From Isoptericola halalbus (GTDB lineage: Bacteria > Actinomycetota > Actinomycetes > Actinomycetales > Cellulomonadaceae): a stretch of 45,346 bases of DNA. The notes under the pieces are model-generated. The model was not told the DNA's origin. It searched no databases and saw nothing but the letters and a program-made list of their open reading frames with translations. Position 1 is the first letter of the stretch, and each line of letters starts with the position of its first letter. Below are positions 1 through 45,346 of this stretch, one piece after another. The stretch spans positions 1 through 45,346 of the forward strand of contig VJZX01000025.1 of assembly GCA_009663185.1 (NCBI GenBank), given 5' to 3'. A program made the translations under genes and the position numbers.

Positions 1-613
1 CGCGCGGCTCACCGCGGCCGAGGCCGCGCTCGACAACGCGCTCGCGCCGGCGCGGCAGAAGGCCGAGACCGACGCTCGCGCGGCGGCCCTGCTGCGCGAC
101 ACGCTCGCCCGCGTCGACGCGCAGGTCCGCGCGACCGAGGACTTCATCGCGACCCGCCGTGGCGCCGTCGGGCCCCAGGCACGCACCCGCCTCGCCGAGG
201 CCGCGCGGCTCGCCGCCGAGGCTCGCGCCCTGCAGACCCAGGACCCGACGGCGGCGCTCGCGCGTGCGCAGAAGGCCGAGCAGTATGCGACGCAGGCCGC
301 GCACATCGCCCAGCAGGACACGTCCGGATGGGGGATGCAGCAGCAGGGCGGCGCGGGCGGCAACATCGGCGGGATGGTGCTCGGCGGCATCCTGCTCGAC
401 TCGATCCTGCGCTCCGGTGGCGGCGGCTACCGCTCCCCCGGCGGGTTCGGCGGCTCGGGAGGGTTCGGCGGCTCGGGAGGGTTCGGCGGCGGCTCACGCC
501 GCTCGGGCGGCGGGCTCGGCGGCGGCTTCGGCGGCGGCGGATTCGGCAGCGGCCGGGGTGGCGGGTTCTCCGGCGGCCGCGGCGGTGGGCGCTCGCGCGG
601 GGGACGCTTCTAG
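1..613 (+). CDS. TPM-domain (YgcG/TPM-phosphatase-like) membrane protein, C-terminal part
   Basis: The gene is cut by the left edge; the reading frame is open from base 2 to the TAG at 611-613. The visible part is an Ala/Arg/Glu-rich helical stretch that looks like coiled coil. A short hydrophobic segment follows (GGMVLGGILLDSIL), then a long Gly-rich tail with repeated GGFGGSG units that ends in GGRSRGGRF. This arrangement is typical of actinobacterial TPM-domain proteins encoded just upstream of PspA, but the TPM domain itself would lie outside the window, so the name rests on the tail and the neighbour. The 18-bp tandem repeat coding the tail (443-489) suggests its length can vary. The next gene starts 87 bp downstream on the same strand. 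Confidence 0.7.
   Translation, partial: ARLTAAEAALDNALAPARQKAETDARAAALLRDTLARVDAQVRATEDFIATRRGAVGPQARTRLAEAARLAAEARALQTQDPTAALARAQKAEQYATQAAHIAQQDTSGWGMQQQGGAGGNIGGMVLGGILLDSILRSGGGGYRSPGGFGGSGGFGGSGGFGGGSRRSGGGLGGGFGGGGFGSGRGGGFSGGRGGGRSRGGRF
443..489 (+). repeat. 18-bp tandem repeat in Gly-rich tail
   Basis: The unit GGGTTCGGCGGCTCGGGA is present at 443-460 and 461-478, with an 11-bp partial third copy at 479-489. It encodes the repeated Gly-Phe-Gly-Gly-Ser-Gly motif of the TPM protein tail and is in frame. Confidence 0.85.
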
Positions 614-700
614 GGGGCGCTGGAACCATTCGGCCGGCGCGCTCGTCGGACCATCGACAGACTCACGACGGAACGACCGCAGGTGACGGAAGGCGAGAAC

Positions 701-1462
701 ATGACCCAGAAGCAGAGCATCCTCGGCCGCATCAGCCAGCTCGCGCGGGCGAACATCAACGCCCTGGTCGACCGGGCCGAAGACCCGCAGAAGATGCTCG
801 ACCAGCTCGTGCGCGACTACACGAACAACATCGCCGAGGCCGAGCAGGCCATCGCACAGACCATCGGCAACCTGCGTCTGGCCGAGCAGGACTACAACGA
901 GGACGTCGCCGCCGTCCAGGAGTGGGGGTCCAAGGCCCTCGCCGCGTCACGCAAGGCCGACGAGTACCGCCGCGCGGGCGACTCCCCCAACGCCGACAAG
1001 TTCGACAACCTCGCCAAGGTGGCGCTGCGCAAGCAGCTCGACGCCGAGACCGAGGTCAAGCAGGCGCAGCCCATGATCGAGCAGCAGCGTCAGACGGCCG
1101 AGAAGCTCAAGGCCGGCCTGGCCGCGATGAAGGACAAGCTGGGCGAGCTCAAGACCCGGCGCGACCAGCTCGTCGCGCGTCAGAAGGCGGCGGAGGCGCA
1201 GCAGACGGTCCAGGGCGCGATCAGCTCGATCAACGTGCTCGACCCGACGAGCGAGCTGTCGCGCTTCGAGGACGCCGTGCGCCGCGAGGAGGCCATGGCG
1301 ATGGGCCAGGCGGAGATCGCCGCCTCGTCGCTCGAGTCGCAGTTCGCGGAGCTCGAGTCGCACGACAAGGACATCGAGCTCGAGGCCCGGCTCGCCGCGC
1401 TCAAGTCGGGCAGCGCACCGGCGCCGCAGATCAGCCCGATGCCGGTGAGCGACGAGGCCTGA
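701..1462 (+). CDS. pspA: PspA/IM30 family membrane-stress protein
   Basis: This 253-aa protein is almost entirely long amphipathic helices rich in Glu, Lys, Gln and Ala. It opens with the PspA-type sequence SILGRISQLARANINALVDRAEDP and continues with a VRDYTNNIAEAEQAIA helix. Members of the family (PspA, Vipp1) form oligomeric scaffolds on the inner face of the membrane and counter membrane damage. I chose ATG 701 over GTG 683 because GGAAGGCGA lies 5-7 nt before it, while the GTG has no ribosome site. The gene follows the TPM protein and probably shares its transcript. It runs into a 20-bp-pitch repeat array directly after its stop codon. No PspF- or ClgR-type regulator is present in the window. 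Confidence 0.93.
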   Translation: MTQKQSILGRISQLARANINALVDRAEDPQKMLDQLVRDYTNNIAEAEQAIAQTIGNLRLAEQDYNEDVAAVQEWGSKALAASRKADEYRRAGDSPNADKFDNLAKVALRKQLDAETEVKQAQPMIEQQRQTAEKLKAGLAAMKDKLGELKTRRDQLVARQKAAEAQQTVQGAISSINVLDPTSELSRFEDAVRREEAMAMGQAEIAASSLESQFAELESHDKDIELEARLAALKSGSAPAPQISPMPVSDEA

Positions 1463-1571
1463 CGCCGAGGTAGAAGAACGCCCGCCGAGGTAGAACGACA
1501 TCCGGCGAGATAGAAGGGATTCGGCCGAGAATCGGTTCTACCTCGGCGAGTGCGGTTCTACCTCGGCGTCA
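1460..1571. repeat. 20-bp-pitch GCCGAGGTAGAAC array, facing copies (array A)
   Basis: Forward cores begin at 1464, 1484, 1504 and (degenerate) 1524. Inverted cores lie at 1535-1547 and 1555-1567. Every step within a set is exactly 20 bp. The outer 16 bp, TGACGCCGAGGTAGAA (1460-1475), is a perfect inverted repeat of 1556-1571, and each arm includes the stop codon of one of the two convergent genes. TAG occurs in all three plus frames, at 1471, 1491 and 1511. The block can fold into a long hairpin and probably ends transcription from both sides. Confidence 0.9.
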
Positions 1572-2348
1572 GCCGACGAGCGCGAGGTCCGCGCCGGCCT
1601 GCGCGCGCACGTGCGTCAGGAACGCGTCCGCGAGCAGTGCGCACGTCGCGTCGAGCTCCGCGGAGTGCTCGTTGACGGCATCGGACACCTCCGACGTCGT
1701 CACGTCGGTGTGGCTCAGTGCCCACCGCACCGCGAGCGACGGGCTCGCCTCGGGGTGGAACTGCACGCCCAGCGCGGAGCCGAGGCGGAACGCCTGGTAC
1801 GGATACATGTCGGACCAGGCCAGCCACTCGGCGCCCTCGGGGAGGTCGACGACGGCGTCGGCGTGCATGCTCACGGCCAGCGTCGCACCGCGCCGCGTCC
1901 CACCGTCGCCCCCGCTCGGCTGACCGGCTGCACGGACCACGGGGCCGAGCACCGGGTCGTCGGCAGCGCTCCCACGCCAATGGATACGCACGACGCCGGC
2001 CTCGCGTCCCGGGGGGGCTCCGACCTCGACACGGCCGCCGCCGGCCACCGCGAGAAGCTGGGCACCCAGGCAGATGCCGAGGGTGGGGAGGTCAGCGGCG
2101 ACCGCCTCGGCGAGCAGCGAGCGCACGGCGGGCAGCCACGGCGCGACGTCGTCGGAGTAGGCCGACATCTGACCGCCCAGCACGACGAGCCCGTCGCCGC
2201 ACTCGGAGAGCGCGGGCACAGGGTCGCCGTCGAACAGCCGCACGAGCCGCACGTCGCCGAGTCGCCGCGCGAGCCGGTCGAGCGGGACGTCCGAGGAGTG
2301 CTGCAGCACGGTCACACGGGGCTGCACACTGAGATCGTCGTTCTCCAC
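1569..2348 (-). CDS. Class I glutamine amidotransferase domain protein
   Basis: This is a stand-alone triad-type amidotransferase of 260 aa. The nucleophile elbow is GICLGAQ with Cys93, and the His/Glu pair lies in GVQFHPE (His198, Glu200). These are the catalytic residues of GMP-synthase-like and anthranilate-synthase-like glutaminases, which release ammonia from glutamine. The substrate is unknown because no partner synthase is nearby. I chose GTG 2348 because TACTGT (2357-2362) sits 8 nt before it as a leaderless -10 box. An upstream in-frame ATG at 2387 would add 13 residues, but the -10 box would then lie inside the coding region. The gene is convergent with pspA. Confidence 0.88.
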   Translation of the reverse strand: MENDDLSVQPRVTVLQHSSDVPLDRLARRLGDVRLVRLFDGDPVPALSECGDGLVVLGGQMSAYSDDVAPWLPAVRSLLAEAVAADLPTLGICLGAQLLAVAGGGRVEVGAPPGREAGVVRIHWRGSAADDPVLGPVVRAAGQPSGGDGGTRRGATLAVSMHADAVVDLPEGAEWLAWSDMYPYQAFRLGSALGVQFHPEASPSLAVRWALSHTDVTTSEVSDAVNEHSAELDATCALLADAFLTHVRAQAGADLALVG

Positions 2349-2356
2349 GGGGCCTG

Positions 2357-2362
2357 ACAGTA
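2357..2362 (-). promoter_or_regulatory. -10 box of leaderless amidotransferase gene
   Basis: TACTGT on the minus strand lies 8 nt before GTG 2348. It fits the TANNNT pattern seen before many genes here. Confidence 0.55.
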
Positions 2363-2431
2363 GCGACTCGTCCGCGGACCGGTCCACATCCGTCCCGAAC
2401 CGTGGGCAGGCCGCCCCGAGTCGCCGCCCGA

Positions 2432-2437
2432 TACGCT
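2432..2437 (+). promoter_or_regulatory. -10 box of leaderless NYN gene
   Basis: TACGCT lies 6 nt before ATG 2444, with no Shine-Dalgarno sequence between. It implies transcription from or next to the start codon. Confidence 0.6.
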
Positions 2438-2443
2438 GTGCCC

Positions 2444-3058
2444 ATGCCCGCAGCCTTCGCCGGCCCGACGTCGGTGTCCGAGCCCGACGTCGTCGGCACG
2501 CCTCGCAAGACGTACCTGCTGGTGGACGGCGAGAACATCGACGCCACCCTCGGCATGAACGTCCTCAACCGGCGGCCGAACCCCGAGGAGCGTCCGCGCT
2601 GGGACCGCATCAGCGCATTCGCCGAGAAAGCGTGGGGCCAGGACGTCGTCCCGCTGTTCTTCCTCAACGCGACGAGCGGCCAGATGCCGATGCCGTTCGT
2701 GCAGGCGCTGCTCGCGATGGGCTACCGCCCGATCCCGCTGGCCGCGTCGGGCACCGAGAAGGTCGTCGACGTCGGTATCCAGCGCACGCTCGACGCGATC
2801 GCCTCGCGCCCGGGCGACGTGCTGCTGGCGAGCCACGACGGCGACTTCCTGCCCCAGATCGAGGCCCTGCTCGACGACGCGAACCGCCGGGTAGGGCTGC
2901 TGGCGTTCCGCGAGTTCGTCAACGCCCAGTTCTCGCAGCTCACCGAGCGCGGGCTCGAGATGTTCGACCTCGAGGGCGACGCCGACGCCTTCACCGCTCC
3001 GCTGCCGCGGGTCCGCATCATCCCGATCGACGAGTTCGACCCGCTGCGCTACCTCTGA
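2444..3058 (+). CDS. NYN domain (PIN-like) putative RNase
   Basis: This 204-aa protein carries the acidic residues of the NYN fold: Asp28 in YLLVDGENID, Asp109 in EKVVDVGI, and Asp132/Asp134 in ASHDGDFLPQI. NYN (LabA/DUF88) proteins are predicted metal-dependent ribonucleases, and the motif order matches. The first 20 residues are a disordered Pro/Ser leader. I chose ATG 2444 over GTG 2402 because TACGCT ends 6 nt before it, which gives a leaderless mRNA. The gene stands alone, divergent from the amidotransferase and convergent with the membrane protein 8 bp downstream. Its RNA target cannot be told from sequence. Confidence 0.85.
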   Translation: MPAAFAGPTSVSEPDVVGTPRKTYLLVDGENIDATLGMNVLNRRPNPEERPRWDRISAFAEKAWGQDVVPLFFLNATSGQMPMPFVQALLAMGYRPIPLAASGTEKVVDVGIQRTLDAIASRPGDVLLASHDGDFLPQIEALLDDANRRVGLLAFREFVNAQFSQLTERGLEMFDLEGDADAFTAPLPRVRIIPIDEFDPLRYL

Positions 3059-3066
3059 CGGGCGCG

Positions 3067-3966
3067 CTACCTCGGGCCGACGCGTCCGGCGAGCCACCCG
3101 AGGACGGCGGCGCCCGCGCCCACCACGGCGACCAGCACCAGCATGCCGGTCAGGTCGGACCCCAGCGGTTCGAGCAGTGCCCGCGCCGCGCGCCGCAGCG
3201 CGGGGTCGGGCCGGCCGGCGAGGGCGTCGCGCAGCGGCACGCTCGCCAGGGCGGCGAGCGCCGCGGTGACCGCGACGGCCAGCCCGAGCTGCGTGAGGGC
3301 GCGGCGTCGCCGGGATGCCAGGCCGAGCGTGAGGACGACCCCGGCCGCTGCGCCGACCAGCAGGACCGGGACGGCCCGGTCCACGCCGTCGACGAAGCGC
3401 TCCACGCCCTGCAGGACGTCGTTCCGCAGGAGCACGACCCGACCGGCGTCCTCCGGGACGAGGAGGTCGGGGAGCAGCCGGCCGATCGCGCCGAGGTCCT
3501 GAGTCACGGTGTCGAGCGCGGCGACGACGGCGGGCCGCATCTCGAGCACGAGCCCGCCGTCCCCGAGAGCGACGCCTGCGTGCTCGTCGCGCTCCCCGCG
3601 TGCCAGCCCGACCGTCGCCGCGTGCGCCCTCGTGACGAGACCGCGCAGCAGTTCGCGTACCGGCTCGGAGTCGACCGCGTCTGCGACGAGTCGGTCGATC
3701 TCGCCCTCGAGGGCCCCCTCCACGCTCGCCGGGAGCTGGTCCACGGCGAGGGCGTCGACGACGGCGGTCGAGACGGGGTCGGCGAGCGGCTGCGTGACGT
3801 CCGGGTGGTCGAGCACGGGCCCGGCGACTGCGACGAACCGGTCGGTGTCGAGGACGGTGCGCTGTGTCCACAGCGCGACGCCCGCGGCGACCACGAGCAG
3901 CGCCGTGACGACCGCGAGCGCACCGGCCCCACGGCGTCGTGCGGGACGCGCCGGCTGCTCCGTCAC
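3067..3966 (-). CDS. Actinobacterial integral membrane protein, unknown function
   Basis: This 299-aa protein is not assigned to a named family. The basic N-terminus (PARPARRRGAG) is followed by a hydrophobic helix near residues 14-34. A roughly 150-residue helical extracytoplasmic region holds the motif TVLDTDRFVAVAGPVLDHPDV. Three further hydrophobic helices lie near 195-215, 225-245 and 272-294. Many actinobacteria encode membrane proteins of this layout without a known role. The gene ends in a diverged copy of the dispersed repeat (3064-3076), which supplies the stop codon. It is transcribed away from the PhoP-like regulator. Confidence 0.72.
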   Translation of the reverse strand: MTEQPARPARRRGAGALAVVTALLVVAAGVALWTQRTVLDTDRFVAVAGPVLDHPDVTQPLADPVSTAVVDALAVDQLPASVEGALEGEIDRLVADAVDSEPVRELLRGLVTRAHAATVGLARGERDEHAGVALGDGGLVLEMRPAVVAALDTVTQDLGAIGRLLPDLLVPEDAGRVVLLRNDVLQGVERFVDGVDRAVPVLLVGAAAGVVLTLGLASRRRRALTQLGLAVAVTAALAALASVPLRDALAGRPDPALRRAARALLEPLGSDLTGMLVLVAVVGAGAAVLGWLAGRVGPR

Positions 3967-4104
3967 GGTGGTGCTCTCCCTCCTGCGACGACCTCGAGTC
4001 TACGGACGGGCCGCCGCGCGGGGACTCCGGTGCCGGCGTCGTGGCATCGCGGCGTCCCCGCGGATATTCAGGAAGCACCCAGACTTCGGGAGCACACTGA
4101 TGCC

Positions 4105-4854
4105 ATGTCCGCCACCCCCGCCGCACCCGAGGCCCGCCTCGTCGTCGTGGACGACGAGCCGAACATCCGCGAGCTGCTGTCCACCTCCCTGCGCTTCGCG
4201 GGCTTCGAGGTGCACGCGGCCGCCGACGGCGCGGGCGCGCTCCAGCTCGTGCGCGATCTCGAGCCCGACCTCGTGGTGCTCGACGTCATGCTGCCGGACA
4301 TGGACGGCTTCACCGTCACGCGCCGCATGCGCTCGACGGGCCGGCACACGCCAGTGCTGTTCCTCACGGCGCGCGACGACACCCAGGACAAGATCCAGGG
4401 TCTGACCGTGGGCGGCGACGACTACGTCACCAAGCCCTTCAGCCTCGAGGAGGTCGTGGCCCGGATCCGCGCCGTCCTGCGCCGCACCAACGCGGCCCAG
4501 CCCGAGGAGGACGCGGTGCTGCGCGTCGGCGACCTCGAGCTCGACGAGGACTCGCACGAGGTGCGCCGCGCGGGCATCGAGGTGGACCTGTCCCCCACCG
4601 AGTTCAAGCTCCTGCGCTACCTGATGCTCAACGCCGGGCGGGTGCTGTCCAAGGCGCAGATCCTCGACCACGTGTGGCAGTACGACTGGGGCGGCGACGC
4701 CAACATCGTCGAGTCGTACATCTCCTACCTGCGGCGCAAGATCGACCACCTCACCGTGCCCGGGCCCGACGGCAGGGACGTCGAGCTGCCCGCCCTGATC
4801 CACACAAAGCGGGGTGTCGGCTACCTCTTGCGAGCCCCGCAGGCCCCGCGATGA
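4105..4854 (+). CDS. phoP: OmpR/PhoB-family response regulator, PhoP-like
   Basis: The 249-aa protein has a receiver domain at 11-125, with acidic residues Asp16/Asp17, phosphoacceptor Asp60 in VVLDVMLP and Lys110 in DDYVTKPF. The winged-helix DNA-binding domain lies near 145-245. The stretches ARDDTQDKIQGLTVGGDDYVT and NIVESYISYLRRKID closely resemble mycobacterial PhoP from memory, so the symbol marks similarity, not proven orthology. ATG 4105 is the only start that gives a normal-length receiver; the open frame continues far upstream but has no regulator character there. The stop codon overlaps the kinase ATG by 4 bp (ATGA), so the two genes are translationally coupled. Confidence 0.9.
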   Translation: MSATPAAPEARLVVVDDEPNIRELLSTSLRFAGFEVHAAADGAGALQLVRDLEPDLVVLDVMLPDMDGFTVTRRMRSTGRHTPVLFLTARDDTQDKIQGLTVGGDDYVTKPFSLEEVVARIRAVLRRTNAAQPEEDAVLRVGDLELDEDSHEVRRAGIEVDLSPTEFKLLRYLMLNAGRVLSKAQILDHVWQYDWGGDANIVESYISYLRRKIDHLTVPGPDGRDVELPALIHTKRGVGYLLRAPQAPR

Positions 4855-6434
4855 CCTCCGCGACCGCGGTGCCGCCGTCGGGCACCAGCGGCCCGAGCGC
4901 ACCCGACGCCAAGGACGGCACGACGACGGCACCCGGCCCGGCCGGCGACGGCGGGCGCCGCTGGGACTGGTTCGAGCGCGTACCGCTGCGGGCGCGTCTC
5001 GTCGCGATCATCGTGCTGCTGCTCGCGCTCGGGCTCATCATCGCCGCGCTCGCGACGCACACCGTGGTGTCGCGCTACCTGGTGACCGAGCTCGACCAGC
5101 AGCTCAAGCAGTCCGCCGGCGGGGTTCGCGAGCTCGTCCGCCCGGAACAGTCCGGACCGCACATCCCCAGCGAGTACGTCGTCATCCTTCGCGACGCGGA
5201 CGGCGCGACCTACGAACCGATCGGGTGGAGCCAGACGCTCGACACGTACGGCGAGCCCGCGATACCGGACGAGCCCGTGCAGACCGCCAACAACCGAGGC
5301 CTCCATCCGTTCACCGTGCAGTCGACGGGCGGCGAGGTCTCGACGCCGTGGCGCGTGGTGTCCGCTCCTGTCATCCTCAACACCGGCGACGGCCCTCAGG
5401 CGGGCACCGCGTACATCGCGCTACCGCTGGCCGGCGTCGACGAGACCGTCCAGCTGCTCACCCGGTCACTCCTCGCCTCCGGTGTCGGCATCGTGGTCCT
5501 CGGCGGGCTCGCCGCGTACCTCCTGGTTCACCAGTCGCTGCGGCCGCTGCGCAAGATCGAGTCGACCGCAGCGGCGATCGCGGCCGGGGACCTGTCGCAG
5601 CGCATCCCGCCGCAGCCGGAGTCGACCGAGGTGGGCTCGCTCTCGCACTCGCTCAACACGATGCTCGCGCAGATCGAGCGGGCGTTCGCCGTGCAGGAGG
5701 CGTCCGAGGTGCGCATGCGGCGGTTCGTGTCGGACGCGAGCCACGAGCTGCGCACGCCGTTGGCCACCATCAAGGGCTATGGCGAGCTGTACCGCATGGG
5801 CGCGCTCGACACCTCGGACAAGGTCGACGACACGATGGGGCGCATCGAGGACTCCGCGCGGCGCATGGGCGCGCTCGTCAACGACCTGCTCGTCCTCGCC
5901 CGGCTCGACGAGAGCCGGCCCATGAACCGCGAGTCCGTCAGCCTCGTCGCGATCGCCCGCGACGCCGCACAGGACCTGCACGCACTCGACCCGACGCGGA
6001 CGGTGTCGGTGACCGGGCTCCGCCCGGGTGACGCCCTGCCGCCGGACCTCACGGTGACAGGTGACGGCGACCGGCTGCGCCAGGTGCTCACGAACCTCGT
6101 GGGCAACGTCGCGCGGCACACGCCCGCGGGCTCGCCCGCGGAGATCGCCCTGGGCACGACGCCGGACGGGCAGACGCTGGTCGAGGTGCGCGACCACGGG
6201 CACGGCGTGAACGACGACCAGGCGGGCAAGATCTTCGAGCGGTTCTACCGGGCGGACTCATCGCGCAACCGCGAGTCCGGCGGCTCCGGCCTGGGGCTCG
6301 CGATCGTCGCGGCGATCGTCGGGGCGCACCAGGGGCACGTCGACGTCGCCGAGACGCCGGGCGGCGGCCTGACGGTGCGGGTTCTCCTCCCGGCCGGACC
6401 CCGCTACGATGCGGCGTCGTCCTCTTCGCGATAA
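4851..6434 (+). CDS. PhoR-like sensor histidine kinase
   Basis: This 527-aa membrane kinase is the partner of the preceding regulator. A disordered Pro/Thr/Gly N-terminus comes first, then a transmembrane helix near 50-72. An extracytoplasmic sensor of about 135 residues follows, then a second helix near 207-227. HAMP lies near 228-280. The phosphorylated His298 is in FVSDASHELRTP. The ATP-binding domain has N-box LTNLVGNVARHTP and GSGLGLAIV. The signal is unknown. In mycobacteria the PhoPR pair responds to acid or redox stress rather than phosphate, and SenX3-RegX3 handles phosphate; both systems are present here. Confidence 0.9.
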   Translation: MTSATAVPPSGTSGPSAPDAKDGTTTAPGPAGDGGRRWDWFERVPLRARLVAIIVLLLALGLIIAALATHTVVSRYLVTELDQQLKQSAGGVRELVRPEQSGPHIPSEYVVILRDADGATYEPIGWSQTLDTYGEPAIPDEPVQTANNRGLHPFTVQSTGGEVSTPWRVVSAPVILNTGDGPQAGTAYIALPLAGVDETVQLLTRSLLASGVGIVVLGGLAAYLLVHQSLRPLRKIESTAAAIAAGDLSQRIPPQPESTEVGSLSHSLNTMLAQIERAFAVQEASEVRMRRFVSDASHELRTPLATIKGYGELYRMGALDTSDKVDDTMGRIEDSARRMGALVNDLLVLARLDESRPMNRESVSLVAIARDAAQDLHALDPTRTVSVTGLRPGDALPPDLTVTGDGDRLRQVLTNLVGNVARHTPAGSPAEIALGTTPDGQTLVEVRDHGHGVNDDQAGKIFERFYRADSSRNRESGGSGLGLAIVAAIVGAHQGHVDVAETPGGGLTVRVLLPAGPRYDAASSSSR

Positions 6435-6528
6435 CGGTCCGGTGAACGAGCCCACGAGTGTGGGAGCGCGGTCGTAGTCTGACAAGAAGAAGACAGTCCG
6501 AGACAACCGACCGAAGGTCTTGATAGCG

Positions 6529-7257
6529 ATGGGCGTCATGAGCGCCGCCGCGCCGCAGTGGTTCCTCTCAGCATTCGTCCGGTCCTGCCAGGGGGCGGGA
6601 GCGACCGCCAGTGAGGAGGAGATCCGAGCGGTCGGGGAAGAGCTCATCGAGCGCTGGTCCGCCCCGGACCGCCACTTCCACGACCTGCGTCACCTGGCCG
6701 CCGTACTGCACCGCGTGGACGAGCTGGCCGAGGAGACCCACGAACCCGAGCTCGTGCGACTCGCCGCCTGGTACCACGGCGCGGTGTTCGACGCCGACCG
6801 CAAGGTCGCGTACGAGACGCGCGGCGGGGAGCAGACGACCCTCAGCGCCGAGCTCGCACGCAAGCAGCTCACGGACATGGGCATCACCGCCGAGGCGGCC
6901 GACCGCGTGGGGCACCTCGTGGACACCCTCGCGCGGCACAAGCCCGACCCGGGCGACTTCGACTCGGCCGTGCTCAACGACGCGGACCTCGCGATGCTCG
7001 CCGGGGAGCCGCAGCGGTACAAGCAGTACGTGGCGGACGTGCGCGCCGAGTACTCGCACATCCCGCTGGGCGACTATCTCGACGCGCGTATCAAGGTGCT
7101 GACCAAGCTGCTGCAGCGGCCCCAGCTCTACGCGAGCCCGCTCGGCGCGGCGTGGGAGGAGCCGGCGCGGCAGAACGTCGACGCGGAGCTGCACAGGCTG
7201 CTCAAGGAGAAGCGCAAGCTCGAGGCGCAGGCGCCCGCGGGTCCGTCGCCGAGGTAG
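6529..7257 (+). CDS. HD-domain metal-dependent phosphohydrolase-like protein
   Basis: This 242-aa protein has the predicted HD-superfamily pattern: HFHDLRH near residues 49-55, AAWYHGAVFD with His83, and LNDADLAML. Related proteins are annotated as metal-dependent HD phosphohydrolases of unknown substrate. I preferred ATG 6529 (GAAGG about 11 nt upstream) to TTG 6520 and ATG 6538, but the exact start is not certain. A TAGTCT -10-like box near 6475 suggests its own promoter. The stop codon TAG lies inside a diverged copy of the dispersed GCCGAGGTAG repeat (7248-7260). Confidence 0.82.
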   Translation: MGVMSAAAPQWFLSAFVRSCQGAGATASEEEIRAVGEELIERWSAPDRHFHDLRHLAAVLHRVDELAEETHEPELVRLAAWYHGAVFDADRKVAYETRGGEQTTLSAELARKQLTDMGITAEAADRVGHLVDTLARHKPDPGDFDSAVLNDADLAMLAGEPQRYKQYVADVRAEYSHIPLGDYLDARIKVLTKLLQRPQLYASPLGAAWEEPARQNVDAELHRLLKEKRKLEAQAPAGPSPR

Positions 7258-7385
7258 CGCCCCTCCACGTGCCTGCGGCGGGCAAGGTTATCCACAGGCT
7301 CGCCCGTCGCCACCGCACGACGGTGCGAAGTTGCCTACCGTCGTCGTCGGCAGCCCGTCAGGGCCACGACGACGAAGGAGGATAC

Positions 7386-7673
7386 GTGCGGTACGAGGTC
7401 GACAGCGAGCGGGTCGCGCAGGCGAGCGCGGCGGTGAACGGGTCCGTCGGGGCCATCCGGTCGGAGGTCGCCGCCATGATGCGGCACCTGCAGGACCTCC
7501 AGTCCAGCTGGCACGGCAGCGCCGCGACGTCGTTCGCCGGCGTCATGGGCCAGTGGCAGGCGACGCAGACGCAGGTCGAGTCGGCGCTCGACGCCGTGAC
7601 GGCGGCTCTGTCGTCCGCCGCGCGCACGTACGCCGACGCCGAGGCGCAGGCGAGCCGCCTCTTCTCCCACTGA
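7386..7673 (+). CDS. WXG100-family (ESAT-6-like) small secreted protein
   Basis: This 95-aa helical protein has the central Trp-His-Gly turn (residues 42-44 in SSWHGSAATSF) and a C-terminal YADAEAQ helix, the standard layout of WXG100 substrates of type VII (ESX) secretion. GTG 7386 is set by AAGGAGG at 7375-7381. No ESX core gene (EccC ATPase, EccD, mycosin) lies in this window, so it is an orphan copy; the secretion machine would have to be elsewhere. A near-perfect 62-bp palindrome lies 6 bp after the stop. Confidence 0.88.
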   Translation: MRYEVDSERVAQASAAVNGSVGAIRSEVAAMMRHLQDLQSSWHGSAATSFAGVMGQWQATQTQVESALDAVTAALSSAARTYADAEAQASRLFSH

Positions 7674-7679
7674 TCCAGC

Positions 7680-7741
7680 GTTGTGAGGGGGATTTTGGCC
7701 CTGTTCCCAGCTGGGAACAGGGCCAACATCCCCCTCACAAC
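7680..7741. terminator. 62-bp near-perfect palindrome, bidirectional terminator candidate
   Basis: The outer arms GTTGTGAGGGGGAT (7680-7693) and ATCCCCCTCACAAC (7728-7741) and the inner arms at 7696-7710 and 7711-7725 pair with one mismatch in 31 bp and no loop at the centre. It lies between the convergent WXG100 and groEL genes. There is no T-tract, so a termination role is inferred from position. Confidence 0.75.
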
Positions 7742-7753
7742 GTCAGCAGCACG

Positions 7754-7800
7754 ACGGCGACCGGCCTCCCCGGGACGAACCCGAGGCGACCGGCCGCCGT
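7754..7800 (-). terminator. Imperfect hairpin after groEL
   Basis: ACGGCG (7754-7759) pairs with CGCCGT (7795-7800), and CCGG with CCGG, followed by CCTC/GAGG across a small bulge. It starts 26 bp beyond the groEL stop, so it is probably the groEL terminator. Confidence 0.45.
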
Positions 7801-7825
7801 CTGTGTCAGCGCTGAGCGGTGAGGA

Positions 7826-9553
<1,728 letters not shown>

Positions 9554-9584
9554 TCACCTGTCGACCCGATGCTTCACCCTCGCG

Positions 9585-9611
9585 CTGTCACTCGACAGTC
9601 GAGAGTGCTAA
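9585..9611 (-). promoter_or_regulatory. CIRCE operator 1 (HrcA site)
   Basis: On the plus strand CTGTCACTC, a 9-nt gap and GAGTGCTAA. The right half is a perfect match to the CIRCE half-site GAGTGCTAA and the left half matches 6 of 9. The 9-nt gap is the canonical one. This copy would overlap the groEL transcription start. Confidence 0.85.
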
Positions 9612-9614
9612 GCC

Positions 9615-9644
9615 ATTATTGGCACTCTCCCCTGGCGAGTGCAA
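9615..9644 (-). promoter_or_regulatory. groEL promoter
   Basis: On the minus strand TTGCAC (9639-9644), an 18-nt spacer and AATAAT (9615-9620). The -10 lies exactly between the two CIRCE copies and the -35 inside the upstream copy, so HrcA binding would block RNA polymerase. Confidence 0.6.
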
Positions 9645-9645
9645 G
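9619..9645 (-). promoter_or_regulatory. CIRCE operator 2 (HrcA site)
   Basis: TTGGCACTC (8 of 9 matches), a 9-nt gap and GAGTGCAAG (7 of 9). It sits 7 bp from operator 1, giving a tandem pair. Confidence 0.8.
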
Positions 9646-9660
9646 ACGTTCGCCCAGGGC

Positions 9661-9690
9661 GTGCACGACGGCGGCACCGGCGTCGTGCAC
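9661..9690 (-). terminator. Hairpin downstream of cspA (distal)
   Basis: GTGCACGACG (9661-9670) and CGTCGTGCAC (9681-9690) pair perfectly over 10 bp with a 10-nt loop. It is the second of two hairpins between cspA and the groEL promoter. Confidence 0.55.
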
Positions 9691-9692
9691 CT

Positions 9693-9743
9693 GCGTCCCT
9701 GTTCGGCACCTACCGCCCGCCGGAAGGCGACGAACAGGGACGC
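9693..9743 (-). terminator. Hairpin downstream of cspA (proximal)
   Basis: GCGTCCCTGTTCG (9693-9705) and CGAACAGGGACGC (9731-9743) form a perfect 13-bp stem with a 25-nt loop, 59 bp past the cspA stop codon. Confidence 0.55.
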
Positions 9744-9802
9744 GAGATGCGTGGGCTTGCGGTGGACTCCGGGAACGGCCCCGGCCTGCGCGTCGAGAGG
9801 TG

Positions 9803-10006
9803 TCAGAGCGGGCGCACCTGTTCGGCCTGCGGGCCCTTCTGGCCCTGGCCGACCTCGAACTCGACCTCCTGGCCCTCGTCCAGCGTCCGGTAGCCGTCGG
9901 ACTGGATGGCGCTGTAGTGGACGAAGAGGTCCTGCCCGCCCGAGGCCGGGGTGATGAACCCGTAGCCCTTCTCCGAGTTGAACCACTTGACGGTGCCCTG
10001 GGCCAT
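9803..10006 (-). CDS. cspA: Cold-shock protein (CspA family)
   Basis: This 67-aa protein is a single cold-shock domain that binds single-stranded RNA or DNA. It has [10 protein letters not shown] at the start, RNP1 motif KGYGFI (13-18) and RNP2 motif LFVHY (27-31). Length and sequence fit the usual actinobacterial CspA. ATG 10006 is supported by AAGGAG 6 nt upstream. It is a single-gene unit with hairpins on the 3' side. Confidence 0.97.
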
Positions 10007-10149
10007 GTACTTCTCCTTGTGCTTCCCTCGCCTACAGGGCCGGCCGCCCCGCGGTGACGGCAGCCTAGTGGCGGGCATCACACCGCGGAAGCATCGCTGT
10101 CCGGGATGTCGCGATATTCCCGTCGCCCCCGGCAAGCACCCGGGCGGGC

Positions 10150-10803
10150 TCAGCCCGCCGGCCCCTGCATGATCGCCGCGACCTCGCCGTTCGGCAGCGA
10201 GTCGACCTGCTCGACGTTCGACTGCGGGATGCCCAGCATCGCCGCGACGGCGGCCGAGGTCTCCGCGCGGTCGCCCACGTAGCGGACCGTGCTCTCCGCG
10301 GGCGCGTCGCCCTCGAAGTTCGCGGTCGCGACGTTGGAGAAGCCCGCGTCGGCGAGCACCTGCGCCGTCTCTCCGGCCAGGCCCGGGGTCCCGGCCGCGT
10401 TCTCGACCACGATCGGGGCGGTCAGGTCGGCCTGCGCCAGCAGCGCGGCGACCTCGTCTTCCGTGAGCTCCTCGGCCGGCTCCTCGGAAGGCTCATCCGT
10501 GGGCTCCGGCTCCTCGCTCGCCTCGCCCCCTTCGGCGCCCTCTCCGGACGTGTCCTCGCCCGAGCCCTCGCCGCCGGCCGCTTCCTGGGTCGACGACGCC
10601 GTCGGCGGCGTGTCGCCGCCGCGGTCGTCGGACAGATAGGACACGATGCCGATCGCGACGCCGGAGAAGATCACGGCGACCAGCAGGAAGGGCCAGACTG
10701 CGCTCCACCGGCTGCGCGGTTCGCGATGCACGCCGACCGGCGAGCCCTCGGGGCGCCGGGCGTCGAACTCGTCCGGCGGGAAGGAGTACTGGCTCTTCGT
10801 CAC
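10150..10803 (-). CDS. LytR_C-domain membrane protein
   Basis: This 217-aa protein has a short cytoplasmic N-terminus, one transmembrane helix near 35-57 and an acidic Glu/Ser/Gly/Pro linker (about 60-120). The extracellular LytR C-terminal-type domain (about 128-215) includes [27 protein letters not shown]. That domain often accompanies cell-wall LCP enzymes, but the catalytic LCP domain is absent here, so a cell-envelope role is only inferred. GTG 10803 follows TAACCT by 7 nt. DUF3263 lies upstream on the same strand, a common actinobacterial pairing. Confidence 0.83.
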
Positions 10804-10810
10804 GGCCGAC

Positions 10811-10816
10811 AGGTTA
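10811..10816 (-). promoter_or_regulatory. -10 box of leaderless LytR_C gene
   Basis: TAACCT on the minus strand, 7 nt before GTG 10803. Confidence 0.6.
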
Positions 10817-10855
10817 GCGGTTCCGTCTGGACATGTTCACAGGCGGTTCCCAGGG

Positions 10856-11194
10856 TCAGCCGCGCCCGTCGGCGAGTCGCCGCGCCGAACGGGCCCGCTG
10901 CCGGGTCGCGCGAAGGCGCCGCAGCCGCTTGACCAGCATCGGGTCGTGCGCAAGAGCCGCCGGGGAGTCGATGAGCGCGTTGAGCACCTGGTAATACCGC
11001 GTGGGCGAAAGACCGAAAAGCTCACGCACGGCCTGCTCCTTGGCGCCCGCGTACTTCCACCACTGACGCTCGAACGCGAGGATCTCGCGGTCACGGTCGG
11101 AGAGCCCACCCTCCGCCGGTGCGTCGGCCGACGTCGCGGACGACGCCGGTACCTCCGCGTCCGGAGCGACCTCCTGGACCAGCATCTCGCTCAT
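10856..11194 (-). CDS. DUF3263 domain protein
   Basis: This 112-aa protein has an acidic Ala/Pro-rich N-terminus, then the compact DUF3263 domain (about 30-90) with LSDRDREILAFERQWWKYAG, KEQAVRELFGLSPTRYYQVLN and a basic C-terminal helix. The helix-turn-helix-like region suggests DNA binding, though the family has no established function. ATG 11194 has a CATACT -10-like box 8 nt upstream and no ribosome site, so it may be leaderless. Adjacent to the LytR_C gene and divergent from ung. Confidence 0.85.
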   Translation of the reverse strand: MSEMLVQEVAPDAEVPASSATSADAPAEGGLSDRDREILAFERQWWKYAGAKEQAVRELFGLSPTRYYQVLNALIDSPAALAHDPMLVKRLRRLRATRQRARSARRLADGRG

Positions 11195-11342
11195 GACGCC
11201 CCAGTATGGAGGACGGCGGCAGACATACCGGCGACCTCTCCCCGCGAGTCGATGAACTCCCTGCCCCATTGACGATCCGGCCGTCACGAGGTCGGACCGC
11301 CTCCGGCGCCACTCACCCCAGCGCTGACCGCTCGGGCTGCGC

Positions 11343-11348
11343 TAGCGT
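11343..11348 (+). promoter_or_regulatory. -10 box of leaderless ung
   Basis: TAGCGT, 7 nt before GTG 11356, with no Shine-Dalgarno sequence between. Confidence 0.65.
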
Positions 11349-11355
11349 CTCGCGG

Positions 11356-12060
11356 GTGGACACCTCGACCAAGACCACCGAGACGGGCAGGCCGCCGCTC
11401 AACCAGGTCATCGCGGCCGACTGGGCGGCAGCGCTGGCCCACGTCGAGCCGGAGATCCACGCCATGGGCGACTTCCTGCGCGCCGAGACCGCCGCCGGCC
11501 GGCAGTACCTACCTGCGCCCGGGGACGTTCTCGCCGCGTTCCAGCGGCCGTTGGCGGACGTCCGTGTGCTCGTCGTCGGGCAGGACCCGTACCCGACGCC
11601 GGGGCACCCGATGGGGTTGTCGTTCTCCGTCCAGCCGCACGTGCGACCGATTCCGAAGTCGCTCGTGAACATCTTCACCGAGCTTTCCGACGACGTCGGC
11701 GCACCTCCGCCGTCGAACGGCGACCTGCGCCCGTGGGCCGACCAGGGCGTCATGCTGCTCAACCGCGTCCTCACGGTCCGCCCCGGCGAACCCGGATCGC
11801 ACCGCGGCAAGGGCTGGGAGCTGGTCACCGAGGCCGCGATCAAGGTGCTCGTGGGGCGCGGCGGCCCGCTCGTGGCGATCCTGTGGGGCCGCGACGCGGC
11901 GTCGCTGAAGCCGTGGCTGGGCCAGGTCCCCTCCGTCGAGAGCGCGCATCCGAGCCCGCTGTCGGCGTACCGCGGGTTCTTCGGGTCGAAGCCGTTCTCT
12001 CGGGTCAACGTGCTGCTCGAGCAGCAGGGCGCGGCGCCCGTCGACTGGCGTCTGCCCTGA
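11356..12060 (+). CDS. ung: Uracil-DNA glycosylase, family 1
   Basis: This 234-aa enzyme removes uracil from DNA in base-excision repair. It has the family-1 water-activating loop GQDPYP with Asp77, the MLLNRVLTV strand and the DNA-intercalation loop [14 protein letters not shown] with His198. Length is normal. I chose GTG 11356 because TAGCGT lies 7 nt upstream; the longer open frame from 11206 has no coding character before this point. The SGNH hydrolase follows 53 bp downstream on the same strand. Confidence 0.95.
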
Positions 12061-12113
12061 GCGGTTGCCGCATTCCGATATACCTGCGACGCCGAGTTCG
12101 GCACAATGCTCGG

Positions 12114-13010
12114 GTGAGCGCACCTGAGGCCCCCGACACCACGACAGTCGTCCCCGACGCCGAGGCCACCCGAGAGGCGGCCGGCGCCACCCCGCCACGC
12201 TGGCGCCGCTACGTCGCCGTCGGCGACTCGTTCAGCGAGGGGCTGTGGGACCCGTACCCGTACGACGACGGGGCGCCGGCCCCGGCCGGCACAGCGTCCG
12301 CCGCGAAGCAGCGCGGCTGGGCGGACCGGCTCGCCGACACGCTCTCCGCGCGCCGGGTGGCTGCGGGGCTCGAGCCGCTCGAGTACGCGAACCTCGCGAT
12401 CCGCGGCCGCCTGCTCCATCACATCCTCGACGAGCAGGTCCCTCACGCCCTGGCGGCCGAGCCGGACCTCGTCTCGCTCATCGGCGGCGGGAACGACATC
12501 CTGCGACCCCAGTCCGACATCGACCTGCTCTCGGCCGAGCTCGAGGACGCCGTCGCGCAGGTCAGGGCCACCGGCGCCGACGTCCTGCTCGGCACGGGCT
12601 TCCGGGCGGGCCGCGCCCTCAGTGTCACCCGAGGCCGCACGGGGCAGTTCAACGCGAACCTCTGGTCGATCGCCCGCCGCCACGGTGCGCACGTCCTCGA
12701 TCTGTGGGGCATGCGCTCGCTCTTCGACCTACGGATGTGGTCCGACGACCGCATCCACCTCACGCCCGAAGGTCACCGTCGCGTCGCGGAAGCGGCGCTC
12801 GTCGGGCTCGACCTCGAGCCTGACGACGCCAGCTACAACGTGCCGCTCGAACCCGCGCCTCCGATGTCGTTCGCGGAGAAGGCGCGCGCCGACACCCAGT
12901 GGGCCCGCACACACGTGGTCCCGTGGGTGCAGCGCCGCGTCAAGGGCACGTCGAGCGGGGACGGTCGCGCGGCCAAGTGGCCGACGCCGGGGGCCTGGCC
13001 GCCCGCCTGA
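12114..13010 (+). CDS. SGNH/GDSL-family hydrolase
   Basis: This 298-aa esterase-fold protein has the four SGNH blocks: GDSFSEG with nucleophile Ser39, a Gly in AIRGRLLH, GGGND with Asn127, and DDRIHLTPEGH with Asp212/His215. There is no signal peptide, so it is probably cytoplasmic; the acyl substrate is unknown. The tail ends in AAKWPTPGAWPPA. A 31-nt stretch coding part of it (12967-12997) recurs at 13761-13791 with three mismatches. GTG 12114 follows the -10-like CACAAT by 6 nt. Confidence 0.88.
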   Translation: MSAPEAPDTTTVVPDAEATREAAGATPPRWRRYVAVGDSFSEGLWDPYPYDDGAPAPAGTASAAKQRGWADRLADTLSARRVAAGLEPLEYANLAIRGRLLHHILDEQVPHALAAEPDLVSLIGGGNDILRPQSDIDLLSAELEDAVAQVRATGADVLLGTGFRAGRALSVTRGRTGQFNANLWSIARRHGAHVLDLWGMRSLFDLRMWSDDRIHLTPEGHRRVAEAALVGLDLEPDDASYNVPLEPAPPMSFAEKARADTQWARTHVVPWVQRRVKGTSSGDGRAAKWPTPGAWPPA

Positions 13011-13025
13011 GCGCTGTGGGCCGGG

Positions 13026-13454
13026 TCACTGGAGGCAGAACTCGTTGCCCTCGGGGTCGAGCATGACGATCCAGAAGTCGCCGAGCTCAGCACGCTCGTC
13101 GACGACGGTAGCCCCGAGGCCTCCCAATCTCTCGGCCTCGGCACGGATCGTCGCGATGCGCTCGTCGCCCTTCCGGCCCCCACCCACGTTGACGTCCAGG
13201 TGTACCCGGTTCTTCGCGGTCTTGGGCTCGGGCACCTTCTGGATGAAGATCCGCGGGCCGACGCGGTCTGGGTCGATGAGGGCGTTCTTGTCGTTCCACC
13301 GTTCCTCGGGCACTCCCCAGGACGTCAGCGCCTCTTCCCAGCTGTCGAAGCCTTCGGGTGGCGCGTCCCGCTCGTACCCAAGCACCCTGCACCAGAACTC
13401 ACCGAGCCCGCGTGGATCGGCCGCGTCGAAGATCACCTGGAACGTCGTCGCCAT
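13026..13454 (-). CDS. VOC-family (glyoxalase/bleomycin-resistance-like) protein
   Basis: This 142-aa protein has the two beta-alpha-beta-beta-beta modules of the vicinal oxygen chelate fold: TFQVIFDAADPRGLGEFW at the start, RVHLDVNVGG in the middle, and the closing strand FWIVMLDPEGNEFCL. Members bind a metal or small molecule; the substrate cannot be told. ATG 13454 has GGAGAAGG about 9 nt upstream and is preferred to GTG 13463, which touches that site. Convergent with the SGNH hydrolase, 15 bp away. Confidence 0.85.
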   Translation of the reverse strand: MATTFQVIFDAADPRGLGEFWCRVLGYERDAPPEGFDSWEEALTSWGVPEERWNDKNALIDPDRVGPRIFIQKVPEPKTAKNRVHLDVNVGGGRKGDERIATIRAEAERLGGLGATVVDERAELGDFWIVMLDPEGNEFCLQ

Positions 13455-13527
13455 GGTCGCCACCTTCTCCCAGGTCTGAACCGCCCGCGTCTTGGCGGAT
13501 CCCCACCGCAGGGAATCGGCACTGGTT

Positions 13528-13741
13528 CCCAGGATGGTCGTGCAGACCGGTCACCGTGACCTGCACTGGGACGAACGCGAGCACAGCTGGCTGGCGGAGA
13601 ACCTGCGGGTCGCCGCCGCTCTCGCCGAAGCAGGCCGCGACTTCAGCTCGTCCTCGGCGACGGTGGACACAACCCGACCACGCCGACGTCCTGCTGCCGG
13701 ATGCTCTGCGCTGGCGCTGTCGTCCGGCGGACCCCGACTGA
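13528..13741 (+). pseudogene. Remnant of esterase (enterochelin-esterase-like) C-terminus
   Basis: The frame from 13534 reads HRDLHWDEREHSWLAENLRVAAALAEAGRDF and then turns to low-complexity sequence. Restoring one lost base near 13644 and another near 13668 gives QLVLGDGGHN, then DHADVLLPDALRW, ending at TGA 13739-13741. That order (Trp-x-x-x-N helix, G-x-G-H, H-x-x-x-LPDALRW) resembles the C-terminal third of Fes/enterochelin-esterase-like alpha/beta hydrolases, including the catalytic His region. The N-terminal two thirds are missing and there are two apparent 1-base deletions, so this looks decayed. The family call is from memory of the motif pattern. Confidence 0.5.
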
Positions 13742-13822
13742 GGCCATGCCCTCGTGGAGGGCGCGGCCAGGTGGCCGACGCCGGCCGCCTGCACGGATCC
13801 GAGAGCGTCGGTAGCCAGACGC

Positions 13823-13828
13823 TACGGT
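13823..13828 (+). promoter_or_regulatory. -10 box of leaderless Cys/His-rich gene
   Basis: TACGGT, 6 nt before ATG 13835. Confidence 0.6.
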
Positions 13829-13834
13829 AAGCGC

Positions 13835-14284
13835 ATGCAGAGCGAAGGCGCCCTTGTCATCGAGCCCGGTGCGCAGGTCATCGAACTGGCTTGCCCCGAA
13901 TGCGGCGAGGTCTTCCAGCGCGTCACCGCCTATGTCTACCGCGACGGCGACGCCCACGCGGTCTACAACGCGACCTGCCACCACCACGACGGCGACGAGG
14001 CGCGGATCGACGCGACCTTCAGTCGAACCTGGGGCTACGAGGGGGACGATCACGTCACCTTCGGTTGCCGCGTCCGCCCCGTGACAGGAGGGCACAAGCC
14101 TCTGCGTCGCCTCGTCACCGGGGACGGCGCGTACGACGAAGCGCCGACGTTCGGTCGCAAGCTCACCCAGGAAGAGGCGCTGACGCACCCGCTCATCGAC
14201 GACTTCTGGGCGCTCATCGACCACATCCTCGTCAAGGATCCCGTCGTTCGAGACCACGTCTACGGTCCGGTTGCGGCCTCATAG
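13835..14284 (+). CDS. Hypothetical Cys/His-rich protein
   Basis: I do not recognise this 149-aa protein. It has a CPECG knuckle (Cys20, Cys23), Cys48 followed by HHHD, and Cys78, so it could bind zinc. There is no signal peptide or membrane helix. The rest is acidic and looks folded, with a C-terminal HPLIDDFWALIDHILVKDP helix. TACGGT 6 nt before ATG 13835 gives a leaderless start. It is a single gene between the decayed block and a terminator shared with the tRNA. Confidence 0.72.
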   Translation: MQSEGALVIEPGAQVIELACPECGEVFQRVTAYVYRDGDAHAVYNATCHHHDGDEARIDATFSRTWGYEGDDHVTFGCRVRPVTGGHKPLRRLVTGDGAYDEAPTFGRKLTQEEALTHPLIDDFWALIDHILVKDPVVRDHVYGPVAAS

Positions 14285-14292
14285 CTGAAGCG

Positions 14293-14324
14293 GCCCCAGG
14301 CCGGCGATCGCTGCGGCCTGGGGC
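14293..14324. terminator. Bidirectional terminator between Cys/His gene and tRNA-Thr
   Basis: GCCCCAGGCC (14293-14302) and GGCCTGGGGC (14315-14324) form a perfect 10-bp stem with a 12-nt loop. It lies 9 bp after the plus-strand stop codon and just past the 3' end of the minus-strand tRNA. Confidence 0.7.
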
Positions 14325-14326
14325 GA

Positions 14327-14402
14327 TGGAGCCGCCTGTCGGATTCGAACCGACGACCTTCCGTTTACAAGACGGGAGCTCTACCAGCTGAGCTAAGGCG
14401 GC
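14327..14402 (-). tRNA. tRNA-Thr (anticodon TGT)
   Basis: On the minus strand the acceptor arm GCCGCCT pairs with AGGCGGC, and the D-arm has TTAGCTCAGCTGGTAGAGC. The anticodon loop is CTTGTAA with anticodon TGT (reads ACA), and the T-arm has GGTTCGAATCC. The CCA end is encoded (14327-14329). All arms close normally. No integrase or direct repeat suggests use as an attachment site. Confidence 0.97.
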
Positions 14403-14459
14403 TGGAGCGCAGACAGCCTACCGGCTGAACGGCGCCTGCGGCTCGACGGCTGGAGATGT

Positions 14460-14475
14460 TCACGGAAACCCGTGA
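14460..14475 (-). terminator. Small hairpin after the DsbA-like gene
   Basis: TCACGG and CCGTGA form a 6-bp stem with a 4-nt loop, 36 bp past the stop codon of the DsbA-like gene. Weak; a termination role is inferred. Confidence 0.35.
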
Positions 14476-14510
14476 GGTTACGTGAGCATCTACAGCCGTG
14501 GCGCGAGGTG

Positions 14511-15359
14511 TCAGCCTTCCGAGGACTCCTCCTCGGACCCCTCCGAGCCACCGGTCACGGCCGCGAGGAGCTCGCCGGGCGTCGACCAGTTGCCGTCCCA
14601 CCGCTCGCCGTCCAGCGTCACGGTCGGGGTGCCGAAGCCGCCGCTCTCGGGGTTCTTGAGCGACTCGTCCGCCAGAACCTGCTCGGTCGCAGCCTCGACC
14701 CATGCCCCGTAGGTCTCGTGGGCGGTGCCGTCCGCGATGCTCGCCGCGACGTCGGCCGGCACACCGACGGTCCCGGCGAGGTCGGCGAGCTGCTGATCGC
14801 CCAGCGTGCCGCCGCTCGGCTGGTTCTCGAAGAGCACGTCCTGGTAGTCGAACGCCTGCTCGGGCGCGTTCTCGGCAACCCACGCGAACGCCGCGGCGCC
14901 GCGGACCGAGAGGCCGCCGTTGCTCGGGTCGACGATCGCGACCGGGTGGATGACGAGCGTCGCGTCGCCGTCGTCGACCATCGTGCGCAGGTCCTCACCG
15001 TTGGCGGTCTCGAACTCGGCGCAGTGGGGGCACAGGAAGTCGATGTACGTCCCCAGCTCCGTCGCGCCCTCGTTGGTGGTACCCGCGACACCGCCCGCGC
15101 CGATCGGGATGCCGGTGCCGTCGTCGTAGGTCGCCGTCGCCGGGACGTTGTCGACCTTCTCCATCGAGGACTTCTGGCCCTCCTGGAGGATCATCCAGAT
15201 CACGACGGCGAGCCCGAGGACCGCGATGCCGAGGATGCTGAAGGTGATGATCCGGTTGCGCCGGTCGCGCGCCGCCTGCTGCTGCTGCAGGGCGAGCGCC
15301 TCGGCACGAGCCGCGTCCCTGCGCTGCGCCTTGGACATGTTGGCGTTCTTGGTCGACAT
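14511..15359 (-). CDS. Membrane-anchored DsbA-like thioredoxin-fold protein
   Basis: This 282-aa protein has a basic Gln-rich cytoplasmic N-terminus, one transmembrane helix near 37-58, and an exported DsbA-type domain with active site CPHC (Cys110/Cys113). It has the cis-proline loop [11 protein letters not shown] near the C-terminus and an acidic Ser/Glu tail. Such proteins oxidise or isomerise disulfides in exported proteins. The usual partner VKOR, which would reoxidise it, is not adjacent. ATG 15359 has AGGAGC 4-5 nt upstream. Confidence 0.92.
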
Positions 15360-15437
15360 CGTGCTCCTGTGGTCCTTCGCTGAGGGCCCCGCGCGGGGGC
15401 GGCCGCGGCCGGCGTGCGCGGCCGGACAGTTCCGCGA

Positions 15438-15461
15438 CCCAGGGTACCGACGGTACCTGGG
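15438..15461 (-). terminator. Hairpin after the Ser/Thr kinase
   Basis: CCCAGGGTACC and GGTACCTGGG pair with a single bulged G and a 3-nt loop, about 48 bp past the kinase stop and upstream of the DsbA-like gene. Probably the kinase terminator. Confidence 0.5.
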
Positions 15462-15508
15462 AGTTCGGTGTGCGGCAGGTTACGGTCGCACCACAGAGAC
15501 CGATACGG

Positions 15509-17320
15509 TCACAGGACCGTCGGCGGCCCGTCCATCGGCCACCAGTCGATGACGGGCGGGTCCGCGAGCAGCGGCTCGGCGAGCAGCCACGCGCCCAGTA
15601 CGGACGCCACGAGGACCGCCACCGCGCCGACCCACCCGGGTGCGAGAGCGCGCGTGATGATCCGCGCCCCGTCGCGTGCCGTCTGACCCGCGGGCCCGAA
15701 CCAGGTCGCGAGCGTCGCGAGCAGCATCGACGCCGCCAGGACCCCGCAGAAGACGAGCGGAGCGTTGCGCCCGCCCACCGAGCGCGACTCGACGTCGTCC
15801 AGCGGCATGACGACGAGCTGCCCGTCACCGAAGGACCAGTAGCCGATGACCACGGCCAGCACGCCGACGCACGCGCCGACCAGCGCGGCGGGGATCGCCC
15901 CGACGCCACCGGTGACCACGTGCCACGGCAGCATCAACAGGGAGAGGAACCCGTCCGACCGGCGGACACCCCTGCGCTCGCGCCGGTCGTGCAGCGCGCC
16001 GGCCGACGTCGCGACGATCCGGCACAGCACGACGAGCCCAAGCAGGATCCCGAACGCGACGATGGGCCGGGTCGCGGCGAGCACCACCAGCGGCAGGCCG
16101 AGCGCCAGCACGGTCCCGGTCCGTCGCCGGCGCACCGGCCGGACGTAGCCGACCGGGGCCGCCGCCTCGGCATCGGGATCGGCGGCGAGCTCCTCGTACG
16201 GGCGGTACCGCGCATCGCCCACAGGGATCATCTGCGTGCTGCCGTCGTTCGCGTTCGCCCGGTCCCGCTCGACGGCGGTCATCGGCTCGGTCCGTTCGGT
16301 CGCGCCGGGCGGGGCGATCGTGCCCACGTAGGCGCCCGGGATCGCGCCGCCGGCCACCGTGGGGGCCCCGACGCGCTGCGTGTCGTCGGAGGCCATGATG
16401 CGCTGCGTCGCGTCCGGGTCGTACGGCAGCCCGGTGGCCTCTCGGGCGGCGTCGTCGGCGTCGCGCCGCATGGCGCGGACGACCTCGGTCGGCCCCCACC
16501 GCCGGGCGGGGTCGGCGTGCAGGGCGCCGGCGAGCGCCCGCGCGGTGCGTGCCGACAGGCCCACGACGTCGGGCCGTCCCTGGCGCGAGCGCTGCAGCAC
16601 GAGCTCGGTGGGCCGCACGCCGAACGGCGACCGGCCGGTCGCGGCGAACGCCAGCAGGGCGGCCCAGCTCCACCAGTCGGTGTCGGGACCGGGATCGCCG
16701 CCGTCGAGCAGCTCGGGCGCGATGTATCCCGGCGTCCCCATGACGAAGCCGGTCGACGTCGTCCGGGCGTCGCCGGGGCCTTGCGCGATCCCGAAGTCGA
16801 TCAGCACCGGCCCCTGTGCGGTGACCATCACGTTGGACGGCTTGAGGTCCCGGTGCACGACGCCGGCGGTGTGGACGGCCTCGAGCGCGTCGGCGAGCTG
16901 GTCGGCCAGGGAGTAGAGGTCCTGAGGGTCGAGCGGCCCGCGCTGGTCGACCTCGTCCTCGAGCGTCACGCCGTCGACCAGCTCGGTCACGACGAAGGCA
17001 AAGGGACCGTCGAGCTCGGCGTCGAGCACCTGCGCGACCGCGGGGTGCCGCAGCCGCTGCAGCGCGGCGGCCTCGCGGCGCAGGCGCTCGCGCCCGGCCG
17101 GGTCGGCGTCGACGTGCGCGTGCAGCATCTTGAGGGCGACGGCGTGACCGCCGCCGTCGACCGCCTCGTACACCGCGCCCATCGCGCCACGTCCGAGCAG
17201 CGTGACGATGGTGTAGCCACCGACCTCGGTGCCCTCGGCGAGCGCGCCGGCGGGGGCCGCCTCGCGGTCCTCTCCCGGCCCGCCCGGGGTGGCGACCCGA
17301 CCCCCGTCGACCTTGTTCAT
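15509..17320 (-). CDS. Membrane Ser/Thr protein kinase (Hanks type)
   Basis: This 603-aa protein has an N-terminal kinase domain (about 34-290) with Gly loop [12 protein letters not shown]-binding Lys64, catalytic loop HRDLKPSN (Asp158), DFG (Asp175) and [10 protein letters not shown] Thr-rich linker (DATQRI, DDTQRV, GSTQMI) may be phosphorylated. The C-terminal half has about five hydrophobic helices and no PASTA repeats, so it is not a PknB-type wall sensor. The signal is unknown. ATG 17320 lies 7 nt after TACGGT, a leaderless start. Divergent from otsA. Confidence 0.93.
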
Positions 17321-17327
17321 GGGGCAC

Positions 17328-17333
17328 ACCGTA
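17328..17333 (-). promoter_or_regulatory. -10 box of leaderless Ser/Thr kinase gene
   Basis: TACGGT on the minus strand, 7 nt before ATG 17320. Confidence 0.6.
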
Positions 17334-17449
17334 ACCGCCCCGACGGTCCCAGGCGCGCGCAGCACACGGGCTCGCTAGGGTGGTCGCGAGGGCCACGTCG
17401 CTACCCTGTCCCGGTAGGACGATGGCCAACAACCCTTGGGAGATTGCCG

Positions 17450-18904
17450 GTGGCAGGTAAAGGATCGTCAGGAAGTTCATCCGGCTACGACCTCGTCGTC
17501 GTCGCAAACCGGCTCCCCGTCGACCTCACCGTGGACGACGACGGGAGCGTGAGCTGGCAGCGCTCGCCCGGCGGCCTCGTGACGGCGCTGGAGCCCGTGA
17601 TGCAGAACGCGGACGGGGCGTGGGTCGGCTGGTCGGGTGCGCCCGACCTCGAGCACGAACCGTTCGAGGCCGACAAGATGCTCCTGGTGCCGGTGGCGCT
17701 CTCGCAGTCGGAGATCGAGCGCTACTACGAGGGCTTCTCCAACGACACCCTGTGGCCGCTCTACCACGACGTCATCTCGCCCCCCGCGTACCACCGGCAG
17801 TGGTGGGACGCCTACCGGCGCGTCAACCAGCGCTTCGCCGAGGCGGCTGCCGCTCAGGCTGCGAAGGGCGCGGTCGTGTGGGTGCACGACTATCAGCTCC
17901 AGCTCGTGCCCAAGATGCTGCGCGATCTGCGACCCGACCTGCGGATCGGCTTCTTCGACCACATCCCCTTCCCGCCGGTCGAGCTGTTCCAGCAGCTGCC
18001 GTGGCGCAGGCAGATCGTCGAGGGCCTGCTCGGCGCGGACCTCATCGGCTTCCAGCGCGGTGGTGACGCGTCGAACTTCGTGCGGGCGGTGCGTCGCCTC
18101 ACGGACCACACCACGCGCGGCCCGATCATTTCGATCTCGAACGAGAGCGGCGGACCCGGCCGCCACGTGCGCGCCGCGCCGTTCCCCATCTCGATCGACT
18201 CCCAGCGGTTCGACCGCCTCGCGCGCGAACCGGAGATCCAGGCCCGGGCCAAGGAGATCCGCACCGACCTCGGCGACCCCGAGGTCATGATGCTCGGCGT
18301 CGACCGCCTCGACTACACCAAGGGCATCCGGCACCGCATCAAGGCGTACGGCGAGCTGCTGCTGGACGGCCGGCTCGACGTCGAGCACGCGACTCTGGTG
18401 CAGGTCGCGAGCCCGAGCCGGGAGAACGTGGGCGCTTACCAGGAGCTGCGCGAGCACGTCGAGACCCTCGTGGGCCGCATCAACGGGGAGTACGGCGAGC
18501 TCGGCCACTCGGCGATCCACTACCTGCACCACTCCTACCCGCCGGAGGAGATGGCCGCGCTCTACCTGGCCGCCGACGTCATGCTCGTGACCTCGCTGCG
18601 CGACGGCATGAACCTCGTCGCCAAGGAGTACATCGCGGCACGCTCCGACGAGCAGGGCGTCCTGGTGCTCTCGGAGTTCACGGGCGCCGCGGACGAGCTG
18701 GCACCCGGTCCGCTGCTGGTCAATCCGCACGACATCGACGGGATGAAGGACATCATCGTGGCCGCCGCCAACATGGAGACCCGCGAGCAGCGGCGCCGGA
18801 TGCGCCGGCTGCGCCGCCGCGTGATGGGCGACGACGTGTCGAAGTGGTCAGAGACGTTCCTCGGCGTGCTCACCGCGATGCCCCACCGGACGACCTATGT
18901 CTGA
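17450..18904 (+). CDS. otsA: Alpha,alpha-trehalose-phosphate synthase (UDP-forming), GT20
   Basis: This 484-aa glycosyltransferase makes trehalose 6-phosphate from UDP-glucose and glucose 6-phosphate. It has the GT20 motifs [45 protein letters not shown] and the nucleotide-site [13 protein letters not shown]. Length is normal. GTG 17450 is preceded by TTGGGAGATT about 6 nt away. The open frame continues upstream through the kinase region, but that part is antisense shadow. The stop codon overlaps otsB by 8 bp, so the two are coupled. Trehalose serves as an osmoprotectant and reserve. Confidence 0.97.
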
Positions 18905-19721
18905 GCCGACCGCCACCGACCTGCCGCCCGCGCTCCGCACGGCGCTCGACCGCTTCACCGAGGACGACGGCGCCGCGATCCTCGTGGCGCTCGACTTCGA
19001 CGGTGTGCTGGCGCCGCTCGTCGACGACCCGATGGCGTCGCGCATGGCGCCCGCGCCGCGCGCCGCCGTCGACCGTCTCGGCGCGACCACCTCCGCGCGT
19101 GCCCGGCTCGCGTTCGTCTCCGGCCGGGACCTGGAGGACCTCGCGGCCCGGGCGGTCCCCCCGGCGGGGTCCTATGTCGTGGGCAGCCACGGCGCGCAGA
19201 CGGGCCACGTCACAGCCGACGGCGAGCTCGAGTCCGTTCCGCTCGAGCTGACGCCCGACCAGGCCGCGACGCTGGAGGCGCTCTACGGGGCACTCGACGC
19301 GGCGGCCGCGGGGCGCGAGGGCGTGTGGGTGCAGCGCAAGCCCAGCGCCGGGGTCCTGCACACGCGCACCGCCGGTCCGCAGGACACGACGGCGGCGGTC
19401 GCCGAGGCCGATGCCGCGGCCGCCCGCCTGGGTCTGGACGCCATGCACGGCAAGGAGGTCGTCGAGATCGCGGTGCTGCACGCGTCGAAGGGCGAGGCGC
19501 TCACGCGACTGCGCTCCGTCGTCGCGCACGAGACCGGCATCGAGAACGTGCGCGTGCTCTACGCGGGCGACGACACCACCGACGAGAAGGCGTTCGCGGC
19601 GCTCGGTGCCGGCGACGTCACGATCAAGGTCGGCCCGGGCGACACCGTCGCGGCGCACCGGGTGCCCGACGGCGACGCCGTCGCGGCCGTGCTCCTGCGG
19701 GTGGCCGACCGGCTCGGGTGA
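18897..19721 (+). CDS. otsB: Trehalose-6-phosphate phosphatase (HAD family)
   Basis: This 274-aa enzyme removes phosphate from trehalose 6-phosphate, completing the OtsAB pathway. It has the HAD nucleophile motif [10 protein letters not shown] (Asp33, Asp35), [10 protein letters not shown], the substrate motifs GSHGAQ and [11 protein letters not shown], and [10 protein letters not shown]. Length is normal. ATG 18897 lies inside the end of otsA. The next gene starts 205 bp further on. Confidence 0.96.
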
Positions 19722-19926
19722 CGGACGTCGTCGCGTGACGCGAGTCACTGCCGTGTACTATCAAGGCGCACGGGGGCGCCGGACACCGGCCAGCCACAGG
19801 CGAGCAGAGTCCAGCCTGCCGTGCCACAACAGAATGTGTCACCGCCGACACGCCAGTCGTGAACGCACAGACACCCGACCACAACGGATCGTCCGGCACG
19901 TACCTGCCGGTGGAGGGATGTACACC
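19722..19926 (+). promoter_or_regulatory. Promoter region and structured leader of the MsiK-like gene
   Basis: GTGACGCGAGTCAC (a 5-bp inverted repeat) is followed by a -10-like TACTAT near 19755-19760, implying a leader of about 160 nt. A 6-bp hairpin (CCGGCA, 6-nt loop, TGCCGG, 19893-19910) abuts the GTGGAGGG ribosome site. A control role is inferred; no known riboswitch was recognised. Confidence 0.4.
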
Positions 19927-21039
<1,113 letters not shown>

Positions 21040-21057
21040 GGCACACTCCGCACCAGC

Positions 21058-21098
21058 GAGGGGGGCAGGTCCGGCACTACGCCGGGCCTGCCCCCTCG
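21058..21098 (+). terminator. Terminator hairpin after the MsiK-like gene
   Basis: GGGGGCAGG (21061-21069) and CCGGC pair with GCCGG and CCTGCCCCC (21087-21095) around a 5-nt loop, with one G-T wobble. The stem is about 15 bp and starts about 20 bp past the stop codon. Confidence 0.85.
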
Positions 21099-21198
21099 TC
21101 GTCTACGCTTGCTCCGCTGTGGGTGCACGCGTGGCCCACTGATCCAGGCAGAGGTGGGCCACGAGTCCACCCACACGCGGGAGGCGGGAAGAGGTTCC

Positions 21199-22458
21199 GT
21201 GGAACAGCTGCAGATCATGTCGGCGACGCCGGACTCGGCGCTGCTCGACCTGCCGTGGCGACTTCCGCTCGCCGAGTGGCCCGACGACGTCCTCGCGGCG
21301 CTGCCGCGCGGTATCTCGCGGCACGTCGTGCGGTTCGTGCGACTCGACGGCCGGGTTCTCGCGATCAAGGAGATCAGCGAGCTCGTCGCGTTCCGCGAGT
21401 ACGACCTGCTGCGCCAGCTCGGCAAGCTCGAGGTTCCGTCGGTACTGCCGATCGGCGTCGTCACGGGCCGGCGGTCGGACGACGGCGAACCGCTCGAGGC
21501 GGCGCTGGTCACCGAGCACCTCGCCTTCTCCCTGCCGTACCGCGCCGTCTTCAGCCAGGCCCTGCGGCCCGACACCGCGACCCGGCTCATCGACGCGTTG
21601 GCCGTGCTGCTGGTCCGGCTCCACCTCGTGGGCTTCTACTGGGGCGACGTCTCGCTGTCCAACACGCTGTTCCGGCGCGACGCCGACCAGTTCGCCGCGT
21701 ACCTGGTGGACGCCGAGACGGGCGCCCTGCACCGCGAGCTGTCCCCGGGCCAGCGCTCCTACGACCTCGACCTCGCGCGGACGAACATCATCGGCGAGCT
21801 CATGGACCTCGCAGCGGGCGAGCTGCTCGACGAGGACATCGACGAGATCGGCATCGGCGACTCGCTCGTCGAGCGGTACGCGGGGCTGTGGGAGGCGCTG
21901 ACGGGCGTCGAGGCCTTCGGGTCCGACGAGCGGTGGCGTGTCGCGGCGCGCATCGATCACCTCAACGACCTGGGCTTCGACGTCGGCGAGCTCGCCATCA
22001 CCACGGACATCGACGGGACCACGGTCCAGATCCAGCCCAAGGTCGTCGACGCCGGTCACCACTCGCGCCGTCTGCTGCGGCTCACGGGGCTCGACGTTCA
22101 GGACAACCAGGCCCGGCGCCTGCTCAACGACCTCGACTCCTACCGTGCGGCCACCGACCGCCAGGAGGACGACGAGCAGCTCGTCGCGCACGACTGGCTG
22201 CAGAACGTGTTCCGGGCGACGGTCCGGGCCGTGCCGCGCGAGCTACGCCGCAAGCTCGAGCCGGCCCAGCTGTTCCACGAGATCCTCGACCACCGCTGGT
22301 TCATCTCCGAGCGGGCGCAGCGTGACGTGCCCATGCCGGAGGCGACGGCGTCGTACGTCGAGAACGTGCTGCGGCACCGCCCCGACGAGAAGGCGATCCT
22401 GGGCCTCGCCCCGGGCGAGGAAGACCCCGAGGCGGATCACTTCCACCTCTCCACCTGA
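21199..22458 (+). CDS. DUF4032 protein with kinase-like N-terminal fold
   Basis: This 419-aa protein matches the actinobacterial DUF4032 layout. The first half looks like an aminoglycoside/lipopolysaccharide-kinase fold: AIKEISE could hold the ATP-binding Lys, WGDVSLSNTLF the catalytic Asp and Asn, and YLVDAETG the metal-binding Asp. The second half is the family-specific region with QPKVVDAGHHSRRL. Function is not established. GTG 21199 has GGGAAGAGG 5 nt upstream; ATG 21217 is an alternative. Convergent with rlmB. Confidence 0.85.
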   Translation: MEQLQIMSATPDSALLDLPWRLPLAEWPDDVLAALPRGISRHVVRFVRLDGRVLAIKEISELVAFREYDLLRQLGKLEVPSVLPIGVVTGRRSDDGEPLEAALVTEHLAFSLPYRAVFSQALRPDTATRLIDALAVLLVRLHLVGFYWGDVSLSNTLFRRDADQFAAYLVDAETGALHRELSPGQRSYDLDLARTNIIGELMDLAAGELLDEDIDEIGIGDSLVERYAGLWEALTGVEAFGSDERWRVAARIDHLNDLGFDVGELAITTDIDGTTVQIQPKVVDAGHHSRRLLRLTGLDVQDNQARRLLNDLDSYRAATDRQEDDEQLVAHDWLQNVFRATVRAVPRELRRKLEPAQLFHEILDHRWFISERAQRDVPMPEATASYVENVLRHRPDEKAILGLAPGEEDPEADHFHLST

Positions 22459-22499
22459 CGCCCCGCCCTGTACGCCCGCGCGCGCCACGTCCGCGCAGG

Positions 22500-23495
22500 C
22501 TAGCGAGCCGAACGGCGGGCCTGCGCCACCTCGTACAGCGTGATGCCGGCGGCGACGCCGGCGTTGAGCGACTCGACGTCGGAAGAGATCGGGATCGACA
22601 CGACGGCGTCGCACGCCTCGCGCACGAGCCGGGACAGGCCCTTGCCCTCGGAGCCGACGACGAGCACGACAGGGTCGGTCGCGAACGCGAGCTCGTGCAC
22701 CTCGCTGTCCCCGCCGGCGTCGAGCCCGACGACGAACAGCCCGGACTTCTTCAGGTCGGCGAGCGCGCGGGCCAGGTTGGTGGCGCGCGCGACCGGCACG
22801 CGCGCCGCGGCGCCCGCGGAGGTCTTCCACGCCGACGCCGTCACCCCGGCGGAGCGGCGTGAGGGCACGACCACGCCGTGCGCGCCGAACGCGCCCGCCG
22901 ACCGCAGCACGGCGCCGAGGTTGCGGGGGTCGGTCACGCCGTCGAGCGCCACGATCAGCGGCGGCACGCCGGACTCGTCGGCCACGTCGAGCAGGTCTTC
23001 GACGTCGGCGTAGTCGTACGGCGGCACCTGGGCCGCGACGCCCTGGTGCACCGAGCCCTCGGTCAGGTGGTCGAGCTCCGTGCGGCTGACCTCGAGCAGC
23101 TGCACGCCGCGTGTCGAGGACAGCTCGAGGATCTCGCGCGTGCGGTCGTCGTGATCGATCCGCGACGCGAGGTGCACCGCGATCACCGGGACCTCGGTGC
23201 GCAGCGCCTCGAGCACGGCGTTGCGTCCTGCGACGACCTCGGCGCCACCGGTCGGCCGGCGCGTCCCGCGCACGACACCCTTGCGGGCACCCTGGGCGCC
23301 CGTCTGCCGGTCGGCCTTGCGCTTCTCGGCCTCGGCCTTGCGCTTGTACGCCGGGTGATAGGTCCGTTCCTCGGCCTTGGGCGTCGGCCCCTTGCCCTCG
23401 AGCGCCTTGCGCCCGTGACCGCCCGTGCCGACGCGCGCGCCCTTCTTGGAGCCGGGCTTGCGGATCGCGCCGGGGCGCCTGGAGTTGCCTGCCAT
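22500..23495 (-). CDS. rlmB: 23S rRNA 2'-O-methyltransferase, RlmB/TrmH (SPOUT) family
   Basis: This 331-aa protein has a long basic N-terminal tail (about 1-85, rich in Lys, Arg and Gly), then the substrate-binding domain starting EVVAGRNAVLEAL. The SPOUT domain has DGVTDPRNLGAVLRSA, VLVVGSEGKGLS and the knot motif SLNAGVAAGITLYE. RlmB methylates the ribose of G2251 in 23S rRNA; that exact target is inferred. ATG 23495 has AGGAAGAG 6 nt upstream. It is the last gene of the carD-ispD-ispF-tetR-cysS-rlmB operon, a common cysS-rlmB order in actinobacteria. Confidence 0.92.
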   Translation of the reverse strand: MAGNSRRPGAIRKPGSKKGARVGTGGHGRKALEGKGPTPKAEERTYHPAYKRKAEAEKRKADRQTGAQGARKGVVRGTRRPTGGAEVVAGRNAVLEALRTEVPVIAVHLASRIDHDDRTREILELSSTRGVQLLEVSRTELDHLTEGSVHQGVAAQVPPYDYADVEDLLDVADESGVPPLIVALDGVTDPRNLGAVLRSAGAFGAHGVVVPSRRSAGVTASAWKTSAGAAARVPVARATNLARALADLKKSGLFVVGLDAGGDSEVHELAFATDPVVLVVGSEGKGLSRLVREACDAVVSIPISSDVESLNAGVAAGITLYEVAQARRSAR

Positions 23496-23527
23496 GTGTC
23501 TCTTCCTGGTCAGTCTGTGGGCGCGGC

Positions 23528-24946
23528 TCAGTCGGCGAGCGACCAGCGCGCGCCGTCGGGCGAGTCCTGCACGACGAGACCGGCCGCGGCCAGCCGGTCG
23601 CGGATCGCGTCGCTCGTGGCCCAGTCCTTCGCGGCGCGCGCCGCAGCGCGGGCATCGAGCTCGGCACGAACGATCGAGTCGAGGGCGTCGGCGACGCGCG
23701 AGTCCGCGGTCGTCGACCACCGGGGGTCCCTCGGGTCGAGACCGAGCACGTCGAGCATGCCCCGCAGCGCGACCAGCTCCGCGCGGGCCGCGGTATCGTC
23801 CTTCACCGCGAGCGCCGAGTTGCCCGCGCGCAGGTGCTCGTGCACGACGGCGAGGGCGGCCGGCACGTTGAGGTCGTCGTCCATCGCCGCGGTGAAGTCC
23901 TCGGGCAGCTCGGCCTTGGCGATCTCCTCCGCCGACACCTCGCCCACGCGCTCGGTCGCGCGCTCGACAAAGCCGGCGAGACGCTCCCACGTGGCCCGGG
24001 CCTCGTCGAGCGTGTCGGCCCCCCACTCGAGCATCGAGCGGTACTGGACGGCCGCGAGCGCGTACCGCACGACGACGGCGGGCGCCTGCGCGAGCAGCTC
24101 GCTCACGAGCAGCCCGTTACCGAGCGACTTGCTCATCTTGACGCCCTGCTGAGTGACCCAGGCGCTGTGCATCCAGCGCTGGGCGAAGCCGTAGCCGGCG
24201 GCGCGCGACTGCGCCTGCTCGTTCTCATGGTGCGGGAACCGCAGGTCGAGCCCGCCGCCGTGGATGTCGAACGTCTCGCCGAGGTATCGCTGGGCCATGG
24301 CCGAGCACTCGAGGTGCCAGCCGGGGCGGCCGCGCCCGAACGGCGTGTCCCACGCCGCGGTCGCCGGCTCGCCGGGCTTGGGCGCCTTCCACAGGGCGAA
24401 GTCGTGCGCGTCGCGCTTCTCCTGGGCGACGTCGTCGTCGGCAGCCTCCGGGTTGAGGTCCTCGAGACGCTGCTTGGTCAGGTCGCCGTAGTCGGGCCAG
24501 GAGCGCACGTCGAACCAGACGTTCCCAGGACCGGTCGAGTAGGCGTGCCCGCGCTCGACGAGACGCTGCATGAGCGCGACCATGTCCGGCACGTGCTGGG
24601 TCGCGCGCGGCTCGTAGGTGGGCGGGAGGATCCCCAGGGCGTCATAGGCGGCGGTGAACGCTCGCTCGTACGTTGCCGCGTGCGCCCACCACTCGACCCC
24701 GGCCGCCTCGGCCTTGGCGATGATCTTGTCGTCGATGTCGGTGACGTTGCGGATGAGCGTCACCCGCAGCCCCTTGCGCTGCAGCCAGCGGCGCAGGACG
24801 TCGAACGCGACCGCCGGCCGCAGGTGACCCACGTGCGGGGGCGCCTGGACCGTGGCGCCGCACAGGTAGATGCCGACCTCGCCCGGGTTGCTGGGGACGA
24901 AGTCGCGCACGTCGCGCGTCGCGGTGTCGTACAGGCGGAGGGTCAC
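23528..24946 (-). CDS. cysS: Cysteinyl-tRNA synthetase
   Basis: This 472-aa class I synthetase has the HIGH motif as PPHVGH (36-41), zinc ligands Cys29, Cys214, His239 and Glu243 (in HHENE), and KMSKS (270-274). Length and the HHENEQAQS stretch separate it from the shorter mycothiol ligase MshC. GTG 24946 overlaps the tetR stop by 4 bp (GTGA). TAGTCT lies 6 nt before it inside tetR, so cysS may also have its own leaderless transcript. Confidence 0.97.
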
Positions 24947-25698
24947 TCGTCAAGACTACCGGCCGGTCGTTCCCCCAGCGGGGTCGGCCCCCGCGCCACG
25001 GCCGGCTCCGGCACGACCGTGGTCGCGTCGGTTCCGGCCGCCACCGTCGTGGCAACGGCCGGCACCGCCGTCGTCGCCACGGCGCCGTCCGCGGCAGAGA
25101 CCGGCGCGGGCTGGGAGTACGAGGCGACGACGTCGGCGAGCTCGTGGAACGCGGCGAGCGTCGCGTCGTCGTCCCGTTCGACGAGCCAGCGCAGCTCGAT
25201 GCCGTCGATGAAGGCGACGACGATCCGCGCGAGCAGCGACACGTCGATCCGGTACGTCACACCCGCTCGCTCGGCCAGCTCCGTGAGTACACCGACCGCC
25301 ATGTCGTCGACCTGGGCGATGTGTACCCGCGCGACGTCGTTCATCGCGGCCGAGCGCGCGCCGGCCGTCGAGAGCTCGAACGACAGCACCCGCCGTCCCT
25401 CCATCGTGCGCAGCCCGACCATGAGCCCGTCGGCGGCCGCGTGGACCACCGAGCGGAAGTCTCCGCTGTCCGGCATCGAGCCGCGCACCGGGTCGACGGC
25501 GACGCCGACGAGCGCCCGCCCCATCTCGTGCAGGAGCTCGTCCTTGTCGTCGAAGCAGTAGTGGACGGTGCCGAGCGAGACGCCGGCCTCGCGCGCCACC
25601 GCGCGCACCGTCACGGCGTCGATCCCCGAGCGCGCGGCGATCTGGAGCGCCACGTCGGCGAGGTGGGCGCGTCGCTGCGCGAGCGGGAGGCGCTTCAC
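24943..25698 (-). CDS. TetR-family transcriptional regulator
   Basis: This 251-aa regulator has an N-terminal helix-turn-helix (about 10-58) with [21 protein letters not shown] and [10 protein letters not shown]. An all-helical ligand domain to about 200 includes [18 protein letters not shown] low-complexity Ala/Val/Thr/Pro tail of some 50 residues is unusual. GTG 25698 overlaps the ispF stop and the tetR stop overlaps the cysS start (both GTGA). It is therefore locked into a housekeeping operon instead of facing a target gene, and its target is unclear. Confidence 0.9.
24953..24958 (-). promoter_or_regulatory. Internal -10 box for cysS
   Basis: TAGTCT on the minus strand, 6 nt before GTG 24946 and inside the end of tetR. 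Confidence 0.45.
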
Positions 25699-26189
25699 GA
25701 TCCTCGAGCGACGACGAGCGCGGTCGCGATCGCCGCCACTCCCTCCCCCCGTCCGGTCAGTCCCAGCCCGTCCGTCGTCGTGGCGGAGATGGACACGGGT
25801 GCGCCCGCAGCCTCGGACAACGCGGCCTCACCCTCGGCCCGGCGCGTCCCGACGCGCGGACGGTTGCCGAGGACCTGGACCGCGACGTTGCCGATCTCGA
25901 AGCCTGCGTCCCGCACCCGACGGGCGGCCTCGGCCAGCAGTGCGACACCGGACGCGCCGGCCCACCTCGGCTCGCTCGTCCCGAAGTGCGAACCCAGGTC
26001 GCCGATGCCCGCGGCGGAGAACAGCGCGTCGGCCGCGGCATGCGCGGCGACGTCGGCGTCGGAGTGTCCGGCCAGCCCTCGTTCCCCGGGCCAGCGCAGG
26101 CCCGCGAGCCACAGCTCGCGCTCCGAGTCCTCCGGCGCGAAGGCGTGCACGTCGACCCCCACGCCGGTCCGCGGTAGTCCCACGGTCAC
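25695..26189 (-). CDS. ispF: 2-C-methyl-D-erythritol 2,4-cyclodiphosphate synthase
   Basis: This 164-aa enzyme makes the cyclodiphosphate intermediate of the MEP isoprenoid pathway. Metal ligands are Asp13 and His15 in GVDVHAF and His42 in [17 protein letters not shown] and [19 protein letters not shown] are the expected later motifs. GTG 26189 overlaps the ispD stop by 4 bp, and its own stop overlaps tetR. Adjacent ispD catalyses an earlier step of the pathway. Confidence 0.96.
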
Positions 26190-26929
26190 GCGGGCTCCTC
26201 GAGCAGCATGCGCGCGACGGCAAGGTCGCGCTCGGTCGTGATCTTCAACGCGGACTCCTCGCCCGCGACGACGTGCACGGGCTCGCCGAGCGCCTCGACC
26301 AGCCCGGCGTCGTCCGTCGCGGCCAGGTTGTCGGCGACGGCCCGGTCCGCTCCCGCGGCATGGGCTCGCTCCAGGAGTGCGCGGTCGAAGCCCTGCGGCG
26401 TCTGGACCGCGCGCAGCGTGGCGCGGTCCGGCGTCTCGACGACGCGCTCGACGGCGGGTCCTGGCGCGGTCCGCACGGCGCCGACGGGGACGGGTGACAC
26501 GCGCTTGATGGTATCCGTGACAGGCATGCCCGGCACGACGGCGGGGTGCCCGGCCCGCACGGCGTCCAGGACCCGTCTGACGAGGTCAGGAGAGGCCAGC
26601 GGCCGCGCCGCGTCGTGCACGATGACGACGTCGTCCTCGGGCCGGGCCAGTGCCAGCCCGGCGGCGACCGACGCCTGGCGCGTCGGACCGCCGTCGACCA
26701 CCCGGACGGGGCACGACACGTGCGCGTCCGCGGTGACGACGTCGGACATCGCGGCGGCAAGACCGGGCGGCGCGGTCACGACGATGGCGTCGACGACGCG
26801 CGACGCCGCGAGGCGGCGCGCCGCGTGCAGCACCAAGGGGAAGCCGCCGAGCTCGACGAGCGCCTTGGGCAGATCACGTCCCAACCGGGTGCCCGACCCG
26901 GCGGCGGTCAGGATCGCGAGGGTGGTCAC
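26186..26929 (-). CDS. ispD: 2-C-methyl-D-erythritol 4-phosphate cytidylyltransferase
   Basis: This 247-aa enzyme couples MEP with CTP. The nucleotide motif is [18 protein letters not shown] (Arg15, Lys22), with [10 protein letters not shown] in the centre and [10 protein letters not shown] at the end. GTG 26929 has GGGAG about 7 nt upstream and gives normal length; the open frame beyond it is shadow of carD. It lies 28 bp after carD. Confidence 0.96.
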
Positions 26930-26957
26930 CGACAGCTCCCCGCGACGACGGGTGTGC

Positions 26958-27440
26958 TCAGGAGGCGAGCACCTCGTCGAGGATGGCCTCGGCCTTGTCC
27001 TCTTCCGTGTGCTCGGCGAGCGCGAGCTCGGAGACCAGGATCTGGCGCGCCTTGGCCAGCATGCGCTTCTCGCCGGCCGAAAGGCCACGGTCGGCGTCGC
27101 GGCGGGACAGGTCGCGGACGACCTCGGCCACCTTGATGACGTCGCCCGACGCCAGCTTCTCCAGGTTCGCCTTGTACCGCCTCGACCAGTTGGTCGGCTC
27201 CTCCGTGTACGGAGCCCGGAGCACCTCGAAGACCTTGTCCAGGCCCTGCTGGTCGACCACGTCGCGCACGCCCACGAGGTCCACGTTCTCGGCCGGGACC
27301 TCGATCGTCAGGTCGCCCTGGGCGACCTTGAGCTTGAGGTACATCTTCTCTTCGCCACGGATCTTGCGCGTCTTGATCTCCTCGATCAACGCTGCCCCGT
27401 GATGCGGGTAGACAACAGTCTCGCCTACTGTGAACGTCAT
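26958..27440 (-). CDS. carD: CarD-family RNA polymerase-binding regulator
   Basis: This 160-aa essential factor stabilises the open complex at promoters. The N-terminal RNAP-interaction domain has [15 protein letters not shown] and [10 protein letters not shown]. The C-terminal DNA-binding domain has [12 protein letters not shown] and [20 protein letters not shown]. Length fits. ATG 27440 has AAAGGGGAC about 9 nt upstream, and a -10-like TAGACT (27469-27474) lies about 30 bp before the start. It leads the operon, as carD-ispD-ispF often does in actinobacteria. Confidence 0.96.
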
Positions 27441-27468
27441 CTGCAGATGTCCCCTTTCCCGGTGGCCG

Positions 27469-27474
27469 AGTCTA
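27469..27474 (-). promoter_or_regulatory. -10 box of carD operon
   Basis: TAGACT on the minus strand, 28 bp before ATG 27440. It gives a short leader containing the AAAGGGG ribosome site. No clear -35. Confidence 0.45.
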
Positions 27475-27684
27475 CCATGCGGGACCCTCGCAGCCCTAGG
27501 CTGCTGCGCCGCCGAGACAGTATCTGTGCAGGTCAGCGGCATGATCGGGGACTCTGTGCACGCCCCGGTTCGTGCCCTACTAGGATGTGCGCGGGTGCTT
27601 CGCGCCCTTCCCCCTCGACTCATCGCGCTACCGCGTCCGCCCGAGCTGCGGTCCGCGCACTCGCTCCAGCACGAAGGAGAGCAC

Positions 27685-28152
27685 GTGTCCCGCTCCGCAC
27701 GTACCGCACGTCACGGGGTCGTCGCCGCGAGCGTCGCGGCCGGCGCCCTGCTGCTGGCGGCCTGCAGCCCCACGACCACGACGCTGTCGTACTCGCCGTC
27801 GGACGGGACGCGCGTCGACCTCGACACGCGCCACCGCGGTCTGAACCTCATGGTCGTGTCCGAGGGCGACGGCGCGGAGGGTGCCCTGTACGGCGCGCTG
27901 ACCAACAGTTCTTCCGAGCCCGCCACCTTCCAGATCGAGGTCGACGGCGCGGCCCCGATCACGGTGCAGGTGGAGGCCCGCGAGACCGTCAACCTGGGTA
28001 CGGAGGACGGCGTGCTGGCGACGCTCTCCGCCGTCGACACCATCCCCGGCGGCTATCTCGACGCCACGCTCAGCGCCGGTGACGTGAGCAAGGACTTCGC
28101 CCTGCCCGTCTTCGACGACACCCTTCCGGAGTACGCCGGCTCCACGTCGTGA
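27685..28152 (+). CDS. Putative lipoprotein, unknown function
   Basis: This 155-aa protein has a lipoprotein signal peptide: basic SARTARHGV, a hydrophobic core, and lipobox LLAAC with Cys27. The mature part has no cysteines and looks like a single beta-rich domain, with [16 protein letters not shown] and a conserved-looking VNLGTEDG. I do not recognise the family. GTG 27685 is set by GAAGGAGAG 6 nt upstream. A -10-like TAGGAT near 27582 gives a leader of about 95 nt. Divergent from carD, convergent with the next lipoprotein. Confidence 0.8.
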
Positions 28153-28156
28153 CGCG

Positions 28157-28687
28157 TCAGAGACCGGCGCCCTCGAGGGTTCCGGTCACGGGTTCGGCCG
28201 ACTCGACGACGCACTGCACGATGCGGTCGCCCTCGGCCCAGCCGCGCTTGGTGGGCCAGAACTGCCAGTAGTCGAGCACGGAGTCGGCGTACGTGGCCCC
28301 GACGAAGGGCTCGAACTCCGCGAGGCAGAACTCGTCCGCCACCGAGGCGATGGCCTTGTCGCCCGGGAACCCGGCAGGATAGTCGTCGTCGGAGAGTGCG
28401 AGCTCGGCGTAGACCTCGCCGGTGTGCGGCTTCGAGCACGGCACGATGGGCAGTGACGTGAACTGCTCCGCCTCGGAGTCCAGGTCCGCGATGTCCAGGC
28501 AGTCGCCGAGCGTGACGGCGAAGATGTCGGCGTCGGAGGAGGCCGTCACCGCGCCGCTCGCGTCGCTCTCGGGCTCGTCAGGGGCGACGAAACGGTCGAC
28601 GACGCCGCACCCCGCGAGCGACAGGGCGACCGGCCCCACGGCAAGGACGGCAAGCGAGCGCCGCGCCGGCGGACGAGAAGTGGTCAC
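28157..28687 (-). CDS. Septum-formation-like lipoprotein
   Basis: This 176-aa protein has signal peptide and lipobox SLAGC (Cys27), then an acidic linker and a domain with LGDCLDI, VPCSKPHTGEVYA, DEFCLAEFEPFVG and a late Cys. The paired cysteines and PHxxEV-type motif fit the actinobacterial septum-formation domain family (named from association with septum genes; function unproven). Its stop codon faces the preceding lipoprotein across 4 bp, making the palindrome TGACGCGTCA. Confidence 0.75.
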   Translation of the reverse strand: MTTSRPPARRSLAVLAVGPVALSLAGCGVVDRFVAPDEPESDASGAVTASSDADIFAVTLGDCLDIADLDSEAEQFTSLPIVPCSKPHTGEVYAELALSDDDYPAGFPGDKAIASVADEFCLAEFEPFVGATYADSVLDYWQFWPTKRGWAEGDRIVQCVVESAEPVTGTLEGAGL

Positions 28688-28814
28688 GGGCCCCTGCCTT
28701 CCGAGCGATGCGGGACGAGCCGCAGCGGCCTCGGGAGTGCCGCAGAGGAACGGTACCCGGTCATCCGGTCGACCAGGAGGAGCTGCCCGGGATCGAGCCG
28801 ACGGCGACGTCGCG

Positions 28815-29531
28815 TCAGCCGTCGCCGTCCGCGAGCTTGTAGCCCAGCCCGCGCACGGTCAGCAGGTAGCGCGGCGAGCCCGGGTCGGGCTCGATCTTGG
28901 CCCGGATGCGCTTGACGTGGACGTCGAGCGTCTTGGTGTCGCCCACGTAGTCCGCGCCCCACACCCGATCGATGAGCTGGCCCCGCGTGAGCACCCGGCC
29001 CGCGTTGCGCAGCAAGAGCTCGAGCAGGTCGAACTCCTTGAGGGGCAGGGACACCGGGTCGCCCACGACCGTCACGGTGTGGCGCTCGACGTCCATCCGC
29101 ACCGGCCCGACCTCGAGCACCGACTCAGACCCGTCGTCCTGCCCTCCCCCGCCGACGTCGGTGGCCGCGGGGCCGCGCCGACGCATCACCGCGCGCATGC
29201 GGGCGAGCAGCTCGCGAAAGGAGTACGGCTTGGTGACGTAGTCGTCGGCCCCCAGCTCGAGGCCCACGACCTTGTCGATCTCCGAGTCCTTGGCCGTGAG
29301 CATGATCACGGGCACGTCGCCGCGCTGGCGCAGCTCCCGGCACACCTCGGTGCCGCTCAGGCCGGGAAGCATGAGGTCGAGCAGGACGAGGTCCGCACCG
29401 CCGTCGTCGAAGGCCGCAAGCGCGTCGACACCGTTCGACGCCTCGACCACCTCGTAACCCTCGCGGGTCAGCTGATACGTCAGCGGGTCCCGGTACGAGT
29501 CCTCGTCCTCCACCACCAGGATGCGCGTCAC
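28815..29531 (-). CDS. regX3: Phosphate-responsive response regulator RegX3
   Basis: This 238-aa OmpR-type regulator has a receiver domain with phosphoacceptor Asp52 in VLLDLMLPG and Lys101 in DDYVTKPYSFRELLARMRA, then a Gly/Asp linker and a winged helix with LPLKEFDLLELLLRNAG and TVRGLGYKL. It is regX3 by its partner senX3 (4-bp overlap) and the divergent phoU, an order conserved in actinobacteria. It controls phosphate-starvation genes and probably binds the GTTCACC repeats at 30866-30894. Confidence 0.93.
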   Translation of the reverse strand: MTRILVVEDEDSYRDPLTYQLTREGYEVVEASNGVDALAAFDDGGADLVLLDLMLPGLSGTEVCRELRQRGDVPVIMLTAKDSEIDKVVGLELGADDYVTKPYSFRELLARMRAVMRRRGPAATDVGGGGQDDGSESVLEVGPVRMDVERHTVTVVGDPVSLPLKEFDLLELLLRNAGRVLTRGQLIDRVWGADYVGDTKTLDVHVKRIRAKIEPDPGSPRYLLTVRGLGYKLADGDG

Positions 29532-30793
29532 GCACCCACCTCCTCGTTCGTCGTGCTCCGGTCCCGGCCGTCGCCCGGTCCGTCGTGCTTGCCCGGGCCA
29601 GACGCCCGGCCGTCGTCGTGCCCGGCGTCGGGCAGCCCGGGAAGCTCACCCTGCGGCAGGTCGGCCGCGGGAAGGCGCAGCGTGAAGGTCGAGCCCTTGC
29701 CGGGCTCGGACCACATCTGGACATCTCCACCGTGGTCGGCGGCAACGTGCTTGACGATGCTCAGGCCGAGCCCCGTGCCGCCCGTGTCGCGCGCGCGCGC
29801 AGGATCCACGCGGTAGAAGCGCTCGAACACGCGCGCCTGCTCGTTCGCGGCGATGCCGATGCCCTGGTCCACGACGGCGATCTCGACGAGGCCGTCGACC
29901 TCCCGGACGCCCACCCCGACCTGGGTGTTGCGTCCCGAATAGCTGACCGCGTTGTCGAGCAGGTTGCGCACGGCAGTCACGAGCAGGTTGTGGTCGCCGT
30001 AGACCAGGCAGTCGGGCGAGCCGCCCACCGCGATGGTGATGTTCTTGGCGTGGGCCGCGGTCGTGGCGCGGTCGACGGCCTCGTCGACGACGTCGCGCAC
30101 GCGGATCGTGCTGACCTCCTGCAGCGCGCCTGCCACCTGGAGGCGCGAGAGCTCGATGATCTCGTGCACGAGCGCCGAGAGCCGGTTCGCCTCCTGCTGC
30201 ATGCGCTCGGTGAACCGGCGCACGGCGACCGGGTCGTCGGCCGCGTCCTGGAGGGTCTCCGCGAGCAGCGCGAGCGCGCCCACCGGCGTCTTGAGCTCGT
30301 GGGAGACGTTGACGACGAAGTCACGGCGGATCGCCTCGACGCGGCGCGCCTCGGTTCGGTCCTCGGCCAGGACGAGCAGCTTGTCGCGGCCGACCGGGGC
30401 CACGCGTACCTGCAGCAGCACCGTGCCTGAGCCGATCGGGCCGCGCGGCAGCTCGAGCTCCTCCTCACGGATGACGCCGTCGCGGCGCACGTCTCGCACG
30501 AGGTCCTGGATCGCAGCGTGGGCGAGTGCGTCGTTGCGGACGACGCCGAGCGCGTACGCCGGCGGCGAGGCGCGGACGACCTCGTCGTCCTCGTCGAGGA
30601 CGACGGCCGCCGACCGCAGGACGGCGAGCACGCGGACGAGTCCCTCGTCGAGCTCGGCCGGGGCCGCCTCAGGGCTCGTGCGCTGGGTGCGTTCCGAGAT
30701 GCGGAAGGCCACGGCGGCGACCACGCCCACGACGACGCCGAGCACGCCGGCGAGCACGGCCGTCACGCCCTGGATCATCCCGTCCACGTCCAC
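29528..30793 (-). CDS. senX3: Sensor histidine kinase SenX3
   Basis: This 421-aa kinase has one N-terminal membrane helix (about 13-30), a PAS-like domain (about 52-148) and phosphorylated His165 in FVVNVSHELKTPVGAL. The ATPase domain has N-box NLLDNAVSYSG, DQGIGI and GGTGLGLSIV. The Gly/Asp/His-rich C-terminal tail is disordered. It senses phosphate limitation together with the Pst system and PhoU. GTG 30793 follows TAGGCT by 6 nt, a leaderless start. Confidence 0.93.
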   Translation of the reverse strand: MDVDGMIQGVTAVLAGVLGVVVGVVAAVAFRISERTQRTSPEAAPAELDEGLVRVLAVLRSAAVVLDEDDEVVRASPPAYALGVVRNDALAHAAIQDLVRDVRRDGVIREEELELPRGPIGSGTVLLQVRVAPVGRDKLLVLAEDRTEARRVEAIRRDFVVNVSHELKTPVGALALLAETLQDAADDPVAVRRFTERMQQEANRLSALVHEIIELSRLQVAGALQEVSTIRVRDVVDEAVDRATTAAHAKNITIAVGGSPDCLVYGDHNLLVTAVRNLLDNAVSYSGRNTQVGVGVREVDGLVEIAVVDQGIGIAANEQARVFERFYRVDPARARDTGGTGLGLSIVKHVAADHGGDVQMWSEPGKGSTFTLRLPAADLPQGELPGLPDAGHDDGRASGPGKHDGPGDGRDRSTTNEEVGA

Positions 30794-30799
30794 CCCTTC

Positions 30800-30805
30800 A
30801 GCCTA
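30800..30805 (-). promoter_or_regulatory. -10 box of leaderless senX3
   Basis: TAGGCT on the minus strand, 6 nt before GTG 30793. Confidence 0.6.
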
Positions 30806-30854
30806 GGTCGCCCGGCAGTGCCCACCGGGCCACGGCGGGAACTGCTCAGTGACC

Positions 30855-30894
30855 CGTCGCCCAGTGTTCACCGAAAGCGCGAGTCGTGTTCACC
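30855..30894 (+). promoter_or_regulatory. PHO-box-like GTTCACC repeats upstream of phoU
   Basis: Two perfect GTTCACC copies (30866-30872 and 30888-30894) are 22 bp apart. Weaker units on the same 11-bp grid lie at 30855 (CGTCGCC) and 30877. Direct GTTCACC repeats at 11-bp spacing are the known actinobacterial PHO box, bound by PhoP/RegX3-type regulators. The site lies between divergent senX3 and phoU. Confidence 0.75.
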
Positions 30895-30962
30895 TTGCTG
30901 TCCCCGCGTCGTCCAACGGGCCGTGAGAGCCTGACCGCGAACCCGTTTGCGAGAGGAACCCG

Positions 30963-31634
30963 ATGCGAGAGATCTTCGATGCCGAGCTGCACCACATCGG
31001 CGACGGCCTGGTCGAGATGAGCCGCCTGGTCGAGTCCGCGGTCACCCGAGCCGGGACCGCGCTGCTCGAGGCCGACTACCAGCTCGCCCAGGACGTGATC
31101 GCGTCCGACCACGAGATCGACAAGCTCGAGCGCGCGCTGGACGAGCGGTGTGTGCACCTCATCGCGCAGCAGGCGCCCGTCGCGACAGACCTGCGCATCG
31201 TCATCAGCGCCCTGCGCATCAGCGCCACGCTCGAGCGGATGGGCGACCTCGCCCGGCACGTCGCCGAGGTGGCCCGCGGCCGGTACCCGGCCCTGGCCGT
31301 GGCGCCCACAGCGCGCGAGACGTTCGAGAAGATGCACGACGCCGCGGTCCACGTCGCCGGCCGGACCACCGAGCTCCTCCAGACGCGCGACGTCGAGCTC
31401 GCCGCCGAGATCCAGCAGGACGACGACCTCATCGACGCCTTGCACCAGGACACCTTCGCCGCGATGCTCGCGCCTGGGTGGAACGGCACGCCGCAGGAGA
31501 CGATCGACGTGACCCTGCTCGCCCGGTACTACGAGCGCTTCGGCGACCACGCCGTCTCCGTCGCGCGTCGGATCACCTTCCTCGTGACGGGCGACTTCGA
31601 CGCCGAGCACTCGCCGTCGCACCTGGAGGTCTGA
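30963..31634 (+). CDS. phoU: Phosphate signalling protein PhoU
   Basis: This 223-aa all-helical protein has the two PhoU repeats with MREIFDAELHHIGDGLVEMSRLVE, the metal-site motif ERMGDLARHVAE in the first and YYERFGDHAVSVARRI in the second. PhoU represses the phosphate-starvation response by acting on the sensor kinase and Pst transporter. ATG 30963 has GAGAGGAA 6 nt upstream. GTTCACC repeats upstream suggest control by RegX3. The gene ends in repeat array B. Confidence 0.96.
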   Translation: MREIFDAELHHIGDGLVEMSRLVESAVTRAGTALLEADYQLAQDVIASDHEIDKLERALDERCVHLIAQQAPVATDLRIVISALRISATLERMGDLARHVAEVARGRYPALAVAPTARETFEKMHDAAVHVAGRTTELLQTRDVELAAEIQQDDDLIDALHQDTFAAMLAPGWNGTPQETIDVTLLARYYERFGDHAVSVARRITFLVTGDFDAEHSPSHLEV

Positions 31635-31652
31635 CCCCTGGCCGACGCGGCC

Positions 31653-31772
31653 GCCGAGGTAGAGCAGTTCTCGCCGGGGTAGAACAGATCTCGCCGAGGT
31701 AGAACGTCGGACGGCCCCGCGCTCGGAGCGAGCGCGGGGCCGTTACGTCGGCGAGATCCGTTCTATCTCGGC
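31653..31772. repeat. 20-bp-pitch GCCGAGGTAGAAC array, facing copies (array B)
   Basis: Forward cores begin at 31653, 31673 and 31693, exactly 20 bp apart. Inverted copies lie at 31760-31772 and (degenerate) 31740-31752, again 20 bp apart. TAG falls in all three plus frames, at 31660, 31680 and 31700. The forward and inverted units flank a GC-rich hairpin and could pair as its outer stem. Located between convergent phoU and gpmA. Confidence 0.9.
31711..31743. terminator. Bidirectional terminator between phoU and gpmA
   Basis: ACGGCCCCGCGCTCG (31711-31725) and CGAGCGCGGGGCCGT (31729-31743) form a perfect 15-bp stem with a 3-nt loop, at the centre of repeat array B. Confidence 0.85.
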
Positions 31773-31773
31773 A

Positions 31774-32514
31774 CTAGCGACCCTGGGCCGCGACCGCGGC
31801 GATCGCGTCCTTGGCCGCCTCCGGGTCGAGGTACTTGCCGCCCGGGACGACCGGCTTGAGCGTCGTCTCGTCGAGCTCGTACACCAGCGGGATGCCGGTC
31901 GGGACGTTCAGCCCGGCGATGGTGGCGTCGTCGATGCCGTCGAGGTGCTTGATGATGGCGCGCAGCGAGTTGCCGTGCGCCGCGACGAGGACCGTCTTGC
32001 CCGCCTCAAGGTCGGGGACGATCTCGCCGTCCCAGTACGGCAGCGCCCGCTCGAGCACCTGCTTCAGCGCCTCCGCGCGCGGGATCGGCTCGCCCGCGTA
32101 GCGGGGGTCGGAGTCCTGCGAGAACTCGGAGCCGAGCTCGATGTCCGGCGGCGGCACGTCGTACGAGCGGCGCCAGAGCATGAACTGCTCCTCGCCGTAC
32201 TCGTCGCGGACCTGCTTCTTGTCCTTGCCCTGCAGCGCGCCGTAGTGGCGCTCGTTGAGGCGCCAGCTGCGCTTGACGGGGATCCAGTGGAGGTCCGCGG
32301 CGTCGAGCGCGAGGTTCGCGGTCGAGATCGCCCGGCGCAGGAGCGAGGTGTGCACGACGTCGGGCGAGACGCCGGCCTCCTTGAGGAGGTCGCCGCCGCG
32401 CGTCGCCTCCGCGATGCCCTTCTCGGACAGCGGCACGTCGACCCAGCCGGTGAAGAGGTTCTTCGCGTTCCACTCGCTCTCGCCGTGGCGGAGCAGCACG
32501 AGGGTGTAGGTCAT
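31774..32514 (-). CDS. gpmA: 2,3-bisphosphoglycerate-dependent phosphoglycerate mutase
   Basis: This 246-aa glycolytic enzyme interconverts 3- and 2-phosphoglycerate. It has the phosphohistidine motif [10 protein letters not shown] (His10), [11 protein letters not shown] with Glu88, and the second catalytic His180 in [11 protein letters not shown]. Length is that of the dPGM family. ATG 32514 has AGGA about 7 nt upstream. It lies in the conserved mshA-gpmA-phoU-senX3-regX3 region of actinobacteria. Confidence 0.97.
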
Positions 32515-32584
32515 GGGTCCATCCTGCCCTGCGCTCGCCCGCGGACGCACCGCCGGCCGGATCGTGGGCCGGCGGCCACGAACG

Positions 32585-33025
32585 TCAGGCGTCCGCCCGC
32601 TCGAGGACGAAGACCGGGATCTCGCGGTCCGTCTTCCGCTGGTAGCTCGCGTAGTCGGGCCAGACCTCGACCGCGCGCTCCCACCACAGGGCCTTCTCCT
32701 CGCCCCTGACCTCACGCGCGACGTACTCGTGCTTCTCCGGACCGTCCTGGAGCTCGACACGGGGGTGGGCCACGATGTTGTGGTACCAGACCGGGTGTTC
32801 GGGCGCGCCGCCCCGCGAGGCGACGACGGCGTAGGTGCCGTCGAGCTCGACGCGCATGAGCGGGATCTTGCGCACCTTGCCCGTCTTCGCGCCCACGGTC
32901 GTGAGGATGACCACGGGCTTGCCGCGCAGTGTGGTGCCCCGGGTCCCGCCCGAGGACTCGTAGATCTCCACCTGGTTCGCGGCGAACGACGACGGGCTCG
33001 GGACGTACTCTCCGCTGATCGGCAT
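32585..33025 (-). CDS. Nitroreductase/deazaflavin (F420)-dependent oxidoreductase, Ddn-like
   Basis: This 146-aa protein matches the small split-barrel DUF385/Ddn family, with [43 protein letters not shown] and [19 protein letters not shown]. Relatives use coenzyme F420 or menaquinone; the substrate is unknown. ATG 33025 gives the usual family length; an upstream start at 33112 would add 29 residues without homology. It sits between gpmA and a small membrane protein, all on the same strand. Confidence 0.87.
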
Positions 33026-33121
33026 GTGAGTTCCAATCACGGGCCCGCGCGGAGCATTCCCTCGGGACTTGTCAGAACCAGGTACGGCTATCGGTTCACC
33101 GGGTGCTGACAACTCTGGGTA

Positions 33122-33541
33122 TCAGGCGCGGCAGTCGACGGCGACGACGACCGAGCCGCGAATGCCGCTACTGCCGACCCGGGCCCAGGCAAAGCTCACG
33201 TCCTCGACGGTCAGCTCCCAGCTCGGCCTGGTGTCGGCGCCCGGGACAACGAGGCACTCAGGCATGCCACCGGTGTGGTAGCTGCCGGTGCCGTCGATCC
33301 AGGTGGGAACGCTGGACTCGAACTCGAACCGCCCGGTCCCGGACGTGTCGACGAAGACGACGACCTCCCCAGCGCGGTACAGCTGAGCGTCCATCTTCTC
33401 CCAATGGGCGGGCGCGGGCGCGGCACGTCCGAGCCAGACTCCGAGCAGCAGCGCGCCGAGGAGCGCCACGGCTAGGAGGAGACGGTGAGTGCTCGGCGGG
33501 AGTCCTGAGCGCGACGGGGTGTCCGGCGTCGTCGTCGACAT
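33122..33541 (-). CDS. Hypothetical membrane-anchored protein
   Basis: This 139-aa protein has a Ser/Thr/Pro N-terminus, a single membrane helix (about 20-38) and an extracytoplasmic domain of about 100 residues with two cysteines that could form a disulfide. I do not recognise it. ATG 33541 has no clear ribosome site. It lies between repeat array C and the deazaflavin enzyme. Confidence 0.65.
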   Translation of the reverse strand: MSTTTPDTPSRSGLPPSTHRLLLAVALLGALLLGVWLGRAAPAPAHWEKMDAQLYRAGEVVVFVDTSGTGRFEFESSVPTWIDGTGSYHTGGMPECLVVPGADTRPSWELTVEDVSFAWARVGSSGIRGSVVVAVDCRA

Positions 33542-33563
33542 GCCGACAATCCAAGCAGAGGCC

Positions 33564-33616
33564 GCACTACCTCGGCGATGAACGTTCTACCTCGGCGAGA
33601 GGCGTTCTACCTCGCG
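33564..33616 (-). repeat. 20-bp-pitch GCCGAGGTAGAAC array (array C)
   Basis: Three minus-strand cores at 33564-33576, 33584-33596 and 33604-33616 are exactly 20 bp apart. The last supplies the mshA stop codon (TAG at 33607-33609), and the other two place TAG in the remaining minus frames. There is no facing copy, so no long hairpin forms here. Confidence 0.88.
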
Positions 33617-34944
33617 GTCCGGACCTTGCGCGCCTGGGAGTAGACGTCGAGCACCGCGGCGGCGGCGCGGTCCCAGCTGAACCGCTCGCTCGCGCGCCGG
33701 GCGCCGGCGGCGAGCGCGGCGCGGCGCTCGTCGTCGTGCAGCAGCTCGTCGAACACACGTGCCCACGTCCACGGGCTGTGGTCGGGCACGAGGACGCCCG
33801 AGACGCCGTCCTGCACCACGGTACGCAGCCCGCCGACGGCGGCCGCCACCACGGGAGTGCCGGTCGCCTGCGCCTCGGCCGCCACGAGCCCGAACGACTC
33901 GTTGTGCGACGGCACAGCGACGACGTCGGCGGCCCGGAAGTACTCGACGAGCACCTCCCGCGGTGCGGGAGGCCGCACGACGAGGTGGTCGCTCACGCCC
34001 ACCTGGTGCGCGAGGGCCTCGAGCTCGCGCACGGCCGTCGGACGCCCGCTCGAGCCGCCGAGCACCACGAGTGTCGGCACCTGGCGACCCCCGCCCTCGC
34101 GCAGGCAGTCGGGGTCCGGCCGGCCTCCGGCGTCGAGCAGGTGCGCGGGGGCGTGGTCGGCCAGCACGCCGAGCGCACGGACGAGGATGTCGGGACCCTT
34201 GAGCAGCTGGACACGACCGGCGAAGAGCACCACGGGCCGGTCGGTCGGCAGCCCGAGGCGGGTGCGCAGGGCATGCCGCTCCTCCGCCGTCGTGCGCCCG
34301 GAACGCGGGACGAGCGGCGAGAAGACGTCGAGGTCCACGCCCGGTGCGACCACGTGCACGCGGTCGGGGTCGGCGCGGTACTCGCGCACGAGGTCGTCGG
34401 CCTCTTCGCGCGTCGAGGCGACGAGGGCATCGGCCTCGGCGACGACCTGCTCCTCGCCGATGACGCGCCCGAGCGGCTCGGGCACGTCGCCGGGCGCGAG
34501 CGCCGCGTTCTTGACCTTCGCCATCGTGTGCATGGTGTGGACGAGCGGCACGTCCCACCGCTGCGCCGCGAGCCAGCCCACCTGACCCGAGAGCCAGTAG
34601 TGCGCGTGCACGACGTCGTACCAGCCGGGAGGGCGGTGCGCCTCGGCCCGCAGAACTCCGGCCGTGAAGGCGCACAGCTGGCCGGGAAGGTCGTTCTTGT
34701 CGAGGCCCTCGAACGGGCCTGCGGCCACGTGCACGACCCGGATCCCCGGCTCGGTGTCGACCACCTTGGGCTGGGCCGACGACGTTGCGCGCGTGTAGAT
34801 CTCGACCTCCGCGCCGCGCCGCGCCAGAGCGCGCGAGAGCTCGAGCACGTAGACGTTCATTCCGCCCGCGTCACCGGTTCCGGGCTGGTCGAGCGGCGAG
34901 GTGTGGACGGAGAGCATCGCGACGCGCGGGCCGGAGTCGTGCAT
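33607..34944 (-). CDS. mshA: D-inositol-3-phosphate glycosyltransferase MshA
   Basis: This 445-aa GT4 enzyme makes the first intermediate of mycothiol from UDP-GlcNAc and inositol 3-phosphate. It begins [27 protein letters not shown], typical of MshA. It has VHAHYWLSG, the acceptor motif [11 protein letters not shown], and the nucleotide motif [24 protein letters not shown] 34944 is set by GGAGGG 6 nt upstream. The in-frame GTG at 34950 overlaps that site. The lactonase stop codon overlaps this ribosome site, so the genes are coupled. Confidence 0.95.
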
Positions 34945-34946
34945 GG

Positions 34947-36023
34947 TCACCCCTCCAGGACGCACGCGGGTGGGGTGGGCAGGACGAGGCGGTCGGTCAC
35001 CTCGCCGGCGCCCGAGGCCGGGTCCACGCGCAGGGCAAGCAGCTCGCTCGTGCCCTGCGCCGCGACGACGACGGTCAGCGCGTCGTCGTCGGACCCGGAG
35101 AGGACCGCATGGTGCCGGGGCCACGCGTCCGAGCCGAGCGGCACGTCGGCGACGTGGTGCAGCGCGGGCGTGGCGCCGTCGGCCACCCGGTGGACGGCGA
35201 GCACGTCCGGCCCGCGCACGCCGATCGTGAGCAGCGTGCCGTCGTCGCTCAGCGCGACGTGCGACGGCAGCGCCGCCGATCCCTCCGGGACGGCGACGCC
35301 CGTGGCGGGCACCGACCCGGCGTGCTTCCAGCCGTCGCCGTCGGGCACGAGGAGGTGCGCCTGGTCGTCGAGCTCGCCGACGACGACGAGGGCGCCGCCG
35401 GGCAGACGGACGAGATGACGCGGGCCGGTGCCGGGCGGCACGGTCGCGACGACCGCGGCGTCGGCCGCGCCGTGCGGGGTGGCGCCCGTGGCGGAGCCGC
35501 GCGGGTAGCCGCGCAGCTGGTCGGTGCCGAGGTCGCAGACGAGGACGCGGTCGCCGTCGATCGCGACGAAGTGCGCGTGCGGACCCTGCTGGCGGTCCGG
35601 GTCCGGGCCGGTACCGGCATGGGGATGGGTCGCGGGCTGCTCGGCGGCGAGCGCGCCCGACGCCGGCTCCACGGGGACGACCGCCGCGACGCCGTCGCCG
35701 TAGTTGGCGACCCAGACCTCGTCGTCGGTCGCGACGACGTGGCACGGATCGTCACCGCCGCTGGGCACGGCGCCCGCGGGGACCAGACGGTCGCCGTCGA
35801 CGTCGAACGCCGCGAGGGTGCCGGGCGCCGTCTCCCCCACCGCGTAGAGCGTGCGACCGGACGGGTGCAGCGCGAGGAACGACGGGGACGGCGTCGTGAC
35901 GACGAGATCGTGCGCGGTGAATCGGCCGCCGGAGACCTCGACGCGCCAGATGCCCTCGCCGCCGCCCGGCTCGCTGCCGGGGTGCGGGTAGGTGCCGATC
36001 CACAGGACCGTCGCAGACGTCAT
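34947..36023 (-). CDS. Lactonase (YkgB/6-phosphogluconolactonase-like beta-propeller)
   Basis: This 358-aa protein has the seven-bladed propeller pattern of the lactonase family: WIGTYP at the start, [66 protein letters not shown] and WPRHHAVL. It may hydrolyse 6-phosphogluconolactone, but many members have unknown substrates. ATG 36023 follows TAGGCT by 7 nt and is leaderless. The stop codon lies 3 bp from mshA. Confidence 0.87.
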
Positions 36024-36030
36024 GTCCCCC

Positions 36031-36036
36031 AGCCTA
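36031..36036 (-). promoter_or_regulatory. -10 box of leaderless lactonase-mshA unit
   Basis: TAGGCT on the minus strand, 7 nt before ATG 36023. Confidence 0.62.
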
Positions 36037-36163
36037 GGGTCGGCCGCGGACCGCTCGCCGCCGCCGCCGGGCCCGGTCGGCGATGCCGTCCGGACGTACC
36101 TCGCCCCGGCCGGGTGTCCCGACCGGGGCGAGGGCGCCTGGGGCTCGCCGAGGCGAGCGTGGA

Positions 36164-36502
36164 TCAGTGCGCCGCCTGGAACGCCTCGAGGACGTTGCCC
36201 GGGATGCGGCCGCGGTCCGAGACCGTGTAACCGTTCTCGCGGGCCCACTCGCGGATCTTCGAGAGCTGCTCCTTGTCGGTGCGGCCGCGGCGGGCGCCGC
36301 CACCGGTGGCCCGTCCGCCCGCGCGTGCCTGCTGCTTACGCGCGTGGCCGATCCACGAGGCGAACGCGTCGCGGAACTCCGTCGCGTGCGCCGAAGTGAG
36401 ATCGATCTCGTAGCTGACGCCGTCGAGCGCGAAGGTGACGGTCTCGTCGGCCTCGCTCCCGTCGATGTCGTCGACGAGGATCACCTGAGTCTTCTGGACC
36501 AC
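36164..36502 (-). CDS. lsr2: Nucleoid-associated silencer Lsr2
   Basis: This 112-aa xenogeneic silencer begins VQKTQVILVDDIDGSEADETV, the N-terminal oligomerisation domain. It ends with the AT-hook-like DNA-binding domain containing SDRGRIPGNVLEAF, where RGR inserts into AT-rich minor grooves. GTG 36502 is set by AAAGG about 6 nt upstream. The promoter region is notably AT-rich for this window, fitting autoregulation. The lysS-to-lsr2 order is conserved in actinobacteria. Confidence 0.97.
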   Translation of the reverse strand: MVQKTQVILVDDIDGSEADETVTFALDGVSYEIDLTSAHATEFRDAFASWIGHARKQQARAGGRATGGGARRGRTDKEQLSKIREWARENGYTVSDRGRIPGNVLEAFQAAH

Positions 36503-36539
36503 GTCCACCCTTTCTGGTGCATTCGATGCTGACGAAATG

Positions 36540-36569
36540 AGCATGCCCGAAATGGCATTGCAATGTCAA
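36540..36569 (-). promoter_or_regulatory. lsr2 promoter
   Basis: On the minus strand TTGACA (36564-36569), an 18-nt spacer and CATGCT (36540-36545), about 40 bp before GTG 36502, in the most AT-rich stretch nearby. Confidence 0.6.
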
Positions 36570-36597
36570 CGCAGCGCGCGGTCCGGGTATCGGAGAA

Positions 36598-36762
36598 TCA
36601 ATTCCCTGCGGAATGCCGCTGCTCGCGCTCGGCGTCCAGCCGCGCGAGCGCCTCTCTCTCGTTGCGATCCGCACGGATGATCTTGCGCATCACGAGCCAG
36701 AAGAGCAGACCGACGCCTACGGACGGGACGAGTCCCGCAATGATCGCGCCGAAAGTCTCCAT
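36598..36762 (-). CDS. Small single-pass membrane protein (54 aa)
   Basis: This short gene encodes METFGAIIAGLVPSVGVGLL, continuing FWLVMRKIIRADRNEREALA and RLDAEREQRHSAGN. One membrane helix (about 5-25) is followed by a highly charged cytoplasmic helix. AGGAGG lies 8 nt before ATG 36762, one of the best ribosome sites in the window, and the stop is TGA at 36598-36600. It lies 18 bp after lysS, so it is probably in that transcript. Function unknown; a small membrane or adaptor role is only a guess. Confidence 0.8.
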   Translation of the reverse strand: METFGAIIAGLVPSVGVGLLFWLVMRKIIRADRNEREALARLDAEREQRHSAGN

Positions 36763-36780
36763 GGATGCTGCCTCCTGGCG

Positions 36781-38316
36781 TCAGTGTGACGGCTTGACGA
36801 GCGGGAACAGGATGGTCTCTCGAATTCCGAGGCCTGTGAGCGCCATGAGCAGACGGTCGATACCCATGCCCATCCCGCCGGCGGGCGGCATCGCGTGCTC
36901 CATCGCCGTCAGGAAGTCCTCGTCGACGCGCATGGCCTCCTCGTCCCCGGCCGCCGCGAGGAGCGCCTGGGCCTCGAAGCGCTGGCGCTGGATCACCGGG
37001 TCGACCAGCTCGGAGTACCCCGTCGCGAGCTCGAAGCCGCGGACGTACAGGTCCCACTTCTCGACCTGGCCCTCGACGGTCCGGTGCGCGCGCACCAGTG
37101 GCGACGTCTCGACCGGGAAGTCGCGCACGAACGTCGGGGCGTGGAGTGCGCCGCCGACATGGTGCTCCCACAGCTCCTCGACGAGCTTGCCGTGGTTGAG
37201 CTTCTTCGGGTCGAGCGAGATCTCCGCCTTCTCGGCGAGCGCGGCAAGGTGCTCGACACCGGTCTCGTGCGTGATCTCCTCGCCGAGCGCCTCCGACAGC
37301 GAGCCGTACATGGTGATCTGCGCCCACTCGCCGCCGAGGTCGTACTCCTCGCCGTCCGGCAGGGTCACGACGGTGCTGCCGAGGACGTCCTTCGCGGCAG
37401 CCTGCACGAGGTTCTGCGTGAGCGCGCCGATCGAGTTGTAGTCGCCGTAGGCCTCGTATGCCTCGAGCATCGCGAACTCGGGCGAGTGGGTGGAGTCGGC
37501 TCCCTCGTTACGGAAGTTCCGGTTGATCTCGAAGACCTTCTCGACGCCGCCGACGACCGCTCGCTTGAGGAACAGCTCGGGCGCGATGCGCAGGAAGAGC
37601 TCGATGTCGTACGCATTCATGTACGTCGAGAAAGGACGTGCCGATGCGCCCGAAGCAACGGTCTGGAGCATCGGCGTCTCGATCTCGAGAAAGCCGCGAC
37701 CGTGAAAGTTCTCGCGCAAAGAGCGCACGACGCCGGAACGCAGGCGCACCATGTCGCGGGCGGCCGGGCGCGCGATGAGATCGACATACCGCTGACGGAC
37801 GCGCGCCTCTTCGGAGAGGTCCTTGTGGAGCACGGGCAGCGGGCGCAGCGCCTTGGCCGCCATCTGCCACGAGTCGGCGAAGATGCTCAGCTCGCCCCGC
37901 CGCGACGACCCGATGCGGCCGTGCACGAACAGGTGGTCGCCCAGGTCCACGTCTGCCTTGAAGTCCGCGAGCGACTCCTGGCCGACCACCGCCTGGCTCA
38001 GCATGGCCTGGAGCCGGTTGCCCTCGCCGTCCTGCAGCGTGACGAAGCACAGCTTGCCGGTGTTGCGCAGGAAGACGACGCGACCCGCGACGCCCGCGAC
38101 GTCGTCGGTCTCCTCGCCCGTCTGCAGGTGGCCGTAGCCCTCGCGCACCTGGACGATGCTGTGCGTGACCGGCACGCTCACCGGGTAGGCCTCGACTCCC
38201 CGGGCGAGCAGGCGCTCGCGCTTCTCGCGTCGGACGCGCACCTGCTCAGGCAGGTCGTCGACGGCGTTCTCGCCGTCCGCGGGCACGGCGGAAGGGGCGT
38301 TCTGCGGGGAGGTCAC
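36781..38316 (-). CDS. lysS: Lysyl-tRNA synthetase, class II
   Basis: This 511-aa synthetase has an N-terminal OB-fold anticodon domain (about 60-190). The class II core has motif 1 near [11 protein letters not shown], motif 2 [11 protein letters not shown] with [12 protein letters not shown], and motif 3 [11 protein letters not shown], ending LFPLVKPSH. Length is normal. GTG 38316 follows TAGAAT by 6 nt, a leaderless start with the strongest -10 in this set. Confidence 0.97.
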
Positions 38317-38322
38317 CCCACG

Positions 38323-38328
38323 ATTCTA
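38323..38328 (-). promoter_or_regulatory. -10 box of leaderless lysS
   Basis: TAGAAT on the minus strand, 6 nt before GTG 38316. Confidence 0.65.
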
Positions 38329-38374
38329 CGGGCGACGCACCTCACACCTTCACGCGAGGTTGCCTCACCAGTGC

Positions 38375-40735
38375 CTACCGGCGTCGTGGCCAACGATGGC
38401 GCAACACCACCAGCACCAGGCCGGCGAGGACGAGTGCGATCGCGGTGGTGACGATCCAGGGTTCGGAGAATCCCGTGGTCGGCAGCGGCCCCGACGCCTG
38501 CACGACCTCCCGTGAGGGACCAGCCTGCGGGAGCGCCGGGCGCTCGGCCTCCGGTCCGTCGCCGCGCCCGTCCGCGCCGCCACCACCGTCGGACGGATCA
38601 CCAGAGCCAGGATCACCAGAGCCAGGATCACCAGAGCCGGGGTCGTCCGGATCCTCGGGCGGGTCGGTCGGGTCGGGGTCCGACGCCTGCACGACCGGGC
38701 CTCCGCCGAGCCACGCGGTGCTTGTCGTGTGCTCGTCGAGGGTGCCGAGCTCGTCCCCGGTCCCGCCGGGCGCCGGCACGCTCACCGCCTCGTAGGCCGC
38801 GCTCCGCACGGTCCGCGGCAGCGTGGGGTGCCCCTGCTCGAAGCGTTCCGCGGACATCGGCTCGCGCGGCGAACGGGCGAAGTCGACACCGCCGCCCATC
38901 TCGATCCAGAACTCGCCCTCCTCGTTCTCCCACTCATAGCGGAACTGCACCGTCTGGAAGTCCTCGACATACTCATCGAAGACCGCCTGCGGGTCCCACT
39001 CGGTGCGTGCCGGCCACTCGGAGACGTCGCCGGCCTGGATGACGTCGTGGAATGCACCCGGACGTTCGGCGTCGCGCTCGCGGAGCCACTGGGCGGCCAC
39101 CCGGGCGGTGTACACCCGGCGCAGGTCGGCGAACTCCGCGGCGGTGTTCACCTCCTCCTCGAGCGCCGGCCCGAGGACGTCCTGCATGATCTCGAAGTTG
39201 GCCTCGAGGATCTCCTCCGGCGCGTCGCAGGCCGGTCCGCCGGGCCCGGGTGTCGAGATGTTCATGCGTTCGTGCTGCACCTTCAGAGGCGCATCGAGGA
39301 TGTACAGCTCGTCGCCGTCGACGCGGACCGTCGCCGGGTGCGGCTCGATCCAGATGCGGTAGGAGTCGAAGCACGGCACGCCGTCCTCCGTGCGCTCGAG
39401 GGACTCCCAGAACTCGGCGCCGGTCGGGCTCTCCGGTCGCATGAGGTCGGTCTGCGAGCGCTTGAGCTCCAGGTCGGCCTCGAGCAGGACGCGGCCGGCG
39501 TCGGTCGTGGCGAACTCCTCGTCGATGACGGTGTCGGGGGTGTCCGGGTTGAGGTTGACCCAGAACTGGCTCGGGTCGAGCGCCAGCCAGGTGAAGAGCG
39601 CGTCCGACGAGAGGTCGAGCGACGCCTCACCGCCGTACGACGGCTCGGCCTCGCCGTCGTCCTCGAGCTCCGCAGCCGAGAAGGCGTACTCGAAGTCCTT
39701 GTTCGCGGGGTTCTCGGAGACGTAGTGCAGCTCGAGCGAGGTCCAGTCGATGCCACCCGGAAGACGCGGTGAGAAGCCTGGACGGCGGGTGTCGGTCGCG
39801 AGCTGGTTCTGGATCCGCTGCGCCTCCCGCGCGACGCTCGGGTTGGCGCCCGAGCGTTGGGCGAGATTCTTGACCGCTCCTCCCGTCGGCCGCTGCGGGT
39901 TGGGGCTCAGCGCAGTGTTCGTCGGCTTGGGCGGGTTCGTCGGGACCGCCGTGGAACGGAGCTTGGTGTGCTCGACGCCGTACTGTCGCAGAAGCTTGAG
40001 CTGTCCCGGCTTGGGGTCCTGGCTGAAGATGTAGACGACGCGCCAGCCCTTGGCGCGCAACGCCTGGTCGGCCTTGAGCTGTTCGAGCTTGAGGGGCGAG
40101 TTCCCGGACTTCAGCTCGTAGGCGATCTTGTGGGTGCGGTTCACCGAGTCGTACCGGCGCCTCGTCTCGAGCTTCTGCTCGTCCCAGAGCTTGGTGTCCT
40201 CGCACATCCAGTCGGCCCCGCCGAGCTTGAGCCGGCGCGCCACGTTCCTGTGGAACCCGTCACCCCGGAAGTCGTTGGACACCGCGGGGATGTAGGTGTT
40301 CCGCCAGCGCTCCCACTCCCAGTCGCCGTCGTAGGCCTTCCACCGCCGGAGCATGTGGTCCTCGGTGCCCGCCTCGAAGTCCGCGTAGCTGCCCTCCAGC
40401 GCATCGAGCTCCTCCTGGGAGGGCTTCGCACGGGAACGGTGCTTCTCGGCGGGGTTCTCGAACTCGTAGTCGTCGATCCGCTCGTCGTACCCGTCCTCCA
40501 GTCCCCCGCCGGGCAGCTCCGCAAACTCGGCGATGCCCTCGATGCCCTCGATGAGCTCGTCGCACCGGACGTTGAACCGTGGTGCTGTCTGCGCGTCCTC
40601 CACGGGCACCAGCACCACGGACGCGGTGAGAGCGACCACGGTCGCGACCAGGCATGCGAGCGCGCGGCGGATCCGGTCCCGACGCCGCTCCCCCTGCGCG
40701 ATTCGTTCGTTCGGTGCGTCGAGCGACGACGTCAT
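38375..40735 (-). CDS. LPXTG-anchored surface protein with PD-(D/E)XK-like domain
   Basis: This 786-aa protein has a long basic N-terminus and a hydrophobic signal helix (about 24-44). A predicted nuclease-like region (about 140-260) contains FHRNVARRLKLGGADWMCED, then AYELKSG and DQALRAKGWRVVYIF. Asp175, Glu207-x-Lys209 and Gln224 fit the PD-(D/E)XK order seen in restriction-fold toxin domains. The middle (about 320-640) is unrecognised and includes a GGGVDF motif. A Pro/Asp/Gly repeat linker follows, and a C-terminal LPTTG (751-755), membrane helix and RHRWPRRR form a sortase signal. The nuclease call is inferred from motif order only. GGGGGAG lies 8 nt before ATG 40735. No immunity protein or sortase is adjacent. 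Confidence 0.72.
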   Translation of the reverse strand: MTSSLDAPNERIAQGERRRDRIRRALACLVATVVALTASVVLVPVEDAQTAPRFNVRCDELIEGIEGIAEFAELPGGGLEDGYDERIDDYEFENPAEKHRSRAKPSQEELDALEGSYADFEAGTEDHMLRRWKAYDGDWEWERWRNTYIPAVSNDFRGDGFHRNVARRLKLGGADWMCEDTKLWDEQKLETRRRYDSVNRTHKIAYELKSGNSPLKLEQLKADQALRAKGWRVVYIFSQDPKPGQLKLLRQYGVEHTKLRSTAVPTNPPKPTNTALSPNPQRPTGGAVKNLAQRSGANPSVAREAQRIQNQLATDTRRPGFSPRLPGGIDWTSLELHYVSENPANKDFEYAFSAAELEDDGEAEPSYGGEASLDLSSDALFTWLALDPSQFWVNLNPDTPDTVIDEEFATTDAGRVLLEADLELKRSQTDLMRPESPTGAEFWESLERTEDGVPCFDSYRIWIEPHPATVRVDGDELYILDAPLKVQHERMNISTPGPGGPACDAPEEILEANFEIMQDVLGPALEEEVNTAAEFADLRRVYTARVAAQWLRERDAERPGAFHDVIQAGDVSEWPARTEWDPQAVFDEYVEDFQTVQFRYEWENEEGEFWIEMGGGVDFARSPREPMSAERFEQGHPTLPRTVRSAAYEAVSVPAPGGTGDELGTLDEHTTSTAWLGGGPVVQASDPDPTDPPEDPDDPGSGDPGSGDPGSGDPSDGGGGADGRGDGPEAERPALPQAGPSREVVQASGPLPTTGFSEPWIVTTAIALVLAGLVLVVLRHRWPRRR
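38595..38639 (-). repeat. 15-bp tandem repeat in surface-protein linker
   Basis: GGATCACCAGAGCCA on the plus strand is present three times (the last with one change). On the minus strand it encodes the repeated Gly-Ser-Gly-Asp-Pro wall-spanning linker before the sortase signal, in frame. Confidence 0.9.
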
Positions 40736-40857
40736 GACACGCTCCCCCAGGTGCGTCTGCGAAAAGAAGTTTCCCGGTCACCGATGCTCCGGGCAACCGC
40801 CGACGACGGTAGCCGACGGTACCGGTGCGTGCGACCGGAACTTCCGAGTCGCAGGGG

Positions 40858-40863
40858 TAGCGT
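40858..40863 (+). promoter_or_regulatory. -10 box of leaderless nadC
   Basis: TAGCGT, 8 nt before GTG 40872. Confidence 0.55.
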
Positions 40864-40871
40864 TGTGAGGC

Positions 40872-41837
40872 GTGAGCGCGAACGAGAACCCGCTGCCCGT
40901 GTTCGCCGACCCGTCCGGCGTCGAGCCGGCCCTCGACCCGGCGTGGATCGCGGAGACGGTGGAGATCGCGCTCGACGAGGACCTCGGCCCTCTGCCTGGT
41001 CGCGACGTGACCACCCAGGCGACCATCCCGCCGTCGAGCACCGGCACCGCCGACCTGGTGGCGCGCGACGACGGGACGGTCGCCGGCCTCGTGGCCGTCC
41101 GGGAGACCCTCGAGCAGGTCTCCGACCGCCTCGGGCTTCCCGTGCCCCGCGTGACGTTCCATGCTCAGGACGGGCACGCCGTCGTCCGCGGGCAGGTGCT
41201 CGCGACGATCGCGGGGCGCACGCAGGTGCTGCTCGTCGCTGAGCGGACGATGCTCAACCTGGCGTCGCGCGCGTCGGGCGTGGCGACGGCCGCGGCGGCG
41301 TGGACCCGTGCGCTCGAGGGCACGGGCGCCCGAGTGCTCGACACCCGCAAGACGACGCCTGGCCTGCGCGCGCTCGACAAGTACGCCGTGCGCGCCGGCG
41401 GCGGCACGAACAAGCGCATGGGGCTGTACGACGTCGCGATGGTCAAGGACAACCACGTCGTCGCGGCCGGCTCGGTGGGCGCGGCGGTCGCGGCCGTGCG
41501 GGGGGCATTCCCCGACGTGCCGATCCAGGTCGAGGCCGACACCACGGCGCAGGCGCTCGAGGCGCTCGACGCCGGCGCGGACTTCCTGCTGCTCGACAAC
41601 ATGCCGACGCCGGTCCTCGCCGAGACGGTCGCCTCCGTCCGTGCGCGCGAGGGTCGCGACGGCGTGGCCGCGCACGTCGAGCTCGAGGCGACCGGCAACC
41701 TCACGCTGGACCGGGCACGCGAGGTGGCCGAGACCGGCGTCGACTACCTGTCCGTCGGTGCGCTGACCCACTCCGCGCCGATCCTCGACCTCGCGCTCGA
41801 CCTGCATGCCGAGGTAGAACGAGTTCCGGCGAGGTAG
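40872..41837 (+). CDS. nadC: Nicotinate-nucleotide pyrophosphorylase (carboxylating)
   Basis: This 321-aa enzyme converts quinolinate and PRPP to nicotinate mononucleotide in NAD synthesis. It has AERTMLNLASRASGVAT, the active-site LDTRKTTPGLRALDKYAVRAGGGTNKRMGLYD, VKDNHV, QVEADTTAQALEAL and LLDNM. The last residues (EVERVPAR) and the stop codon are encoded by repeat array D. Its 3' end overlaps nadB on the opposite strand by 94 bp. Usually nadC follows nadB on the same strand; here it is inverted. Confidence 0.96.
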   Translation: MSANENPLPVFADPSGVEPALDPAWIAETVEIALDEDLGPLPGRDVTTQATIPPSSTGTADLVARDDGTVAGLVAVRETLEQVSDRLGLPVPRVTFHAQDGHAVVRGQVLATIAGRTQVLLVAERTMLNLASRASGVATAAAAWTRALEGTGARVLDTRKTTPGLRALDKYAVRAGGGTNKRMGLYDVAMVKDNHVVAAGSVGAAVAAVRGAFPDVPIQVEADTTAQALEALDAGADFLLLDNMPTPVLAETVASVRAREGRDGVAAHVELEATGNLTLDRAREVAETGVDYLSVGALTHSAPILDLALDLHAEVERVPAR

Positions 41838-43513
41838 AACGCCTCGGCGAGGGTGCCGTCCTCCTCGAGGGCGAGCTCGACGCGACGCTCCCAGGCCGGG
41901 TCCGGCTCGGGGAAGTCGGTGCGGAAGTGCCCGCCGCGGGTCTCGGTGCGCACCCAGGCGGCGTGCACGAGCGCGGTCGCGACCTGGTGCACGTTGGTGG
42001 TCTCCCACTCGGCCACCTGCGGGTCGGCGACGACGTCGGCGGCCAGGTGGGCGTCGGCCCGCACACCGGCGAGCCGCACAGCCGCGCCCTCCAGCGAGGC
42101 GGCGGACCGGATCGGCCCCGCGCCCTCCGACGCGGCGCGCTGCACGCGCGAGCGCGCCGCCGCGGCCACGAGCGCGGACCCGCCGGGCCGCTCGACCGGC
42201 TCGGGCGCGGACCGCAGCTCGCCTGCGTCGTACCGCGCGGCGACGTCGTGCGCCGCGCGATGGGCGAACACAAGACCTTCGAGCAGGGAGTTGGACGCGA
42301 GCCGGTTGGCCCCGTGGACGCCGGTGCAGGCGACCTCGCCCACCGCGTACAGGCCGGGCACGGAGGAGCGTCCGAGCAGGTCGGTCACGACGCCGCCGGA
42401 GTGGTAGTGCTGGGCCGGTGCCACGGGCACGGGCTCCTCCGTCCAGTCGATCCCGGCGTCGAGCAGCCGCTCGGTGATCGTCGGGAAGCGGCGCCGGAGG
42501 AAGGCGGCGCCCAGGTGCCGGGCGTCGAGCAGCACATGCTCGGCCGACGTCGCGGCCATCTGCCGCACGATCGCGTGCGCGACGACGTCGCGCGGCGCGA
42601 GCTCGGCCATCTCGTGCACGTCCGGCATGAAGCGGTGCCCGTCGACGTCGAGGAGCAGGGCGCCCTCGCCGCGGACCGCCTCGCTGATGAGAGGCAGCTG
42701 GCCGCGAGCGCCCGCGCCCAGCCACAGCACGGTCGGGTGGAACTGCACGAACTCCATGTCGCCCAGGACAGCACCGGCGCGCAGCGCCGCGGCGATGCCG
42801 TCCCCGGTCGCCCCGGGCGGGTTGGTCGAGGACCGGAACACCTGCCCCACTCCCCCGGTCGCGAGCACGACGACGGGTGCGAGCGCGGCGCCGACGCCGT
42901 CGCGCGAGCCCTCGCCCCGCACGTGCAGGGTCACACCGGCCACGGGCCGCCGGCCGCCGGCTCCGGGAGCACCCGTGAGCACGTCGAGCACCAGCGCGTT
43001 CTCGACGACCTCGATGCCCGGGTCGTGCCGGACGGCCTCGATCTGCGCCACGAGGGCCCGAGAGATCTCGGCCCCGGTCGCGTCACCGCCGGCGTGCGCG
43101 ATGCGGTCGGCGCGGTGCCCACCCTCGCGCGTCAGCGCGATGTCGCCGTCCGGGCCGACGTCGAACGTCGTCCCGCGCGCGACGAGCTCGTACACGCGGT
43201 CGGGGCCCTCGGTGACGAGGACCTGGACCGCCTCGGGGTCGCTCAGGCCTCCGCCCGCGACGAGCGTGTCGTGCAGGTGCGCCTCAGGGGTGTCGTCGGG
43301 GTGCAGCACGGCCGCAATACCGCCCTGCGCCCACACGGTCGAGCCCGACGAGAGCTTGCCCTTGGTCACCAGCAGCACGTGCGGCACTCGCGTGCGCAGC
43401 TCGAGCGCGGCGGTGAGCCCCGCGATCCCGGAGCCGACGACGACCGCGTCCGCCGTCGTCGTCCACCCGGGCTCGGGGGCGGCGAGGGCGCGTGCGAGGC
43501 GTGCCGGCGTCAC
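41744..43513 (-). CDS. nadB: L-aspartate oxidase
   Basis: This 589-aa flavoenzyme oxidises aspartate to iminosuccinate, the first step of quinolinate synthesis. It has the FAD motif [79 protein letters not shown] and [21 protein letters not shown]. The C-terminus is odd: after LAEAF the frame runs through repeat array D and on antisense to nadC, adding about 30 residues ([20 protein letters not shown] and more). GTG 43513 overlaps the panD stop by 4 bp. NadA is not in the window. Confidence 0.95.
41808..41840. repeat. 20-bp-pitch GCCGAGGTAGAAC array (array D)
   Basis: Two plus-strand cores at 41808-41820 and 41828-41840, exactly 20 bp apart. The second supplies the nadC stop codon at 41835-41837. 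On the other strand the array is translated as part of the nadB tail. Confidence 0.88.
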
Positions 43514-44157
43514 CGGGCCGGGATCTCGACGTCGCGGGACCCCTCGTGAGACCCCTCGTGAGACCCCTCGTGAGACCCCTCGTGAGACATGGTGTGAGAC
43601 TCGGCGACGGCACGGCCGGCCGCCGCCGTGCGCACGAGCCCGGCCGCCTGGTACGGCTCGATGGGCACGCCCGAGTCGAGCAGGCCGTAGCCGTCGGGTG
43701 CGTGGCCGGGGTCGTCGTGGACCTCGACGATCCGGTTGTTCTCGTCGACGAAGACGACGTTCGGCAGGAAGGTGCGCGCGTCGTAGTCCGAGAGCATGCC
43801 GTAGGCGATGATGATGACCGTGTCGCCGGGGTGCACCAGGTGCGCGGCGGCGCCGTTGATCCCGATCTGCCCCGAGCCGGCCTCGCCCGGGATGACGTAG
43901 GTCGTAAGTCGGGCGCCGTTCGTGACGTCCACGACGTCGACCTGCTGGCCGGGGATGAGGTCGGCGGCGTCGAGCAGGTCGGTGTCGACCGTGATGGATC
44001 CCACATAGTGCAGGTCGGCCTGGGTCACGGTCGCGCGGTGGATCTTGCCGATCATCATCGGCCGCTGCAGCGACGCCGGCCGGCGCACCGGCGCGCGGTG
44101 CGCGCCGTCGTGCGTGCCGGCGTGCGCGGCGGTGTACGACTCGATGTGCTCACTCAC
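43510..44157 (-). CDS. panD: Aspartate 1-decarboxylase, extended form
   Basis: This pyruvoyl enzyme makes beta-alanine for pantothenate. The core (about 34-165) has [20 protein letters not shown], with the self-cleavage Gly53-Ser54 site, [36 protein letters not shown] and FVDENNRIV. At 215 aa it is much longer than the usual 125-140: about 30 extra residues at the N-terminus (His/Thr/Arg-rich) and about 50 at the C-terminus, ending with four SHEG repeats. GTG 44157 is set by AGGAGG 6 nt upstream. It overlaps panC by 8 bp and nadB by 4 bp. Confidence 0.93.
43539..43598 (-). repeat. 12-bp tandem repeat in panD tail
   Basis: Four identical units ACCCCTCGTGAG (43539-43586) are followed by a diverged fifth unit (43587-43598). 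They encode the Ser-His-Glu-Gly repeats at the PanD C-terminus, in frame, so copy number could vary without a frameshift. Confidence 0.92.
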
Positions 44158-45115
44158 GAGATGCCTCCTGACCAGGGGCGACGCCGCGCTCGGCCGGCGC
44201 GGCGACGTCCACGGCCTGGTTGTCGATCAGTCGGGTGGTGCCCACGCGTGCCGCGACGAGCAGCAACGCGGGGCCCGTGTGGTCCGCGGAAACCTCGTCA
44301 ACGGTAGCCGGGTCCACGAGAGCCAGGTAATCCACCACAACGCCTGCGGTGTCGTTGAGGATTCCCGAGGCGCTCGCCAGCACGGCACCCGCTCCGTGGC
44401 CCGCGGCCGCCTCCTGCGCCCCGGCGCGGAGCGCGCGCGAGAGCGTGAGCGCGACCTGGCGCTCGGCGTCCGACAAGTACGCGTTGCGCGACGACATCGC
44501 GAGCCCGTCGGGGTCGCGCACGGTGGGCACGCCGACGATCTCGACGTCGATGTCAAGGTCGCGCACCATGCGCCGTACCGCGAGCAGCTGCTGTGCGTCC
44601 TTCTCGCCGAACAGCGCGACGTCGGGCCGCGTCAGGTGCAGCAGCTTGAGGACCACCGTCAGCACGCCGTCCATGTGCCCCGGGCGGAACACGCCCTCGA
44701 GCACCTCGCCGACGTGGCCGGCCCTGACGCGCACGATCGGGTCGCCGTCGGGGTACACCACGTCCGGCGTCGGCGCGAACACGACGTCCGCGCCCGCGGA
44801 CGCGACCTTGGCGATGTCGCCCTCGAGGTCGCGCGGGTACGTGTCCAGGTCCTCGTTCGCACCGAACTGCAGCCGGTTGACGAAGATCGTCACCACGACC
44901 TGCCCGCTCGGCCCGGCCTCCTGCCGCGCCCGGCGGACGAGCTGCAGATGACCCTCGTGCAGCGCGCCCATGGTCATGACGACCGCGCGACGGTCGGACG
45001 CGTCGGGTCCGCTGAGGGCCCACGCGCCCAGGGCGTCGCGCAGCTCGGCGCGCGTGCGCACGACGGCCGGGCGCGCCAGATCCCCGGTGGGTGCGGCGGT
45101 CTCGGCGGTGGTCAT
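44150..45115 (-). CDS. panC: Pantothenate synthetase
   Basis: This 321-aa enzyme joins pantoate and beta-alanine using ATP. It has [17 protein letters not shown] (HxGH motif), [51 protein letters not shown] and [10 protein letters not shown] (KMSKS-like). Length is slightly above the family norm. ATG 45115 has GGAGGACG just upstream and overlaps the stop of the DUF2520 gene (ATGA). PanD, which makes its beta-alanine substrate, follows. Confidence 0.96.
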
Positions 45116-45346
45116 GCGTCCTCCTCGGAGGGTCCGGCGGCGGGCTCGAGCGCGTCGATCAGCGCCTGGGCGGCCGCGTCGTCGATGCGGTGGCTCGCGA
45201 GCGCGCGGCGGGTCGCGCCCCGCGCCAGCTCGGTGTACGACGCCGGCACGTCGGTCGCGCCGGTGCGCGCGGCGAGGTCGCCGAGCACCTCGAGGTGCCG
45301 CGACACCGTGCCGACGTCGCCGCGCGAGACGGGGCCGGTGAGCGCG
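45112..45346 (-). CDS. DUF2520 (ProC-like Rossmann) protein, C-terminal part
   Basis: The gene runs off the right edge; only about 77 C-terminal residues are visible. They begin [21 protein letters not shown] and end with AGPSEEDA. The T-G-P-x-x-R-G-D motif and helical layout fit the C-terminal domain of the Rossmann-like/DUF2520 protein that commonly precedes panC in actinobacteria. Its stop overlaps the panC ATG by 4 bp. Confidence 0.75.

Follow-up and report, generated by a model that had tools for sequence, protein, structure and literature searches.

The 45,346-nt stretch of the Isoptericola halalbus genome analysed here (contig VJZX01000025.1, hereafter referred to as the window) carries rows of a short core word at regular intervals at the 3' ends of several genes, and raises the question of what these rows are, what reads them and how they come to lie where they do.

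Core arrays in the window and its genome

Array A begins directly after the TGA stop codon and one C of a PspA/IM30-family gene (683-1462), with three plus-strand cores at 1464..1476 (GCCGAGGTAGAAG, one mismatch), 1484..1496 (exact) and 1504..1516 (degenerate, GGCGAGATAGAAG). A central spacer (1517..1534), partly self-complementary and forming the apex of a hairpin, precedes two exact inverted cores on the minus strand (1535..1547 and 1555..1567), the second of which adjoins the stop codon of a class-I glutamine amidotransferase gene starting at 1569 on the minus strand. The sequence-only reading had placed cores at 1464, 1484, 1504 and 1524; the first three stand, but at 1524 only GCCGAG matches. 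It had correctly recorded TAG in three frames, at 1471, 1491 and 1511. Array B follows a PhoU-family gene (30963-31634), and its plus-strand cores are present where they had been claimed (31653..31665, 31673..31685 and the exact 31693..31705). Its inverted core on the minus strand (31760..31772) adjoins the stop codon of a histidine-phosphatase-family (phosphoglycerate-mutase-like) gene (31774-32514); the minus-strand cores at 1535, 1555 and 31760 complete arrays A and B. Inspection by eye located a G+C-rich hairpin (31712..31742) between the arms of array B and, in several relatives, a comparable G+C hairpin at the phoU end without an array; the window genome has both, and array B is therefore an addition to the hairpin.

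Array C was also found at the positions previously given, but on the minus strand: its cores lie at 33604..33616, 33584..33596 (exact) and 33564..33576 (GCCGAGGTAGTGC), and the TAG of the first is the stop codon of a glycosyltransferase gene (33607-34950). The two plus-strand cores of array D, likewise present as claimed, lie at 41808..41820, within the 3' overlap between nadC (40872-41837, plus strand) and a nadB-like frame (41744-43513, minus strand), and at 41828..41840, with its TAG as the nadC stop codon. The nadB-like frame crosses array D on the reverse strand (41744-41840) and ends inside nadC; array D seems to have cost the nadB-like gene its usual end. A single plus-strand core of the sister-species type (GCCGAGGTAGCGC) occurs at 7248..7260, its TAG ending the gene at 6529-7257, and the sister genome G001 has three cores at this site. 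No Rfam 15 family exceeded its gathering score at the arrays, the matches in the window being a tRNA and an msiK RNA element (59.3 bits; 19866-19925, plus strand), just before the gene called at 19918-21039.

The core word (GCCGAGGTAGAAC) was found 63 times in exact form in the 4.10-Mb window genome, versus no occurrence of the reversed pattern, and 190 times with one mismatch, versus 10. In the window, 17 matches with at most two mismatches were obtained, versus 1.08 expected, a number reached by none of 100 shuffles. A matrix derived from the arrays (consensus CGCCGAGGTAGAAC) identified 267 sites with a score of at least 14, the reversed matrix nine and four permuted matrices 0 to 15. The anticipated recurrence of the core with partners 20 bp away was also borne out: same-strand core spacings of 20, 40 and 21 bp were represented by 80, 32 and 12 pairs, respectively, in 830 kb of sequence, a biased sample consisting of the window and 40 stretches of up to 20 kb, picked mostly around exact and one-mismatch cores. 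The pitch is not invariably 20 bp, as had been proposed, since the 150 same-strand neighbour intervals of the window genome include 14 of 21 bp and four of 17 bp in addition to 124 of 20 bp. The distances from plus-strand to minus-strand cores in this genome display modest phasing (Rayleigh p about 0.005 at 10 bp), which is partly a consequence of the pitch itself. Between adjacent units, in 12 sequence sets, spacers differ at 0.56-0.77 of sites and cores at 0.00-0.22, core divergence being biased downwards because units had to resemble the core.

Gene ends, orientation and folding

Gene positions were obtained with our own codon-usage caller, not from an annotation, and a 3' end was considered array-bearing if a core lay within -35 to 60 bp of it. 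At the 75 array-bearing 3' ends of the sampled stretches, the nearest core was sense in 67 cases and antisense in eight. The commonest offset (28/75) makes the TAG of the core the stop codon of the gene, and the second (11/75) places the core directly after the stop codon plus one base; TAG was the stop codon of 35 of the 75 array-bearing genes, versus 89 of 661 others. The 58 arrays of these stretches, a figure in which three opposed arrays are each counted as two halves, lay between convergent genes (29), tandem genes (23) or divergent genes (4) or inside a called gene (2: the nadC/nadB overlap in the window and the interior of dnaX). The fixed pitch, the 3'-end placement and the sense orientation are thus supported, but the claim that arrays lie only at gene 3' ends, never in promoters or gene interiors, holds for the 52 between convergent or tandem genes, a placement like that of REP/REPIN elements, and not for the six others. 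The divergent-gene arrays are those at L011 8990, L017 3377, L019 1116 and L025 9907; those at L011, L017 and L025, the three read, are sense within a 5' leader.

The excess of arrays between convergent genes (29/58, versus 57 of 386 gene gaps >60 bp) and the 67/75 sense cores argue for the main rival to the binding-site reading developed below, namely that the arrays are 3'-end elements beneficial to the host, which would act as bidirectional transcription stops or insulators between convergent genes, via mRNA hairpins or a polar roadblock protein. We consider this possible but unlikely. In its favor, opposed arrays fold strongly (z = -9.0 for 1460-1570 in the window), and an ordinary hairpin was seen by eye at some sites in the sister species lacking the array. 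Moreover, the inner spacers covary: in the spacer adjoining the array centre, 82 of 132 positions are complementary between arms in the window genome, versus 43.8, and 125 of 144 in Oerskovia flava, versus 101 (0/2000 shuffles in both cases). The next outer spacer shows no excess of complementarity in either genome, and weak complementarity in Cellulosimicrobium, with 21 of 2000 shuffles reaching the observed value.

Other observations weigh against a 3'-end function. Clustering by a 75-bp rule gave 28 arrays with plus-strand followed by minus-strand cores, 27 one-sided and three mixed. Six of the one-sided arrays prove, however, to be halves of three opposed ones, leaving 21 of the 58 truly one-sided, a recount that weighs slightly against the hairpin explanation. 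A strong downstream hairpin (z below -2) was found for only one of these 21 arrays, versus 11 of 40 array-free gene ends; by the 75-bp rule, six of the 27 had such a hairpin, five of them being split opposed arrays. The hairpin cassette previously suggested is therefore consistent with the opposed arrays, but not with the one-sided ones. Around array A, the only array scanned in this way, the scan (1300-2000) detected no hairpin with a T run behind it; this array has a hairpin, but not the combination of G+C hairpin and T run of an intrinsic terminator. The hairpin at phoU and its neighbour persists in several relatives whether or not an array is present, 69 of the 92 3' ends compared between sister species (see below) have no array in either, and three of 18 congeners have arrays only at background counts. 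Single units fold much like column shuffles in ten sets (differences of about -1.5 to +2.4 sd), the largest differences being those for G001 (at most 2.4 sd lower) and G017 (seven units). At L037 4019-4150, a palindrome with arms of about 50 bp each, nearly perfect as judged by eye, unites two cores and their spacers with a terminator-like hairpin, which suggests palindrome correction.

Dialects of the core and a coding copy in dnaX

The exact AAC core of the window genome occurs only 0-2 times in each of 17 congeners, among which the same array layout is found with other cores (GAGGTAG-CGC, GAGGTAG-T, GAGGTAG-GCA, GAGATAGAGA at 22 bp, GAGTCAGCGC and GTCAGGA); arrays with other cores lie at the nadC end in several of them. 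A de novo scan for 6-mers recurring at a constant distance, covering about 15-60 kb of fetched sequence per genome, identified, at a pitch of 20 bp, GAGGTAGCGC in G001, GAGGTAGT in G008, G012 and G006, GAGGTAGGCA in G016 and G017, GAGTCAGCGC in G010 and G013 and GTCAGGA in G002, and, at 22 bp, GAGATAGAGA in G005 and G011. Weak words at other distances were obtained for G003, G014, G233 and G022, and none for the stretches of G009, G004, G189, G187, G191, G149, G023, G019, G058 and G059, although the scan misses sparse arrays, since G004, G191 and G149 do have arrays genome-wide. All these dialects preserve the frame CGnGAG-nn-AG in the genus: the core varies centrally and in its 3' part, whereas CGAG (CGGG in part of G002) and AG are constant. 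The tag is GTAG in most, ATAG in G005 and G011, and TCAG in G010, G013 and G002. Some close genome pairs seem to share dialects. In the window genome, a minority of the arrays are of the CGC type and some are mixed, one of them containing AAC, CAC and CGC together. A further dialect (CGAGATAGCGA) was noticed at L037 about 14410-14510, the same gene end in the window genome and G001.

Genome-wide, pairs of CGAGGTAG at 20 bp numbered 286 in G001, 226 in G008, 179 in G007, 171 in G017, 163 in G006, 140 in G004, 121 in G016, 114 in G015, 98 in the window genome (G000), 46 in G012 and 14 in G011, with none in the other seven genus members and a reversed control of 0 in every listed genome. The generic pattern CGAGnnAG, paired at 20-22 bp, gave 59-306 pairs in 15 of the 18 genus members (reversed control 1-13), and background numbers in G003, G009 and G014 (3-6, control 2-4).

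These dialects bear on the three-frame ribosome stop proposed in the sequence-only reading. The core TAG is the called stop codon at 28 of the 75 array-bearing ends, and pitches of 20 and 22 bp both shift the frame, which would fit such a cassette. The frame-neutral pitch of 21 bp also occurs, however (14 intervals in the window genome and 20 in the Cellulosimicrobium set), and the coding copy in dnaX (see below) keeps TAG out of frame. The sense cores of G010 and G013 (CGCGAGTCAGCGC) and of G002 (CGCGGGTCAGGAC) contain no stop codon and nonetheless lie at gene ends, where the sense core is nearest in 11 of 16 cases. A stop cassette as the general function is thereby refuted, and we assign this explanation a minimal probability overall. 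The sense core is nearest at 67 of 75 gene ends in the window genome and 114 of 127 in a second sample for the GAG(G/A)TAG dialects; that the bias is also present, though weaker, in the small sample of GTCAG dialects indicates that it is not solely a consequence of TAG. The four antisense ends of G010 and G013 correspond to their arrays beside nadC (L150 11600-11735 and L172 12381-12600, respectively), the orientation of which is opposite to that of most others.

The array in dnaX lies in the coding sequence for the DnaX linker, in frame, with six units at 21 bp in the window genome (GAG GTA/GTG GAA/GAC) and eight units in G001 (GAG/GAA GTA GCG), encoding AEVE/D and AEVA, respectively; the corresponding stretch of fifteen other genomes contains no array. 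The word follows the dialect of the species. GTA accounts for only 237 of the 23,450 valine codons of the window genome (1.0%), yet for 13 of the 14 in the linker repeats (five of six in the window genome and eight of eight in the sister), which implies that the motif is kept at the DNA or RNA level and not at that of the protein. The two coding copies may descend from a single ancestral array altered in situ or have been gained independently.

Dialect change has its closest analogue, as far as the comparison extends, in the DNA uptake sequences (DUS) of Neisseriaceae, which are present as thousands of scattered copies per genome. The explanation that the cores are an uptake-type signal of this kind, with species dialects, has in its favor the dialects among close relatives, a stop codon in most words, inverted pairs and the location at gene ends. 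We nevertheless regard it as very improbable, because the arrays are far less numerous (63 exact cores and 98 CGAGGTAG pairs at 20 bp) and form tandems locked to a fixed pitch. For DUS, PMC3630211 describes dialects of one short word among closely related species, a stop codon in most words and inverted pairs at gene ends, features resembling those found here.

Turnover, a putative factor and known repeat systems

The window genome was compared with 460 kb of G001 (100 reciprocal best hits, median identity 89%), providing 92 usable orthologous 3' ends. At least two cores were present in both genomes at five ends, in G001 only at six and in the window genome only at 12, the last number being inflated because the stretches of the window genome were chosen around arrays. 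An array is thus present in the window genome at five of the 11 ends where G001 has one; these five shared ends (four sites) have AAC/AAG-type cores in the window genome and CGC in G001. At several ends with an array in one genome, the other has a single core or a different word. Tandem growth with identical spacers was seen within arrays. Identical spacers in distant arrays were more frequent than expected in a larger sample from G001 (73 spacers from 36 arrays; 18 pairs versus 1.5, with a maximum of 8 in 2000 column shuffles), but remained within the range of the shuffles in the 460-kb stretch of G001 (3 versus 0.8, maximum 5), the window genome (10 versus a mean of 2.6, maximum 13) and O. 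flava (3 versus 4.6, maximum 14). Judged from spacer sequences, copying between loci is supported by one of these four tests.

The gap between core and spacer divergence, the strict pitch of about two helical turns and the preservation of CGAG and AG across dialects point to a sequence-specific binder. The site differences between sisters, the coding copy and the identical spacers left by tandem growth indicate, in addition, a process that generates arrays and is probably mobile. Taken together, these features lead us to favor arrays of binding sites for a fast-evolving factor that probably also spreads them, a reading to which we give an even chance of being correct, and the two-helical-turn protein-binding array of the sequence-only reading, with a putative factor and function, remains the leading idea. 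Each array would be a row of sites at a pitch of 20 bp (22 bp in one dialect), with cores of about 13 bp, read by a putative trans-acting DNA-binding factor differing in specificity between species. The same factor would probably be the enzyme copying or moving the units. New arrays would arise by insertion of a unit followed by local tandem duplication, and would survive mainly just after stop codons; their spacers would then drift while the cores were held. A shift in the specificity of the factor along a lineage would, through array turnover, replace the dialect genome-wide. Any benefit to the cell is likewise putative.

Several observations argue against this model. The complementarity of the inner spacers between arms is not predicted by plain DNA binding, although it could result from template-switching palindrome correction. 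Simple DNA binding leaves the sense bias unexplained, and three of the 18 congeners lack arrays of the generic CGAGnnAG pattern. The 460-kb spacer test for G001, within the range of the shuffles, also weighs slightly against copying.

The interspersed repeats well described in bacteria are linked either to RAYT transposases or to DNA uptake. The explanation that the arrays are GTAG-tagged REP/REPIN elements of the classical type, with a RAYT transposase moving them, would fit their similar placement and the GTAG in most cores. It seems very improbable, given that single units fold like column shuffles; some dialects have ATAG or TCAG. Identity with RAYT/REP elements was rejected because the units have no clear stem and the RAYT-type Y1_Tnp domain (PF01797) is absent from the genus (0/18 genomes; 2/221 in the family, versus matches in 5/14 control genomes). 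The MIRU of mycobacteria resemble the arrays in being repeated in tandem at the ends of genes, where they overlap stop codons, but their units are longer copies of one sequence, whereas only the core is kept in the arrays. The sites of TnsB and of TTF-I/Reb1 are repeated, oriented protein sites at a spacing of about two turns; unlike them, the arrays are dispersed over the genome, with no cargo seen and a putative factor. According to PMC3733652, GTAG REPs lie downstream of genes, their TAG supplying the stop codon of flanking ORFs, have copies inside replication and repair genes and form families differing between species. The arrays share this likeness to REP/REPIN/BIME elements as short interspersed repeats 3' of genes, with TAG stops, an intragenic copy in a replication gene and species-specific families. 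REPs are, however, RAYT-linked palindromes, whereas the units of the arrays show no clear palindrome and follow one another head to tail every 20-22 bp, separated by spacers that are not conserved. The earlier statement that no family of this structure has been described was upheld in the open-access literature, among the matches listed, and a term search of the RepRanger paper gave no match to Cellulo-, Isoptericola, Oerskovia or Streptomyces. We file the arrays under short interspersed bacterial repeats, outside REP and DUS.

Returning to the binding-array reading, we tentatively propose a new genomic repeat system, in which a putative fast-evolving factor would read a pitch-locked, non-palindromic word, make or move the arrays and impose its dialect genome-wide, including in dnaX. 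The genus offers a natural series of dialect changes, complete with mixed-word arrays, which makes testable the general question of how the sequences of hundreds of scattered sites come to change in concert, and of what recognises them; should the factor be found, related binding proteins would become available as a set, each paired with its own sites.

Tandem cores are also present in records from O. flava, O. rustica, several Cellulosimicrobium, one Sphaerisporangium and one Promicromonosporaceae metagenome-assembled genome. The generic CGAGnnAG pairs numbered 20-304 (control 2-10) in 17 genomes of genus g25, taken as Cellulosimicrobium because the array sequence of G159 is the same as in a Cellulosimicrobium record, 78 in G191, taken as O. 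flava, 67 and 68 in two g4 species, 54 in G177 and 245 in G229, the control for the last being 87; the remaining family members had at most about 21, most of them near their controls. Among 396 genomes drawn evenly from the order, the CGAGGTAG pair was found outside the family only in G408 (1) and G483 (3). A phage origin was considered and rejected, the pair occurring once each in 10 contigs of a viral collection of 2.9 million contigs. On the 3' side of nadC in L111 (G189, genus g33), CGA(G/C)GGTGAC repeats at about 22 bp were seen by eye, possibly another dialect in a different genus, and the words CGAGACAG and CGAGCGAG at a 20-bp pitch (G019 and G062) hint that other genera of the family have dialects of their own.
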